DNA of 59,305 nt from Oscillospiraceae bacterium (lineage in GTDB: Bacteria > Bacillota > Clostridia > Oscillospirales > Ruminococcaceae): NCBI GenBank assembly GCA_017460835.1, contig JAFUAD010000053.1, forward strand, positions 1 to 59,305, read 5' to 3'. Positions 1-59,305 of the stretch are shown piece after piece; the stretch's first letter is position 1; every line of letters begins with the position of its first letter. A model generated the notes under the pieces. That model worked only from the letters and a program-made list of their open reading frames with translations, was not told the DNA's origin and made no database searches. The position numbers and the translations under genes were made by a program.

Positions 1-142
1 AGTCAGATCTTTCGTCAGATTGTATGAAAACGACGCCGCTGGGCTGTCGCCCAGCAAGGAGTTTTCGTGCAAGATGACGAAAAAGCTGCAAGCAGATGTG
101 CCGCCAAGCCGTCAGGCGGGCTTTGTGCGGTGTTGCCTTTAA
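1..142. repeat. MITE-like palindromic element, copy 1 (left end outside window)
   Basis: Positions 70-139 match 39490-39560 almost base for base, and the right end (120-142) is the same terminal sequence, GCTTTGTGCGGTGTTGCCTT, that forms one arm of the terminal inverted repeat of the complete copy at 39436-39562. The left terminus lies before the window. Compared with the complete copy, this one carries about 40 extra bases (roughly 13-62) rich in short inverted repeats. It contains no credible gene; a 73-codon frame across it is not supported. The rest of 143-350 is AT-rich and I see nothing in it. Confidence 0.7.
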
Positions 143-351
143 TGTATACAGCACTTGGTTACGATTTTCATGTATCGTCTATAACTGAAATGCTTTGTGT
201 ATGTAAACTTCCGTGTAATACTCAACTTCTTCTGCGTTATATCCGTCAGTCACTCTCTCAGCAGATTTTTCAACACCCGAAATGTTGAAATTTGGCTTTT
301 TCGCCGGAGATATGATAGAGGATTTATCACTCAGTAATTGATTTTTCTGTA

Positions 352-768
352 TTGTATTGTTGTTATTATATTCTCTTTATGATCGACACCTCCGGCAGCA
401 TGAGCGATGAGATGATCACCGCAGCGTATTCCGAGATCAAGGGCGCGATTGATCAGTTCAACGGGAAACTGCGCGGCTGGCTCGGCTTTTTCGATGCTGA
501 GGTTGTTCCGCCGAAGCCTTTTTCAGACGTAGAGGAATTCCGGACAATCCGTCCAAAGGGCGGCGGCGGTACGCGCTTTGATATTATTTTTTCGTATGTA
601 CGCGAAAACATGCAGGAAACGCTCCCCGTGAACATCATCATCCTGACAGACGGCTATGCGCCGTTTCCGGAGGAAAAGGAAGCGATGGGCATTCCTGTAC
701 TCTGGCTGCTGAATAATGAGGAGATCAAGCCGCCGTGGGGCAGAATCGCCCGCATTCAGGTATCATGA
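352..768 (+). pseudogene. C-terminal fragment of a VWA-like (DUF2201/COG3864-type) metallopeptidase-associated protein
   Basis: The frame encodes the VWA-like domain typical of the C-terminal half of COG3864/DUF2201 proteins: a MIDAS-type DTSGSMS motif, a GGGGTRFD segment and ILTDGYAPFP, ending in VLWLL. Full family members are usually around 400 residues, with an N-terminal HExxH-like metallopeptidase region that is absent here. Recognisable homology starts at about 373; upstream is low-GC sequence and a repeat element. The first ATG codons (352, 379) have no Shine-Dalgarno sequence. I therefore read it as a 5'-truncated remnant. The family usually sits next to a MoxR-type ATPase, and none is visible. 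Family assignment is fairly sure; loss of function is inferred from the missing half and start. Confidence 0.6.
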
Positions 769-775
769 AAATGCC

Positions 776-805
776 TTGACAAATCTCTGCTGTATGCGGT
801 ATATT
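776..805 (+). promoter_or_regulatory. Sigma-A-type promoter for the DUF1848 gene
   Basis: TTGACA at 776-781 and TATATT at 800-805, spaced 18 bp, sit about 40 bp upstream of the chosen TTG start at 847. A Shine-Dalgarno-like AAGGACGG follows at about 830-837. Confidence 0.7.
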
Positions 806-846
806 ATGTATTGGGAAAACTCACAGAAAAAGGACGGTGCATTGCA

Positions 847-1773
847 TTGATAATCAACACAGGAATGCGGACGGATATTCCGGCATTTTATTCCGAATGG
901 TTCATGAACAGGATCCGGGCGGGCTATGTTCTGGTGCGGAACCCGTACCGCCCTGAGTGGATCACGCGCTATGAGCTGAATCCCGATGTTGTGGACTGCC
1001 TTGCCTTCTGCACGAAGAATCCGGCGCCGATGCTGAAGCACCTTGACGGGCTGAAGGCATTTCATCAGTATTGGTTTGTCACGATCACGCCCTACGGCAA
1101 GGATATTGAGCCGAATGTTCCGCCGAAGGAAACGGTGATGCAGGATTTCATCACGCTTTCAAAGGCCGTCGGTACAGACTGCGTCGGCTGGCGGTATGAC
1201 CCGATTCTGATTGACGGCACCTATTCCCTTGATCGGCATATCCGCGACTTTGAGCAGATGTGCAAAACGCTTTCGGGATATACCCGTGTCTGCGTGATCA
1301 GCTTCCTCGATCTCTACGAGAAGGTTCTGCGAAATTTTCCCGAAGCGCGGTCAGTCACGCAGCAGGAGCGGATCGCCGTCGGCAGGCACTTTGCAGAGAT
1401 CGGCGGGCGGTACGGCATCACGATCAAGGCCTGCGCGGAGGGAACAGAGCTTGCGCCCTACGGTGTGGATTGCAGCGGATGCATGACAAAGGAAACCTTC
1501 GAGGCTGCGGTCGGTGCGCATCTCGATGTGCCGAAGAAGAAATCGCAGCGGGCAGCATGTGCCTGTGTGCTCGGGACGGACATCGGCGCATACGATACCT
1601 GCGGGCACCTCTGCCGTTACTGCTATGCGAACTACAACAGGGAAAATGTCAGGCGGAATATGCGGCTTCACAATCCGGATTCGCCGCTGCTTGTCGGCGA
1701 ATTGCAGGAGGGCGAGGTCATTCATCAGGCTGCACAGGAAAGCTGGGCAGACGGTCAGCTGACATTATTCTGA
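847..1773 (+). CDS. DUF1848 family protein (probable Fe-S protein)
   Basis: The 308-residue product starts MIINTGMRTDIPAFYSEWF, which matches the usual DUF1848 beginning (ISxSRRTDIPAFY). That is why the TTG at 847, nine bases after AAGGACGG, is preferred over the TTG at 811, which lies within the expected transcription start region. Near the C-terminus is the cysteine cluster CGHLCRYCYANYN, preceded by CACVLGTDIGAYDTC, typical of the family and suggesting an iron-sulfur cluster related to radical-SAM/photolyase-like proteins. The reaction is unknown. It stands alone behind its own promoter and is followed by a hairpin shared with the convergent flavoprotein gene. Confidence 0.85.
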   Translation: MIINTGMRTDIPAFYSEWFMNRIRAGYVLVRNPYRPEWITRYELNPDVVDCLAFCTKNPAPMLKHLDGLKAFHQYWFVTITPYGKDIEPNVPPKETVMQDFITLSKAVGTDCVGWRYDPILIDGTYSLDRHIRDFEQMCKTLSGYTRVCVISFLDLYEKVLRNFPEARSVTQQERIAVGRHFAEIGGRYGITIKACAEGTELAPYGVDCSGCMTKETFEAAVGAHLDVPKKKSQRAACACVLGTDIGAYDTCGHLCRYCYANYNRENVRRNMRLHNPDSPLLVGELQEGEVIHQAAQESWADGQLTLF

Positions 1774-1774
1774 G

Positions 1775-1811
1775 AAAAAAGACCGTCCGGGATGACCGGG
1801 CGGCCTTTTTC
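1775..1811. terminator. Bidirectional intrinsic terminator
   Basis: GACCGTCCGG (1781-1790) pairs with CCGGGCGGCC (1796-1805) around a GATGA loop, with an A-run before and a T-run after. It can serve both the DUF1848 gene and the convergent flavoprotein gene. A near-identical hairpin in the opposite orientation lies at 4607-4640. Confidence 0.8.
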
Positions 1812-1831
1812 AGATGCGATTCATGCTATTC

Positions 1832-2461
1832 TTAATCCAGATCGTCCCGGATGAAATGCGTTGCCTGCCACGGCTCCTTCTCCGGGAGGCCGAGCTGCTC
1901 CTTGCCGAGCGCAATGGATTTCATCAGAAAGCTCATGTTTCTTGCGAGCACGCGCATTGTCTGCATGCCCTCGGCATCCTTTGCCGCCTCGCCGGGCGCT
2001 CTGCCGTGTACGCAGTTCCAGTACTGGCTGGACGCGACCGGCATATTGCAGATCGTGAAATACTTGTTCAGCTCATCAAAGGTCGCCGTACATCCGCCGC
2101 GCCTTGCGACGACCACGCTCGCGCCGACCTTCATCGTCTTATCAAAGCCCGTGCTGAAAAACAGGCGGTCAAGACATGCGATCAGCGTCGCATTTGCCGA
2201 GGCATAGTAAACGGGTGTCGCCACAATAAGCCCGTCTGCCGCTTCAAATTTCGGCGCCAGCTCATTGACCGGATCGTCGAACACGCATTTTCCGAGCTCT
2301 GCGCAGCGCCCGCAGGCAATACAGCCCCGGATGCTCTTGTTTCCGATGTGGCAGACCTCCGCGCCGATGCCCTGTTCGGCAAAGGTATCAGCCAGCATTT
2401 TTACGGCAAGCGCCGTGTTTCCGTTTGCATGGGGGCTTCCGTTTAAGATCAGTACCTTCAT
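1832..2461 (-). CDS. Flavodoxin-family NAD(P)H-dependent FMN oxidoreductase (iron-sulfur flavoprotein type)
   Basis: The product is 209 residues and begins MKVLILNGSPHANGNTA, the FMN-phosphate-binding beta-loop-alpha of NADPH-dependent FMN reductases. A cysteine-rich stretch CIACGRCAELGKC (about residues 47-60) resembles the Fe-S motif of archaeal and clostridial iron-sulfur flavoproteins, followed by ADGLIVATPVYYASANA typical of the flavodoxin fold. The start at 2461 places the Rossmann strand at the N-terminus and has a GGAG upstream; a longer in-frame extension to 2515 adds only unrelated residues. Likely a cytoplasmic electron-transfer or quinone/FMN reductase; the substrate is not deducible. 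It is separated by about 20 bases from the decayed kinase upstream on the same strand. Confidence 0.85.
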   Translation of the reverse strand: MKVLILNGSPHANGNTALAVKMLADTFAEQGIGAEVCHIGNKSIRGCIACGRCAELGKCVFDDPVNELAPKFEAADGLIVATPVYYASANATLIACLDRLFFSTGFDKTMKVGASVVVARRGGCTATFDELNKYFTICNMPVASSQYWNCVHGRAPGEAAKDAEGMQTMRVLARNMSFLMKSIALGKEQLGLPEKEPWQATHFIRDDLD

Positions 2462-2483
2462 TGTATCATTCCTCCGTTTCTGT

Positions 2484-2971
2484 TTATTTGGATGTATCCT
2501 GCCCGTAATAGGCATTTTCGCCGTGCTTTCTGAGATAATGGCGGTCGAGGAGCGCCTGCTGCATTGCCTTCAGCTCAGGATTCAGCATCAGCGCATGAAA
2601 ATTCATGAACGCGGCTTCCTCCGTCACGGTGTTGCGCCATGTACGGAAGGGAACGAGCAGCCGGCCGCTGCCGTCAAATGCCATATATCCGTGCATCATC
2701 GCGAAATTTCCATTGCGCCGACCGTTTTCAGCGTCACGCCGAAGCGCTCCCGGACATTCCGCTTCAGATCGGCATAGCAGCCCTGCAAGCCGCTGAGGAT
2801 ATCCTCCTGCGAATACGTCCAGATGCCGTTTTCCAGCCGGTTTTCCCAGCTATATGAGCCCTCGGCAACCGTGCTCAGGTTCTTGCCGATCAGACATGCC
2901 TTGATGCGGGTCGAGCCGAACTCGATGCCGAGAAAGGTCCCGCCGCTTTTGATCATCTCTTTCATGCTCAT
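2484..2971 (-). pseudogene. FGGY-family sugar kinase remnant (ribulokinase-like), frameshifted and internally deleted
   Basis: The 5' part (2971 down to about 2700) encodes a normal FGGY N-terminus with GIEFGSTRIKA (ATP-phosphate loop) and [11 protein letters not shown]. At about 2697-2700 the frame ends at ISR-stop, while the next frame resumes with MMHGYMAFD and [10 protein letters not shown], which follow directly in intact kinases; loss of one base explains this. After TVTEEAA the sequence jumps to a short tail rich in [13 protein letters not shown], so roughly 350 residues of the usual ~500 are missing. It starts with an ATGA overlap on araA, the normal araA-araB coupling. Both lesions argue that this locus makes no working ribulokinase. 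Exact sugar specificity is inferred from the neighbour. Confidence 0.85.
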
Positions 2972-4428
2972 CTCCCAAGCCTTGCTTTCAGATCAAGCAG
3001 AGCAAGCTGCTGTTGCAGGGTATTCAGGTCGGTTTTACTGTCGATCACCACAAGCTCGGTATCCGTGAGCTTTGCAAACAGCCGGATATCATCGGCATTG
3101 AGCGCAGTGGATACAACCGCGTGATGCGCACCGCCCGCGTAAATCCATGCGGCAGCACCGGTGCTGAAATCCGGCTTCAGCCTCCACATCAGCCGCGCAA
3201 CCGGGAGCTTCGGCATCGGTTCCGGCTGCCGGATCAGCTCAATTTCAGCGCAGATCAGACGGAATCGGTCGCCCAGATCCACCAGCGAGACCTGAATCCC
3301 CTGCCCCGAAATGCCGTCGAATACCAGACGGGCGGGATCCTCCCTGCCGCCGATGCTCAGCGGATGCACCTGAATTTCCGGCTTTCCTGCCGCGAATACC
3401 GGCGAGACCTCCAGCATATGCGATGCGAGCTCCAGCTCGCTGTCCTCGGTGAGGTCGTAGGTGTAGTCCTCCGTGAAGCCGGTTGCGCCCTGCCGGTGCT
3501 CCGCCAGCTTATTCAGCACTGCACAGAGCGCTGCGGTTTTATAGTCGCCCTCCGGCCCGAACCCGAAGCCCTTTGCCATGAGATTCTGTGCGGCGAGCCC
3601 GGGGAGCTGCTTCAGCCCGTAGAGATCCTGAAAGGTATCGGTAAATGCGTGAATCTGCTCCGATGCAAGGAACCGGTCAAGGGCGGCCTCCGTCGCGGCC
3701 TGCTCGCGGACAGCGGCGAGATTGTCCGTAGCCATTGTGTATTTCCCGGTATATTCTGCCATTTTTTCGTCAATTTCAGCATCGGAAAGCGCCGCCTTGA
3801 TCTCGGTAAGCGCGCCGATTCCGTAATAATTGACATTCCAGCCGAAATGAATCTCGCTCTCCACGCGGTCACCGTCGGTCACGGCAACATCGCGCATGTT
3901 GTTGCCGAACATGGCAACACGCAGTCCGCGGCTGTAATCTATCGCGGAACAGACCTCGGCAAAGCGCCGAAGCTGCGCGAGCGTTTTGCCGCTTTTGTAG
4001 TAGCCCGCGGCGATCTCGCGCTGAATGCCGAGGCGTGTGCAGATGAAGCCGAATTCCCGGTCTCCGTGCGCAGACTGATTCAGGTTCATAAAGTCCATGT
4101 CGATCGTATCATAGGGCAGCTTATCATGATACTGCGTATGCAGATGGAGCATGGGCTTCCGCAGCGATTTCAGCGCACTGATCCACATTTTTGCCGGCGA
4201 AAAGGTGTGCATCCACATGATGACACCGATGCAGTCGCGGTCGGCATTTGCCCCAGTGCAGACCGCCTCCGCCTCTGCATGTGTGGTGACGACCGGCTGC
4301 CACTCGACAGAACACGGGAGCTGTCCGCTGAGATATTCTGCGATCTCCTTCGCATCCGCAGCCGCCTGCCTGAGCGTCTCTGCGCCGTAGAGATCCTGAC
4401 TGCCTGTGATAAAGTAGAGTTTTTTCAT
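2968..4428 (-). CDS. araA: L-arabinose isomerase
   Basis: The 486-residue product begins MKKLYFITGSQDLYG, the canonical AraA N-terminus, preceded by AGGAGG seven bases before the ATG at 4428. It interconverts L-arabinose and L-ribulose in the cytoplasm. The metal and catalytic residues of the family are all in place: Glu in FGPEGDYKTAA, Glu in GFTEDYTYDL, His in ASHMLEVSP, and His in AGGAHHAVVS. Length matches the family (~490-500). The gene overlaps by four bases the start of a broken ribulokinase-like gene, so the pathway's second step is lost here unless a kinase is encoded elsewhere. It is driven by a clear promoter at 4463-4491 that has been duplicated upstream. Confidence 0.97.
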   Translation of the reverse strand: MKKLYFITGSQDLYGAETLRQAAADAKEIAEYLSGQLPCSVEWQPVVTTHAEAEAVCTGANADRDCIGVIMWMHTFSPAKMWISALKSLRKPMLHLHTQYHDKLPYDTIDMDFMNLNQSAHGDREFGFICTRLGIQREIAAGYYKSGKTLAQLRRFAEVCSAIDYSRGLRVAMFGNNMRDVAVTDGDRVESEIHFGWNVNYYGIGALTEIKAALSDAEIDEKMAEYTGKYTMATDNLAAVREQAATEAALDRFLASEQIHAFTDTFQDLYGLKQLPGLAAQNLMAKGFGFGPEGDYKTAALCAVLNKLAEHRQGATGFTEDYTYDLTEDSELELASHMLEVSPVFAAGKPEIQVHPLSIGGREDPARLVFDGISGQGIQVSLVDLGDRFRLICAEIELIRQPEPMPKLPVARLMWRLKPDFSTGAAAWIYAGGAHHAVVSTALNADDIRLFAKLTDTELVVIDSKTDLNTLQQQLALLDLKARLGR

Positions 4429-4462
4429 CGCATACCTCCTGTGAAATGAGCTTTGCAGTTTT

Positions 4463-4491
4463 ATTATAGCATATTTTCCTAAAAATCTCAA
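4463..4491 (-). promoter_or_regulatory. araA promoter
   Basis: On the minus strand TTGAGA (4486-4491) is followed by a 17-bp spacer and a perfect TATAAT (4463-4468), about 35 bp before the araA start. Confidence 0.8.
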
Positions 4492-4630
4492 TGGGATAGG
4501 GAGAAAAAATCATAAAAAGAGACTGCCCGGGTAAAAAAACGGAGGCGGCAGCTTGCCGCTTATAGCATATTTCCCTAAAAATCTCAATGGGATAGGGGGA
4601 AGCATGAAAAAGACCGCCCGGTCATCCCGA
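4464..4630. repeat. Tandem duplication of the araA promoter / upstream terminator segment
   Basis: The stretch at 4464-4500 recurs at 4560-4596 (offset 96 bp) with one mismatch, and similarity continues weakly into the A-rich, GCCCGG-containing sequence after each copy. Both copies keep the -35-like TTGAGA; the upstream copy has lost TATAAT and retains TATAAG. The simplest reading is a tandem duplication covering the araA promoter and the terminator of the gene upstream, with later decay of one terminator. Confidence 0.75.
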
Positions 4631-4640
4631 ACGGTCTTTG
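4607..4640 (-). terminator. Intrinsic terminator after the surface-protein remnant
   Basis: On the minus strand the hairpin AGACCG...CGGTCT with a GGGATGACC centre is followed by a run of T. It is almost the reverse complement of the terminator at 1775-1811, suggesting a dispersed terminator family. Confidence 0.75.
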
Positions 4641-4647
4641 CGTCATA

Positions 4648-5214
4648 TTATTTCCGTTTTCTACAGATGCAGCAGGAAGCCGCTGCGAGAAGCGCTGCCG
4701 CCGCAGCAGCAGGCAATGCTGCGCCGGGTCCGCGGTCACCCGTCGAGGGGCCGTTTGCCTGCGGATTGCCGCCCGAGGGCGCGGGATTCGTTCCCTTCAG
4801 GATCACGCGCGTTTCGATATGCTCGCCCTTGTTGCTGCACACGCGCTTTTCGAGTCCGTCCTCGGTCGCGGTCGCGGCCTTCACGACCGTCCATTCGAGC
4901 CACTTGTGCCCGAACGCATCGACCTCCTCATCGTAGGTCGCATCCTTGCTCTTGCAGGTATAGGTTCTCGTGCCCTCCTCCTCGCAGTCCGGGTCCTTCG
5001 TGATGACGCCGTCATCCCAGTTGTGGTCTGCGGTAATCACGCCGACGACTGCAAAGGAATTGCCGCGCTTGTTTACGGTCGCCGCGCTGCTGACCTTGCC
5101 GCCCTTTGTCGAGGGCTTTGGCTGCACAAGCGTCAGATAGCGCAGATCGCCGAGGCTGTCCGGTGCCGCCGGCAAAACACAGCCTATGGAAGCATCCGCT
5201 TGCAAATTGTCCAC
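4648..5214 (-). pseudogene. C-terminal remnant of a cell-surface protein with Cys-containing repeats and a membrane anchor
   Basis: The frame encodes two short repeats of a type common in Firmicutes surface proteins (HNWDDG...DCEEEGTRTYTCKSK and HKWLEW...CSNKGEHIETR), a Pro/Gly/Asn linker, and an Ala-rich hydrophobic segment ending CCICRKRK. That is a C-terminal membrane anchor with a stop-transfer tail. The N-terminus has no signal peptide. In another frame an ATG at 5233 encodes MKKSQKQWTICKRML before a stop, which looks like the beginning of a secreted protein. I read this as a gene that has lost its body and its frame. The alternative is a short intact protein starting at the GTG at 5214. 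I do not recognise a specific function. Confidence 0.5.
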
Positions 5215-5233
5215 TGTTTCTGTGATTTTTTCA

Positions 5234-5262
5234 TTGTGAATTCAAATTCTGTGCAGTATAAT
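5234..5262 (+). promoter_or_regulatory. Promoter of the GH2 beta-galactosidase
   Basis: TTGTGA (5234-5239), 17-bp spacer, TATAAT (5257-5262), then an ~80-base leader to the ATG at 5351. Confidence 0.7.
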
Positions 5263-5284
5263 GAAGATATACAATGGGGGATAA

Positions 5285-10318
<5,034 letters not shown>

Positions 10319-10323
10319 AGCAA

Positions 10324-10366
10324 AGCGCCGCCGCACAGATCAAGCGTCTGTACGGCGGCTTCCTTT
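10324..10366. terminator. Bidirectional terminator between GH2 and surE
   Basis: GCCGCCGCACAGA (10327-10339) pairs with TCTGTACGGCGGC (10347-10359), followed by TTCCTTTT. It ends the GH2 transcript and can act on the convergent surE. Confidence 0.85.
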
Positions 10367-11109
10367 TATCGCAGAACCGGATACCCGATATTATTCACAA
10401 GCCCGACGGAGATGTATTTTTCCGTGACGGCGCGGAAATCGGTGCCGGGCTCTGCGTCCTCGTTCCAGTCGCCCTCGACCATAAACCGCATGCCGCCGTC
10501 CGGCAGCGTTTCCGTCATATTATAATGGTCGCGGTAGACCATCCCGGCAGAGACCGTTCTGTTCCGCAGAATGCCCTTGAATTCGGAGAGCGGGCAGCAC
10601 GGTATATTGACATTGATGATCTGACCGGGCGGCGGCTGCATGGGCAGCAGCTCTGTCAGCAGATCGTGCAGGCAGGCGTCCGTGACCGCATGGCAGTCCG
10701 CGGCATCCTCCGAAAACGCAATCGCCGGGATTCCCTGAAATGCCGCCTCAAATGCCGCGCCCGCCGTACCGGAATACTGGATATCCGATGCGACATTGAA
10801 GCCCCTGTTGATGCCGGAGAGCACGACATCGGGCTTTCGCGGCGTGATATTCAGGCAGCCGACCCGCACGCAGTCTCCGGGCATTCCGCTGCATGTATAG
10901 GCATGCACCCCGCTGACCGGGAATTCACACGGAAAAACGTCAAGATGCGTGTGCAGCGTGATTGCATGAGAGGCGGCGCTGCGCTGGCCGTCCGGCGCCA
11001 CGACCCAGACCTCCCCGAAGCGGGCTGCCGCCTCAGCAAGACGGATCAGTCCGTCCGCCGCTATGCCGTCGTCATTGGTAATCAGAATCAGCTTCTTTTC
11101 CGGTATCAT
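10366..11109 (-). CDS. surE: 5'/3'-nucleotidase SurE
   Basis: The 247-residue product (usual length ~250) begins MIPEKKLILITNDDG; the NDDG motif supplies the two metal-binding Asp residues. It also has SAASHAIT, the metal-ligand Asn in LSGINRG, and GTAGAAFEAA. SurE removes phosphate from nucleoside monophosphates and, in some species, short polyphosphate, in the cytoplasm. The ATG at 11109 has GGAGG at the right distance; an upstream frame extension to 11493 runs into the RNase P RNA gene and is rejected. The gene stands alone with its own promoter at 11137-11165. Confidence 0.95.
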   Translation of the reverse strand: MIPEKKLILITNDDGIAADGLIRLAEAAARFGEVWVVAPDGQRSAASHAITLHTHLDVFPCEFPVSGVHAYTCSGMPGDCVRVGCLNITPRKPDVVLSGINRGFNVASDIQYSGTAGAAFEAAFQGIPAIAFSEDAADCHAVTDACLHDLLTELLPMQPPPGQIINVNIPCCPLSEFKGILRNRTVSAGMVYRDHYNMTETLPDGGMRFMVEGDWNEDAEPGTDFRAVTEKYISVGLVNNIGYPVLR

Positions 11110-11136
11110 AGCACACCTCCGAAATGATATGCCCAT

Positions 11137-11165
11137 ATTATACCTGATTTCTCGCAGCTTGTCAA
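11137..11165 (-). promoter_or_regulatory. surE promoter
   Basis: Minus strand TTGACA (11160-11165), 17-bp spacer, TATAAT (11137-11142), about 28 bp before the start codon. Confidence 0.85.
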
Positions 11166-11187
11166 TCATCCGCCGAAGTGCATATAA

Positions 11188-11234
11188 GCAGCGCGGCGAA
11201 ATCAGAACAAGGCAGCGCAGCGAAATCAGGACAA
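11188..11234. repeat. Two tandem 23-bp direct repeats between surE and rnpB
   Basis: The sequence GCAGCGCRGCGAAATCAGRA followed by CAA occurs at 11188-11210 and 11212-11234 with two differences. It sits immediately upstream of both divergent promoters. No function is evident. Confidence 0.7.
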
Positions 11235-11238
11235 TTCC

Positions 11239-11267
11239 TTGACAAATCCGCACGGATGTGGTAAAAT
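11239..11267 (+). promoter_or_regulatory. rnpB promoter
   Basis: TTGACA (11239-11244), 17-bp spacer, TAAAAT (11262-11267), placing the transcription start at about 11274. Confidence 0.85.
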
Positions 11268-11273
11268 AGAGCC

Positions 11274-11640
11274 GTGAGCAGACTGCGCAGCCGCGGGAGC
11301 GTTTTATGCTTCCGAGGAAAGTCCGGGCATCACAGAGCAGGGTAACTGCTAACGGCAGCCGGGGGTGACCCCAGGGCAAGTGCAACAGAAATGAGACTGC
11401 ATCGGCGTCAGCCGGTGTAACGGTGGAAAGGCGGGGTAAGAGCCCACCAGAGGATGTGAGAGCATCCTGCTGTGTAAACCCTACCCGATGCAACGCGGAT
11501 TGGTGCAGGGCATCGTAACGTCTGCTCGGCGGATGTTCTGCAAAAGCGGCTTGAGCGCTCCGGCGACAGAGCGCCTAGATAAATGGCTGTGCAATGTATT
11601 TTCATACAGGGACAGAACCCGGCTTACAGGTCTGGTCACG
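11274..11640 (+). ncRNA. rnpB: RNase P RNA, catalytic subunit
   Basis: The region carries the universally conserved RNase P blocks: GAGGAAAGTCCGGGC in the 5' third and ACAGAACCCGGCTTACA near the 3' end, with CAGGGCAAGTGCAACAGAA and GGTAAGAGCCCACC in between. The ends pair as helix P1: GTGAGCAGAC at 11274-11283 with GTCTGGTCAC at 11630-11639, with one mismatch. The RNA with RnpA trims 5' leaders of tRNA precursors. Length of about 367 nt fits a bacterial RNA. Start and end are set by P1 and are good to within a few bases. Confidence 0.95.
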
Positions 11641-11642
11641 TT

Positions 11643-11673
11643 GCCGATGCGTCATTCCGGCGCATCGGCTTTT
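11643..11673 (+). terminator. rnpB terminator
   Basis: GCCGATGCG (11643-11651) pairs perfectly with CGCATCGGC (11661-11669), followed by TTTT. Confidence 0.9.
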
Positions 11674-11724
11674 CAGCACAGATGATCTGCTTTCTCATAT
11701 CTTTTTAAGCAGAAGGGAGCTTTT

Positions 11725-12384
11725 ATGACAAAGAAAACACTGGTTGTGATGCTCGCAGCACTGCTGGCGCTGGTGATGCTCGGCGGAATCGTGGTCCGCA
11801 TCCGGAATAGCGGCAAAAGCAGCGGCAAGGATGAATCCAGCACGATCGAGCTGACGCAGGCGATCATCATTCCTTCGGAAATGCCGGTCAATATTTCCAT
11901 CCCGATCCCGGCGGGCTTTTCGGAGACAAGCTCGGAAACCTTTGATAAATACTATGTCCGCGACGATGCCACGATCATCATTACCGGCGAGACCTTCCCG
12001 GTTCAGGCAAAGCCGCTCGATGAATATACGCAGAGCGTGCTGGCGCAGTATGAAAAATCCATTGATGATTTCCGGCTCATCAACAACACCGAATACGATT
12101 CCGGCGCGCCGTGCAGAGTGCTGGAATTCACCTATGCGCTGATCGGTGAGGATGCGCGGCAGGATTATCAGTGCATCACGGCGGTTCTGATCAAGGACAA
12201 CTGCTCCTATATCGTGACCTGCAAGAGCAAAAAGGAAAACTTTGATGCATACCGCGGTGTTTTTCTCATGATGATCGGGAAGATTACCATTGCGGATGCG
12301 GCGCCCGATCCCCTGCAAGGCACCGAGCCTGCGGCAGTTGACGGGACTGATTTTGTGGCAGATTTCTCAGGAACTGCACCGTGA
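11725..12384 (+). CDS. Membrane-anchored hypothetical protein with a PsbP/DcrB-like fold
   Basis: The 219-residue product has an N-terminal transmembrane segment (about residues 5-26, LVVMLAALLALVMLGGIVV) and a short Ser/Gly/Lys linker. An extracytoplasmic domain of about 140 residues follows, whose pattern (PSEMPVNISIPIPAGF, DDATIIITGETF, YRGVFLMMIGKITI) resembles PsbP/DcrB-like proteins of Firmicutes. It ends in an acidic, Pro/Thr tail. The start follows GAAGGGAG. The function is unknown. No strong promoter was found between it and the rnpB terminator. Confidence 0.7.
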   Translation: MTKKTLVVMLAALLALVMLGGIVVRIRNSGKSSGKDESSTIELTQAIIIPSEMPVNISIPIPAGFSETSSETFDKYYVRDDATIIITGETFPVQAKPLDEYTQSVLAQYEKSIDDFRLINNTEYDSGAPCRVLEFTYALIGEDARQDYQCITAVLIKDNCSYIVTCKSKKENFDAYRGVFLMMIGKITIADAAPDPLQGTEPAAVDGTDFVADFSGTAP

Positions 12385-12501
12385 TCGGATTGGTTTGTTG
12401 ACAGAATAGACAAAACCGCATAGTTTATCGTCAAAATGCACAAAGCAAACATGCAAAATAGCACATTCTAAACAATCTTTTTCTATTTTATAAAAATGAG
12501 T

Positions 12502-12530
12502 TTGACAAATCGCAAATTTGGAGTTATAAT
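12502..12530 (+). promoter_or_regulatory. Promoter and structured leader of minD
   Basis: TTGACA (12502-12507), 17-bp spacer, TATAAT (12525-12530). The ~125-nt leader to 12665 contains two hairpins: CTGTGCAG (12587-12594) with CTGCACAG (12609-12616), and GCTGCCGGG with CCCGTACAGC (about 12620-12643) just before AAAGGAG. The stretch 12385-12500 is AT-rich and I see nothing in it. Confidence 0.8.
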
Positions 12531-12664
12531 ATATATGGTATTTTGTGTCCCGCAATATGGGCACATACTGATATTCTTATTCAGTTCTGTGCAGGTAACC
12601 GAACCAGTCTGCACAGGGCGCTGCCGGGCATTTTCCCGTACAGCGACGAAAGGAGTCATGAACC

Positions 12665-13405
12665 ATGTCCAAAATGATAGCAGTTACGTCCGGTAAGGGC
12701 GGTACCGGTAAATCCTCCATCTGTGCAGGCCTCGGCTATACACTTGCAAAGCAGGGCAGCCGTACCCTGATCATTGAGCTGGATTTCGGTCTTCGCTGCA
12801 TCGACATTATCTTCGGTATGACCGGTCAGATCAAATATGACCTGAGTGATGTGCTGGAGGGCAAGATTTCTGCGCTCGACGCCGTTGCGCGTGTCCCGAT
12901 GGCCAGCAATCTGTTCGTGCTCTGCGCGCCGAAGAACCCCTTCCAGCAGGTCACGGTCGAGCAGATTATCGGCATCTGCCGTTCCGTTCGTAAATACTAT
13001 GATTATATCATCATTGATACCGGCGCCGGCATCAATAACCATGTCTTTGATATCGTGGAGCAGGCAAACCTGATCCTCGTCGTGACGACACCGGATCCGA
13101 TCTGCGTGCGCGATGCACAGATGATGTCCGATGAGTTCTATGCCCGCGGCAACCGCCGTCAGCGCCTGATTATCAATAAGGTCAGCAAGAAGGCGATCGG
13201 CGCCGAGCTGGTGCGCGACCTCGACGAGATCATTGATACCATCGGCGTGCAGCTCATCGGCGTTATTCCGGAGGATTACCAGCTCGTGATCGCAACCGGA
13301 AAGGGCGAGCCGATCCCCTCCACTGCGCCGAGCCTTGCCGCATTTGATGCGATTTCAAAGCGTCTGCGCGGCGAAAATGCACCGCTGACGGTAAAGATCG
13401 GCTAA
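12665..13405 (+). CDS. minD: MinD-family ParA-type ATPase (septum-site determining)
   Basis: The 246-residue product has the deviant Walker A motif GKGGTGKSS (residues 10-18; MinD usually has GKGGVGKTT), a MinD-like segment LDFGLRCIDIIFGM and the switch-II-like IIIDTGAGINN. MinD dimerises on the membrane with ATP and normally recruits the division inhibitor MinC. No minC or minE is nearby. The C-terminus (AFDAISKRLRGENAPLTVKIG) may contain the membrane-targeting helix but is not a textbook match. It lies 75 bp before the methylglyoxal-synthase-like gene, an order also seen in other clostridia, and probably shares its transcript. It could be a MinD-like regulator with another partner. Confidence 0.85.
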   Translation: MSKMIAVTSGKGGTGKSSICAGLGYTLAKQGSRTLIIELDFGLRCIDIIFGMTGQIKYDLSDVLEGKISALDAVARVPMASNLFVLCAPKNPFQQVTVEQIIGICRSVRKYYDYIIIDTGAGINNHVFDIVEQANLILVVTTPDPICVRDAQMMSDEFYARGNRRQRLIINKVSKKAIGAELVRDLDEIIDTIGVQLIGVIPEDYQLVIATGKGEPIPSTAPSLAAFDAISKRLRGENAPLTVKIG

Positions 13406-13480
13406 GACCTGCGCTCCGTCCCAAAAGGGCACACCGCGAGACACTACATAATACTAACATCAGAAAGGAATGATCCTGCA

Positions 13481-13888
13481 ATGACGATCGCTCTGATTGC
13501 CCACGATGCGAAAAAGGAATTGATGATCCAGTTCTGTACTGCATACTATGCCGTACTCAGCCGCCATAATCTCTGTGCTACCGGCACGACCGGAAAGCAG
13601 GTTGCAGAAGCAACCGGACTCCCGATCAAGCGCTTCTTAAGCGGCGCACAGGGCGGCGGTCAGGAGATTTCTGCGCGCATCTCCTGTGATGAAATTGACG
13701 TTCTGCTTTTCTTCCGCGATCCGATCAATCCCAAAGCCACAGAGCCGAATGACATGAACCTGCTTCGCCTGTGCGATGTGCATAATGTCCCGGTCGCGAC
13801 CAATATCGCAACTGCTGAGGCATTGATCTTGGCGCTCGAACGCGGCGATCTCGACTGGAGAGAAATCGGCAACCCGCCTGTTATGTAA
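13481..13888 (+). CDS. mgsA: Methylglyoxal synthase-family protein with altered catalytic motifs
   Basis: The 135-residue product matches MgsA along its length ([57 protein letters not shown]). MgsA converts dihydroxyacetone phosphate to methylglyoxal and phosphate. In the E. coli enzyme the key residues are His19, Asp71 (in GGDQQ), His98 and Asp101 (in PHDPD). Here the first His is kept, but GGDQQ reads GGGQE and PHDPD reads TEPND. So up to three of four catalytic residues are replaced, judged from memory of the family. The fold is sure; activity is doubtful. The start follows CAGAAAGGAATG. A hairpin terminator follows at 13908. Confidence 0.85.
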
Positions 13889-13907
13889 CAGTGCTTTCGC
13901 TGATCCA

Positions 13908-13947
13908 ATGCCCCTTTGTTTCGTACAAAAGGGGCATTTCCTGTTTT
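13908..13947 (+). terminator. Terminator after mgsA
   Basis: ATGCCCCTTTGT (13908-13919) pairs with ACAAAAGGGGCAT (13925-13937), followed by TTCCTGTTTTTT. It also lies ahead of hisS, but no T-box elements are visible, so I read it as a plain terminator. Confidence 0.8.
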
Positions 13948-13976
13948 TTCAAAGTCCATTCAGAAAGGATATCAAT

Positions 13977-15278
13977 ATGGCAAATTATATCAAGCGTCCC
14001 AACGGAACAGAGGACGTGACCCCCGCACAGATTCACAAGTGGAAAACCGTGGAAACCGTCGTCAGACAGACTGCGGAGAGCTTCGGCTTCTCGGAGATCC
14101 GCGTCCCGACCTTTGAGGCGACGGAGCTGTTTCAGCGCTCTGTCGGCGAGACGACCGACGTCGTGCAGAAGGAAATGTACTCCGTCATCGCGAAGGAGAC
14201 ACAGTTTACGCTCCGGCCGGAGGGCACTGCCGGTACAATCCGCGCCATGCTGCAAAACGGCATGCTCGCGGAGGCGCTGCCGCAGAAGGTGTTTTACATC
14301 CTCTCCTGCTTCCGGCATGAGCGCCCGCAGGCAGGGCGGCTCCGCGAATTCCACCAGTTCGGCGTCGAGCTGGCGGGCTCTGCTTCGCCGTATGCCGATG
14401 CGGAGGTCATTCTGCTGGCAAAAACAATTCTCGATACCGTCGGGCTGAAAAATATCCGGCTCAATATCAACAGCATCGGATGCCCGGCCTGCCGCGCAAA
14501 GTATCAGGAGGCGCTGAAGGCATATTTCTCGCAGTACCGCGAGCAGCTCTGCGATACCTGCAAGGAGCGCCTCGAACGCAATCCGCTGCGGCTGCTTGAC
14601 TGCAAAAGCCCCGAGGATCAGGCGATCGCGAAGGATGCTCCGATTATCCTCGACTATCTCTGCGAGGAGTGCAGCACGCATTTCGAGACCTTGCAGCAGG
14701 CACTCCGCGAAATGAATGTGGAATTCACCATTAACCCGAAAATCGTGCGCGGACTGGATTATTACTCGAAAACCGTGTTCGAGTTCATCACGACCGATAT
14801 CGGCGCACAGGGCACCGTCTGCGGCGGCGGACGCTATGACGGGCTGATCGAGCAGCTCGGCGGACAGAGCGTGCCGGCGCTCGGCTTCGGCATGGGGCTG
14901 GAGCGGCTGATTCTGACAATGGAGCAGCAGGGCTGCGCATTCATGGAGCCCGGCAAATGCGATGTTTACCTCGCGCCGATGGACGATCAGGCAAGACCTG
15001 CCGCGCTGCGGCTCGCCAATGCGCTGCGCGAAATGGGCGTCAGAGCGGAATTTGATCTGCTCGGCAGAACCTTCAAGGCGCAGATGAAATATGCAAACAA
15101 AATCAACACCAAATATCTGATCGTGCTCGGCTCCGATGAGTTGGAGCACGGCGCCGGAAAGCTCAAAAATATGCAGACCGGCGAGCAGAGAGAGATCAGA
15201 CTGGACACAAACGAGCATTTTACCGCAGACTATACAGAAATTTCCCTGAGTGAGATGCTCGGCGGAAGTGCAGAATAA
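13977..15278 (+). CDS. hisS: Histidyl-tRNA synthetase
   Basis: The 433-residue class II synthetase has RPNGTEDVTP at the N-terminus, motif 2 (CFRHERPQAGRLREFHQFG), the histidine-binding RGLDYYSKTVFEF, GGGRYDGLIEQLGG, and motif 3 (LGFGMGLERLI). A C-terminal anticodon-binding domain follows from about residue 330. It attaches histidine to tRNA-His. The start at 13977 follows AGAAAGGATAT. Length is usual for bacteria (~420-430). A PBP gene follows 45 bp downstream on the same strand and may be co-transcribed. Confidence 0.97.
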   Translation: MANYIKRPNGTEDVTPAQIHKWKTVETVVRQTAESFGFSEIRVPTFEATELFQRSVGETTDVVQKEMYSVIAKETQFTLRPEGTAGTIRAMLQNGMLAEALPQKVFYILSCFRHERPQAGRLREFHQFGVELAGSASPYADAEVILLAKTILDTVGLKNIRLNINSIGCPACRAKYQEALKAYFSQYREQLCDTCKERLERNPLRLLDCKSPEDQAIAKDAPIILDYLCEECSTHFETLQQALREMNVEFTINPKIVRGLDYYSKTVFEFITTDIGAQGTVCGGGRYDGLIEQLGGQSVPALGFGMGLERLILTMEQQGCAFMEPGKCDVYLAPMDDQARPAALRLANALREMGVRAEFDLLGRTFKAQMKYANKINTKYLIVLGSDELEHGAGKLKNMQTGEQREIRLDTNEHFTADYTEISLSEMLGGSAE

Positions 15279-15323
15279 CAAAAACAAAAGAAACAGCCAA
15301 CTGTCCCGAAGGAGACAACCCTT

Positions 15324-17375
15324 ATGAAAGAATTACTCCGCCAGATATCAGATTTTCTGCGCAACAGCTTTCTGATTCTGCTGGTGCTCATTTCCGCGGT
15401 GTTCGGCATTTACCGGCTGGTGAATCTGCAAATCATCGAGGCAAGCGAAGCGGGGAAGCAGAAGGAGATCAAGGCCGTCTATACGCAGGTCATTCCGGCG
15501 ACGCGCGGCGAGATCGTGGACTGCAACGGCGCACCGATCGTGTCCAACAAGATCGGCTACAATCTCATTATCGAGAAGGCCTATTTCCCCACTGACAACC
15601 GCGAGGGCAATGCGGTCATTTACCGCATTGTGTCGCTGCTGAAGGAAACCGGCTACGGCTGGAACGACACGATTCCCGTTTCGCGCACACAGCCCTATTC
15701 CTTTGAGCGGAACCGCGACAATGATGTCAAGGAGCTGAAGCAGAATCTGAATCTGAATTCCTATGCAACTGCCGAAAACTGCATAGATAAGCTGATTTCG
15801 GATTATGAGATTGACGATCCGGAATATACCGACGAGGAGCGGCGCATCATCGCGGGCATCCGGTATGAGATGCTGCTGCGGCACTTCTCGATGTCCAATG
15901 TGTTCTACCTCTCGAACGACATCGACCTCAGAACCGTGACGCGCATCAAGGAGCTGCGCCTGACCATGAACGGCGTCAACATCGTCGAGGAGGCGATCCG
16001 CACCGTCGAGAACGGCGATGTGATCCCGCATGAGATCGGCTATGTCGGCCCGATCTATTCGCAGGAGGAATACCACCAGCTTCTGACCAACGGCCACGAG
16101 GACTATGCACTCTCGGATACCGTCGGGAAAAGCGGGCTGGAGCTCGCGTGTGAGCCGGTTCTGCGCGGCATCAACGGCAAAAAGGAGATTACCGTCATCA
16201 ACGGCGATGTGGCCTCCGTCGCCGTGACCGAGGAAGCGGTCGGCGGGCAGACCATTCAGCTCACGGTCAACAGCGGCTTGCAGGCGGATCTGCAAACGCT
16301 GCTTGAGGAACACTGCGAATGGCTGCGCGAAACGCAGAAGGAATGCAAAAATGCAAACTGCGGCGCGATCGTTCTGCTCGACACAAAGGATAACGCGGTG
16401 CTGAGCATGGCGACGCTGCCGACCTACAATCTCGCGGAGCTGCTGGAGGATTACAACGCGGTCGCAGAACAGGAGAATTCCCCGCTCGTCAACCGCGCCA
16501 CGGACGGTCTCTACCGCCCCGGCTCGACCTTCAAGCCGATCACGGCAACTGCCGGACTGGATTCCGGCGTCATCAGCGGCTCGACGAAGTTCGACTGCGA
16601 GACCAATTACCGGTATATCGACATGATATTTCACTGCACCGGCAAGCATCACGAGATCAATGTCACGCGCGCGCTGACCGTTTCCTGCAACATTTTCTTC
16701 TATGAGCTGAGCACGCGGCTCGGGCTCGACCGCCTGCTCGATTATGAGCGGATGTACGGGCTCGGCGCACCGCTCGGACTGGAATCCGGCGACAGCGGCG
16801 GCTATCTCGCGTGCCCCGAAACCTTCGAGCAGCTCAATGAAACATGGTACGTCGGCGAGCTGCTACAAGCGGCGATCGGACAGTCTGAGGTGCAGGTGAC
16901 ACCGCTGCAAATGGCAGTTGTCGCATCGACCATCGCAAACAAGGGCAACCGCTACCGCCCGCACCTGATCGACTCCTACTGGGACAACGCGCACACGCAG
17001 ATGCTCTCGGAGAAGGAGCCAGAGCTTGTGCAGACAGTCGCGCAGAACAATGCGGAGAGCGTTTACGGCTATATCCGCGAGGGCATGATCGGCGCCGCAC
17101 AGACGGCAATGCCCGCAAGCTATGACCTGAACAGCCTCGGCATTGATGTGGCGATCAAGACCGGTACGCCGCAGAGAACCAAAACCCGGACAGATTCCTT
17201 TGTCATCGGCTTTGCGCCGGCGGAGAATCCGGAGGTCGCGTTCTGCGCAATGGTCGAGGACGGAAAATACGCGAAATATATGGTAAAGGGGATCCTCGAA
17301 GCCTATGCCAAGCAGTATCCGGATTCCCAGATCGGACGGGCAGTTCGCAGACAGGCAAGGAGCGCTGCATCATGA
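15324..17375 (+). CDS. Class B penicillin-binding protein (peptidoglycan D,D-transpeptidase)
   Basis: The 683-residue protein has one N-terminal transmembrane segment (about residues 13-32), a PBP dimerisation-type domain and a C-terminal transpeptidase domain. The active-site motifs are Ser401 in GSTFKPIT, Ser454 in VSCNIFF (SxN) and Lys612 in IKTGTPQ (KTG). It cross-links peptidoglycan on the outer face of the membrane as the partner of a SEDS glycosyltransferase. I cannot tell a PBP2/MrdA role from a divisome FtsI/SpoVD role by eye. The start follows GAAGGAGACAACCCTT. Its stop overlaps the start of the ArsC-like gene by four bases (ATGA), so the two are translationally coupled. Confidence 0.9.
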   Translation: MKELLRQISDFLRNSFLILLVLISAVFGIYRLVNLQIIEASEAGKQKEIKAVYTQVIPATRGEIVDCNGAPIVSNKIGYNLIIEKAYFPTDNREGNAVIYRIVSLLKETGYGWNDTIPVSRTQPYSFERNRDNDVKELKQNLNLNSYATAENCIDKLISDYEIDDPEYTDEERRIIAGIRYEMLLRHFSMSNVFYLSNDIDLRTVTRIKELRLTMNGVNIVEEAIRTVENGDVIPHEIGYVGPIYSQEEYHQLLTNGHEDYALSDTVGKSGLELACEPVLRGINGKKEITVINGDVASVAVTEEAVGGQTIQLTVNSGLQADLQTLLEEHCEWLRETQKECKNANCGAIVLLDTKDNAVLSMATLPTYNLAELLEDYNAVAEQENSPLVNRATDGLYRPGSTFKPITATAGLDSGVISGSTKFDCETNYRYIDMIFHCTGKHHEINVTRALTVSCNIFFYELSTRLGLDRLLDYERMYGLGAPLGLESGDSGGYLACPETFEQLNETWYVGELLQAAIGQSEVQVTPLQMAVVASTIANKGNRYRPHLIDSYWDNAHTQMLSEKEPELVQTVAQNNAESVYGYIREGMIGAAQTAMPASYDLNSLGIDVAIKTGTPQRTKTRTDSFVIGFAPAENPEVAFCAMVEDGKYAKYMVKGILEAYAKQYPDSQIGRAVRRQARSAAS

Positions 17376-17722
17376 GCTTGAACATTCAGATTTTCGGGAA
17401 ATCCAAATGCTTTGATACGAAAAAGGCAGAGCGCTTTTTCAAGGAGCGGCACATCCGGTTTCAGTCGGTTGATCTCCCCTCGAAGGGCATGAGCAAGCGC
17501 GAGCTGGAGAGCGTCATCCGCGCGGTCGGCGGCATCGAACAGCTCGTCAATCCGAAGGATCAGGATTATCCACTGTTTCAGCATTTGCTGCCGGATGCGC
17601 AGTTTGAGATGCTGCTCGAAACGCCGGAGATGCTCCGCACCCCGATTGTCCGGAACGGACAGCAGGCAACCGTCGGAGAAGCCTCTGCGATCTGGAAAAA
17701 ATGGATTGAATCTGAGGCTTAA
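17372..17722 (+). CDS. ArsC/Spx-family thioredoxin-fold protein
   Basis: The 116-residue product has the ArsC/Spx layout: IQIFGKSKCFDTKKAERFF with a single redox Cys near residue 13, FQSVDLPSKGMSKRELESV, and TPIVRNGQQATVG close to the C-terminus (the cis-Pro loop). It lacks the CxxC of Spx, so it is nearer to the YffB/ArsC-like group. Function could be glutathione- or thiol-dependent reduction or a regulatory role; arsenate is not implied by the neighbours. It is coupled by an ATGA overlap to the penicillin-binding protein and ends the operon at the hairpin at 17755. Confidence 0.8.
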   Translation: MSLNIQIFGKSKCFDTKKAERFFKERHIRFQSVDLPSKGMSKRELESVIRAVGGIEQLVNPKDQDYPLFQHLLPDAQFEMLLETPEMLRTPIVRNGQQATVGEASAIWKKWIESEA

Positions 17723-17754
17723 CCTCCCTCAAAAAACTAAATCAGCATAGCAAA

Positions 17755-17787
17755 ACCACCCGCTTTTTGAGCGGGTGGTTCCTTTTT
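17755..17787. terminator. Bidirectional terminator between the PBP operon and the ABC operon
   Basis: ACCACCCGCT (17755-17764) pairs perfectly with AGCGGGTGGT (17770-17779) around TTTTTG, then TCCTTTTTG. It serves the rightward PBP operon and the leftward transporter operon. Confidence 0.9.
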
Positions 17788-17795
17788 GTATTGCA

Positions 17796-18974
17796 TCAGC
17801 CGACCAGACCGGAGCGCTCAATGCCCTCTGTGAAGTGCTTTTGCAGGCACGCATACAGAATCAGCATCGGCGTAATCGAGATCAGGCAGGCAGCCTCAAA
17901 CCAGACAATTTTCTCGCGGGCGCTGATATTCGCATTTGCATTGTTGAAGATCGCGATATTCAGCAGGCCGTCGAGGTTCTTGAGCTGGAGAGAAATGGTT
18001 TTCTTGTTCGTGAAGAACGAGCTGGTGACGTAAAAATCATTCCAGTACCAGACGATCGAGAACAGGAACACCGTCAGGAACGAGGAGCCGGCATTCGGCA
18101 CCATGACCTTGACAAAGGTTTTGAACGGGCCGCAGCCGTCGAGATAGGCAGCGTCCTCAAGCTCCTTCGGCAGGCCGCGGAAGAACTGACGGAAAATAAA
18201 GATCATCAGTCCGGCGCGGATGCCGTTTGCCATCAGTGCAGGCAGGTACATGACCAGCATCTTGTCGATCAGATTCACCTGACCGAACAGGAAGAAGCGG
18301 AAGGTCATATACAGCGGAATCGAAATGATCTGCGTCGGCACGAGAATCATCAGAATGACGATGCCGAACAGCAGGTTTCTGCCCTTGAACTTGAACCGCG
18401 CAAAGCCGTAGCCGGTGATCGCGCAGGTGATGACCTGACAGAACGAGCAGCCGATATTCAGAACCAGCGTATTGACGAGCGGATTGTTTTCGCTTGCATT
18501 CAGGCTCATTGCATTGATCGTCTGCTTCATGATCTTCATCGTCAGATGACGCGGAATCCAGATGACCGTCGGGTCGTTCATATCCTGCCGCTCGCGGAAG
18601 CCGTAGCTCAGCATGAACAGCAGCGGGGTCAGAATGACAAATGCCAGACCGAACAGGATCAGGAAGCGGAAAACCGGCCATGTTTTCTCGAAAATGCGCT
18701 TTCTCCGCAGATAGGCGATCTCCGATTTGTTCATGTTCTTCATGCGGATCTTCATGGCTTCCTTTTTGGTCATGCCCTCGCCGACCACATGCTCCTCGAT
18801 GACATCCGGCTTTGCGGACTCCGGAATGTAGGACGCGACAGGATGATCGGGGTCGGATGCAGAGACACGCTCCGCTGCGATTTCCGCATCCACCGCATCG
18901 GAAATCTCGTTCACGATCTCGTCTGCGGTCTGGTTCTCCGGAACCTCAGGGGTTAGATTTTTTTCATTTTCCAT
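17796..18974 (-). CDS. Carbohydrate ABC transporter permease (MalG type), pair 2
   Basis: The 392-residue protein ends in a MalG-type permease domain with six predicted membrane segments. The EAA loop that docks the ATPase reads ELEDAAYLDGCGPFKTFVKV. It differs from ordinary permeases (~280 residues) by about 95 extra N-terminal cytoplasmic residues: an acidic part, then a basic MTKKEAMKIRMKNM stretch before the first membrane span. The ATG at 18974 is preferred over the GTG at 18983 because that GTG falls inside AAAGGGGGTG, the apparent ribosome site. It is the last gene of the eight-gene operon and pairs with the permease just upstream. No ATPase is encoded; an MsmX-like shared ATPase is expected elsewhere. 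Confidence 0.9.
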   Translation of the reverse strand: MENEKNLTPEVPENQTADEIVNEISDAVDAEIAAERVSASDPDHPVASYIPESAKPDVIEEHVVGEGMTKKEAMKIRMKNMNKSEIAYLRRKRIFEKTWPVFRFLILFGLAFVILTPLLFMLSYGFRERQDMNDPTVIWIPRHLTMKIMKQTINAMSLNASENNPLVNTLVLNIGCSFCQVITCAITGYGFARFKFKGRNLLFGIVILMILVPTQIISIPLYMTFRFFLFGQVNLIDKMLVMYLPALMANGIRAGLMIFIFRQFFRGLPKELEDAAYLDGCGPFKTFVKVMVPNAGSSFLTVFLFSIVWYWNDFYVTSSFFTNKKTISLQLKNLDGLLNIAIFNNANANISAREKIVWFEAACLISITPMLILYACLQKHFTEGIERSGLVG

Positions 18975-18988
18975 TCTCTGCACCCCCT

Positions 18989-19909
18989 TTAATCGACTTC
19001 ATAGAAGATGAATCGGTTGACGAACGCGACAATGATGCCGACAACCACCATGACAATTGCGAAATAGCTCCACGCCATTGCAGCGGCGTAAGCGTAGTTC
19101 CAGTCGGACTGCTTCTCCAGAACCAGACCCATGACGGCGTTATCGGTCTTGGTGAAGGAGTCGATGACCGTGTAGATGAAGTTTGCGAGGATCATCGGGC
19201 TGACATACGGCAGCGTGATCTTCCAGAAATACTCCCACGCGGTCGCGCCCTCCATCGAAGCCGCTTCCTTTGCGGAAACCGGGATGTTTTGCAGCGCCGC
19301 TAAGAAGATCAGAATCTGAATACCGGAGCTCCAGACCAACCCGAAGATGTTGGTCGTCACGGTATTGATGATCTCACTGAGATTGTCGCTGATGTTCATG
19401 ACGCCCAAGAATTCGAGCAGCTTATCGACCATGTCCGTCTCGAACAGCGTCGAGAACTGTGCGCCGCTGTCTGCGCCGGTGCTGGCGATGTTGCCGTTGA
19501 TGATGTTATAGACAGGGCCGGTTGCGATGATGACCGGCAGGAAGAAGATCGCACGCGCAAATCCCCTGCCCTTGAACTTCTGATTCAGAATGACCGCGAT
19601 AAACAGCGAGAAAATCAGAATCATCGGGGTCTGATAGAGCGTATCCTTCAGAACGGTCAGCAGATACTGCTTGAACTTCGGGTCAACGCGGAATGCGTAC
19701 TTGAAATTCGTGAGCCACTGGCCGTCCTTAAAGGGGAGCCATTCCTTGTTCATGCCGCCGACATTCGGCTTCAGCGTGTCATTGTTCATGAAGCAGTAGC
19801 AGAATGACTCAACGAGCGGGATCAGGAACCACAGAATGGTTCCGACCAGCCAGATCGAAATAAAGCCGTAGCCGTAGAGGGCTTTTCTTCGTTCATATGG
19901 AAGCTTCAT
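18989..19909 (-). CDS. Sugar ABC transporter permease (MalF type), pair 2
   Basis: The 306-residue product has six membrane spans and a MalF-type EAA loop (VSAKEAASMEGATAWEYFWKITLP). An unusually long periplasmic-side loop with Ser/Gly/Asp content (NIASTGADSGAQFSTLF... MNISDNLSE) lies between about residues 130 and 175. It begins with a four-base overlap on the DUF5696 gene stop, with GGTGG upstream. It forms the inner-membrane channel together with the permease at 17796-18974. Why an operon with one binding protein carries two permease pairs is not explained by the sequence. Confidence 0.9.
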   Translation of the reverse strand: MKLPYERRKALYGYGFISIWLVGTILWFLIPLVESFCYCFMNNDTLKPNVGGMNKEWLPFKDGQWLTNFKYAFRVDPKFKQYLLTVLKDTLYQTPMILIFSLFIAVILNQKFKGRGFARAIFFLPVIIATGPVYNIINGNIASTGADSGAQFSTLFETDMVDKLLEFLGVMNISDNLSEIINTVTTNIFGLVWSSGIQILIFLAALQNIPVSAKEAASMEGATAWEYFWKITLPYVSPMILANFIYTVIDSFTKTDNAVMGLVLEKQSDWNYAYAAAMAWSYFAIVMVVVGIIVAFVNRFIFYEVD

Positions 19910-22299
19910 TCAAATACCACCGCCCCTTCGTCTACATAATCCTTCAGGAATCTGGTCTGTCCGTTCATCTCAACGGAGCAGGCCCCCAGATCAACGACCG
20001 TCCTGACACCGTTGGCATACTCGGTCGTGATCACATCGCCGTCGCGGACATAGCTGATGATGTTGGAATTGCTGGTCGCGGAGAGAATGTCCTTCGTGAA
20101 GCTGTAATACTGCACCGCATTCTCCGTCCAGTAATCGTAATATGCATAATAGTACACATCAAAGTCGGTGTCCTTGAGCTCGCTGGTCTCGGCATAGATC
20201 ATATCGAAGCGCAGGTTGCTGCCGGCTGCCAGCGCCAGCATCACGAGCCGCTCAGCATCCGCGCTGCCGTTGACCGCCTTCGTCGAATACGGAATCACGC
20301 CGTGCATGACCATCTGGTACAGCGGGATATCGCCGTCGAAGATGTTGAAGCCGCTGGAATAGAGCGGAAGGTCTGTGATCGTTGTCGTGTACGGGAGCAC
20401 ATAGGCATTCGGGTCCTCAGAGAGAATGCTGCTGATATTCGCGCTGCGCAGCTCCTCAAGGCTCGTCTGAACCTTGCTGAGCGTCTGATCGCGGGAGGTC
20501 GAGGAGTTCTTGCCGTAGTCGCCGTAAAGCGTCGAGGAAAGCGCTCCGATGCTCGCACTCTTGAAGCCCGCCTTGCTGTAATTCTTCGCCATTTTTTTAT
20601 AGAGATCGGTAAAGGTTGACGGAGAAAGCAGCGACATCGTATCCTTTTCGCCGTATGGTACGCCGTAAGCGCGCTCATAGTCCACAATTCTCGCGAACGA
20701 GCCGGAGACGCGAACCGCCGTATCGGTCAGCGACCAGTAGCCCTGCCCGGAATAATATGCGGTGTTGCTGACCGTCGGATACCACTCGATCGAATGCTCA
20801 TTCATAAAGCTCTTAAGGCTGTTGAAATCCGATTTGCCGCCGAGCGTACCGGAGGGATCGGCCTTGTAGTCCACCTTTCCGCTGATGCCCGCATCGGTCC
20901 AGCGGTTCAGGGAGACGACCATCTGGTCGCCGCCCGCATCCATGACATTTTGCAGAATCTTCTTCATCTGCGAATAGGAGGTCATGCCGGTTTTCATAAA
21001 GACCGGGAAGCCGAGAATATTCTTCTGCTTCATGCAGCCGCCGTAGAGATCGAGATACAGCTTTGCCTCATTCTCCTTCGCGGTGACCTGCACCTTCTGG
21101 TCATCCAGCAGATACTGCCGGTAACGCGCCGCGATATCGACATAATCGAGCTCTGCGCCGTGATCGGCATTGATCTCATCGGAGCTGGCCAGCGGATAAT
21201 ACCGCACCTGAAGCTCGCGGTGAGAGAGATTTTTCTCGTAGACGTCCAGCGGATTGGTCTGGTCGCTGCCGAGGAAATACTGGTCGGAGCTGCGCAGCAG
21301 GAACTTGAAATAGCAGCGGTTATACTCGGTATTGGACTGGCCGGTTCCGCTGACATCCGCGCAGAGATAGCAGCTTCCGTCGCCCTTTGTCGCGACGCCG
21401 AGCAGCGCGTTCTCGCCCTTGACGATGCCGTACATCGGCAAAGACACGCCCTCGACCACAGCACCCTTTGTCTTCGGGACAGCGGTCGTATCCACATCGT
21501 AGATGAGCTGGCTGTATGTCTTTGCGGCATACTTCTCGTTATTGAAATTGATGATAGCGCCGCTGCCGTCCGGAATGACGAAGTAGCCCTCCTCCTCCGA
21601 ATCGGCTGCACCGAATGCATTGAGCACCGCAAGCGTATACGCCAGCACCGGGCTGTCGGATTTCGCGCCGTTCTTTTCCTTGATTTCCGTCGTGTCAATG
21701 CTGACCTGCAAATAATCCTTGCCGAGGGTATATTTCACCGGAACCGTAATGCCGATCTTCCGGAAATTGTAAGTCACCTTGATGCCGTCCGTGAGGTCGG
21801 AATAGGAAATTGTCGTTTTGCCGGTGTCGCCGGAACGGACATTCGTGGTCGAGCGCTCATTGATCTGCGCGGCGGTCATCACAAGACCGGAGCCCAGCTC
21901 ATTCTTCAGAACCGGCGCCGCGATCGTATCGCCGCCCGCATTGATCGGAGAGGTCCACCAGACATAGCCGTTTTTCTTGTTTTTCAGTGCGAAAACATCC
22001 TCCGGCTTCTCGTCGTTGTCCGTATCGACCTTATCCTCGTCCCATGCCCAGAATTCGAGATTGTCATTATCCGCGACCATTTTCATCTTCGCGAAGACCT
22101 CATCCTCTGTCCGGTTTTTCCATGCGTCCTCGTCGTCCTCTGCGGTATCGGAGGCATCTGCGTCTGCGGCAGCGGTATCTGCGGCCGGATCGGGCTCTGC
22201 GCTTGCCGGGAAGGAATATGCGGCAGTCGGCAGCACGAGCGCAGCAGCCAGGATACAGGTCAGAATGCGCTTTTTCTTATTGATTTTCTGCAACTTCAT
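19906..22299 (-). CDS. Secreted DUF5696 protein in an ABC transporter operon
   Basis: The 797-residue product has a signal peptide (MKLQKINKKKRILTC then a hydrophobic core to about residue 33) and an acidic Asp/Ala/Thr linker. A large beta-rich region follows (WWTSPINAGGDT, YSDLTDGIKVTYNF, VIPDGSGAIINF). The C-terminal half looks like a beta/alpha barrel (VVSLNRWTDAGISGKVDYK, MNEHSIEWYPTVSN, GFKSASIGALSS). I recognise it as DUF5696, known from paenibacilli and clostridia beside large solute-binding proteins. The barrel resembles distant glycoside hydrolases, but I see no certain catalytic pair; that is inference. The ATG at 22299 is chosen over the GTG one codon earlier. It overlaps the next permease gene by four bases. 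Confidence 0.8.
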   Translation of the reverse strand: MKLQKINKKKRILTCILAAALVLPTAAYSFPASAEPDPAADTAAADADASDTAEDDEDAWKNRTEDEVFAKMKMVADNDNLEFWAWDEDKVDTDNDEKPEDVFALKNKKNGYVWWTSPINAGGDTIAAPVLKNELGSGLVMTAAQINERSTTNVRSGDTGKTTISYSDLTDGIKVTYNFRKIGITVPVKYTLGKDYLQVSIDTTEIKEKNGAKSDSPVLAYTLAVLNAFGAADSEEEGYFVIPDGSGAIINFNNEKYAAKTYSQLIYDVDTTAVPKTKGAVVEGVSLPMYGIVKGENALLGVATKGDGSCYLCADVSGTGQSNTEYNRCYFKFLLRSSDQYFLGSDQTNPLDVYEKNLSHRELQVRYYPLASSDEINADHGAELDYVDIAARYRQYLLDDQKVQVTAKENEAKLYLDLYGGCMKQKNILGFPVFMKTGMTSYSQMKKILQNVMDAGGDQMVVSLNRWTDAGISGKVDYKADPSGTLGGKSDFNSLKSFMNEHSIEWYPTVSNTAYYSGQGYWSLTDTAVRVSGSFARIVDYERAYGVPYGEKDTMSLLSPSTFTDLYKKMAKNYSKAGFKSASIGALSSTLYGDYGKNSSTSRDQTLSKVQTSLEELRSANISSILSEDPNAYVLPYTTTITDLPLYSSGFNIFDGDIPLYQMVMHGVIPYSTKAVNGSADAERLVMLALAAGSNLRFDMIYAETSELKDTDFDVYYYAYYDYWTENAVQYYSFTKDILSATSNSNIISYVRDGDVITTEYANGVRTVVDLGACSVEMNGQTRFLKDYVDEGAVVFE

Positions 22300-22306
22300 C
22301 ACCGCC

Positions 22307-22936
22307 TTATACTCTGATCCGATACAGAATTTCTGTATACAGTGAATAGAAGAAAACGTAGACCTTCTGGAACAGGCTGAGGAACAGCACCGCGAGGAAC
22401 AGGATCACGAGCATTGCGAACAATGTCAGGATGATCGCCGCGACGGTCTTTGTGAAGGTGTACTGATGCACCGATTTGATTGCCGAGAACAGCAGGATCG
22501 CGGACCAGATCAGACCGATGTAATACACCGTCGAGAAGAACACCTGCTCATCGCGCACCAGAATGTGCGAAAGGAACACATTGATAAAGGTCGAAACGAT
22601 GTACGGAATCAATGCATACGAGCTGTAAATGCAGATGTTTTTCATTGTGCCCTCGCCGTCGAGGAGCGTACAGATCGCCCAGTTTCCGAGCACCCACGCG
22701 AGGAAATAGACCACGCTTTTCATGATGTACGGCATGACGCTGAACATCGCATCGGGCAGCGGGCGGAACTGGAATCCGCACCAGCGGTCGTCGGCGATCA
22801 TCGCAACGAACAGTGCCGCGATGATGATTGCCGTATATTTCAGCGTGCCGCCTTTTTTCCAGCGCAGATCCTCAAAGCCCTCAAAGGGGTGAAACACAAC
22901 ATGCTTTACCCACTGGGGCTGTGTCAAATCCATCAT
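22307..22936 (-). CDS. Yip1-family integral membrane protein
   Basis: The 209-residue protein has an N-terminal cytoplasmic HPFEGFEDLRWKKGG segment typical of bacterial Yip1-domain proteins. About five membrane spans follow (IIIAALFVAMIA, SVVYFLAWVLGNWAICTLL, ALIPYIVSTFINVFL, YYIGLIWSAILLF, AIILTLFAMLVILFLAVLFL). Start ATG at 22936 follows GGAGGTG. In this operon it sits between the NHL/TPR protein and the DUF5696 protein with gaps under 20 bases. Its role is unknown; the context suggests a membrane scaffold for the transporter assembly. Confidence 0.8.
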   Translation of the reverse strand: MMDLTQPQWVKHVVFHPFEGFEDLRWKKGGTLKYTAIIIAALFVAMIADDRWCGFQFRPLPDAMFSVMPYIMKSVVYFLAWVLGNWAICTLLDGEGTMKNICIYSSYALIPYIVSTFINVFLSHILVRDEQVFFSTVYYIGLIWSAILLFSAIKSVHQYTFTKTVAAIILTLFAMLVILFLAVLFLSLFQKVYVFFYSLYTEILYRIRV

Positions 22937-22952
22937 ACTCGCCGCACCTCCT

Positions 22953-24488
22953 TTACGAGCCGGAACCGGAGCTTGCCGTATCCGCCGGTTTTTTGCGCTT
23001 ATTCTTCAGCACCCGCTTCAGCACCTTGATCCCGACGATCAGCACGACCGCAATAATCAGAATCGCGGTAAGATGCTGCCGGAGCCACTGCGAGCGGTAG
23101 CGCTCAAAGGCCTTGTTGTATCTTGCGGAGGCATCCGCCTTCTTCGCATACTCCATAGACTCCTTGTATCTGCCCATGTTATAGTACGCGCTCGAAATGC
23201 CGAGGTACGCGCGGCGGTAGTTGCCGTCCCGCTTCAGAACCTCCAGCCACGGATCCAGTGCTTCCTCATAGTAGCCGCCGTTATAGAGCGTGGTTGCGTG
23301 ATGCACGATCTGGCCGAACACGGTCTGGCCGAACACGGTCACGCTGCCCTTGCCGGCATCGAGCACATAGATATTCTCGCAGTTTTCGCCCTTTGTCTCG
23401 ATCGCCGCGACATTGCCCGCGGTAAACGAACCGACCTGATCGCCGGTCGCACCCATGATAAAGAGCAGATCCGCTTCCTTATCGTACTGGAACACGCGGC
23501 CTGTCGTGGAGTCGAGGCAGTTGATCGAGCCGTCGTCGCCGATGTCAATATCGACGATCTTGGTCTTGTAGGAGGTACCGGAGTACCATGTCGAGAACAG
23601 GTCGCCCCATGTGAAATTCGACATGTAATCGAACAGATTGTAGCCCTCCGGGTTGACCTTCTTCACGATATCGGTATCGGTGCTGCCCGATGAGGTCGAG
23701 GTATAGATAAAGCCCTTGACCGTGTCGATATCGAAATTATCGAATGCCGTCGGTGTGCTTCTGGAGCGGTAGCGCTTTTCGTCCTCGGAGGCGATCGCAT
23801 TCCAGAAGTGGTTTGCGATGACCTCTGCGGTCGGTGCGACGCTGTTCGCGCCGTAGTAGCCTATGAATTCGCCGCTTGCATCGAACATTGCAGCACCCTT
23901 TGTGGTGTTATTCAGCACGATGTAGACATTGCCCGCGTTGTCGCAGAGGATCTTCTGCGGCAGGAAGGTAAGCTGCTGATCGTAGACAGTCGAGGTCGGC
24001 TTTGTGATCTCCTTCTCGACGGTTCCGTCCGGATTGACGATCAGCGCACGGGAATTCTCGTTATCGGCAATATACATCAGCCCGGTATCCGGGGAGACAT
24101 ACACGCCCTTCGGGTTCTTCATCGTGGTTTCGGAGCCGTCCGGCATGGTGAAGGAGGTATATTCCTGCACGATTTCCGTGAATTCGGAGTCGATCTTCAG
24201 AATCCGGTTATTGCCCGAATCCACCAGATAGAAGAAATCCTCGCTGTCCTTGAAGAGATCCGCCGGAGCATTCAGCGCCGTAGTACCGAGATCGAGTCCC
24301 GAAACGGAGCGCTCCGCCAGATAGCCCGCCTGCGAGGGCACCGCCTCGCCGAGGTAGTTGTAGTTATAAACATCATACGGTTCATCCGCCGCTGCCGGAG
24401 CAGACATGGAGGAGAACACCAGCAGACACACGATACCGGCTGCTGCGCAGTGCTGCTTTCTATAACTGCGCTTGTTTTTCTTTTTCAC
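22953..24488 (-). CDS. Secreted NHL-repeat / TPR protein with C-terminal membrane anchor
   Basis: The 511-residue product starts at GTG 24488 after GGTGAGGT. It has a signal peptide ending near AAADEP, then a six-bladed NHL-type beta-propeller (LFKDSEDFFYLVDSGNNRILKI, GVYVSPDTGLMYIADNENSRA). A run of TPR-like helices follows (ALDPWLEVLKRDGNYRRAYLGI, YYNMGRYKESMEYAKKA), then a transmembrane helix (about 465-485) and a basic tail. The propeller therefore faces outward and the tail inward. The doubled VFGQTVFGQ at about residue 395 reflects a 15-bp tandem duplication (about 23307-23340). Likely a sensor or scaffold for the adjacent transporter; no ligand can be named. Confidence 0.8.
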   Translation of the reverse strand: MKKKNKRSYRKQHCAAAGIVCLLVFSSMSAPAAADEPYDVYNYNYLGEAVPSQAGYLAERSVSGLDLGTTALNAPADLFKDSEDFFYLVDSGNNRILKIDSEFTEIVQEYTSFTMPDGSETTMKNPKGVYVSPDTGLMYIADNENSRALIVNPDGTVEKEITKPTSTVYDQQLTFLPQKILCDNAGNVYIVLNNTTKGAAMFDASGEFIGYYGANSVAPTAEVIANHFWNAIASEDEKRYRSRSTPTAFDNFDIDTVKGFIYTSTSSGSTDTDIVKKVNPEGYNLFDYMSNFTWGDLFSTWYSGTSYKTKIVDIDIGDDGSINCLDSTTGRVFQYDKEADLLFIMGATGDQVGSFTAGNVAAIETKGENCENIYVLDAGKGSVTVFGQTVFGQIVHHATTLYNGGYYEEALDPWLEVLKRDGNYRRAYLGISSAYYNMGRYKESMEYAKKADASARYNKAFERYRSQWLRQHLTAILIIAVVLIVGIKVLKRVLKNKRKKPADTASSGSGS

Positions 24489-24529
24489 GAGTTACCTCAC
24501 CCTTTCTGTGAATATTTGCCGGTATGTGC

Positions 24530-25453
24530 TTAATCCTTGATACCGGAATGCGCCATGGTCTCCATAACCTGGCTCTGCGCCATGATGAAGAAGAGAACCG
24601 GCGGCACAAAGAGGATGACAGCAGCCGCCATCGTGACGCCCTGACGGGAGATACCCGCGGAGGCAGCCTGCTGAATGACCGTCGGGAGCGTTTTCAGCGA
24701 TTCGTCATACACGACGCTTCCGCCGGTGATATTCCATGCGCCCTGGAAGGCGAAGATCGCCATTGTCATCAGCGCCGGCTTCTGGTTCGGGATGACGATG
24801 CGCCAGCAGATCGTAAACAGGCTTGCGCCGTCAACCTTCGCCGCCTCGATCATCGCATCCGGAACCGTGGACATGCTCTGACGCATCAGGAACAGACCCA
24901 TCGTCGATGCAACAGAAGGCAGGATCAGCGCAGACATGCGGTTGATCATATTCAGCTCTGCCATGACCATGTACTGCATCAGATAGATAACATTGCTGTT
25001 ATAGAGCAGCGCGAGCACGATAATGCCGTTGATGAGCTTGTTGCCGGGGAATTTGATCTTCGCGAGGCAGAATGCCGCCATCGAAGCAAACACGCACTGC
25101 AAAACCGTAACGGCGATCGTGACGAAGGCACTGTTGAATACATAGCGGGAGAACGGCACCCACATCTGTCCGAGCACGCGGTAGGTATCGCGGAAGTTGT
25201 CGAAGGTCGGGTTCAGCGTATACCACTTCGGCGGGAAGATGAACATTTCGTTGACCGGCTTGATCGAGTTCACGACCATCAGCCAGATCGGAAGCACCAT
25301 AAACAGTCCGAGAATTGTCAGAAAGAGGAAGATCGCGATGGTGCCGCCGATTTTTCTGCCGGCTCGCTTATTCGATGCCTTCAGCTTTTTCGGATCCGTC
25401 ACCGGCTTTTTCTTGCGCTTGACTTTCGCCGGCTTTGTTTCAGCTTTACTCAT
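24530..25453 (-). CDS. Carbohydrate ABC transporter permease (MalG type), pair 1
   Basis: The 307-residue product has a basic N-terminus (KAETKPAKVKRKKKP), six membrane spans and a clear EAA loop (VPDAMIEAAKVDGASLFTICWRIVIP). It starts at ATG 25453 after GGAGGGAGG, 16 bases after the partner permease stops. Together with 25469-26419 it forms the permease pair adjacent to the solute-binding protein. Confidence 0.92.
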   Translation of the reverse strand: MSKAETKPAKVKRKKKPVTDPKKLKASNKRAGRKIGGTIAIFLFLTILGLFMVLPIWLMVVNSIKPVNEMFIFPPKWYTLNPTFDNFRDTYRVLGQMWVPFSRYVFNSAFVTIAVTVLQCVFASMAAFCLAKIKFPGNKLINGIIVLALLYNSNVIYLMQYMVMAELNMINRMSALILPSVASTMGLFLMRQSMSTVPDAMIEAAKVDGASLFTICWRIVIPNQKPALMTMAIFAFQGAWNITGGSVVYDESLKTLPTVIQQAASAGISRQGVTMAAAVILFVPPVLFFIMAQSQVMETMAHSGIKD

Positions 25454-25468
25454 TGTCTGCCTCCCTCC

Positions 25469-26419
25469 TTATTCCATGTATTTTCCGAGAATCCTGCTGA
25501 TGAGCTTATTGCAGACATACATCGCAATGAACAGCACCATACAGATCGCGGAGGCATAGCCCATTTCGTAGCGCACCCAGCCGTAGTCGAAGGCGTGGGT
25601 CATGATCGTATGCGCGGCGTAATCCGTGCTGGGGAAGCCGACGAGGTTTCGTGCGACGATATCCGCCGTAAACGCGGAGACGATCTGCATGACCGCGGCG
25701 AACATCAGCGACGGTCCCATGCCGGGGATCGTGATGTATATGAGCTCCTGCCAGCGGTTCTTGATGCCCTCGATCGCGCCCGCCTCATACTGGCTCTTGT
25801 CGATATTCTGGAAGCCGGCGCGCATCGCGAGGAAGCCCGCGCCCATGCTGACCCAGAGCTGTACGATGATGACGACGGTCAGGATGTATTTCGAGTCCGT
25901 CAGCCATTGAATCGCGGAGGTGGAAACGCCGAGGTTCATCAGCGTCGAGTTCGCGATGCCGTAGCTGTCGCCGGAGAAGATGAGCTGCCAGACGGCGTAC
26001 ACGCCGGACGCCATCGACGGCGCATAGAAGATCAGCGTGAAGATGACCTTCAGGGTCTGGTTGAGCTCGTTGATCAGCCATGCGAGCAAAAAGCTCAGCA
26101 GATAGCTCAACGGGCCCGTGAACACAGCAAACACCAGCGTCACGCGGATCGCCTTGATGAAAATGCTGTCGTTGAGGAACAAATTATAGAAGTTGCTGAG
26201 CCCGACCCATGTCGGGGGATACTGCACCATGTCGAAATCCGTCAGACCGATCGGGAGTGACATGATGACCGGGATGACCGTAAACACTATAAAGATCAGC
26301 ATAAACGGGAGCAGCATCAGGTATGCTTCCTTGTTCTGCTTCATCTGAAGCCAGACAAGACGCCGCTTCTCTTTTTTCGTTCGGACGCCGATCTGATCCT
26401 TATCCAAGACCTTATCCAA
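25469..26419 (-). CDS. Sugar ABC transporter permease (MalF type), pair 1
   Basis: The 316-residue product begins MDKVLDKDQIG from a TTG codon at 26419, preceded by AAGGAGGG. It has six membrane spans and an EAA loop (YEAGAIEGIKNRWQELIYITIPGM). It lies 26 bases downstream of the solute-binding protein gene, so the three genes form a standard carbohydrate uptake set (CUT1 type) minus the ATPase. Confidence 0.92.
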   Translation of the reverse strand: MDKVLDKDQIGVRTKKEKRRLVWLQMKQNKEAYLMLLPFMLIFIVFTVIPVIMSLPIGLTDFDMVQYPPTWVGLSNFYNLFLNDSIFIKAIRVTLVFAVFTGPLSYLLSFLLAWLINELNQTLKVIFTLIFYAPSMASGVYAVWQLIFSGDSYGIANSTLMNLGVSTSAIQWLTDSKYILTVVIIVQLWVSMGAGFLAMRAGFQNIDKSQYEAGAIEGIKNRWQELIYITIPGMGPSLMFAAVMQIVSAFTADIVARNLVGFPSTDYAAHTIMTHAFDYGWVRYEMGYASAICMVLFIAMYVCNKLISRILGKYME

Positions 26420-26445
26420 AGCGGGAACCCTCCTTTTCCGGCCGC

Positions 26446-29370
26446 TTATTTCAGACCGAGATTTTCACGTTTTCTCTGAATCTCATCGTTCATGTCGCTG
26501 TTATAATACATCAGAGTATCACGCGGGTTTTCGTTTGCATTGACGGTTTCACGGAATGCGTTCATGATATTACGGGTAACGGCATAGGACGAGGGCAGAA
26601 TCGGGATTTCGCTGAGCGATTCCCACTGCGCCTTCAGCACATCGAGCTCTGCCGCCGACCAGTTGAGCTGCTGCAAAGCCTCGATGTTCGATGCCTCATA
26701 GCGTCCCATCTGTCCGAGCAGACCCTCGAGGTTCTGGCCGTACTCGGTCTGCACATCCGTCGAGCAGAACCACTTGACGAATTCCCATGCAGCCTCCTTG
26801 TTCTTCACCTTCTTGAAGATGACCGCGCCGGAGCCGCCGGAATTCGATGCATGATTGATCGTGCCGTCCTCGCCAAGCGTTCCCGGCATGACCGTGAAGT
26901 CCCAGAGTCCCTTGATCTCCGGTGCCGCAACGGAAAGCTGATTGTAGAAGCTGTAGTTTGCGATCACGACCGGATACTGTCCGGTGCGGAAATAGCTGTA
27001 TGCGTCATAGGTCTGTGCGAATTTGTAATCCTTGTAGAAATCCGTCCACTTCTCAAAGCACTGAATTGCGGTAACGGAATCGAACAGCGTCTTTGTCTGC
27101 TCCTCATTATAATAGTTCATATCGTGCTGGAGGATCAGCGAGGCGAAAGTGTGACCCGCTTCGGTTGCCGCCGCAACATTCGTCGAGGGCAGGATCAGGC
27201 CGACGCCGAGGTGGTTCCGCTGGAGACCCGGCAGCATGTCGATGATGCCGTCCCACGTTCGCGGCAGCTCGGTAAACCCGAGCTCCGTCAGGATATCCGT
27301 CCGGTAGAACATCATCGTCCAGTTCTGCGTCAGCGGCATGCCGTATACCCCGTTGTTATAGGAATACTGCACCGTCGCGTCGTGCTGATACGGCTGCACG
27401 ACCTGATCAAAGTCGGAGAACTGCTTCATATCGACGAGCAGCCCGCGGCATGCGAGGTTCACGGGGAATTCGCCGCCGAGGAAAAGTGCAACGTCCGGCC
27501 CCTTGCCGGCGAGCGTCGCTTCAACAACACCGCCGACCACGAGGTTGACGGAAACCGGAATCTCCGGATGAACCTGCGAAAATTCGTTTTCCACAAGCTC
27601 CTTGACGACGAGCGCCTGATCTCTGCCGAGGTTGACCCAGACATTGATGACGTCATCCTTGCTTGCATCGACATCCGAAAGCGTGGTGTAATCCTCGGTA
27701 AAGGAGCCGATGAACGCCTTGAAGCGGAATGCAAACTGCTTGAAGAAGCTCGAATCCAGCGAGGTAAAGCTCTTGTCCGCCGATGCGAGCTCGATATAGT
27801 CGATCTCAAGCGGCTGATCGCGGTAGTCGCAGATGAACGTGGAAATTGTGGAGATGTTGTCCTTGATCTGCGTGACATAATTCGGAATACGGCTGGGCTT
27901 CGCGACGCACTTGTCGAGAATGACGTACATTCTCTGGAGTGCCGCCGCCTCAGAGCCGAGCGAACCCGAGAGCTTTTCGATGCCGTTCTGCGCATCCTTC
28001 AGCTCCTGAGAGAGACGCTTGAAATCGTCAAGGATCGTCGGGACGCTCTCCTGCACATAATAGTCATTGTATTTGTCCGGATTCGGGCCGGTGATCATCA
28101 GAATCTGCTTGTAGCAGGTGTTGAGGTCCGCGACCACGCTTTCGAGCCTGCGCATCGTATCGCCGATCTCGCCGGGCATTGCCTCCAGCGTCAGCGTATG
28201 CGGCTCGCCCGCCTTCAGGTAGACATATGCGGCATTGCCGTCCGAGGCCTTGACCGTCGTCAGGCTCCAGTCGGTGTCATAGTAGAATTTCACCTGACTG
28301 AACGCATCGTTTTGCAGTTCGCCGTCCACCAGTACGCGGCGGTTGGAGTAGAAGCCGCGCATGACATCCTGACGCGCCTTGATGCCGATTTTATACCAGC
28401 CGTCGCCCTGAAGGGCATCCGCCGGAATTTCCCATGTAATCGTCTGCCCTGCCTGATCCCAGTTCGCGCCGCCGATCGTGTTATAGACCATCTTCACGGG
28501 GTCGGAGGGCGAAACAGTGTAGGAATTGTTGTCATAGCCCGGATACAGGGTAGATGAGGATTTGAATGCAGCGGCCTCGCCCTCCATGCGGTACAGGGTC
28601 GAGGGGGTCGCGTTCAGCGCTGCCTGATCGGGCGCCTGATACGGAGAGGTGCCCTCCGGCTGGCAGAACCGGATATAGTCAATACCGAGATTCGCCTTGA
28701 TGCCGGTCAGCGTCAGCGTATGCGAGCCCGCCGTCAGGTAGAGGATCAGCGGGTCATTGAACAGCCCGTCGCTGTCGTAGATGAACTTTGTCTGCCATGC
28801 AGGCTGCTCGATCTGCGAGGGACGCACCTGATTGCCGCGCGAATCCGTCTTGATCTCCGTCTTATTGACGAAAATCTTGTTGAGCGTGATCCGCGAGGCG
28901 GATTCATAGGGCGTCTCGCCGTCAAGCTGCATGGAGAGCTCCACCTGATTCGATGCGGATTTCATCGCGTAATAGGCGATCTGCACCGAATAGATGCCCT
29001 CCTCCGGCACAGTGAAGTCAAACGAGACCTCACCCTCCGGCGCATCCCAGATCAGAACCTGATCGCGCTTGTCGCTGCCCTCGCCGAGAGAGCCGACGGA
29101 AAGCGCATCCCCGCCGCCCTTGAAATCCTTTCCGCTGATGCGGATTTCCTGCTCCGGGCGGTTTTTTGTGCTGTAGGTATCATAATAGTCGCTGTAGCTG
29201 TTTTCGCGTTCAAAGTGCAGCTCATAGAGTGCATCGTCCGAATCCGCCGCAGAGAGCGTCATCAGATCGGCTTCCTCCGCACTGCACACAAGCGGGACCG
29301 AGATGCCGCAGGTCATTACGGCACTGAGCATCGCCGCAGACACGCGCCATGCAAACTTCTTTTTTCTCAC
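26446..29370 (-). CDS. Large extracellular solute-binding protein with N-terminal carbohydrate-binding-like domains
   Basis: The 974-residue product starts at GTG 29370 after GGAGGTACC. Residues 1-33 form a signal peptide; no convincing lipobox precedes a Cys (PLVCS and MTCGI do not fit), which is odd for a Gram-positive binding protein. Two beta-sandwich, CBM35/galactose-binding-like domains follow at about 48-235 (FERENSYSDYYDTY... GIDYIRF) and 260-400 (YRMEGEAAAF... VYLKAGEPHTLTLEA). Next is a helical spacer of about 130 residues. From about residue 573 comes a type 1 solute-binding domain (INVWVNLGRDQAL, GKGPDVALFLGGE, GMPLTQNWTMMFYRTDIL). Ordinary sugar-binding proteins are about 430 residues. 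It is first in the operon behind a strong promoter. Substrate probably a carbohydrate; identity not deducible. Confidence 0.88.
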   Translation of the reverse strand: MRKKKFAWRVSAAMLSAVMTCGISVPLVCSAEEADLMTLSAADSDDALYELHFERENSYSDYYDTYSTKNRPEQEIRISGKDFKGGGDALSVGSLGEGSDKRDQVLIWDAPEGEVSFDFTVPEEGIYSVQIAYYAMKSASNQVELSMQLDGETPYESASRITLNKIFVNKTEIKTDSRGNQVRPSQIEQPAWQTKFIYDSDGLFNDPLILYLTAGSHTLTLTGIKANLGIDYIRFCQPEGTSPYQAPDQAALNATPSTLYRMEGEAAAFKSSSTLYPGYDNNSYTVSPSDPVKMVYNTIGGANWDQAGQTITWEIPADALQGDGWYKIGIKARQDVMRGFYSNRRVLVDGELQNDAFSQVKFYYDTDWSLTTVKASDGNAAYVYLKAGEPHTLTLEAMPGEIGDTMRRLESVVADLNTCYKQILMITGPNPDKYNDYYVQESVPTILDDFKRLSQELKDAQNGIEKLSGSLGSEAAALQRMYVILDKCVAKPSRIPNYVTQIKDNISTISTFICDYRDQPLEIDYIELASADKSFTSLDSSFFKQFAFRFKAFIGSFTEDYTTLSDVDASKDDVINVWVNLGRDQALVVKELVENEFSQVHPEIPVSVNLVVGGVVEATLAGKGPDVALFLGGEFPVNLACRGLLVDMKQFSDFDQVVQPYQHDATVQYSYNNGVYGMPLTQNWTMMFYRTDILTELGFTELPRTWDGIIDMLPGLQRNHLGVGLILPSTNVAAATEAGHTFASLILQHDMNYYNEEQTKTLFDSVTAIQCFEKWTDFYKDYKFAQTYDAYSYFRTGQYPVVIANYSFYNQLSVAAPEIKGLWDFTVMPGTLGEDGTINHASNSGGSGAVIFKKVKNKEAAWEFVKWFCSTDVQTEYGQNLEGLLGQMGRYEASNIEALQQLNWSAAELDVLKAQWESLSEIPILPSSYAVTRNIMNAFRETVNANENPRDTLMYYNSDMNDEIQRKRENLGLK

Positions 29371-29497
29371 GGTACCTCCACCTTTCAGCCGGCTTAGAAC
29401 AGCCGCATTCTGTTCTGTATGCCGGAAATTGATCTTTCAGAAATATGCGCTTCCGACAAAACGGCGGAATTCGCAATATACTCCTCTACAATAATCT

Positions 29498-29526
29498 ATT
29501 ATACCAAATCTTGCGAAACTTGTCAA
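29498..29526 (-). promoter_or_regulatory. Promoter of the eight-gene ABC/DUF5696 operon
   Basis: Minus strand TTGACA (29521-29526), 17-bp spacer, TATAAT (29498-29503): a consensus promoter with a ~125-nt leader to the GTG at 29370. No catabolite-repression operator was recognised with certainty. Confidence 0.85.
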
Positions 29527-29765
29527 GATGCTGTAAAGACTTTTCCAAATATTCAATTTATTTCGTCAGCCTGCACAAGAAATATTCATATTTTTGATAG
29601 GGTCAGCGGGTGCTCTCCCCTGTCCGATTATCACCGATACTGTGCGATCATCTCCTTTGCGATCCGATTTGTCAGAGTTTTGTCAAATCTCGCCATAGCG
29701 GTTTGTATAAATCTGTCAAAGTGAAACCAAATCAAAAGTGCATAAAAAATTTTTTTCAAAAACAC
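29527..29765. other. AT-rich intergenic region without a gene
   Basis: About 240 bp between the minus-strand operon promoter and the ferredoxin promoter. It has several TTGACA-like words on the minus strand (for example near 29674 and 29715) but no convincing -10 partner, no hairpin and no coding potential. Confidence 0.6.
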
Positions 29766-29793
29766 TTGCTTTTTTCTGAAAATGTGATACAAT
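29766..29793 (+). promoter_or_regulatory. Ferredoxin promoter
   Basis: TTGCTT (29766-29771), 16-bp spacer, TACAAT (29788-29793), about 55 bp upstream of the ferredoxin ATG. Confidence 0.7.
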
Positions 29794-29851
29794 ATATCTT
29801 AGGGAGCCCGTAAAGAGGATCCCGTAAAACCAGAACAGGAGGTAAACAGTT

Positions 29852-30022
29852 ATGGCATATGCAATCAGTGACGCATGCATCCAGTGCGGTGCCTGTGCAG
29901 ACGCATGTCCCGTCAGCGCAATTTCCGAGGGTGAGGGCAAGTATGTAATCGACGCAGAGACCTGCCTCGAGTGCGGCGCATGCGCCGATACATGTCCTGT
30001 GGGTGCTCCGGAGCAGGCTTGA
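29852..30022 (+). CDS. 2[4Fe-4S] ferredoxin (56 residues)
   Basis: A short frame starting at ATG 29852 after CAGGAGGTAAACAGTT encodes 56 residues beginning MAYAISDACIQCGACADACP. It contains two complete CxxCxxCxxxCP cluster motifs: CIQCGACADACP (residues 9-20) and CLECGACADTCP (residues 38-49), the classic clostridial 2[4Fe-4S] ferredoxin. It carries low-potential electrons for pyruvate:ferredoxin oxidoreductase, hydrogenases and similar enzymes. It has its own promoter and a hairpin terminator. Confidence 0.97.
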   Translation: MAYAISDACIQCGACADACPVSAISEGEGKYVIDAETCLECGACADTCPVGAPEQA

Positions 30023-30071
30023 CCGCGCCGTGACCGCACCCTACTGCGGCGGGATTTCCCGAAGCACACAA

Positions 30072-30115
30072 ACAGTACGGCGGCTTTCTTTCGGAAGGCC
30101 GCTGTATTTTTGTTC
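30072..30115 (+). terminator. Ferredoxin terminator
   Basis: GCGGCTTTC (about 30080-30088) pairs with GGAAGGCCGC, followed by TGTATTTTTG. Confidence 0.75.
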
Positions 30116-30144
30116 CGGAAGCCGGAAACTTTTGAAAAAACATC

Positions 30145-30173
30145 TTGCTTTTTTTCCTGTTCTGTGATATAAT
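30145..30173 (+). promoter_or_regulatory. Promoter of the DUF4352 lipoprotein gene
   Basis: TTGCTT (30145-30150), 17-bp spacer, TATAAT (30168-30173). Confidence 0.8.
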
Positions 30174-30232
30174 AGTACATGCTGTGCAAACGGCACCGAC
30201 ATATCACCCGATACTTTAGGAGGTAATACCCG

Positions 30233-30901
30233 ATGAAATCCCTGAATGTGATGCGGCGCACCGCAGTGCTCCTGCTGACTGCCGCTCTTTTTTGCTCCGC
30301 CGGAATCCTGACAGGCTGCGGCGATAAAAGCAGTAAGGACGATGACGTCAAATTTGTCTCCGAGAATGATCCTTCCGATGAGAGAAGCGTCTACATCCCG
30401 GAGGTTCCGGACAGCAAGATCGACGAGTCTGTTCCCGGAAAGGAAACCAGCGCCGGCATCGGCTCAACGGTCGATTACGAGGGCAAGGTCACTGTCACGC
30501 TGAACCGTGTTGTCGAGATCGACGATGTCATCAAGACCGAATACCGCGTTCTGATCGCCGAGCTGACGGTCGAGAACAAATCCGACAAAAAGCTCGACTG
30601 CCAGACCCTGACCCATTTCGCGGCCAGTATCGACGGACAGATCGACCCGGAGGCGGTTCAGGATGTCCGCGCTGCGATCGCTGCGAGAAAATACTGCACC
30701 AAAACAAACAACGGGCTCAAGACTCTGAATCAGGCAATTGAGCCGGGCGAGAAGCTGACCGGCTATGTCTACCTCGGCATGCCGACCGCATGGCAGTCGC
30801 TCCAGCTCGTCTATACGCCCTACAAGTATTACAGCAATGACCGCATCATCTTTGATATTCCGGAATCCGAAGAAGAACACTATGATGTTCCGCTCGACTG
30901 A
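30233..30901 (+). CDS. DUF4352 lipoprotein
   Basis: The 222-residue product starts after AGGAGGTAATACCCG. The N-terminus is a lipoprotein signal (MKSLNVMRRTAVLLLTAAL, lipobox ILTGC with Cys at about residue 29) followed by an acidic Ser/Asp/Lys linker. The folded part, from about residue 75, is a beta-sandwich of the DUF4352 type (VTVTLNRVVEID, RVLIAELTVENKSDKKLDCQTL, IEPGEKLTGYVYLGMP). Such proteins sit on the outside of the membrane and have no known enzymatic role. It is monocistronic, bounded by its promoter and the shared hairpin at 30921. Confidence 0.82.
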   Translation: MKSLNVMRRTAVLLLTAALFCSAGILTGCGDKSSKDDDVKFVSENDPSDERSVYIPEVPDSKIDESVPGKETSAGIGSTVDYEGKVTVTLNRVVEIDDVIKTEYRVLIAELTVENKSDKKLDCQTLTHFAASIDGQIDPEAVQDVRAAIAARKYCTKTNNGLKTLNQAIEPGEKLTGYVYLGMPTAWQSLQLVYTPYKYYSNDRIIFDIPESEEEHYDVPLD

Positions 30902-30920
30902 TTCCTGCATCTGAACACAA

Positions 30921-30963
30921 AAATCCGCATACAGCGCGCTTTGGCTGTATGCGGATTTTTTAT
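30921..30963. terminator. Bidirectional terminator between lipoprotein and M23 peptidase genes
   Basis: AAATCCGCATACAGC (30921-30935) pairs perfectly with GCTGTATGCGGATTT (30944-30958), flanked by A- and T-runs on both sides. Confidence 0.92.
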
Positions 30964-31742
30964 TCTGCGGTTGTGGTCTCCGTCTGCGTACTGATACCGA
31001 GATAGCCGGCAGGATCGACATAGCGGTCATTCTGCCGCACCTCAAAGTGCAGATGCGGCTGCACGCTGCTCTCTGCCTCATTGGTGTCCCCGACCGCGCC
31101 GATGACCGTGCCGCGCGGCAGAACCTGTCCGGGCTCTGCCTTCAGCCCCTCATTTAGCCCGCAGTATTTCGTCAGGGTGCCGTCATCGTGCAGCATGGTG
31201 ACGCAGATGCCCCAGAGCGCATCGCGATCGACCTCGACGACCGTGCCGTCCATGACCGTGCAGACCTCTGTACCGGGCGCCGCGGCAATGTCAATGCCGT
31301 TGTGCGTCTGCCAGATGCCCGTGGTCTTTGATTTGACGAGCTCCCCGCTGCTGAACGGCTCAATCACATCGCCCGCAACCGGCATAACCGGTTTCTCTAC
31401 CGGCGCTGCCGTCTCTGCCGTGACGGTCGTGGTCTTTTCCGTCGTGGTCTTATGCAGCAGAGCGGCAGCCTCCTCTGCCTCCGGCGACGCCGCAGTTGTC
31501 TGCGGGCGCGCCGTTGTGGTTACGGTCGTGGTCTGCGCGGTCGTCTGTGTCTGCGGCCCGCCGGCCGAGGTCATCAGCGGCGCGGTGTATTCCGCGCGGA
31601 TGCTGCTTTCCGCAGTCTCCGGCATCTGCTTTCCGGTACCGGTATATGCATACCAGCACGCCGCACCGACCATCGCGACACTCAGCGAGAGCGCCGCATA
31701 AAATCCCTTGCCGGATGCACCGGCATTTGCTGTTTTCTTCAT
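30960..31742 (-). CDS. M23-family peptidase (LytM-like, possibly SpoIIQ-type)
   Basis: The 260-residue product has a short cytoplasmic N-terminus, one membrane span (about residues 14-33) and a long Thr/Ala-rich extracytoplasmic linker. A C-terminal M23 domain follows with both zinc motifs intact: THNGIDI (HxxxD) and PHLHFEV (HxH). M23 enzymes cut peptide cross-bridges in peptidoglycan. A single-span protein of this size with a degenerate linker fits clostridial SpoIIQ, which keeps these residues, and other sporulation genes lie in the window. The SpoIIQ link is inference; a vegetative LytM-like hydrolase is the alternative. The gene is monocistronic. Confidence 0.85.
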   Translation of the reverse strand: MKKTANAGASGKGFYAALSLSVAMVGAACWYAYTGTGKQMPETAESSIRAEYTAPLMTSAGGPQTQTTAQTTTVTTTARPQTTAASPEAEEAAALLHKTTTEKTTTVTAETAAPVEKPVMPVAGDVIEPFSSGELVKSKTTGIWQTHNGIDIAAAPGTEVCTVMDGTVVEVDRDALWGICVTMLHDDGTLTKYCGLNEGLKAEPGQVLPRGTVIGAVGDTNEAESSVQPHLHFEVRQNDRYVDPAGYLGISTQTETTTAE

Positions 31743-32044
31743 ATCAATCGCCTTTCTCCGTTTGATGCCTGCCGCAAGCCAGCTCCTGCATCAGATTCTT
31801 TGGATGAAGCCATGCGATCGGCTTTCAAAAGCTATTCTGACCGAAAAAATCCGCTTTATTCAGCAAATGCAAAAATAAGCAGCAATCCGGTCGCATGATT
31901 TTTGAACACCGGGCGGGTTTTGCCCAAATTTTGAGCAATGTCAGTTCCGTGACCAAAAACCAGACGCAGAGAGGCGCTTTGCCCGTTGCAGAATTCCGCA
32001 GTCTGCTGTATGATAATACCAGACACGGAAAGGATGTGAACGGT
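31743..32044. other. Intergenic region with the DUF308-operon promoter
   Basis: About 300 bp between divergent genes. A promoter for the rightward operon is clear at 31986-32014 (TTGCAG, 17-bp spacer, TATGAT). No sigma-A promoter for the leftward M23 gene was found, which would fit a sporulation sigma factor but does not prove it. No gene or hairpin of note otherwise. Confidence 0.6.
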
Positions 32045-32662
32045 ATGCAGAATATGCAGCATCTCAGAAAGGTACGGTCCGTTGCCCCGATGCAGACGGC
32101 AAAGACCGGATATATTATTGTATCCCTGCTGCTCTGTGCGGTGGGGCTGTTTCTCATGTTCCGGCCGGATACCGGTTCGGCGTGGATCGGCAATGTCGCG
32201 GGCATACTGCTGATTCTGTTCGGCGTCATCAAGATCATCGGCTACTGCTCGAAGGATCTCTACCGGCTGGCGTTTCAGTTTGACCTTGCATTCGGCATTC
32301 TGCTGCTGGTGCTCGGCATCGTGATTCTCACAAAGCCCGAAAACCTGCTGAATTTCCTTTGCGTGGTCACAGGGCTGTATGTCACCGCAGACAGCCTGAT
32401 GAAGCTGCAAACCGCCAATGATGCACGAGCCTTCGGCATCCGGACATGGTGGGTCATCCTGCTGACGGCAGTGCTCACCGGCGCGGTCGGCGTCCTGCTG
32501 ATGCTGCGCCCGGGCGAGAGCGTCTCGCTGATGATCCGGATTCTCGGCGGCGTGCTGGTCGCCGAGGGCGCTCTGAATCTCATCACGGTGCTGATGACCG
32601 TGAAGATCGTGCAGAACCAGAAGCCGGACATCATTGACGTACAGAGTGAGGAAGGAGACTGA
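32045..32662 (+). CDS. DUF308 (HdeD-like) membrane protein
   Basis: The 205-residue product has six hydrophobic segments in the DUF308/HdeD pattern (IIVSLLLCAVGLFLMFRP, GNVAGILLILFGVIKIIGY, DLAFGILLLVLGIVIL, GAVGVLLMLRPGESV, RILGGVLVAEGALNLI), with the recurring L-x-x-G-x-x-L-x-x-P motifs of the family. The ATG at 32045 follows GGAAAGGATG; an upstream frame extension covers the promoter and is rejected. Function in this family is unclear (acid-stress membrane proteins in enterics). It is four bases upstream of the MMPL transporter gene and therefore part of its operon. Confidence 0.82.
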   Translation: MQNMQHLRKVRSVAPMQTAKTGYIIVSLLLCAVGLFLMFRPDTGSAWIGNVAGILLILFGVIKIIGYCSKDLYRLAFQFDLAFGILLLVLGIVILTKPENLLNFLCVVTGLYVTADSLMKLQTANDARAFGIRTWWVILLTAVLTGAVGVLLMLRPGESVSLMIRILGGVLVAEGALNLITVLMTVKIVQNQKPDIIDVQSEEGD

Positions 32663-32666
32663 CCGT

Positions 32667-34781
32667 ATGCTGAAATTCGGTGAATGGATCGCAAAGCACA
32701 AAAGCATTGTGCTGATTGTCGGGATTCTGCTTTTGATCCCCTCTGCGATCGGATACCTCAACACAAGGGTAAATTACGATATTCTTTCGTATCTGCCAAA
32801 GGATATCAATACGATGGTCGGGCAGGATATCCTGATCGACGACTTCGGAAAGGGCGGCTTTTCGTTCGTGCTGCTGGACGGCATGCCCGAAAAGGATGTC
32901 CGGAAAACGGCAGACAAAATCGCGGAGATCGACGGCGTTGCGGATGTGCTCTGCTACGAATCCCTGACGGATATGCGCATTCCGAAGGAAATGCTGCCGG
33001 AAAAGATCGACAGCTTCCTGAACAAGGGTGATACCACGATGATTGCGGTATTCTTCAGCGGCAGTACATCGGCGGACTCCACCCTCGACGCAATCGACAA
33101 AATGCGGGAGATCACCTCCGAGCAGTGCTTTATCAGCGGCATGTCCGCCGTGACTGCGGATATGAAGCACCTGACCGAGAGCGAAACACTGATCTACGCG
33201 GTCATCGCGGTGATTCTGACAAGCACCGTGCTGATCCTGACAATGGATTCGTTCCTGATTCCGCTGTTCTTCATGCTCTCGATCGGCTTTGCGGTCGTCT
33301 GGAATCTCGGCAGCAACTTTTTCTTCGGCGAGATCTCGTTCGTCACACAGGCGCTTGCGATGGTGCTCCAGCTCGGCGTGACGATGGACTATTCCATTTT
33401 CCTCTGGCACAGCTACAAGGAGCAGCAGCTTTCGTATCCGAACAGCAAGGCGGATGCAATGGCGCACGCGATCGCCAACACGGTCGCCGCGGTCGTCAGC
33501 AGCTCGTTTACGACAGTCGCGGGCTTCCTCGCGATGTGCTTCATGAGCTTCACGCTCGGTCTTGACCTCGGCATCGTCATGGCAAAGGGCGTCATCTTCG
33601 GCGTGATTGCCTGCGTGACCGTCCTGCCGGCGCTGATCCTGATGTTCGAGAATGCGATCACCAAAACCTCGCACAAGGTCATTCTCCCGAAATTCCAGAA
33701 GCTCTCCGGCTTTATCGTCGATCACTCCGGCATCTTCATCACTGCGGCGATCGCACTGCTGATTCCGGCGTTCTTCGGCTACAAGAATTACGATGTGTAC
33801 TACAATCTCGACAGCACGCTGCCGGCTGACCTGCAAAGCGTGGTCGCGAACACCAAGCTCACCGACGAATACAACATGAACAGCACGCACATGCTGCTGG
33901 TCAGATCGGACATGAGCGCAAAGGATGCAGCAAACATGCTGCACGAGATGCAGAATGTCGAGGGCGTGGAATTCACGCTCGGCTTCAATTCGCTGGTCGG
34001 CCCCGCAATTCCGGAGGAGTTCATTCCGGATAACGTCAAAAGCATGCTGAAAAGCGAAGACTGGCAGCTTATGCTGATCGGCTCGGAATACAAGGTCGCG
34101 ACCGACGAGGTCAATACGCAGATCGCCTCTCTGAACGATATCGTGCAGAAATACGATCAAAACGGCATGCTGATCGGCGAAGCCCCCGCAACAAAGGATC
34201 TGATCGACATTACCAATCACGACTTCCAGGTCGTCAGCATTCTGTCGATCGCGGTCATCTTCCTGATTATCGCGCTGAATTTCAAATCACTGGTGCTGCC
34301 GGTCATTCTGGTCGCGGTGATCGAGCTTGCAATCTTCATCAATCTCGGCATCGCATATTTCACCGGAACCTCGCTGCCGTTCATCGCATCGGTCGTTATC
34401 GGCACGATTCAGCTCGGCGCAACGGTGGACTACGCGATTCTGATGACCACCCGCTACCGCACAGAGCGCAGCAGCGGCAAGGAGAAGAAGGAATCCGTCA
34501 GCATCGCGCTGAAAACCTCCGTGCAGTCGGTCATCACCTCGGCGCTCGGCTTCTTCGCTGCAACGATCGGCGTCGGTGTGTATTCCGATATCGGCATGAT
34601 CTCCTCGCTGTGCATGCTGCTGGCACGCGGCGCGCTGATCTCGATGGTTGTCGTCATCACCGTCCTGCCCTCGATGTTCATGGTGTTCGATAAGGCCATC
34701 TGCAAGACGAGCGCAGGCTTTTCCCCGAAAAATTCCGAGAAGCAGAAGAAAAAGCAGCTTGTTCCGGCAGCTTCGCACTGA
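32667..34781 (+). CDS. MMPL/RND-superfamily transporter
   Basis: The 704-residue product has the RND layout: one N-terminal span, an external domain, a five-span bundle, a second external domain and a second bundle. The two family signatures with the membrane-embedded Asp-Tyr pair are present, GVTMDYSIFLWHSY (about residues 233-246) and GATVDYAILMTTRY (about 588-601), consistent with proton-driven export. Related proteins move lipids or hydrophobic compounds. The ATG at 32667 follows GAAGGAGACTGACCGT. It lies between DUF308 and the heptad-repeat protein, and a TetR regulator is convergent downstream. Substrate unknown. Confidence 0.92.
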   Translation: MLKFGEWIAKHKSIVLIVGILLLIPSAIGYLNTRVNYDILSYLPKDINTMVGQDILIDDFGKGGFSFVLLDGMPEKDVRKTADKIAEIDGVADVLCYESLTDMRIPKEMLPEKIDSFLNKGDTTMIAVFFSGSTSADSTLDAIDKMREITSEQCFISGMSAVTADMKHLTESETLIYAVIAVILTSTVLILTMDSFLIPLFFMLSIGFAVVWNLGSNFFFGEISFVTQALAMVLQLGVTMDYSIFLWHSYKEQQLSYPNSKADAMAHAIANTVAAVVSSSFTTVAGFLAMCFMSFTLGLDLGIVMAKGVIFGVIACVTVLPALILMFENAITKTSHKVILPKFQKLSGFIVDHSGIFITAAIALLIPAFFGYKNYDVYYNLDSTLPADLQSVVANTKLTDEYNMNSTHMLLVRSDMSAKDAANMLHEMQNVEGVEFTLGFNSLVGPAIPEEFIPDNVKSMLKSEDWQLMLIGSEYKVATDEVNTQIASLNDIVQKYDQNGMLIGEAPATKDLIDITNHDFQVVSILSIAVIFLIIALNFKSLVLPVILVAVIELAIFINLGIAYFTGTSLPFIASVVIGTIQLGATVDYAILMTTRYRTERSSGKEKKESVSIALKTSVQSVITSALGFFAATIGVGVYSDIGMISSLCMLLARGALISMVVVITVLPSMFMVFDKAICKTSAGFSPKNSEKQKKKQLVPAASH

Positions 34782-34807
34782 CAGTGGATAAAAGGAGTGT
34801 GTGTATC

Positions 34808-37474
34808 ATGAAAAACATGAAGAAATACAGAAAATATCTTGCGAGCGTGCTCGCGATCCTGATTACCGCCGGGCTGACCGGCACCTTCGCCTATGCGAAG
34901 AACAGCGATTCTAAAAATGACACGGTGATCGAAACAGCGGCACTGGAGGACACGGCGGAGGCCGTTGCCAGCCGCAGCGCCTCAGAGCTTGCCGCGGAAA
35001 AGGATGAAACCGTGTATGTCATCGCAAATGCAGACGGCACGGTCGATAAGATCATCGTCAGCGACTGGCTCCGCAACGGTACCGGCGCGGACGAGATGCA
35101 GGATGTATCCAATCTGACGGACATCACAAATGTGAAATCCGATGCCGGGTATGAAATGAACGGCGACGGCGCGATCGTCTGGGATACAAAGGGCGAGGAC
35201 CTCTATTATCAGGGCATCAGTGAAAATGAGCTGCCGGTCGATCTGCGCGTGACCTATCTGCTCGACGGTCAGCCGATCTCCGCTGAGGAGCTCGCGGGCA
35301 AAAGCGGCAAAGTGACCATCCGCTATTCATATCAGAACAATCAGTACCAGACCGTTACCATCAACGGAAAGCAGGAGAAAATCTATGTGCCGTTCGGCAT
35401 GCTGACCGGCATGATCCTCGATAACGAAAAATTCAGCAATATCACAGTCAACAACGGCAAGATCATCAGCGACGGCAGCCGCACGATCGTCGCGGGCTTC
35501 GCACTTCCGGGGCTCCAGGAGAATCTCGCACTCGACCCGGAGCAGATTCAGCTCCCGGAAACAGTGGAAATTACGGCGGATGTCACCGATTTTGAGCTCG
35601 GCATGACAGTTTCGATCGCGGCAAACGGGCTGTTCAATGACATTGACACCGAAAATCTCAGCAGTCTGGATGATCTGACTGATGGGCTCTCGCAGATGAC
35701 CGATGCAATGGAGCAGCTCATGGACGGCAGCTCGGCGCTCTATGACGGGCTGGCTACGCTGCTGGATAAGTCGCAGGAGCTCGCAAACGGCATTCATCAG
35801 CTCGCAGACGGCGCAGGAGCACTGAAAACCGGCGCAGATTCGCTCGCAGACGGCGCAGAATCGCTGAAAGCAGGAACCGGCAGTCTGGCGGCAGGCGCAG
35901 AAACGCTCAAGGACGGCACCGGCGCACTGGCAGACGGCGCAGGTCAGCTCAGCGACGGCGCTGCACAGCTCAGCGAGGGTGCCGGCACACTCACGGACGG
36001 TGCGGCTGCACTCAGCGACGGCACCGGCTCGCTGAAGGACGGTACGGCACAGCTTGCAGGCGGCAGCACACAGCTCCAGAGCGGCGCGGCACAGCTCTCC
36101 GAGGGCTTGCAGATGCTGACGGAGAATAATGACGCGCTCAACAGCGGCGCAAAGCAGGTGTTTGATACGCTGCTCGCAACTGCAAATACGCAGATTGCTG
36201 CGGCCGGGCTGAATGCACCGGCACTGACCGTTGAAAATTACGCGGAGACGCTGAATGCCGTGATCGCGGCGCTCGATCAGGATGCAGTGTATCAGAATGC
36301 GCTCTCGCAGGTGACCGAAGCCGTCGAGGCAAAGCGGGATTACATCACCGGTCAGGTCACGGCAGCGGTCGAGGCACAGGTACGCGAGCAGGTGCTCGCA
36401 GCCGTAACCGAACAGGTCGGGGCTGCGGTAAAGCAGCAGGTTCTTGCAAATGAGGCAGCAATCCGCGAGGCTGTGATCCAGCAGGCGGCGGGCATGTCCG
36501 CAGAGCAGTATGCACAGGCAGTGCAGGCGGGGATGATCCCCGAGGCACAGCAGCAGGCAATCGAAGCCGCCGTGCAGAATACAATTGAAAGCAAGATCGC
36601 AGAGCAGATGCAGTCCGAAGCCGTACAGGCGCAGATCTCCGCTCTGACCGAGCAGAATACCGCTGCACAGATGCAGTCTGACGCCGTAAAGCAGACGATC
36701 GCGCAGAACACGGAGGCACAGGTGCAGAAGGCAATCGCGGATACGATGGCAAGCGATGAGATTCAGCAGAAGCTCGCGGCGGCATCCGCAGGCGCACAGT
36801 CTCTGATCGCGCTGAAAACCCAGCTTGACAGCTACAATGCATTCTATCTCGGCTTGCAGCAGTATACCGCGGGCGTTGCCTCTGCCGCGAACGGTGCCGC
36901 GGAGCTAAAGGCCGGCGTCGATTCCTTGCAGGCAGGCGCACAGCAGGTCGATGCGGGCGCAGAGCAGGTCAATGCAGGCGCGGCACAGCTTGCAGTCGGT
37001 GCGGGCGCACTGAAGGCCGGTGCCGATTCCCTGAACCTCGGCGCTTCCGATCTCAATGCCGGCGCTGCGCAGGTTGACGGCGGAGCCGCATCGCTTGCGG
37101 CCGGTGCCAAGCAGCTCGACGGCGGCGCAGAATCGCTGAGAAGCGGAGCAAAGCAGCTCGCCGACGGTGCCGCGGCGCTGTATGACGGCATCCTCAAGCT
37201 CGACAACGGCGCACCGGCACTCGTGGACGGCGTATCGCAGCTCAAGGACGGCGCAATGTCGCTCTCCGAGGGACTGCAAAAGTTCAATGAGGAGGGGCTT
37301 CAGGCGCTGACTAATGCAATCGACGGCAATCTGACTGAAACGCTGGAGCGCTTCCGCGCAACGGTCGATGTCTCAAAGACCTACCGTTCCTTCTCCGGCC
37401 TTGATGACAGCATGGACGGCGAAGTGAAGTTCATCTACAAAACGGCGGAAATCCCCGCAAAAAAGGAAGACTGA
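34808..37474 (+). CDS. Secreted Leu-x-x-Gly heptad-repeat protein (YhgE/Pip-like)
   Basis: The 888-residue product starts at ATG 34808 after AAAGGAG. It has a signal or anchor helix (about residues 8-27) and a 240-residue beta-rich N-terminal domain. Two long blocks of seven-residue repeats of the form LxxGAxx follow (about 330-430 and 690-820; DGAESLKAGTGSLAAGAETL is typical), separated by a Gln/Glu/Ala-rich coiled coil (about 500-640). The Leu/Gly heptads match those of YhgE/Pip-type proteins, which usually follow or are fused to MMPL transporters. Here the C-terminus has no membrane span. It probably forms a long rod spanning the wall next to the transporter; that is inference. Compositional repeats make the DNA here repetitive. 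Confidence 0.88.
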   Translation: MKNMKKYRKYLASVLAILITAGLTGTFAYAKNSDSKNDTVIETAALEDTAEAVASRSASELAAEKDETVYVIANADGTVDKIIVSDWLRNGTGADEMQDVSNLTDITNVKSDAGYEMNGDGAIVWDTKGEDLYYQGISENELPVDLRVTYLLDGQPISAEELAGKSGKVTIRYSYQNNQYQTVTINGKQEKIYVPFGMLTGMILDNEKFSNITVNNGKIISDGSRTIVAGFALPGLQENLALDPEQIQLPETVEITADVTDFELGMTVSIAANGLFNDIDTENLSSLDDLTDGLSQMTDAMEQLMDGSSALYDGLATLLDKSQELANGIHQLADGAGALKTGADSLADGAESLKAGTGSLAAGAETLKDGTGALADGAGQLSDGAAQLSEGAGTLTDGAAALSDGTGSLKDGTAQLAGGSTQLQSGAAQLSEGLQMLTENNDALNSGAKQVFDTLLATANTQIAAAGLNAPALTVENYAETLNAVIAALDQDAVYQNALSQVTEAVEAKRDYITGQVTAAVEAQVREQVLAAVTEQVGAAVKQQVLANEAAIREAVIQQAAGMSAEQYAQAVQAGMIPEAQQQAIEAAVQNTIESKIAEQMQSEAVQAQISALTEQNTAAQMQSDAVKQTIAQNTEAQVQKAIADTMASDEIQQKLAAASAGAQSLIALKTQLDSYNAFYLGLQQYTAGVASAANGAAELKAGVDSLQAGAQQVDAGAEQVNAGAAQLAVGAGALKAGADSLNLGASDLNAGAAQVDGGAASLAAGAKQLDGGAESLRSGAKQLADGAAALYDGILKLDNGAPALVDGVSQLKDGAMSLSEGLQKFNEEGLQALTNAIDGNLTETLERFRATVDVSKTYRSFSGLDDSMDGEVKFIYKTAEIPAKKED

Positions 37475-37492
37475 ACCGCTTTTATGATACAC

Positions 37493-37545
37493 ACACGGCC
37501 GGGGCCTCATGCGACATGCATGGGGCTCCGGCCGTTTTCATCGGC
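37493..37545 (+). terminator. Terminator of the DUF308-MMPL operon
   Basis: ACGGCCGGGGCCTCATG and CATGGGGCTCCGGCCGT (about 37496-37536) form a long hairpin with minor mismatches, followed by TTTTC. Confidence 0.8.
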
Positions 37546-37556
37546 TGCCGATATAC

Positions 37557-37592
37557 AAAGCGGCGGGGTCACATACGATCCCGCCGCTTTTT
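37557..37592. terminator. Bidirectional terminator facing tetR
   Basis: AAGCGGCGGGGTC and GATCCCGCCGCTT form a strong stem with A-rich and T-rich flanks. It terminates the leftward tetR gene and backs up the operon terminator at 37493. Confidence 0.85.
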
Positions 37593-37600
37593 CTCAGTAT

Positions 37601-38164
37601 TCAGCTTCCGTTTTCGGCACAGCGCGCCAGTATTTCCTCCGCCATGCCCTTTTTCAGCTCACAGAGCCGGTGAATATCCGACTGAATATCCGCGTGCATC
37701 CCCGTCCGGATCCACTCCGTCGTCATGCCGAAGCAAGCGCATTTATAGAACTGGATCACAATGCGCTTGTCGTCCGGATTCACCGCCGTCCCCGCGGTCA
37801 GCTTGTCAAAATATTTCGTCACGACTGCCTCGGAAACCTGCCAGAGATAGTGCTCATACAGCTCCCGGTTGACCGAGTTGTAAATGTGCATAATTGCGCG
37901 CTTATTCTGCCGCGTAAACTGCATCACGGCGATCAGGCAGTCCTCGATCGAATCAACGGACGGATACTCCTCGATGATCTGCGTCGCTTCCTCCGTGATG
38001 ATCTCCTCCAGCAGTGTCGGCATATCCGCATAATGATAATAAAACGAATTCCGGTTGATGCCGCAGTCCTCGACGATATCGCGCACCGTGATCTGCTTCA
38101 TCGGGCGCTCGTTCAGCAGCTTGACAAAGGATTGTTTGATGGCTGTCTTGGTAAAATTCGGCAT
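37601..38164 (-). CDS. TetR/AcrR-family transcriptional regulator
   Basis: The 187-residue product has an N-terminal TetR helix-turn-helix (about residues 6-50: KTAIKQSFVKLL, ITVRDIVEDCGINRNSFYYHY). The C-terminal domain carries a TetR_C_3-like pattern (DCLIAVMQFTRQNKRAIMHIYNS, VIQFYKCACFGMTTEWIRTG). It most likely represses the convergent MMPL operon and itself in response to a small ligand, as TetR proteins next to RND pumps often do; this is inference, as the two transcripts converge. It has its own promoter at 38189-38217, and GGGAGGAG upstream of the ATG. Confidence 0.9.
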   Translation of the reverse strand: MPNFTKTAIKQSFVKLLNERPMKQITVRDIVEDCGINRNSFYYHYADMPTLLEEIITEEATQIIEEYPSVDSIEDCLIAVMQFTRQNKRAIMHIYNSVNRELYEHYLWQVSEAVVTKYFDKLTAGTAVNPDDKRIVIQFYKCACFGMTTEWIRTGMHADIQSDIHRLCELKKGMAEEILARCAENGS

Positions 38165-38188
38165 ATCAAAGACTCCTCCCTCATATGA

Positions 38189-38217
38189 ATTATATCATAA
38201 TACGGGAGAAAATGCAA
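38189..38217 (-). promoter_or_regulatory. tetR promoter
   Basis: Minus strand TTGCAT (38212-38217), 17-bp spacer, TATAAT (38189-38194). The -10 lies in an AT-rich near-palindrome (ATGAATTATATCAT, 38183-38196) that could be an autoregulatory site. Confidence 0.8.
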
Positions 38218-38255
38218 GTGCCGTTCGGTCAAATTCGGTGAATTGTCCGGTTTTT

Positions 38256-39416
38256 TCACGCAATTGCCGCACGCTTCAGCAGCGTGAGGTCCCGCGCATC
38301 GAGCACACCGTCCGCGTTCAGATCAGCCGCCTCTGCCGCCGGGAGCGCAGTCTCCTCGGTCAGCAGATACGCTTGCAGCAGCGCGGCATCGGCCTGATCC
38401 GCTGCGCCGTCCTGATTGACGTCCCCGATCACGCTGTCATCCGCTGTATGAATCTCGGCATTCAGCAGCGCGTCATTGCCCTCGGCAATCGTGATCGCAT
38501 CCCATTCGGCGCGGGTTCCCGCAAACCACACATCGGTCAGTGCGCTGCACGCGCCGAAGGCGTTTTCGCCGATCTCCGTGATTGTTGCGGGCAGCGTCAC
38601 GCTTTGCAGGTTTTCGCTGTAATAGAATGCGGATTCCGGCAGCACCGTCACCGACGCCGGAATGGTCACGGTTTTCAGCATCGAGCAGAAGAACGCGCGC
38701 TCGGAAATCGTCGTCACCGTTTCGGGAATCGTCACCGATTCGATTTTGGAGAAATCCCATTTCCAGAACTGGTAGCACAGCTTGCTGTTGTTTGTGCTGT
38801 AATTTGTGAGCTGCTTCGTCGAAAATGCGTATTTCCGGATCGTCGTCAGCGGAACGCCGTCCACTTCCTGAGGAATCACAAACTCCGGCTCAAAGCCGTA
38901 ATACCGCGTGAGCGTCACCTCGCCGTCCTGCGCCTTCGAGGAAAACGGCAGCGCGCCGAGGTCACTGACCCAGAAGGTACGCGGCTTTTCGCCGGAGGTA
39001 CCCGCCTCCGCCTTATAATACTCCCCGTCGATCAGCGCGATCAGGTTGATGTGACCGGAGGCGCCGTCCCAGAGCGAGCCGTCGTGCCGGATATTTTTGA
39101 TGCCGGCCTTGTCGCAGAGCATATGAATCATATCCGTATTCGCCCAGCAGTCTCCCCCGCCGTATTCGATCATCTCATACCAGTGCTGATAGCGGACATG
39201 CTCGTTCGTATACGAATAATTCTCCGCGGTATACTGCGTGATCGCATAGAGCTTTTCGTATTCGGTCATGTCATCGGTAATGATCTCCTCCAGAATCGGA
39301 TCGAGCAGTGCCGGATCCTGCGAGACCGCATGAGCCGGAAGCGCACAGCCCATGCAGGCCGCTGCCGCCGTGACGATCGCCGTCCCGCGCCGCAAGATTG
39401 AATGGATTTTTCGCAT
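38256..39416 (-). CDS. Secreted transglutaminase-like / leucine-rich-repeat protein with dockerin
   Basis: The 386-residue product has a signal peptide (to about residue 30, LPAHA) and a transglutaminase-like fold with Cys90 (YGGGDCWANTDM) and His122 (SGHINLIALIDG). The third catalytic position, normally Asp, appears to be Glu137 (YYKAEAG). BspA-type leucine-rich repeats follow at about 225-300 (IESVTIPETVTTISERAF, LKTVTIPASVTVLPESAF). A C-terminal type I dockerin (GDVNQDGAADQADAALLQAY, DLNADGVLDARDLTLLKR) completes the protein. It would be carried on a cellulosome scaffoldin outside the cell, possibly as a protease or protein-linking module. It is transcribed from 39576-39604 through the MITE-like element in its leader. 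Confidence 0.88.
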   Translation of the reverse strand: MRKIHSILRRGTAIVTAAAACMGCALPAHAVSQDPALLDPILEEIITDDMTEYEKLYAITQYTAENYSYTNEHVRYQHWYEMIEYGGGDCWANTDMIHMLCDKAGIKNIRHDGSLWDGASGHINLIALIDGEYYKAEAGTSGEKPRTFWVSDLGALPFSSKAQDGEVTLTRYYGFEPEFVIPQEVDGVPLTTIRKYAFSTKQLTNYSTNNSKLCYQFWKWDFSKIESVTIPETVTTISERAFFCSMLKTVTIPASVTVLPESAFYYSENLQSVTLPATITEIGENAFGACSALTDVWFAGTRAEWDAITIAEGNDALLNAEIHTADDSVIGDVNQDGAADQADAALLQAYLLTEETALPAAEAADLNADGVLDARDLTLLKRAAIA

Positions 39417-39435
39417 AATTTCCCCTCCCTATCTG

Positions 39436-39562
39436 TTAAGGTAACACCGCACAGAGCTGGTGGTGCAGATGCGCAGTCAGATTTTTCATGCAAGATGACG
39501 GAAAAGATGCAAGCAGATGTGCCGCCAAGCCGTCAGGCGGGCTTTGTGCGGTGTTGCCTTAA
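39436..39562. mobile_element. MITE-like element, complete copy (127 bp)
   Basis: The 22-bp ends are inverted repeats with two mismatches: TTAAGGTAACACCGCACAGA at 39436 and the complement of GCTTTGTGCGGTGTTGCCTT at 39541-39560, each bounded by TTAA, which may be the duplicated target. The interior is non-coding and contains GCCGCC/GGCGG and TTTTTCATG.../...ATGACGGAAAAG complementarity. A second copy lies at the window start. It has no transposase and would have to be moved by one encoded elsewhere. It occupies the 5' leader of the dockerin gene at 38256-39416, between promoter and ribosome-binding site. Confidence 0.8.
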
Positions 39563-39575
39563 GGCTTCTGATTTC

Positions 39576-39604
39576 ATTATATACCGCGGCGGCGCGTTTC
39601 GCAA
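39576..39604 (-). promoter_or_regulatory. Promoter of the transglutaminase-LRR-dockerin gene
   Basis: Minus strand TTGCGA (39599-39604), 17-bp spacer, TATAAT (39576-39581). The predicted start of transcription (about 39569) is just upstream of the MITE-like element, so the element is transcribed in the leader. Confidence 0.78.
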
Positions 39605-39670
39605 GCGTTTTCGCATTTTTCATATAAATGCACAAAATTCGTGGTATGCAATTAGTCAGTATTCCCATGA

Positions 39671-39699
39671 AAAAGCGGCCGGGCAATTACCCGACCGCT
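39671..39699 (-). terminator. Terminator of the GH94 gene
   Basis: Minus strand AGCGGTCGGG (39690-39699) pairs with CCCGGCCGCT (39674-39683), followed by TTTT. Confidence 0.85.
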
Positions 39700-39716
39700 C
39701 TGTGTCTAATTCTGTT

Positions 39717-42110
39717 TTATCCCAGAACGACGATGATCTCATTGACATCAGCGAGCTTGTCCGCAGGGAGGAAATTGCCCTCTGCATCCGCTCCGTTGAC
39801 GGTCATCTTCTTCACGCCGCTCTGAACGTGATCCGGGTTCTGAATCTCAATATTGAGCTTTTTGCCGCGGAATGCCTTGTGAATCCTGAAGCCGTCCCAT
39901 GCTGCGGGAATCGAGGGGTCGATCCGCAGGCCGCCGAGCTCGGTGCGCATACCGCAAATACCCTCGACGCAGCCAACCATGACGGTCGAGGCCGTGCCGG
40001 TCAGCCAGTGGACATGCGATCTGCCGGCGAACGGCGAACGGGTGCTCTCGGTGAACTGTCCGTGGACATACGGCTCCATGACGCGGATTTCCGCCTTGTC
40101 GTTCATGGCAGCCGGCGAGCTCTCCATGAAGTATTCAAATGCTCTGTCGCCGTGGCCGAGCAGCGATTCCGCAAGAATCAGCCAGCCCTGCGACTGCGAG
40201 AAGATGCCGCCGTTTTCCTTTGTATCCGGGTTGAAAATGTGCATCAGTGCGCCGTCGAAGTAGTGATCGACATAGGGCGGCTCCAGCAGCTTTGCGCCGT
40301 AGGGCGTATTGAGGATGCTGTGGACGCTCTCCATCGCCTTTTCGGCCTGCTCCTCGGATGCAAAGCGGGAGATGACCGACCAGCTCTGCGGGTTCAGCCA
40401 CATATTTGCCTCCGGGTCCGCTTTCGCGCCGACGACCGTGCCGTCCTCGCGGATGCCGCGGATGAAGCGGTCCTCATCCCAGCACTTGCTCAGGGATTCG
40501 GAGAGCGCAGCCTGTGTCTTTTCGAGATATGCCAGATATTCGGTATCATTCTTCGCCTTTGCCATTTCCGTCATTTCGCGGATTGCGTAATAGAGCTGGA
40601 ATGCAACGAAGGTGGACTCGCCCTTTGCGCCGAGACGCAGGCAGTCATTCCAGTCTGCATGCAGACCCGCCGGCATATTGTGCGCACCGAGCCGCTCCAT
40701 CGAGAAGTTGATCGCGCGCTTCAAGTGATCGTACACGGTATCCTCGCCGCCGTTCGCATAGACGATGACTTCGTCGAGGAACGCCTGATTGCCGCTCTCG
40801 CCGATGTACTTGACGATCGTCGGGAACAGCCAGAGCGCATCGTCTGCACGGTAGGAGGGATGCCCGGTCTCCTTCACATACTCCGGATCGTCCGGCGTAT
40901 TCTCATGGCCAGCGTTATGCGTGAACTTGACGAGCGGGAGTCCGCCGCCGTTATCGACCTGCGCCGAGAGCATGAAGCGGATCTTTTCGAGCGCCATTTC
41001 CGGATTCAGGTGAATGATGCCCTGAATATCCTGCACGGTGTCGCGGTAGCCGTAGCCGTTGCGCTCGCCGCAGTAAATCAGCGATGCGGCGCGGCTCCAG
41101 ATCGACGTAATGAAGCACTGGTACGCATTCCAGACATTGATCATGTTGTTGAACTCGTCCGAGGGGGTCTCGACCTCGAAATGCGAGAGCTGCTCATGCC
41201 AGTAATCGCGCAGATTCGCGATTTCCGTATCTGCGACGCCGGCGGTCTCATACTTCTTCAGAATCTCGGCAGCCTCCGCGGAATTCCGCTGGCCGAACAC
41301 ATAGGTCAGCACCTTCGTCTCGCCGGGCGCGAGCGTCACATCAGACTGGAGCGCACCGCAGGCGTTGCTGTTGTAGTTCATGGTGCCGTCGCATTCACCC
41401 TTTTCGACTGCGATCGGGTTGGAGTAGGTGCGGTATGCGCCGATAAACGACGACAGATCGCCGTTTGCGGAATGCACCGGCGCACCGGCAACACCGAAGA
41501 AGCGCTCGCGGTGGTTCGAGCCGGAGGCATCCTTGCCGCTGTTCTCGTTGATGTGCTGAATGATCCGGTTTCCGCCCTCAAAGCTGGTACGGGTGATGAA
41601 CAGGGTGTATTGCAGATTGACCTGATCCTGATTGTAGTTGTTGTCGTTCGTGAACTCAATAAAGCCGGTCACGGAGAGTCTGCGGGTCTGGTCGGACTGA
41701 TTGGTAATCTTACACTGCCAGACCTCATAGGTATCCGGAACATAATATGTGGTTTCGGTCTTGATCCCTGCATATTCCGCAGTCAGAACCGTATATGCCG
41801 TACCGTGACGGCAGGTGGACTTGTACTGATCGAGAGGCTTGCCGACCGGCTGCCACGATGCAGACCAGTAATCCTTGCTGTCTCTGTCATGCAGATAGAT
41901 GTATCTGCCCGGCAGCGCCATCATGGAATTGAAGCGGAATCTGCCGATTCTGCCGTTTGCGCCGCTCTTGACAAAGCTGTAACCCGCGGCATTGTTGGAA
42001 ATGATCGCACCGTACTCCGGGTCGCCGAGGTAGTTCGACCATGCAGAGGGGGTGTCCGGGCGCGTGATCACATATTCTTTGTTTTTGAGATCAAAATAGC
42101 CGTAATTCAT
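39717..42110 (-). CDS. GH94 disaccharide phosphorylase, probably cellobiose phosphorylase
   Basis: The 797-residue product matches GH94 along its length, starting MNYGYFDLKNKEYVITRPDTP. It carries the barrel motifs GYRDTVQDIQGI, SYRADDALWLFPTI and HADWNDCLRLGAKGES; the DWND motif (Asp486-Asp489) holds the general acid. It has no signal peptide, so it works in the cytoplasm, splitting an imported disaccharide with phosphate to give a sugar 1-phosphate plus a free sugar. Overall character and length (~800) agree with cellobiose phosphorylases of ruminococci; chitobiose phosphorylase is the main alternative. RBS AGGAGG and a good promoter precede it. It lies between two dockerin genes. Confidence 0.9.
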   Translation of the reverse strand: MNYGYFDLKNKEYVITRPDTPSAWSNYLGDPEYGAIISNNAAGYSFVKSGANGRIGRFRFNSMMALPGRYIYLHDRDSKDYWSASWQPVGKPLDQYKSTCRHGTAYTVLTAEYAGIKTETTYYVPDTYEVWQCKITNQSDQTRRLSVTGFIEFTNDNNYNQDQVNLQYTLFITRTSFEGGNRIIQHINENSGKDASGSNHRERFFGVAGAPVHSANGDLSSFIGAYRTYSNPIAVEKGECDGTMNYNSNACGALQSDVTLAPGETKVLTYVFGQRNSAEAAEILKKYETAGVADTEIANLRDYWHEQLSHFEVETPSDEFNNMINVWNAYQCFITSIWSRAASLIYCGERNGYGYRDTVQDIQGIIHLNPEMALEKIRFMLSAQVDNGGGLPLVKFTHNAGHENTPDDPEYVKETGHPSYRADDALWLFPTIVKYIGESGNQAFLDEVIVYANGGEDTVYDHLKRAINFSMERLGAHNMPAGLHADWNDCLRLGAKGESTFVAFQLYYAIREMTEMAKAKNDTEYLAYLEKTQAALSESLSKCWDEDRFIRGIREDGTVVGAKADPEANMWLNPQSWSVISRFASEEQAEKAMESVHSILNTPYGAKLLEPPYVDHYFDGALMHIFNPDTKENGGIFSQSQGWLILAESLLGHGDRAFEYFMESSPAAMNDKAEIRVMEPYVHGQFTESTRSPFAGRSHVHWLTGTASTVMVGCVEGICGMRTELGGLRIDPSIPAAWDGFRIHKAFRGKKLNIEIQNPDHVQSGVKKMTVNGADAEGNFLPADKLADVNEIIVVLG

Positions 42111-42165
42111 ATTATCCTCCTAAAATCAACTGCAATTGCCTGAACACGGAACATCAGACATGTTC

Positions 42166-42194
42166 ATTCTACCATAATTCAGCATAAAATGCAA
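42166..42194 (-). promoter_or_regulatory. GH94 promoter
   Basis: Minus strand TTGCAT (42189-42194), 17-bp spacer, TAGAAT (42166-42171), about 50 bp before the start codon. Confidence 0.75.
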
Positions 42195-42232
42195 GGGGGT
42201 AACCGCGTTTTTTTTCGTTGATTTTCAGCCGG

Positions 42233-43813
42233 TCAGATGAGATGCATCAACGCACGCTTCATGAGCGTGAGATCGACGGCATTGAGGCTGCCGCTGCCGT
42301 CGAAGTCCGCAGCCTTCCAGTAACCGAGCCGGATTCCCGGGTCGTGCAGCAGATAACGGCTCAGCACGACCGCGTCGCCGATATCGAATCTGCCGCTGAG
42401 GTTCACATCGCCCGGCAGCATGGCGGTCTCCAGAAAGCGCAGGTTCCATTCCTTCGCATAGCGCTCCGCCTCAGTACCGAGATTTCCGGCGATGTCACAG
42501 TCGGAATCAAACACACAGACCGGATCATCGGTCAGCGGGTGTGTCGCCGGGACATCAATCCCGGAGGTCGCTGCGATGCCCCTCTGCCTCGGCAGCGCGC
42601 CGAGCACCTCGACCGTCGGCGGAATCGTGATGCCCGAGAGATTTGTTTTGGTGAATGCGCCCTGCCCGATTGACAGGAGCGAGCGCGGCAGCGTAACCGA
42701 CTCAAGCTGCACGCATTGCCGGAAAGCGTTTGCACCGATGCGCCGGAGATCGTCGCGCAGCACCAGTGTTTTCAGCTCAGGGCATCCCGCAAGCGCGGAT
42801 TCCCCGAGCTTTTTTGCGCGGATATCCGCAGTTTCAAAGCCTCCGCTGACGCCGTTTTCTGCGATATACAGCTCCCGGCAGTTGATCGTCAGCGTCTCCG
42901 CCTTCGGCAGATAAACCGCCTGTGCCCCGATGTATTCCAGATCGGACGGGAAATTCAGCTCCGCCAGATATTCACAGCCGCGGAACGCCTGCGCTTCGAT
43001 AAACCGGACGGTATCGGGCAGCTCGACCTTCGTGACCGGCGCATACCAGAACGCCTGCGGCGCAATGCGCGTCACGCGGTGCCCGTCCACCGATTCCGGG
43101 ATTGTCACGGTCCCGGTCAGGGGCTCCCCGATCGGTTCAGCAGGCGGGTCATCCCGGCTGGGCGCTGCATACCGGCTCCGCACCAGCATCGCATCGCCGT
43201 CGGGCAAAAATGCGTAATAATCGCCGTCATATTGCGGAAAATCGGAGAAATCCGGCACGCCCTCCGCCGAATATTTCACGGCGGGAACCGAAGGCTGCGG
43301 CGTGATCTCCCGCCGCTCGCCGGTCTCCGTGTTCAGATACTCGATCACATCATACTGCGTCCCGCTGCATTCTCCGGTGAATACGACCCGAACCTTCCCC
43401 TCATCGTCGAGCCAGTATTCATTCCGGTCGGCATTGCCGTCGAGATAGACAAGATCGGGGGTGCAGGGGCGGGCATAAATGCCGCTGAATTTGTAATCCG
43501 CGAAATCGTCCTGAATGCCGCAGAGCGCTGTCAGCTCCTCCTCGCGCAGCCTGTCCGAGACATAGTCATAATCCAGTATGCGGCGGGCACGCTCGCAGCG
43601 CACGGTCTCCGCGCTGTTCTGCTCGGTATCGAAGATGAACCGGCAGAGCGCCCGCTCCTCCTCACTGAGCAGGCTGTAATCCGTGATGCAAAGGTCATAC
43701 CGCAGGAACCGCTCCCAGATTGCGGACGAATCTGTCTCTGCGCTGACCGGCATTGCTGCTTGGCTCAGGTACAGGAGCGCACAGCATCCGGCTGTCAGTC
43801 TTTTTGCTTTCAT
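42233..43813 (-). CDS. Secreted leucine-rich-repeat protein with dockerin
   Basis: The 526-residue product has a signal peptide (to about residue 25, MPVSA) and an N-terminal region of ~200 residues without a recognised domain, with Tyr/Asp-rich stretches. BspA/LRR_5-type repeats follow from about 230 to 415 (GTVTIPESVDGHRVTRIAPQAF, VELPDTVRFIEAQAFRGC, VTLPRSLLSIGQGAF). It ends in a type I dockerin (GDVNLSGRFDIGDAVVLSRY, ADFDGSGSLNAVDLTLMKR). It is expected on the cellulosome, perhaps as an adhesion or protein-interaction module. It has its own promoter at 43874-43902, and GAGAGGG precedes the ATG at 43813. Confidence 0.87.
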   Translation of the reverse strand: MKAKRLTAGCCALLYLSQAAMPVSAETDSSAIWERFLRYDLCITDYSLLSEEERALCRFIFDTEQNSAETVRCERARRILDYDYVSDRLREEELTALCGIQDDFADYKFSGIYARPCTPDLVYLDGNADRNEYWLDDEGKVRVVFTGECSGTQYDVIEYLNTETGERREITPQPSVPAVKYSAEGVPDFSDFPQYDGDYYAFLPDGDAMLVRSRYAAPSRDDPPAEPIGEPLTGTVTIPESVDGHRVTRIAPQAFWYAPVTKVELPDTVRFIEAQAFRGCEYLAELNFPSDLEYIGAQAVYLPKAETLTINCRELYIAENGVSGGFETADIRAKKLGESALAGCPELKTLVLRDDLRRIGANAFRQCVQLESVTLPRSLLSIGQGAFTKTNLSGITIPPTVEVLGALPRQRGIAATSGIDVPATHPLTDDPVCVFDSDCDIAGNLGTEAERYAKEWNLRFLETAMLPGDVNLSGRFDIGDAVVLSRYLLHDPGIRLGYWKAADFDGSGSLNAVDLTLMKRALMHLI

Positions 43814-43873
43814 ACGAAACCCTCTCTTTCAGTATTTCAGCGAAGCCGGCAAGGCAGCACCGGCTCTGTCAGT

Positions 43874-43902
43874 ATCATACCATATCTCAGAGGAAAAAGC
43901 AA
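43874..43902 (-). promoter_or_regulatory. Promoter of the LRR-dockerin gene
   Basis: Minus strand TTGCTT (43897-43902), 17-bp spacer, TATGAT (43874-43879). Confidence 0.75.
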
Positions 43903-43980
43903 CCTGATTTTAATAAAATAAATTATGAAATTTCGTATCGGAGCAGCGCACTATTTGTCCGCCTGATGCGTACAACCGTA

Positions 43981-44058
43981 TTCACAAAAAGTACAATTGC
44001 GAAACGGGAAACTTTGTGAATCCCAACTATTGATTTTTTGCGCAAAATCGAATATACT
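43981..44058 (+). promoter_or_regulatory. Aspartate kinase promoter with upstream inverted repeat
   Basis: TTGATT (44030-44035), 17-bp spacer, TATACT (44053-44058). Immediately upstream, TTCACAAA (43981-43988) and TTTGTGAA (44013-44020) form a perfect 8-bp inverted repeat with 24 bp between, a possible operator. The leader (44059-44099) is too short for a lysine riboswitch and none is seen upstream. Confidence 0.65.
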
Positions 44059-44099
44059 ATATATGTGGAAATTCATGGACGGAAAGGAAGATTTTTACC

Positions 44100-45470
44100 A
44101 TGTCCGAGATACAAATGAACAGCAAAACCGTGAAATTCGGCGGCAGCAGCCTCGCCGATGCCAATCAGTTCCGCAAGGTCAAGGCGATCATTACATCCGA
44201 CCCGGAACGGCGCTATGTGATTCCCTCTGCGCCGGGAAAGCGCTTTTCGGATGATATCAAGATCACGGATCTGCTCTATACCTGCCAGAGACTCGCTGCA
44301 AACGGCGAGGATTTTTCTGAGCCGCTGGAGAAAATCCGCTCAAGATACCTCGAAATCGCAAAGGATTTGCAGCTTTCGTTTGACCCGACCGATGAGCTCG
44401 ACCGCATCGCATTCCGCCTGAAGGAGGGCGCAACGAAGGACTTTGCCGCAAGCCGCGGCGAATACCTCAACGGCATGCTGCTCGCGGATTACCTCGGCTT
44501 CCCGTTTGTCGATGCCGCAGAGGTTGTCTGCTTCAATGAGAGCGGCGTGCTGCAAATGCCGGAAACCATGATGGCCATGCGCGAGCGCCTGAAGGATATG
44601 CCGTATGCCGTCATTCCGGGCTTTTACGGCGCAGGCCCGAACGGCGAGATCATCACCTTCTCCCGCGGCGGCTCCGATATCACCGGCTCGCTGGTCGCAA
44701 GAGCAGTCCGGGCGCAGATCTACGAAAACTGGACAGACGTTTCCGGCGTACTCGTCGCAGACCCGCGCATCGTGAAAGATGCGGCTGTCATCAACACGAT
44801 CACCTATGAGGAGCTGCGCGAGCTCTCGTATATGGGCGCGACGGTTCTGCATGAGGATGCGATCTTCCCGGTTCGCGCAGCGGGCATCCCGATCAATATC
44901 CGCAACACCAACGAGCCCGAGGCGCCCGGCACGCTGATCGTCTCCGGCGACAGCGCCGATTCCGATGCGCTGACCGGCTATACGATCACCGGCATCGCCG
45001 GCAAAAAGGGCTTCTGTGCGATCAACATTCAGAAGGCAATGATGAACGCGGAGCTCGGCTTCTGCCGCAAGGTGCTCTCCGTTCTCGAGGAAATGGGCAT
45101 CTCCTTCGAGCACATGCCCTCCGGCATCGACACCATGACGATCATTCTCGCCGAGGAATATATCAAGGGCAGAGAAAAAACGATCCTCTCGAAAATCCGC
45201 AAGGCGGTCAACCCCGATCTCTGCGAAATCGAGCACGGCATCTCCCTGCTGGCGGTTGTAGGACGCGGCATGCGCAGAACCCGCGGTACGGCAGCGAGAA
45301 TCTTTGCGGCACTGGCACACGCCCGCATCAATGTCAAGATGATCGACCAGGGCTCCAGCGAGCTGAATATCATCATCGGCCTGCTGGACGGCGACTTCGA
45401 GGAAGCAGTCCGCAGAATCTACGATATGTTCGTCAACAGCGCACAGCTCAGCACCGAACCGGCTGTTTAA
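44100..45470 (+). CDS. lysC: Aspartate kinase
   Basis: The 456-residue product has the N-terminal kinase motif VKFGGSSLAD, the substrate-binding FSRGGSDITGSLVARAV, and TDVSGVLVADPRIV typical of aspartokinases. Two C-terminal ACT domains follow (about residues 305-450: GFCAINIQKAMMNAELGFC, LLAVVGRGMRRTRGTAARIF). It phosphorylates aspartate, the first step to lysine, threonine and methionine, and the ACT domains allow amino-acid feedback control. The start follows GGAAAGGAAG. It is monocistronic, with promoter at 44030 and terminator at 45488. Confidence 0.95.
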   Translation: MSEIQMNSKTVKFGGSSLADANQFRKVKAIITSDPERRYVIPSAPGKRFSDDIKITDLLYTCQRLAANGEDFSEPLEKIRSRYLEIAKDLQLSFDPTDELDRIAFRLKEGATKDFAASRGEYLNGMLLADYLGFPFVDAAEVVCFNESGVLQMPETMMAMRERLKDMPYAVIPGFYGAGPNGEIITFSRGGSDITGSLVARAVRAQIYENWTDVSGVLVADPRIVKDAAVINTITYEELRELSYMGATVLHEDAIFPVRAAGIPINIRNTNEPEAPGTLIVSGDSADSDALTGYTITGIAGKKGFCAINIQKAMMNAELGFCRKVLSVLEEMGISFEHMPSGIDTMTIILAEEYIKGREKTILSKIRKAVNPDLCEIEHGISLLAVVGRGMRRTRGTAARIFAALAHARINVKMIDQGSSELNIIIGLLDGDFEEAVRRIYDMFVNSAQLSTEPAV

Positions 45471-45487
45471 GCCATTCACAGAAAACG

Positions 45488-45528
45488 ACAGCACACACCC
45501 GTTTTTCGCGGATGTGTGCTGTTTTTTT
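45488..45528. terminator. Terminator after aspartate kinase
   Basis: ACAGCACACA (45488-45497) pairs with TGTGTGCTGT (45513-45522), followed by a seven-T run. Confidence 0.88.
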
Positions 45529-45868
45529 ACCCGTATCGCGCTTCGATCAGCGGCTCGTCCCAGAAAACCGTACCGCCGAGCTCACCGGCAAGTGCCTCTG
45601 CGGATTCCCGCAACCCCTCCAGAAATGCCTTCTCCCGCTTTCCGGAGCGCCTGCCCGCTGCCTCATAGAGCGTCGTTTCGCAGTATGCGTCATAGGTAAT
45701 GCCGAAATCCTCGGGGTCGCTGTGCGGAAAGAAATTCACCGAGACCGTGTACCGAATCTGCCCGGCATCGGATTCCGCGGTCAGCCGAACCTGTGCGCCG
45801 TGCCGCGGAACGTCCGCAAAGCTGCATTCCCCGCGAAAATACTGCTCATAAACATTGACCGTTTTCAT
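45527..45868 (-). CDS. Hypothetical protein (113 residues)
   Basis: The product begins MKTVNVYEQYFRGECSFADV at ATG 45868, preceded by GAGGGGAG. It is a soluble alpha/beta protein with alternating charged strands (AQVRLTAESDAGQIRYTVSV) and a C-terminal helix (KREKAFLEGLRESAEALAGEL). I do not recognise the family. A frame extension upstream to 46162 is a shadow of the SHOCT gene. Its 3' end abuts the aspartate kinase terminator. Confidence 0.65.
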   Translation of the reverse strand: MKTVNVYEQYFRGECSFADVPRHGAQVRLTAESDAGQIRYTVSVNFFPHSDPEDFGITYDAYCETTLYEAAGRRSGKREKAFLEGLRESAEALAGELGGTVFWDEPLIEARYG

Positions 45869-45943
45869 CGGCTCCCCTCCCCTCACCGGTATTATACCAG
45901 ATTCCGGCTGAAAAATCAAGATGCCCCGGCGCCGCAGAAACGC

Positions 45944-45977
45944 AAAGCCCGGACAGCGCTCCGTCCGGGCTTTGTAT
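45944..45977 (-). terminator. Terminator of the SHOCT-domain gene
   Basis: AAAGCCCGGAC (45944-45954) pairs with GTCCGGGCTTT (45963-45973), functional on either strand. Confidence 0.8.
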
Positions 45978-45989
45978 CCTGTATTCTGC

Positions 45990-46563
45990 TTACAGGCCGA
46001 GAATCTGCTTTTTCTTTGCGTCATATTCTTCCTGTGTAATGGCGCCGCTGTCAAGGAGGGTTTTGTATTTTGCGAGCTCGTCGGCATCGCTTGATTGCTG
46101 AATAACCGGCGCGGGAGCGGGCGCAGCAGAAGACGCAATTGACGCTTGTGTCTGCATCTCATTGATAAGTCCGGTCAAGACCTGATAGACCGCTTCTGCA
46201 TTTTCCAGACGCGAAAACTTGATCAAACCGGATGAAGTCGCTACGCCGAGTGTGTCTTTGCCCCGCTTCGACACGGAAGATATCTGACGCAGAGGAAGAT
46301 CAACCTGCTTGCCCCAGCCGATTCTGCCGGAAACACGGTAATTGGTTACAGTAATGGAACAACGGAAATAAGCCAGATACAGAAAGACAAGACCAATCGG
46401 AAGACAGACTGTCAGAATCATACCGATAATTGGGAGAATACCAAAAGGCCACATCGCAATGCCGGCTAAGCCGAGGACGATCAAAATAATTGCCCTGATA
46501 TATAACTTCTCGTCAACCTGAAATTTTTTTTTTTGACTCCGCCAAAACTTTTTCATTCTCCAT
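45990..46563 (-). CDS. SHOCT-domain membrane protein with a frameshift at an 11-base A-tract
   Basis: The product has two adjacent membrane spans (AIILIVLGLAGIAMW; GMILTVCLPIGLVFLYLAYF), a PH-like region (ITVTNYRVSGRIGWGKQVDL), an Ala/Pro linker and a C-terminal SHOCT motif (LAKYKTLLDSGAITQEEYDAKK). The best start is ATG 46563 after AAAAAGGAG (MENEKVLAESKKK). That frame stops just after a run of 11 A on the coding strand (46524-46534), while the rest of the protein lies in the frame that one A fewer would join (KKKFQVDEK). The sole in-frame start for the body (46554-46556) is too far from the ribosome site. Possible explanations: sequencing error, inactivating indel, or slippage on the A-tract. 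Divergent from an XRE gene. Confidence 0.72.
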
Positions 46564-46605
46564 AATAAAGCGCTCCTTTTTCGGATTATCCCAAATCGGT
46601 ATATT

Positions 46606-46632
46606 TTTATTATACCACAATGGTATAATAAA
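46606..46632. promoter_or_regulatory. Palindromic operator overlapping divergent -10 elements
   Basis: TTTATTATACCA (46606-46617), spacer CAA, TGGTATAATAAA (46621-46632): perfect 12-bp arms. The right arm contains TATAAT for the rightward XRE gene; the left arm contains the complement of TATAAT for the leftward SHOCT gene, which has TTGACT 17 bp upstream (at about 46631-46636). Binding here would block both promoters; the adjacent XRE protein is the obvious candidate. Confidence 0.8.
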
Positions 46633-46650
46633 GTCAAGAGGGATTTTATT

Positions 46651-46857
46651 ATGAGACTGAAAGAATTGCGGCTGGCACGCGGCATCACGCAGCAGCGCCT
46701 TGCCATTGAACTGAATATGAATCAGAACAGCATCAGCCGCTATGAAAACGGCACCCGGGAAGCGGATTACCGCACGCTGATTCTCTTTGCAAATTATTTT
46801 CACGTTTCGATTGACTATTTGCTGGAACGCACGGATGACCCGACATTCCACAAATAG
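46651..46857 (+). CDS. XRE-family transcriptional regulator
   Basis: The 68-residue product is a single Cro/CI helix-turn-helix domain (MRLKELRLARGITQQRLAIE, MNQNSISRYENGTREADYRTL) followed by FHVSIDYLLERTDDP, the standard ending of small XRE regulators. It has no sensor domain. AGAGGGA precedes the ATG. It sits beside a perfect palindrome overlapping its own -10 and that of the divergent SHOCT gene, so autorepression and control of the SHOCT gene are likely (inference). Confidence 0.92.
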   Translation: MRLKELRLARGITQQRLAIELNMNQNSISRYENGTREADYRTLILFANYFHVSIDYLLERTDDPTFHK

Positions 46858-46877
46858 CCGCAGGATAGATCGGTATG

Positions 46878-46920
46878 TTCAGCATCCCCTGCCCCGAGGG
46901 CGGAGGATGCTGAAATCTTT
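46878..46920 (+). terminator. Terminator after the XRE gene
   Basis: TTCAGCATCC (46878-46887) pairs with GGATGCTGAA (46905-46914), then ATCTTTT. Confidence 0.82.
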
Positions 46921-46931
46921 TGCAAAGCCCA

Positions 46932-46960
46932 TTGACAAAACGGCGATACTTTGCTATAAT
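46932..46960 (+). promoter_or_regulatory. Promoter of the cytidylate-kinase-like gene
   Basis: TTGACA (46932-46937), 17-bp spacer, TATAAT (46955-46960). The ~95-nt leader shows no recognised riboswitch. Confidence 0.88.
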
Positions 46961-47061
46961 GATACTAAGGGTTCGATGTAATTCATAATTTCGGCGCGAA
47001 TCCGAATCAAAAACCGGTAATAATCACAAGAAACGCATGTGAATCTGGCAGGAGGCAGCCT

Positions 47062-47670
47062 ATGAAACCGATTTTACTCACGATCAGCCGTGAATACGGC
47101 AGCGGCGGCAGAGAGATTGCACAGAATATCTCGGAGCGTCTGGAGCTTCCGGTATTTGACCGCAAGCTGATTGATCTGACCGCAGATCAGTGCGGGTACT
47201 CGACGAAATTCATTCAGGAAAACGAGGAGCGGATGACCAACTCCTTCCTGTTCAATCTGGCGGTTGCGGGGCCGTACTCCCCCTACGGTGAAACAGAGGC
47301 GCTGCCGCAGGATTATGTCTTTCTGGCGCAGAGCAAGATCATTACGAAGCTCGCGAATGAGAATCCCTCTGCGGTATTTGTCGGGCGCTGTGCGGATTAT
47401 ATTCTCCGCGATCATCCGAGCCTGTTCAGCGTGTTCATCACCGCAGACCTTGATTTCCGCGTCAAGCGGGCGATCGAGCATTACAATGCTGACCCCGACA
47501 AGGCGTACACGATCGTCAGCCGGCGCGACAAGCACCGCCGCAGACATTATAATTATTACACCGGCATGGACTGGGGTGCGCGGTCGAATTATCATCTGAT
47601 TCTGAACACCGGCAAGCTCGGCATTGCGTCCGTAACGGATATTCTTGTGGATCTGATCAAAAATGCATAA
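47062..47670 (+). CDS. Cytidylate kinase-like family protein
   Basis: The 202-residue product belongs to the cytidylate-kinase-2-like family. It has the phosphate-binding loop ISREYGSGGREIAQ, then LELPVFDRKLID, VFVGRCADYIL, and SVFITADLDFRVKRAI with RRRHYNYYTGMDWG near the end. It would phosphorylate a nucleotide or small substrate with ATP, but this subfamily is uncharacterised and distinct from the housekeeping Cmk. The ATG follows GGCAGGAGGCAGCCT. It is monocistronic with a consensus promoter. Confidence 0.85.
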   Translation: MKPILLTISREYGSGGREIAQNISERLELPVFDRKLIDLTADQCGYSTKFIQENEERMTNSFLFNLAVAGPYSPYGETEALPQDYVFLAQSKIITKLANENPSAVFVGRCADYILRDHPSLFSVFITADLDFRVKRAIEHYNADPDKAYTIVSRRDKHRRRHYNYYTGMDWGARSNYHLILNTGKLGIASVTDILVDLIKNA

Positions 47671-47674
47671 CAGA

Positions 47675-47710
47675 AATGAGCCGGCTGAGAAAACCGGCTC
47701 ATTGCTTTGT
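47675..47710. terminator. Hairpin between the kinase-like gene and spoVM
   Basis: AATGAGCCGG (47675-47684) pairs with CCGGCTCATT (47694-47703), followed by GCTTTGTT. A probable weak terminator for convergent transcripts. Confidence 0.65.
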
Positions 47711-47799
47711 TATTCGTCCTGCGACTCCTTTTTGATGTGAAACATCAGCCGAAACAGCCCGGCCAGCAGCCGCGGGCTTCTCATTACGACAATTTTCAT
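47710..47799 (-). CDS. spoVM: Stage V sporulation protein SpoVM
   Basis: A 29-codon frame begins at ATG 47799, five bases after GGAGGTG. It encodes a basic amphipathic peptide beginning MKIVVMRSPRLLAGLFRLMF. It matches SpoVM (26 residues in B. subtilis, MKFYTIKLPKFLGGIVRAML) in length and charge pattern, in Pro9 (which kinks the helix) and in the Gly/Leu helix face. SpoVM sits on the convex forespore membrane, recruits SpoIVA to start coat assembly and is a substrate/inhibitor of FtsH. In other Firmicutes spoVM lies close to the prkC-type PASTA kinase gene, as here. The small size means it is easily missed. Confidence comes from motif, start signals and context. Confidence 0.88.
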   Translation of the reverse strand: MKIVVMRSPRLLAGLFRLMFHIKKESQDE

Positions 47800-47827
47800 C
47801 GGGCACCTCCCTTATTTCCGTTTGTGC

Positions 47828-47857
47828 ATTATATGCCAAAGCGCCGAAAACGTGCAA
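47828..47857 (-). promoter_or_regulatory. spoVM promoter
   Basis: Minus strand TTGCAC (47852-47857), 18-bp spacer, TATAAT (47828-47833). The -10 context CATATAAT also resembles the sigma-E consensus CATACAAT-type box, as expected for spoVM; the sequence does not settle which is used. Confidence 0.6.
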
Positions 47858-47893
47858 AAGGACGGCTCTGCTTGCTGCAAAGCCGTCCTCACT
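47855..47893 (-). terminator. Terminator after the PASTA pseudokinase gene
   Basis: AGGACGGCT (47859-47867) pairs with AGCCGTCCT (47881-47889); on the minus strand it is followed by TTTTGC. It directly abuts the spoVM -35. Confidence 0.75.
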
Positions 47894-47906
47894 TGTTCGA
47901 TAAAGA

Positions 47907-47973
47907 GGTATCTCCGATGGATTTATATTGGGGCTCTCGCACGCTTCGCTATAAATCATCGCGTAGCGATACC
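47907..47973. repeat. Imperfect 67-bp inverted repeat between pseudokinase and spoVM
   Basis: GGTATC (47907-47912) and CGATGGATTTATA (47915-47927) are mirrored by TATAAATCATCG (47950-47961) and GATACC (47968-47973), giving a long stem with one bulge and a GC-rich loop. It is separate from the terminator at 47855. It may be a palindromic intergenic element or an RNA processing structure. Confidence 0.65.
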
Positions 47974-47983
47974 TTTTCTCTGC

Positions 47984-50449
47984 TTATGTGTCGCCGTTGC
48001 CTTCTGCCGGAGCCTGAGACTGTGCGGGCTCGGCGGAAGATGCAGGCGGCGGCTGCGTGTCCGAAGCCGGGGGCTGCGTCTGCGATACGGGCGGATTGGT
48101 CTCCGTATCGACCGTCGTCGCGGTGGTTTTAGTGGTCTTGGTTTTCTTCGTGGACGAGCTGTCGGAATTCGTAGTGCCGTTCACGATCGTCGTATAGACC
48201 GGATTGTACGCATAATACACGATGATCTGATAATCGTCCAGCGCATCAATGATCTTGCCCGCTGCGGGCTCCACGCCGCAGACATAGCCGTTTGCGTAGT
48301 TCCAGTCAACCTTCGCCTTATACATCACGATCTGGCGCTTGCCGTCCGCATTCGGCGTGACCTGCGCATCCGTTACGGTTGTCGTCGTGGTCTTGTTTCT
48401 CTTGTTTTTCTCGGTCGTGGTCGTGCCGCCGGGATTGCCGTTATCGCCGTCAACCGCCTCGACCAGACCCATTTCCTTGAGCTGATTCAGATAGGCATTC
48501 AGCTTCAGCCCCTTATAGGACGGAATGGTAATCAGCGACGAGCCGAGGCTGACCGTGACCTTCATCGAGCTGCCGGACACAAACTCCGTGCCGGGCTCAA
48601 ACTCCTGCGCGATGATGGTATCCTTCGCATAGCGTTCATCAAACACATACTCCGGCTCCAGATTGAGCCAGCCTGCGTTTTCATCCCGCTTCGCAGTAAA
48701 GCTCATGCCGACAACCTTCGGCACATATGCGTCGGGGTGGACAACCTCCGAGCTCTCGCCGCTGTCCGCAGAGATGATATTATCCTGCTCGACGCTGCTT
48801 TCGCGGTTGTAAATCGACTGGTTCTTGTTCTGCGTATTTTCAAGCAGCTTCGCAAATGCCATAATCACGACGGTAATAATCGCAATAAAGAGAATGGCGA
48901 TCAGGAGCGGCGCACGGAGCTTCTCGAAAACGGATGCCTCCTGCACCTTTCTGCCGCGCTCCGTTGCCGGAACGGGACGTCTCCGCGCGGGAGTACCGGC
49001 AGGTGTTCTGGAGGCGACGGTGCGCATTCCGGCGGAGCTGCGGGTCATGGCGCCGGATGCCGGACGCTGTCTGCCGGCTGCCGGCTGACCGGCTGCGGTT
49101 CTCTGCATGCCGCGGGATGCGGGCGCTGCCTGACGGTTCATGCTGCCGCCTGCCTGACGGATGCCCTGTGCGGGTCTGCCTGCTGCGCTGCGCACTGCAC
49201 CGGCGCTGCCCTGACGGACAGGCTGACGCTGCGGATTCTGGCGCTGAGCAGGACGCTGCTGACCGGGGCGCTGCTGACTGACACGCTGCGGATTCGGGCG
49301 CTGCTGCACGGGGCGCTGACCCGAACGCTGCTGCATCGGGCGCTGCTGCGCGGGACGCTGCGGGGCGGCAGGCTGCTGCTGCCGGAAGGGATCCGGTACC
49401 GGCGCCTGCTGAGCGGGTGCGACACGCTTCATATCGGACTGCACGGAGAATACTGCCGTTGTGCCGGTTTTCGGCTCATTGGCATCCTCTGCCGCGGGCT
49501 CCTCAAAAAGCAGCGTCACAAGATCGGTGACGGTTCTGACGCGCTCGTTTCCGTCGAGCGCAAGGCCCTGCATAATGCCCTTCGAGACATTCTCCGGCAT
49601 ATGCGGGTTCAGATCAATCGGGGGTACGAGATTGTCGTAATCCTCACGGGAAATCGCATCGGTCGCGCGGCAGCCGGTCAGAATCCGGTACAGCACCGCA
49701 CAGATGCCGTAAACATCCGTCCATGTGCCCTGCTGGCGATCCGCAAAATACTGCTCCGGTGCGGCATAGCCGTCAAACAGCTCGGCATCGAGCTCGGTAT
49801 CGTTGGTGCGCACGGCCGAAATACAGAAGCCGCGCAGCTTCAGCTCGCCCTTATCGGTGACAAAGATCGTCTCCGGGCTGAGGCCGCGGTGCAGGACGCC
49901 TGCATTGTGCAGCAGGCTCAGGGTCGTAAACAGCGGCGGGAAGATGCGCCGGACGGTGCTCCAGCTCAGCTCGCCTGCATTTTCCTTCAGATAGTCCAGC
50001 AAGGACTGCCCTTCGAGGTATTCATAGACTGCGTAGGTCGTATTGTTCTCCGAGAACAGGTCGAGCGCGGGGTTCAGATGGCTCAGGTTCCGGAGTCTGG
50101 CAAGTGCCTTGTTCAGCTCGGTATACTCGGCCATCAGCGCCTTATACTGTGCGAGATGGGCATAGCTGACATTGACCTCGGTGCTGTTCGGAACACGGCT
50201 GCAAAGCTGCTCGGGCAGATACTCCCGGATCAGGATCTTACAGCCGACTGCCGTGTCATAGCCCAGATAGGTCACACCCTCGCCGTTGAATTCCAGTGTC
50301 TTTCCGATGAGGAACCGGTCATGCAGCATGGTTCCGGGCTTGAGATAATTCGCCAGTGAGGTTGCATCCTGTTCATATCCGCAATGCGGGCACACACGTT
50401 CGCCGTCAAGCGGCTCCATGCAGCCGTAGCAAAGCTTCAGATCACTCAT
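47984..50449 (-). CDS. Zinc-ribbon, PASTA-type Ser/Thr kinase-like receptor lacking catalytic residues (pseudokinase)
   Basis: The 821-residue product starts at ATG 50449 after GGAGAAG. Residues 7-23 form a zinc ribbon (CYGC...CPHC). A kinase fold follows at about 40-330 with Lys71 in the VAIK position. However, the catalytic loop reads HRGLSPET (Gly189 for the essential Asp) and the metal loop RGF (Arg206-Gly-Phe) instead of DFG. A Gln/Arg/Pro-rich linker (about 350-490) leads to one membrane span (about 511-531). Two PASTA-like domains follow outside (VPKVVGMSFTAKRDENAG; ITIPSYKGLKLNAYLNQLKEMGL), then a Thr/Pro tail. PASTA kinases sense muropeptides; this one probably binds partners rather than phosphorylating. 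It lies next to spoVM. Confidence 0.88.
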   Translation of the reverse strand: MSDLKLCYGCMEPLDGERVCPHCGYEQDATSLANYLKPGTMLHDRFLIGKTLEFNGEGVTYLGYDTAVGCKILIREYLPEQLCSRVPNSTEVNVSYAHLAQYKALMAEYTELNKALARLRNLSHLNPALDLFSENNTTYAVYEYLEGQSLLDYLKENAGELSWSTVRRIFPPLFTTLSLLHNAGVLHRGLSPETIFVTDKGELKLRGFCISAVRTNDTELDAELFDGYAAPEQYFADRQQGTWTDVYGICAVLYRILTGCRATDAISREDYDNLVPPIDLNPHMPENVSKGIMQGLALDGNERVRTVTDLVTLLFEEPAAEDANEPKTGTTAVFSVQSDMKRVAPAQQAPVPDPFRQQQPAAPQRPAQQRPMQQRSGQRPVQQRPNPQRVSQQRPGQQRPAQRQNPQRQPVRQGSAGAVRSAAGRPAQGIRQAGGSMNRQAAPASRGMQRTAAGQPAAGRQRPASGAMTRSSAGMRTVASRTPAGTPARRRPVPATERGRKVQEASVFEKLRAPLLIAILFIAIITVVIMAFAKLLENTQNKNQSIYNRESSVEQDNIISADSGESSEVVHPDAYVPKVVGMSFTAKRDENAGWLNLEPEYVFDERYAKDTIIAQEFEPGTEFVSGSSMKVTVSLGSSLITIPSYKGLKLNAYLNQLKEMGLVEAVDGDNGNPGGTTTTEKNKRNKTTTTTVTDAQVTPNADGKRQIVMYKAKVDWNYANGYVCGVEPAAGKIIDALDDYQIIVYYAYNPVYTTIVNGTTNSDSSSTKKTKTTKTTATTVDTETNPPVSQTQPPASDTQPPPASSAEPAQSQAPAEGNGDT

Positions 50450-50560
50450 TGCTTCTTCTCCTTCCGTCCTGCGGTTCGCGCCGGGGAGCATCAATAGGGG
50501 GTTCTTCGCGCAGCTTCCCGTTGCAGGATATGTTCACCGCCTGATTCTGATTCACGATAT

Positions 50561-50589
50561 ATTTTATCAGGAAAAGCGGATTCTGTCAA
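50561..50589 (-). promoter_or_regulatory. Promoter of the pseudokinase gene
   Basis: Minus strand TTGACA (50584-50589), 17-bp spacer, TAAAAT (50561-50566), leader of about 105 nt. The remaining 50590-50708 shows no gene. Confidence 0.82.
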
Positions 50590-50708
50590 TCATTTTGCGC
50601 GCTGCTTCGCCATTTTGCTTTCAATTTGTAGCAATTTTGTAACGATTTCCGGCGATTGCGACAAATATCGCAGCCGCCGTATGGCACATTTCAGCAATCT
50701 GCGCGCGC

Positions 50709-51521
50709 TCAGGCTTCGGGGCTTGCAAGCAGGGTTCCGATATAATTTCTCCGGATATCCTTGATTTCGGCAAGCTCGCCGTCTTCATTCCATTTCGCTG
50801 TAATTGCGTAGGAAACGACATCTCCGCTCTCCTTGTCGTCATAGCAGTAGCGGTATTCGCGGAGCTGGATCTTCCCCTGCTGATACTGGATGCGGTACGG
50901 CTCCAGATCGAGCTTCTTCTCGACCTCCTTCACGGTCGAGCCTGTCGGGATGAGATTCGGGTCGAGATATGACTTGCGCTCCGTTCCGAAGATGCTGTCC
51001 TCCAGAAGCTCGTAGTTATAATATGTGACGCTTGTGAGCTCACTCGCCTCGGTGTTGCAGAAAATTGCCCATTCCGGCAGATGGACGCCCTGAATCTTGC
51101 AGTCTTTCTTGCTCTCTGCGATCGCCTGATAGGAAATATAGAGCTGATTCAGCGTTGCATAGTCCGATTCCTCCTTCAGATCAATGCCCGCCTTCTTCTC
51201 CGCCGTCCGGACAGAGCGGCCGATATTCTGCGAGAGCAGCTTTGCGTACCGCGCACCGTCATTCCGGCGCTTGCTGAGCCAGATAAAGATAATCAGTAAC
51301 AGAATCAGCACAAGCACTGCCGCTGCAATAATCACCGTCTTTTTGCTCTTGAAATTGACATTTTTGAGCTTCTTTCCGAGATTCCGCTTGCCCTTTTTCG
51401 ATTTCTTCGAGGGCTCCGTCTCCTGAATCTCAAAGGGATTCATCGGTTCGACATCCTCGGAGAGGCGCTCGTTGAAATAGCCGTCCATTGAGAATTCGCC
51501 GGTATTGTTTTTATCTGCCAT
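50709..51521 (-). CDS. Single-span membrane protein of unknown function
   Basis: The 270-residue product has a cytoplasmic N-terminus with a basic Lys-rich stretch (KKSKKGKRNLGKKLKNVNFK), one strong membrane span (about 62-82, VIIAAAVLVLILLLIIFIWL) and a 185-residue outer domain. That domain contains SQNIGRSVRTAEKKAGIDLKEE and IPTGSTVKEVEKKLDLEPYR, the latter resembling SmpA/OmlA-type repeats. I do not recognise a named family. It lies upstream of the pseudokinase on the same strand, separated by that gene's own promoter, so a link is possible but unproven. Confidence 0.7.
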   Translation of the reverse strand: MADKNNTGEFSMDGYFNERLSEDVEPMNPFEIQETEPSKKSKKGKRNLGKKLKNVNFKSKKTVIIAAAVLVLILLLIIFIWLSKRRNDGARYAKLLSQNIGRSVRTAEKKAGIDLKEESDYATLNQLYISYQAIAESKKDCKIQGVHLPEWAIFCNTEASELTSVTYYNYELLEDSIFGTERKSYLDPNLIPTGSTVKEVEKKLDLEPYRIQYQQGKIQLREYRYCYDDKESGDVVSYAITAKWNEDGELAEIKDIRRNYIGTLLASPEA

Positions 51522-51585
51522 TTTGAATCGACCTTTCTGTCCGGCGCATTTCGCACCGGTTATTTCCCTGTCAGTCTGATTTTCG

Positions 51586-52851
51586 TTACAGCCGGATCAG
51601 CCCGCGCCCGAGCATGAACTGTGCCGCCTGCAAGATACCGAGCTTGCCGCTGCCGTAGGTCAGGCCGCCCTGCAAATATACGGCATACGGCTCGCGCATC
51701 GGCCCGTCGGCGGAGAGCTCGATCGAGGCGCCGCCTGTGAATGCGCCCGCTGCCATGATGACCTTGCTCTCATAGCCGGGCATGTCCCATGCCTCCGGTG
51801 TGACGTAGGAATCCACCGGAGAGCCCGCCTGAATCCCTGCGCAGAATGCCTCCATTGCGGCGGGCTCGCGCAGCTCCAGAACCGTGATGATATCCCCCGC
51901 CCTGCCGCCGGACTCCGGCAGACAGGTGTATCCGAAAGAACGGAACAGCGAGGCAGCGAACGCTCCGGTTTTCCGCGCATTTGCGACGACCTCCGGCGCA
52001 AAGAACAGCCCCATATACATCGACCGGCACTGATTGAGCGAGCAGCCGACCTCCTTACCCATTCCGACGCAGGTCAGGCGGTATGCACACTGCTCGACGA
52101 GCGCGGCTTTTCCGGCGATGTACCCGCCGGTCTCCGCGATGCCTCCGCCCGGATTTTTAATCAGAGAGCCGATAATCAGGTCGGCGCCGGCATCGGTCGG
52201 CTCGTCGTAATCAACAAACTCGCCGTAGCAGTTATCGACCATCACAACGGCATCCGGATTGACCTGCCGCGTGATTCCGACAATTTTCGCGATATCGGCA
52301 ACAGAAAGCGCCGGACGGAGCGAATAGCCCCGCGAACGCTGCAAATAGACGACCTTCGCGCCCTGCACCGCCTGCGGAATTGCATCGTAATCCGGCAGGC
52401 CTGCCGCCGTCAGATCGGCCTGACGGTACTGCACACCGAAATCGCGCAGCGAGCCGTTCCCGCTGCCGCGGATGCCGATGACCTCCTCCAGTGTGTCATA
52501 GGGCGCGCCGGTCACGGAGACCAGCAGGTCGCCCGGCCGCAGCACACCGAACAGCGCCGTCGAAAGCGCGTGGGTGCCGGAAACGAAATGGTGCCGCACC
52601 AGCGCATCCTCGGTATGGAACACATCCGCCCACACGCGGTCGAGCGTGTCGCGGCCGACATCGTCGTAGCCGTAGCCGTTTGCGCCGGCAAAGCATGCCG
52701 CCGACACGCGGTTCTGCTGAAATGCGCGGAGAACCTTTGCGGTGCCGTGCTGCGAGATGCGGTCGATCTCCGCAAATTCCGCCGCAGCAGCCGCCTCCGC
52801 CTCTGCCGCGGCCTTCAGCAGCCGTTCATCAAATTCAAATGCGTTCTGCAA
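51586..52851 (-). CDS. PLP-dependent methionine gamma-lyase / aluminum-resistance family protein (YnbB type)
   Basis: The 421-residue product belongs to the PLP-dependent family annotated as aluminum resistance protein or methionine gamma-lyase (PF06838). Visible are HHFVSGTHALSTALFGVLRPGD (cofactor phosphate region), MVDNCYGEFVDYDEPTDAGADL, and the PLP lysine in IIGSLIKNPGGG. Length is usual (~420). It starts at TTG 52851 after GGAGGGG; the nearest ATG is far inside. In Bacillus the homologue ynbB sits by glnR. Its physiological reaction is not established. It is followed by a single-span protein gene. Confidence 0.9.
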   Translation of the reverse strand: MQNAFEFDERLLKAAAEAEAAAAAEFAEIDRISQHGTAKVLRAFQQNRVSAACFAGANGYGYDDVGRDTLDRVWADVFHTEDALVRHHFVSGTHALSTALFGVLRPGDLLVSVTGAPYDTLEEVIGIRGSGNGSLRDFGVQYRQADLTAAGLPDYDAIPQAVQGAKVVYLQRSRGYSLRPALSVADIAKIVGITRQVNPDAVVMVDNCYGEFVDYDEPTDAGADLIIGSLIKNPGGGIAETGGYIAGKAALVEQCAYRLTCVGMGKEVGCSLNQCRSMYMGLFFAPEVVANARKTGAFAASLFRSFGYTCLPESGGRAGDIITVLELREPAAMEAFCAGIQAGSPVDSYVTPEAWDMPGYESKVIMAAGAFTGGASIELSADGPMREPYAVYLQGGLTYGSGKLGILQAAQFMLGRGLIRL

Positions 52852-52889
52852 ACTATCCCCTCCTGCGGGTGTTATAGGCGATTATAAAT

Positions 52890-53687
52890 TTACAGGATAC
52901 CCTTTCCGCCGTCCGGATCGGCGCCGCTGATCCGCTCCCAGACGAATTCGGTCTCCAGCAGATGAAACCCGATCTCCTCATAAAAGCTCCTGCGGATATC
53001 CAGCGCATACAGAATGCCCTGCTTGCCGCGTGCATCGAGATCGTTTGCGATCCAGTGCAGGAAATCACGGGCATAGCCCCTGCCGCGTGCGGCGGTTTTC
53101 GTCGCGACCTGCCCGATCAGCACATGCGCGCCGTAATCGTAGATCGCAGTCGCGGCGGTCACATCGAAATAAGTATAGCACTGGCGCAGACCACGCCGCA
53201 CCATATGCGAGGTATCGGTCAGCCAGAGCTCGTATGCGATCAGATTCGGGAAGCCCTCGCTGAGGATTTCGTAGACATCGTCGAGCCGCGGTGCGCTGTT
53301 GACCTGCGCCGGATCAAATACCGGCGACACGCTGCCCGGCACCAGCTCGAAGACCGAGCGCCGGAGCTGCTGATATCCGGAAATTTGCAGCAGCCGCAGC
53401 AAGGACTGACAGCCCTCGACGCGGAACGGCTGGTGCATATCGACAAACATCGAAAGCTCGACCGCAGCCTGCGCATCGCCGGCAAAATCCTCCTGCGAGC
53501 TGACCAGAAGCGTGCTGTTTTGCAGCATCAGCCACGCGGTTTTGCCGTGTGACCGCAGCCGGAAGAACCGGCAGAAGGTGTATTTTGTCCCGTATGCGAC
53601 CAGATTGCACAAAATCTTGCGCCCGTAATGGCACACGCTGAGCGCACTGCGGTCGGCTTCGCGGGAGCGCAGCATCTCCTGAATCAT
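52890..53687 (-). CDS. GNAT-family N-acetyltransferase
   Basis: The 265-residue product has an N-terminal ~110-residue region of unknown type and a C-terminal GNAT domain. The acetyl-CoA loop reads VATKTAARGRGYARDFLHW, followed by LYALDIRRSFYEEIGFHLLE typical of the last GNAT helix and strand. The acceptor is unknown. The ATG at 53687 lies six bases after AGGAGAAA and overlaps the stop of the upstream M42 peptidase (ATGA), so the three genes 52890-55743 are one coupled operon. Confidence 0.85.
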   Translation of the reverse strand: MIQEMLRSREADRSALSVCHYGRKILCNLVAYGTKYTFCRFFRLRSHGKTAWLMLQNSTLLVSSQEDFAGDAQAAVELSMFVDMHQPFRVEGCQSLLRLLQISGYQQLRRSVFELVPGSVSPVFDPAQVNSAPRLDDVYEILSEGFPNLIAYELWLTDTSHMVRRGLRQCYTYFDVTAATAIYDYGAHVLIGQVATKTAARGRGYARDFLHWIANDLDARGKQGILYALDIRRSFYEEIGFHLLETEFVWERISGADPDGGKGIL

Positions 53688-54724
53688 ACTGTTTTCTCCT
53701 GTAATGCGGAAGCAAGCGCAAACGCGAGCTTTTCGCAGCTTTCCGCATCGGCCTTCCGGATCACGGACACCGGCGCATGCAGATATCTGCACGGCACGCT
53801 GACCGCCATGACGCGCACGCCCTGTGCGGCATGCTGAATCGCGCCCGCGTCATTGCCGCCGGCGATCTTCGTCTTGGTCTGCTGCGGGATTCCCTGCTCT
53901 GCGCAGACGGAAACCGCGAGATCATAAAGCGCCTTGTCATAAACGGTTCTGCCGTCGATCAGCGAGATCACGGCGCCGCCGCCCAGTGTGCAGACGCGCT
54001 CGGAGCCCTCTGAGCCGGGGATGTCGGCAGCGGTCGTCGCCTCCAGCACCACGGCGATCTCGGGATGCACCTGATTTGCCGCGACACCGGCGCCGCGCAG
54101 TCCGACCTCCTCCTGCACCACAAATGCGAAATCGGTATCATACGGCAGCTCGCTGCGGAGCATGGCAAGCAGCACCGCACAGCCAAAGCGGTCGTCGATC
54201 GCCTTAGAGGCGAAGGAGCCGTCGCCGAAATCACACGCATTTTCCGGAAAATAAATGATATCCCCCGGCTGCACGAGCCGCAGGCTTTCTTCCTTCGATT
54301 CTGTGCCGATATCGCAGCAAAGTCCGCTCATCTCCGCGGGCTTTTTGCGCGCATCGGCACTGAGCAGATGCACCGGCTTGCTTCCGATGACACCCGGAAG
54401 CTTTTGCTCCCCGACCGTCACCTGCCGCCCAATGACAGCCGCGGCATTCACACCGCCGACTGCATCAAAGCAGAGCGCGCCGTCCTCGCAGATATCCGTC
54501 ACCATCAGCGCGACCTCATCCATATGCGCGGAGAACAGAACACGCCTTTTCGCCGCAGATGCGCCTTTTTTATGCACAAGCACATTGCCGAGGCGATCGA
54601 CCCTCACGGCATCCTCCGGCAGACCGATCTGCTCTAGCTCCGGCAGAATATAGCTGCGCACGGCGTGCTCCCTGCCGGATGTTCCGCAGAGGCCGCAGAG
54701 CGTTTTCATCTCAATCCAGTTCAT
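53684..54724 (-). CDS. M42-family metallopeptidase (glutamyl/leucyl aminopeptidase type), copy 2
   Basis: The 346-residue product has the M42 metal ligands and catalytic residues in order: SAHMDEVA (His), SKAIDDRFG (bridging Asp), VVQEEVGLRGA (Glu-Glu), VVLEATTAAD and PCRYLHAPVS (His). M42 enzymes are cytoplasmic, self-compartmentalising aminopeptidases with two zinc or cobalt ions; some members act as endoglucanase-like or deblocking enzymes by annotation only. The ATG at 54724 overlaps the stop of the preceding M42 gene (ATGA). A GTG four codons earlier is less likely. Confidence 0.92.
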   Translation of the reverse strand: MNWIEMKTLCGLCGTSGREHAVRSYILPELEQIGLPEDAVRVDRLGNVLVHKKGASAAKRRVLFSAHMDEVALMVTDICEDGALCFDAVGGVNAAAVIGRQVTVGEQKLPGVIGSKPVHLLSADARKKPAEMSGLCCDIGTESKEESLRLVQPGDIIYFPENACDFGDGSFASKAIDDRFGCAVLLAMLRSELPYDTDFAFVVQEEVGLRGAGVAANQVHPEIAVVLEATTAADIPGSEGSERVCTLGGGAVISLIDGRTVYDKALYDLAVSVCAEQGIPQQTKTKIAGGNDAGAIQHAAQGVRVMAVSVPCRYLHAPVSVIRKADAESCEKLAFALASALQEKTV

Positions 54725-55743
54725 ATCCTGCCGCACTCCTTTGCATATTCTGTCAGAAGCTGCGCGGTTTGCTCGACATCGGATACCGCGATGACCTCGA
54801 CCGGCGTATGCATATACCGCAGCGGAATCGAGACGGTCGCCGCCTCACACCCGCCCGGGCTGAGCGCGAGCGAATCCGCGTCCGTGCCGGTCGTGCCGGG
54901 CATGACCTCGGTCTGGTATGGGATTCCCGCACGCTCCGCAGTCTGCATCAGATGCCGGGACATTTCTGCGGACAGAACCGAGGATATGCCGACCGCAGGC
55001 CCCTTTTTCAGCGTCATGCACTCCTTCGGGTCCTCGCCGTGCGCCATGCCGAAGGTCACATCGACCGCAATGGCATAATCGGGCTGCTCGTTCACGGCTG
55101 CGAGCTTTGCGCCCCTGCCGCTGCGCTCCTCCTGCCCGCTGAAATACACCGTCACATTGCAGGGCAGATCGGGTTCTCCGGCAAGCTGCTCTGCCGCGAG
55201 CAGAACCGCCGCCACGCCGCAGCGGTCATCGAGCGCCGAGCCGGTCATATAGTCATTTTGCAGCTTTTTGCACGTTGCTGCGTAATAAACACGATCGCCG
55301 CGGGCAACCCTTCCCGTGAGCGCTTCCGCGGATGATACGCCGAGATCGACACAGAGCTGTGCATCCTCCGGCACGGCCTGCTCGCCCTTCAGCAGATGCG
55401 GCGGCAGAATCGAAATCACGCCGGACAGCGTTTCGCTGCCGATGACCGTCACCGCCTGCCCGAGCAGAAGTCTGCGGTCAATGCCGCCGACTGCGCCGAT
55501 CCGCAGGAAGCCGTCCTCCGTGATATCCGTAACCATGAAGCCGACCTGATCGAGGTGGGCGCAGAGCAGCAGGGTCGGTTTTCCGGTATCCTGCCCGATA
55601 TGCCCGACGACAGAGCCGTCGCCATAGTGCGCATCCGGCGCAAACGCTCTGAGCAGCTCCGCAGCCGTTTCACCGACTGCCTGCTCCCTTCCGGAGCCGC
55701 CGCGCAGGTCGCTCAGGCGCGCGATCATTTCATATGTCTGCAT
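54721..55743 (-). CDS. M42-family metallopeptidase, copy 1
   Basis: The 340-residue product carries the same M42 residues: CAHLDQVGF, GSALDDRCGV, FSGQEERSGRGA, IAVDVTFG and RYMHTPVE. It differs from copy 2 across much of its length, so this is an old tandem duplication or a pair of specialised subunits, as heteromeric M42 complexes are known in archaea. The ATG at 55743 is preceded by GGAGGCGGGG, and the promoter is at 55786-55814. First gene of the M42-M42-GNAT operon. Confidence 0.92.
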   Translation of the reverse strand: MQTYEMIARLSDLRGGSGREQAVGETAAELLRAFAPDAHYGDGSVVGHIGQDTGKPTLLLCAHLDQVGFMVTDITEDGFLRIGAVGGIDRRLLLGQAVTVIGSETLSGVISILPPHLLKGEQAVPEDAQLCVDLGVSSAEALTGRVARGDRVYYAATCKKLQNDYMTGSALDDRCGVAAVLLAAEQLAGEPDLPCNVTVYFSGQEERSGRGAKLAAVNEQPDYAIAVDVTFGMAHGEDPKECMTLKKGPAVGISSVLSAEMSRHLMQTAERAGIPYQTEVMPGTTGTDADSLALSPGGCEAATVSIPLRYMHTPVEVIAVSDVEQTAQLLTEYAKECGRI

Positions 55744-55785
55744 GTTCCCCGCCTCCGTTTCTCAGACATGATCTCATTCAGAATT

Positions 55786-55814
55786 ATTATATCAAACCGG
55801 GGGCAAAAAAGCAA
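55786..55814 (-). promoter_or_regulatory. Promoter of the M42-M42-GNAT operon
   Basis: Minus strand TTGCTT (55809-55814), 17-bp spacer, TATAAT (55786-55791). Confidence 0.85.
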
Positions 55815-55881
55815 GACACAGCATGTGTTTTGTCAGAATAGCACAAAAAATGCAGGTTTCCTGTTTTCCGTGTGTGGATAT

Positions 55882-56637
55882 TTATCCGGCAAACTGCTCA
55901 AATCTGACAATCTGCTTTCCCTTGCGCGTTGTGCCGCCGATGCCGAGAAACCGGAACTTTCCGAAGCCCCGCACCGAAACCTTGTCGCCCTCCTTCAGAA
56001 TCAGGCTGTGATTGCCGGTCTGGGCGCCGTTGACGGAGATTTTTCCGGCTAAAAAGAGCTCTGCACAGACACTCCGCGAAATATTGTAGATTTTCGCGAT
56101 CACGCCGTCGATGCGCGGAGACGAGACCTGCACCGTTCCCGCGACGGTTTTCGCGGTGAATTCCTCCTCCGGCAGCTCAGCGGGCGCGCAGTTCACCGAA
56201 GTATGCCGGATCCGCACCAGCTCGCGGCAGAGATACTCCGCCATCGTCGCCTTACAGAACACATAGGCGTGCTTGTCCCGCGTCAGGATATCGCCGATCT
56301 CACTGCGCTCGATGCCGAGGTGCATGATCGCGCCGAGATAATCGCGGTGCGTGAGCTGCTCGCCGAATTTCTCCTGAAGCGGCGCGATTTTCAGGCACGC
56401 GATCGGAAACGGCTCCTCATAGCCGAGCTGCTCCGGGTCGCCGAAGCGCAGCATGGCACGCTCGGCATCGGCATAGCCGCCCCAGAGCACCGCGCCGCTG
56501 CCCGAAAGCGCCCGCTCGGCCGCGTGATACTCCGCCTGCTCCGCTTCATTCAGAAATCCCGTGAACGTAAACCGGTTTGTCCGCTCCGCCTGCGATGCCA
56601 GATCCGCCAGCCGCTTCTGAAAAAAATCCTGTTCCAT
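55882..56637 (-). CDS. ylmH: YlmH-family S4-domain RNA-binding protein
   Basis: The 251-residue product has an N-terminal YlmH domain (RTNRFTFTGFLNEAEQ, LTHRDYLGAIMHLGIERSEIGDI). A C-terminal S4 domain starts at about residue 180 (RIDGVIAKIYNISRSVCAELFLAGKISVNG, GDKVSVRGFGKF). YlmH binds the ribosome and rescues stalled nascent chains in B. subtilis, and was also linked to division because it lies in the ylm-divIVA region. Here it is instead downstream of the yabP-divIC-S1 block. ATG 56637 follows GGAGG. Confidence 0.9.
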   Translation of the reverse strand: MEQDFFQKRLADLASQAERTNRFTFTGFLNEAEQAEYHAAERALSGSGAVLWGGYADAERAMLRFGDPEQLGYEEPFPIACLKIAPLQEKFGEQLTHRDYLGAIMHLGIERSEIGDILTRDKHAYVFCKATMAEYLCRELVRIRHTSVNCAPAELPEEEFTAKTVAGTVQVSSPRIDGVIAKIYNISRSVCAELFLAGKISVNGAQTGNHSLILKEGDKVSVRGFGKFRFLGIGGTTRKGKQIVRFEQFAG

Positions 56638-56654
56638 ATGCTTCCTCCGATACA

Positions 56655-56682
56655 GAAAAGGCGCCCGCGGAACGGGTGCCTT
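56655..56682 (-). terminator. Terminator of the S1-domain gene
   Basis: Minus strand GGCACCCG (56673-56680) pairs with CGGGCGCC (56660-56667), followed by TTTTCTG. Confidence 0.75.
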
Positions 56683-56695
56683 CATTCTTCTTCTG

Positions 56696-57151
56696 TTATG
56701 ATCTTCTGCTGCGGGAGCCGCCTCTGCGCTCGCTTCCGCGCTTCAGATCGCAGATTTTCTCCTCGCTCGCCTGCTTGAAATGCAGCAGCTTATCCTCAAA
56801 GCTCATCTCCGACTGCGGGACAGAGCGCTTCGGCTCGTAAATACGGGGCTTCTGCGGCTCTCTGCGCTTTTTCGGCGCAGGGGTATCCTCCCCCTTCTGC
56901 TCCGGCTCTGCCTGCTTGACGGACATGCTGATCTTTCCTTGCGGCGTCACGCCGATGACCTTGACGCGGACGGCGTCGTCCTCCTGCAAAAAGTCATGGA
57001 TATCCCGCACAAAGGTGTTTGCGATTTCGGAAATATGTACCATGCCGGTGACGGGTCTTTCGCCCTCGCCGCCCGGTACCTCCACAAATGCGCCGTACTG
57101 CGTGATGCTTTTCACGCGTCCTTCATAGATCTGCCCGATTTCCAGCTGCAT
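56696..57151 (-). CDS. S1 RNA-binding domain protein (YabR-like)
   Basis: The 151-residue product starts MQLEIGQIYEGRVKSITQYG with a single S1 domain (residues 1-78; GMVHISEIANTFV is the typical strand-3/4 motif). A basic, Pro/Arg-rich tail of 70 residues follows (PKKRREPQKPRIYEPKRS, RGSERRGGSRSRRS). This is the organisation of B. subtilis YabR/CvfD-type proteins, which bind RNA and ribosomes. It follows divIC exactly as yabR does in Bacillus. Confidence 0.9.
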   Translation of the reverse strand: MQLEIGQIYEGRVKSITQYGAFVEVPGGEGERPVTGMVHISEIANTFVRDIHDFLQEDDAVRVKVIGVTPQGKISMSVKQAEPEQKGEDTPAPKKRREPQKPRIYEPKRSVPQSEMSFEDKLLHFKQASEEKICDLKRGSERRGGSRSRRS

Positions 57152-57194
57152 ATACTGCCCTTTCCGCTCTGCATCCGCGCAGAGAAAATTCGAT

Positions 57195-57521
57195 TCAGTT
57201 TCGCGATGTATCATAGAAACGGCGCTCGTTGGGATATGCATAATTCAGATCCTCAATCGCCGCTTTTTCCATGTAGCCCTCGATATCCTCCGCATCAACG
57301 AACTTTTCAAGCTCCAGATTCTCGTCCTTTGCCTGCTCGATGGCAGATTCCAGATCCGCCTTCTCCTGTCGCTTTTCCTGCAAAGTTGCCTGCGTGGAGA
57401 TGAAGGATATGACGCATGCCACAATCAGGCCGACTGCGACAAGCCGATATACCAGCCAGTTGATAATCGCGCGTCTGCGCTTCTTCGCAAACTCGCGCTC
57501 TGACCCTTTATTCCGTTCCAT
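57195..57521 (-). CDS. divIC: Septum formation initiator (DivIC/FtsB family)
   Basis: The 108-residue product has a basic cytoplasmic N-terminus (KKRRRAIINW), a membrane span (about residues 22-42), and an outer coiled coil (QEKRQEKADLESAIEQAKDENLELE) ending in EDIEGYMEKAAIEDLNYAYPNE, the family's C-terminal pattern. DivIC works with FtsL and DivIB to activate septal peptidoglycan synthesis. ATG 57521 follows GGAGCACAGCT. It sits between yabQ and the S1 gene, as in Bacillus. Confidence 0.93.
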   Translation of the reverse strand: MERNKGSEREFAKKRRRAIINWLVYRLVAVGLIVACVISFISTQATLQEKRQEKADLESAIEQAKDENLELEKFVDAEDIEGYMEKAAIEDLNYAYPNERRFYDTSRN

Positions 57522-57622
57522 AGCTGTGCTCCGTTCTCTGTGTTCATGCACGGCGGGGAGAAACCGCAGCTCCGGTTTCCGTTCCCGATATTCCGCCACT
57601 CTTATTATACACCGAAAGCCGC

Positions 57623-58051
57623 TCATTCGTCAAGTGGTTTTTCACTTTTTTTCGCAAAAAAACTTTCTTTGATTCTGTAAATGAGGAGGGCTGACCGGCG
57701 GCGGAGCGCTCCGGAAATTCTCCTTGCGGTAGTGCGCAGCCGACTGAGCATCCGCATCCAGACGGCGCCGACCGTAACGAGATACACCGCAAGCCCGATG
57801 CACGCGCCGGCGGCATACTGCCAGCGGAATACCCCGTCCGCGTACATCCAGACATAGCACTGCACCGTAAAAATGCAGAGGAACACATAGACGGTATCCT
57901 CCAGAAACACCAGCAGGGCGTGATGCGGCAGAAGCGCCCGGAGCGTGCGGAAGCAATCGAGCAGCAGCCCTGCGGGAAGCCCCAGCAGAATGCTGCACAG
58001 GAACCGCGACATCTGCCCGGCGACGGTAAACGTATGACCCTGCAATTCCAT
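57623..58051 (-). CDS. yabQ: Spore cortex biosynthesis protein YabQ
   Basis: The 142-residue product has four hydrophobic stretches (FLCSILLGLPAGLLLD, HALLVFLEDTVYVFLCIFTVQCYVWMY, WQYAAGACIGLAVYLVTVGAVW) with LLDCFRTLR characteristic of YabQ, and a basic C-terminus. YabQ is a membrane protein made in the mother cell and needed for the spore cortex. Its start overlaps the yabP stop by one base (TAATG). Confidence 0.9.
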   Translation of the reverse strand: MELQGHTFTVAGQMSRFLCSILLGLPAGLLLDCFRTLRALLPHHALLVFLEDTVYVFLCIFTVQCYVWMYADGVFRWQYAAGACIGLAVYLVTVGAVWMRMLSRLRTTARRISGALRRRSALLIYRIKESFFAKKSEKPLDE

Positions 58052-58332
58052 TACCGCAGCAGCCTCCCAAAAAAGCCCTGCGGAGCGGTCCGGTCACGGT
58101 CGCCGTATCGCAGCGCCCGGATCTCCCCCTCGATCTGCACCTCGCCGGATTCCGTGCTGAGCTGCTGCACGCGCAGATCCCGCCCCAGAATCACGAGCTC
58201 ACCAAGCTGCGTATACAGAATCACGGTGCGGTCATCAAAGCTGTCGATCTCCGTGACACCGGAAAGCAGCAGCTTTTCCCGGTTTTCGAGGATGGCATTG
58301 TGCATCCCCTGCGGCTTCCGCGGTTCGTCCAT
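58051..58332 (-). CDS. yabP: Sporulation protein YabP
   Basis: The 93-residue product has the YabP/YqfC fold: HNAILENREKLLLSGVTEIDSFDDRTVIL, GELVILGRDLRVQQLSTESGEVQIEGEI. It acts in the mother cell together with YabQ. It starts at ATG 58332 after AAAGGGGG. The yabP-yabQ-divIC-S1 order equals that of Bacillus yabP-yabQ-divIC-yabR. Confidence 0.93.
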   Translation of the reverse strand: MDEPRKPQGMHNAILENREKLLLSGVTEIDSFDDRTVILYTQLGELVILGRDLRVQQLSTESGEVQIEGEIRALRYGDRDRTAPQGFFGRLLR

Positions 58333-58397
58333 TCCGCCGCCCCCTTTCCTTACCGCATTGTATGCGGAAGGGGCGCGTTTCAGAACTGGAGCCCTGC

Positions 58398-59305
58398 TTA
58401 TTCTGCCGGCGCTGCCGAGGTCGTGGTGGTGGTCGATTCTGCCGGCGGGACGGTATTGGCACCGGTCGGCGCGCCGGACGCATTGTAGGTCACATCAATC
58501 GGATTCCCGTAAGCATCGAGGAACCGGATATTGTCCAGATAGAGCTCGGTCTGCCTGTCATCGGCATAGCGCACGAATGCAAGGTTTCTCACATCGCCGC
58601 CGAATACATCCTTCGGGATGCTGAGCGCGACATGCCATGTATTGACGCTGCTTTCGTTGTCGATCAGCAGGATATCCGTGATCTTCACGGATTTGGAATC
58701 CTCACGCTCGCCGGTTTCCGCATTGTACTGCGGCACGAGTGCGCGCAGACCGCTGCTGCACTGTCCGATCGGGCCGGAGGATTCGCAGGTGATATCCATG
58801 CTGACCGTGCGGATCTGCCCGACCTTTGCAGAGCCGACAAGCTGCTCAAGATCAAAGAGAATCAGCGCGTTGGATTCATCCTGCACCGAAGTCCCCTCCG
58901 GCGCGCCTTGATCCGCGGCCTCCTGCCACGAAAGCACGCGCATCTTCTGATCACCGTTGTAATCAACGAGCTCTGCGCCGCCCATGACGGAATACATCGA
59001 GGGCGTATTGAAGGTGATCTCCTGCACGACTGGCGGCTCGGTCACGATCGGCTCGGTCGTGGTCGTGGTCTCCGTTGTATCGGAGGCGGTACCGGCACTG
59101 CGGTTGTTTTTGTTTTTATCCTTGAGAAGCACAATGCCGATCACCAGCAGCACGATCAGCACGAGCGCGATCAGGAATAGATAAAGGCGTGTATTGCGCT
59201 TGCGCTTTGATTTTGCGGAGCGCTTCTGCGGCGGCTGCGAGGCGGGGCGCCGTGTGCCCTGCTGTTGCGAGGCGGGCGCCGTGTGCCCTGCTGCTGCGAT
59301 GCGGG
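58398..59305 (-). CDS. Membrane protein with extracytoplasmic beta domain (partial, start outside window)
   Basis: The visible part runs from the window edge: Pro/Gln/Arg-rich repeats, a basic KSKRKRNTR, a membrane span (YLFLIALVLIVLLVIGIVLL) and a Thr-rich linker. An outer domain of about 170 residues follows with a carbohydrate-binding-like beta pattern (QIRTVSMDITCESSG, NTWHVALSIPKDVFGGDVRNLAFV, ELYLDNIRFLDAYGNP), then a Ser/Thr/Ala tail. The ELYLDNIRF motif is common in CBM-like sandwiches. The reading frame is broken within the repeats near 59274: one C fewer in the second unit puts the last ~30 bases out of frame. I do not recognise the family. Confidence 0.6.
   Translation of the reverse strand, partial: RIAAAGHTAPASQQQGTRRPASQPPQKRSAKSKRKRNTRLYLFLIALVLIVLLVIGIVLLKDKNKNNRSAGTASDTTETTTTTEPIVTEPPVVQEITFNTPSMYSVMGGAELVDYNGDQKMRVLSWQEAADQGAPEGTSVQDESNALILFDLEQLVGSAKVGQIRTVSMDITCESSGPIGQCSSGLRALVPQYNAETGEREDSKSVKITDILLIDNESSVNTWHVALSIPKDVFGGDVRNLAFVRYADDRQTELYLDNIRFLDAYGNPIDVTYNASGAPTGANTVPPAESTTTTTSAAPAE
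59236..59305. repeat. Tandem 30-bp repeats at the window edge
   Basis: Units begin at 59236, 59266 and 59295 (the last cut by the edge). The unit codes on the minus strand for PASQQQGTRR. The unit at 59266 is 29 bases because it has GGG (59274-59276) where the previous unit has GGGG (59244-59247), which shifts the frame of the host gene. Confidence 0.8.

Follow-up and report, generated by a model that had tools for sequence, protein, structure and literature searches.

Four permeases, one giant binding protein: an operon of Bacillota that may encode two CUT1-type importers, one of them served by separately encoded binding proteins

Which importers does an operon specify when it carries four permease genes, a single very large solute-binding protein (SBP) gene and no ATPase gene? 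The operon lies in a 59,305-nucleotide stretch of an Oscillospiraceae genome, hereafter the window, where an ORF listing re-found eight minus-strand ORFs at the expected coordinates within 17796–29370. In order of transcription they encode a giant SBP of 974 aa (26446–29370; SBP_bac_1), permease 1 (UgpA-like; 25469–26419), permease 2 (UgpE-like; 24530–25453), an NHL propeller and TPR protein (22953–24488; NHL), a Yip1 membrane protein (22307–22936; Yip1, 58.9 bits), a secreted three-domain DUF5696 protein with a GH129 fold (19906–22299, start at 22299/22302; DUF5696, 493 bits), permease 3 (18989–19909) and permease 4 (17796–18980, start codon uncertain, at 18983 or inside). All four permeases matched BPD_transp_1 and carried an EAA-like loop. 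These Pfam assignments agreed with the gene content given in an earlier note, the TPR match being weak and below cut-off. From the coordinates, the intergenic gaps were 26, 15, 41, 16 and 4–7 nt, followed by a 4-nt overlap and a gap of 5–8 nt, which bore out the description of eight leftward genes with short gaps or overlaps.

The consensus promoter claimed for the operon was confirmed at 29498–29526 on the minus strand (TTGACA-17-TATAAT with TG before the −10, 12/12 match). The element aligned 5′ of the same gene in 14/14 relatives compared, with TTGACA in 14/14 and the −10 reading TATAAT in 12 and TATACT in 2; over the scan as a whole there was no excess of promoter-type sites (9 vs 9.1 in shuffles). 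For the terminator proposed near 17755, a hairpin scan revealed a bidirectional terminator-like hairpin of 12 pairs at 17754–17780, but hairpins of this kind were not enriched in the region (15 vs 12.2 in shuffles).

Analysis of the giant SBP showed an N-terminal signal/TM segment, then approximately 550 aa including a CBM35-like stretch, then the SBP domain (SBP_bac_1 at residues 590–874 of 974). Profile matches were obtained to 5x7g at 303–401, the CBM35-like stretch, and to 5ysb at 565–878. Among homologues of permeases 1–4 the EAA loop was found in 103/104, 100/101, 98/126 and 123/123 sequences with a relaxed pattern and in 8/70, 67/70, 51/70 and 66/70 with a stricter one. The NHL/TPR protein had an N-terminal signal and a C-terminal TM segment (467–496), and was fused to Yip1 as a single protein in 44/121 loci. 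None of the eight proteins matched an ABC ATPase family in Pfam, in agreement with the earlier claim that no ATPase is present; the window genome had a single above-cut-off match to an MsmK/UgpC-like ATPase (480.6 bits, cut-off 432), on a different contig (C68). Each pair thus consists of two dissimilar BPD_transp_1 permeases bearing EAA loops, as in a CUT1 importer, the operon has a family-1 extracellular SBP, to which a second SBP family is added below, and the ATPase is unlinked, as in MsmK-dependent systems. CUT1 importers sharing MsmK/MsmX are described for Anaerocellum/Caldicellulosiruptor bescii, Bacillus subtilis and Streptococcus pneumoniae in the available parts of PMC8579813 and PMC12096829, and likewise comprise an SBP and two unlike permeases without an ATPase of their own, with one shared ATPase gene per genome. 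The present operon departs from those importers in its two permease pairs, in the extra domains of its 974-aa SBP and in its NHL/TPR-Yip1-DUF5696 module; those parts of the two accounts mention none of these.

Comparison of neighbourhoods at the Bacillota loci examined revealed the operon genes to be a conserved unit, as the earlier note had expected; the outcome in which they are unlinked to the permeases did not occur. Weak DUF5696 matches (L079–L081) were removed before counting, loci sharing the same DUF5696 C-terminus were counted once (129 of 131 kept), and many loci end at contig ends. Many copies outside Ruminococcus adjoined carbohydrate-active enzymes, the flank proteins given to Pfam being selections (98/194, 87/154 and 80/112). 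Within the genus Ruminococcus the core was present in 22 of 25 genomes, the three without it being 58–76% complete, and it was nearly always single-copy, a second, partial match occurring in one genome. NCBIfam held no model for DUF5696 or Yip1.

All four permeases were co-encoded in the common order at 99/120 loci. In the locus counts an over-extended ORF caused L070 to be scored as lacking permease 3. The co-encoding would be expected if all four joined in a large hetero-assembly, as had been suggested, whether it had two pathways or one wide channel; nothing else spoke for it. An ABC importer is established to comprise two TMDs plus two ATPases, and an EAA-like loop is present in every one of the four window permeases. 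Furthermore, block one (the giant SBP and permeases 1–2) was also found without block two, and block two, containing permeases 3–4, occurred alone at 14 loci. As the permease pairs sit in separable blocks, the four-permease superassembly was rejected, and we consider it highly improbable.

We propose that the operon specifies a pair of oligosaccharide ABC importers of the CUT1 type, which would be made together. Importer one would consist of the giant SBP and permeases 1–2, and importer two of permeases 3–4 with an accessory surface module (the joined NHL/TPR and Yip1 proteins and DUF5696); both would probably be powered by the MsmK-like ATPase of the genome. Importer two would be fed by SBPs of approximately 450 aa, usually encoded beside the operon in other Bacillota and, in the lineage of the window, presumably encoded elsewhere as orphans, so that one core could serve several interchangeable receptors. 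For this reading as a whole, including the roaming small SBPs, we put the chances at about even.

The small SBPs, which are often lipoproteins, constitute a second family that lay beside the operon in most Bacillota loci outside the group of the window; an adjacent copy was lacking at 27/99 of these loci, and at 10/56 where 2 kb was present on both sides. Loci whose operon carries the small SBP include those of Paenibacillus pabuli, P. amylolyticus and P. barcinonensis. The operon of the window has one binding protein, as stated earlier, but the system as a whole probably has more. In the group of the window no small SBP was adjacent at any of 30 loci (0/16 with 2 kb on both sides), which would fit a giant SBP that alone serves both permease pairs, the orphans belonging to other transporters or acting as sugar sensors. 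Against this, block one exists without block two, and at 11/14 block-two-only loci a small SBP adjoined block two while no full-length giant SBP was on the contig. The presence of small SBPs also followed that of DUF5696 across 28 genomes, with two DUF5696-positive exceptions (G438 and G270) lacking a strong small SBP; in this comparison the 130-bit line was chosen after the data had been seen, and G439, whose DUF5696 match was weak (51.8 bits), was scored negative.

Two orphan small SBPs were found in the window genome, and 16 and 24, scattered, in two sister-order genomes; a third window-genome match (C19, 20.5 bits) and a fragment (L224) were left out of the counts. The orphans had no core-type permeases nearby, although some of the stretches examined end at contig ends. 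Annotation covered 42 of 56 neighbours of the orphans of genomes G437 and G431 and 3 neighbours of the window-genome orphans; the former neighbours were mostly not carbohydrate-active enzymes, and such mixed surroundings favour the giant SBP as sole receptor. In the trees, the second of which left out 8 rows, mostly long branches, the G437/G431 orphans formed a separate clade of their own, and only kinship therefore links them to the operon. A CUT1 pair beside a PL11 enzyme in the window genome (contig C6) has no visible SBP, which also favours service by the giant SBP alone. Weighing both sides, we regard that reading as rather unlikely.

Other CUT1-type pairs in the window genome count against the two-importer reading, and the C6 pair could itself be the partner of the orphans.

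Structural comparison of DUF5696 revealed a whole-length match to GH129 and ZgGH129-like glycosidases (5opq and 5wzn), with the same three domains: a beta-sandwich, a TIM barrel and a C-terminal beta-domain. The predicted barrel was thus found, and the alternative of no barrel did not materialise. Direct hhalign against a GH129 protein aligned the C-terminal domain only, and the GH129 profile PF11308 matched in 0/299 genomes, in a scan without a positive anywhere, and in 2/9 in one family. An Asp is common to NagBb and ZgGH129 according to the available part of PMC5698469. Mapped by model strands and MAFFT, and so uncertain by a few residues, this Asp falls at DUF5696 position 584–586, where an acid occupied 584 in 1/114 and 586 in 56/114 sequences (132 rows, the window included, thinned at 80% identity). 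The window protein has Ala at 586, the nucleophile position. Acids at both 586 and 643 were present in 18/114, and acids at the two positions did not tend to occur together (odds 0.41). Because both canonical barrel acids are found in so few sequences and the window has Ala, the claim that DUF5696 processes a glycan is doubtful. Conserved D594 and D655 may, judging from the alignment, offer catalysis through other residues, and an active surface glycoside hydrolase trimming the glycan ahead of import is possible, if on the unlikely side. Unlike the GH129 and ZgGH129-like enzymes, DUF5696 lacks conserved catalytic acids and its gene lies inside a transporter operon; this GH129-fold barrel would most likely hold or present glycan chains at the membrane and not cut them. 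Of the capture-process-import machine envisaged earlier, the conserved unit, the carbohydrate-active neighbours and the barrel stand, whereas processing is doubtful and the second SBP family had been missed.

Cbc is said to be an ABC importer that recruits several SBPs. Two SBPs serve the A. bescii cello-oligosaccharide importer, according to the available part of PMC12838199. The proposed core would resemble both in having several SBPs, and would differ in the 16 and 24 orphans across two genomes and their tie to a double CUT1 operon, a link that is genomic. The observations bearing on a multi-SBP importer are linkage, co-occurrence and kinship, and they suggest that one of the two importers receives sugars from binding proteins encoded apart from it. 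The arrangement appears to be undescribed so far: the accessible Caldicellulosiruptor and Ruminococcus albus literature gives locus tags and names that were not matched to this operon, and that on Paenibacillus FPU-7 SBPs does not mention one. More tentatively, with chances somewhat short of even, a hub-and-spoke system can be imagined in which a single double-CUT1 core, with its GH129-fold pseudo-glycosidase and NHL/TPR-Yip1 scaffold, is the common docking port for genome-wide orphan lipoprotein receptors, each of which could come and go together with its enzyme cluster, the core remaining single-copy.

As the core is nearly always single-copy in the genus, the transporter of the orphan sugar-binding proteins is directly testable. 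If correct, the proposal would give a function and partners to the DUF5696 and Yip1/NHL proteins of Bacillota and would account for SBPs without an adjacent permease. Importer counts based on linked SBP-permease sets would then miss part of what gut Ruminococcus and related bacteria are able to take up.

The eight genes running from 29370 to 17796 all lay on the minus strand and were closely packed (no gap above 41 nt, one 4-nt overlap), as the earlier note had described. In the 974-aa protein (the giant SBP), Pfam recognised a C-terminal family-1 solute-binding domain. Four other products matched BPD_transp_1 and are permeases, and the remaining three were an NHL protein, whose TPR matches were weak, a Yip1 protein and a DUF5696 protein. 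Each of the four permeases contained an EAA-like loop. The consensus promoter proposed for the operon (TTGACA-17-TATAAT with a TG, 29526–29498, minus strand) held up: it aligned 5′ of the same gene in 14/14 relatives compared (TATAAT in 12, TATACT in two), though a plain promoter scan gave no excess of sites over shuffled sequences. The terminator, a hairpin followed by T-runs, was located at 17754–17780 at the end of the unit. No ATPase gene was found in the operon, again as claimed; one MsmK/UgpC-like ATPase above the curated cut-off was encoded on another contig of the same genome (88% complete). The closest named matches were from Ruminococcus and other Oscillospiraceae; judging by their titles, most were metagenome-assembled genomes, and several came from animal gut. 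On two further contigs of the window's genome (C25 and C62) the permease pairs scored identically, possibly an assembly duplicate.

In a phylum-wide sample of 398 genomes, 39 had DUF5696 above cut-off; in the window's genus 22/25 genomes did, and the misses were 58–76% complete. The comparison of DUF5696 neighbourhoods across Firmicutes that the earlier note had proposed covered 131 loci, or 129 once duplicates were removed, and bore out the linkage. NHL and Yip1 each adjoined DUF5696 in 121/121 testable loci, and were fused to one another in 44; permease 4 followed in 119/119 loci and permease 3 in 118/119, the sole miss (L070) being caused by an over-extended ORF. The window has the common order. 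Two extra secreted proteins were inserted between permeases 3 and 4 at L126, L144 and L148, and in one relative permease 2 was split by an opposite-strand ORF of 442 aa (L063:4384–5712) that may encode a transposase. Three other proteins, two of DUF6259 and one of the GH129 family, also matched the DUF5696 profile weakly (24–35 bits), in G302 (L079), G007 (L081) and G325 (L080); these three families may form one barrel superfamily.

Among the 120 loci with enough sequence, 99 had as the gene immediately upstream of NHL permease 2, which with the giant SBP and permease 1 constitutes block one. The 21 exceptions were of two kinds. Block two (NHL-Yip1, DUF5696, permeases 3 and 4) preceded block one in L058, L066–L068, L078 and L085, and it stood alone at 14 loci, on contigs, some of them short, that had no full-length giant-SBP match; two of these contigs carried weak matches (24–38 bits), one of which was to the small SBP described below. 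Block one stood alone in 3/14 further giant-SBP loci (L172, L175 and L182). As the blocks were found apart or reordered, the four permeases are two separable pairs and not an obligate single assembly; this favours the second pair as a distinct unit, one option raised earlier, over the larger assembly that was the other.

The single binding protein claimed for the operon was correct for the operon itself but probably not for the system, as a second SBP family (~450 aa) adjoined the operon in most other Bacillota loci; in many Paenibacillus its gene preceded that of the giant SBP, and elsewhere it lay downstream of permease 4. A same-strand small SBP was present in 72/99 distinct loci outside the window's group and in 0/30 inside it (L069, L090–L118); restricting the count to loci whose core was flanked on each side by 2 kb or more gave 46/56 and 0/16. 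It accompanied 11/14 block-two-alone loci versus 0/3 block-one-alone loci. Matches of at least 130 bits occurred in 8/10 DUF5696-positive versus 0/18 DUF5696-negative genomes of the same class (Fisher p 1.4e-5), with the 130-bit line chosen after the scores were seen and the weakly positive G439 entered as negative.

Small SBPs away from the operon (orphans) were found on contigs C5 and C78 of the window's own genome, neither of which had a PF00528 match. The family was matched in 30/30 genus genomes searched (at least 169 bits in 29), and no core-type permease was found within up to 1.5 kb on each side of 29 genus orphan loci. In the tree, a starred set united the two own and eight genus orphans with 11 small SBPs linked to the operon; giant-SBP domains fell elsewhere, as they did in a second tree without long branches. 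A BspA-like LRR protein came next after the C5-type orphan in 18/25 genus loci (L196–L223). Orphans were numerous in G437 and G431, which had one operon each and 17 and 30 small-SBP matches, fragments among them; fetched stretches held 16 and 24 genes of at least 100 bits, and 0/40 had a core-type permease within 5 kb. They formed their own clade beside the operon-linked small SBPs in both trees. A lipobox-like pattern was present in 33/40 of them and in 43/83 operon-linked small SBPs; for the giant SBP the figure was 9/104, and 95/104 carried a TM or signal segment at the N-terminus. Orphan neighbours were mixed and CAZymes few, with two pectate-lyase-like and four GFO/IDH/MocA proteins among 45 scanned, a set that includes three beside own-genome orphans and, among those three, its sole GH10.

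Outside Ruminococcus the operon often lay amid CAZymes (GH32 14/98, GH43 8/98 and GH26 6/98 selected flanking proteins; a second set, n = 87, included GH106, GH42, fucosidase and GH28 proteins, among others), so the substrate probably varies by locus. The flanks of the window's group were mostly unrelated (GH26 4/80, GH95 2/80). Those of L090–L118 also included ABC ATPases (12/80) and ABC-2 membrane genes (3/80), probably exporters. On contig C78 (L192:4667–10220), a GH10-CBM9-CBM9-dockerin-GH43-CBM6 protein was encoded 157 bp upstream of the orphan on the same strand, likely a cellulosomal xylanase with its own receptor. This neighbour, together with the small SBP's best solved relative, an arabino-oligosaccharide-binding protein (E 4e-47), points to (arabino)xylo-oligosaccharides. 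On contig C6 (L195:6895–12177) a CUT1 permease pair, next to which no SBP was visible, adjoined a PL11 rhamnogalacturonan lyase that carries a dockerin.

Alongside the observed gene order, block separability, fold and orphan distribution, we infer a route of substrate flow. Oligosaccharides would be freed by extracellular enzymes; the giant SBP, with its CBM35-like and SBP parts, would deliver to permeases 1 and 2, and small SBPs, linked or orphan, to permeases 3 and 4, for which DUF5696 and the NHL/TPR-Yip1 protein would form a surface scaffold. MsmK would power both importers. Among the papers searched, none mentioned DUF5696 and none combined Yip1 and NHL with both an ABC transporter permease and a solute-binding protein. 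MsmK ATPases common to several importers (PMC8579813, PMC12096829) and a CUT1 importer served by two SBPs (PMC12838199) are known. As far as the literature searches show, what is new here is how large the set of orphans is, together with the double operon and its accessory module.
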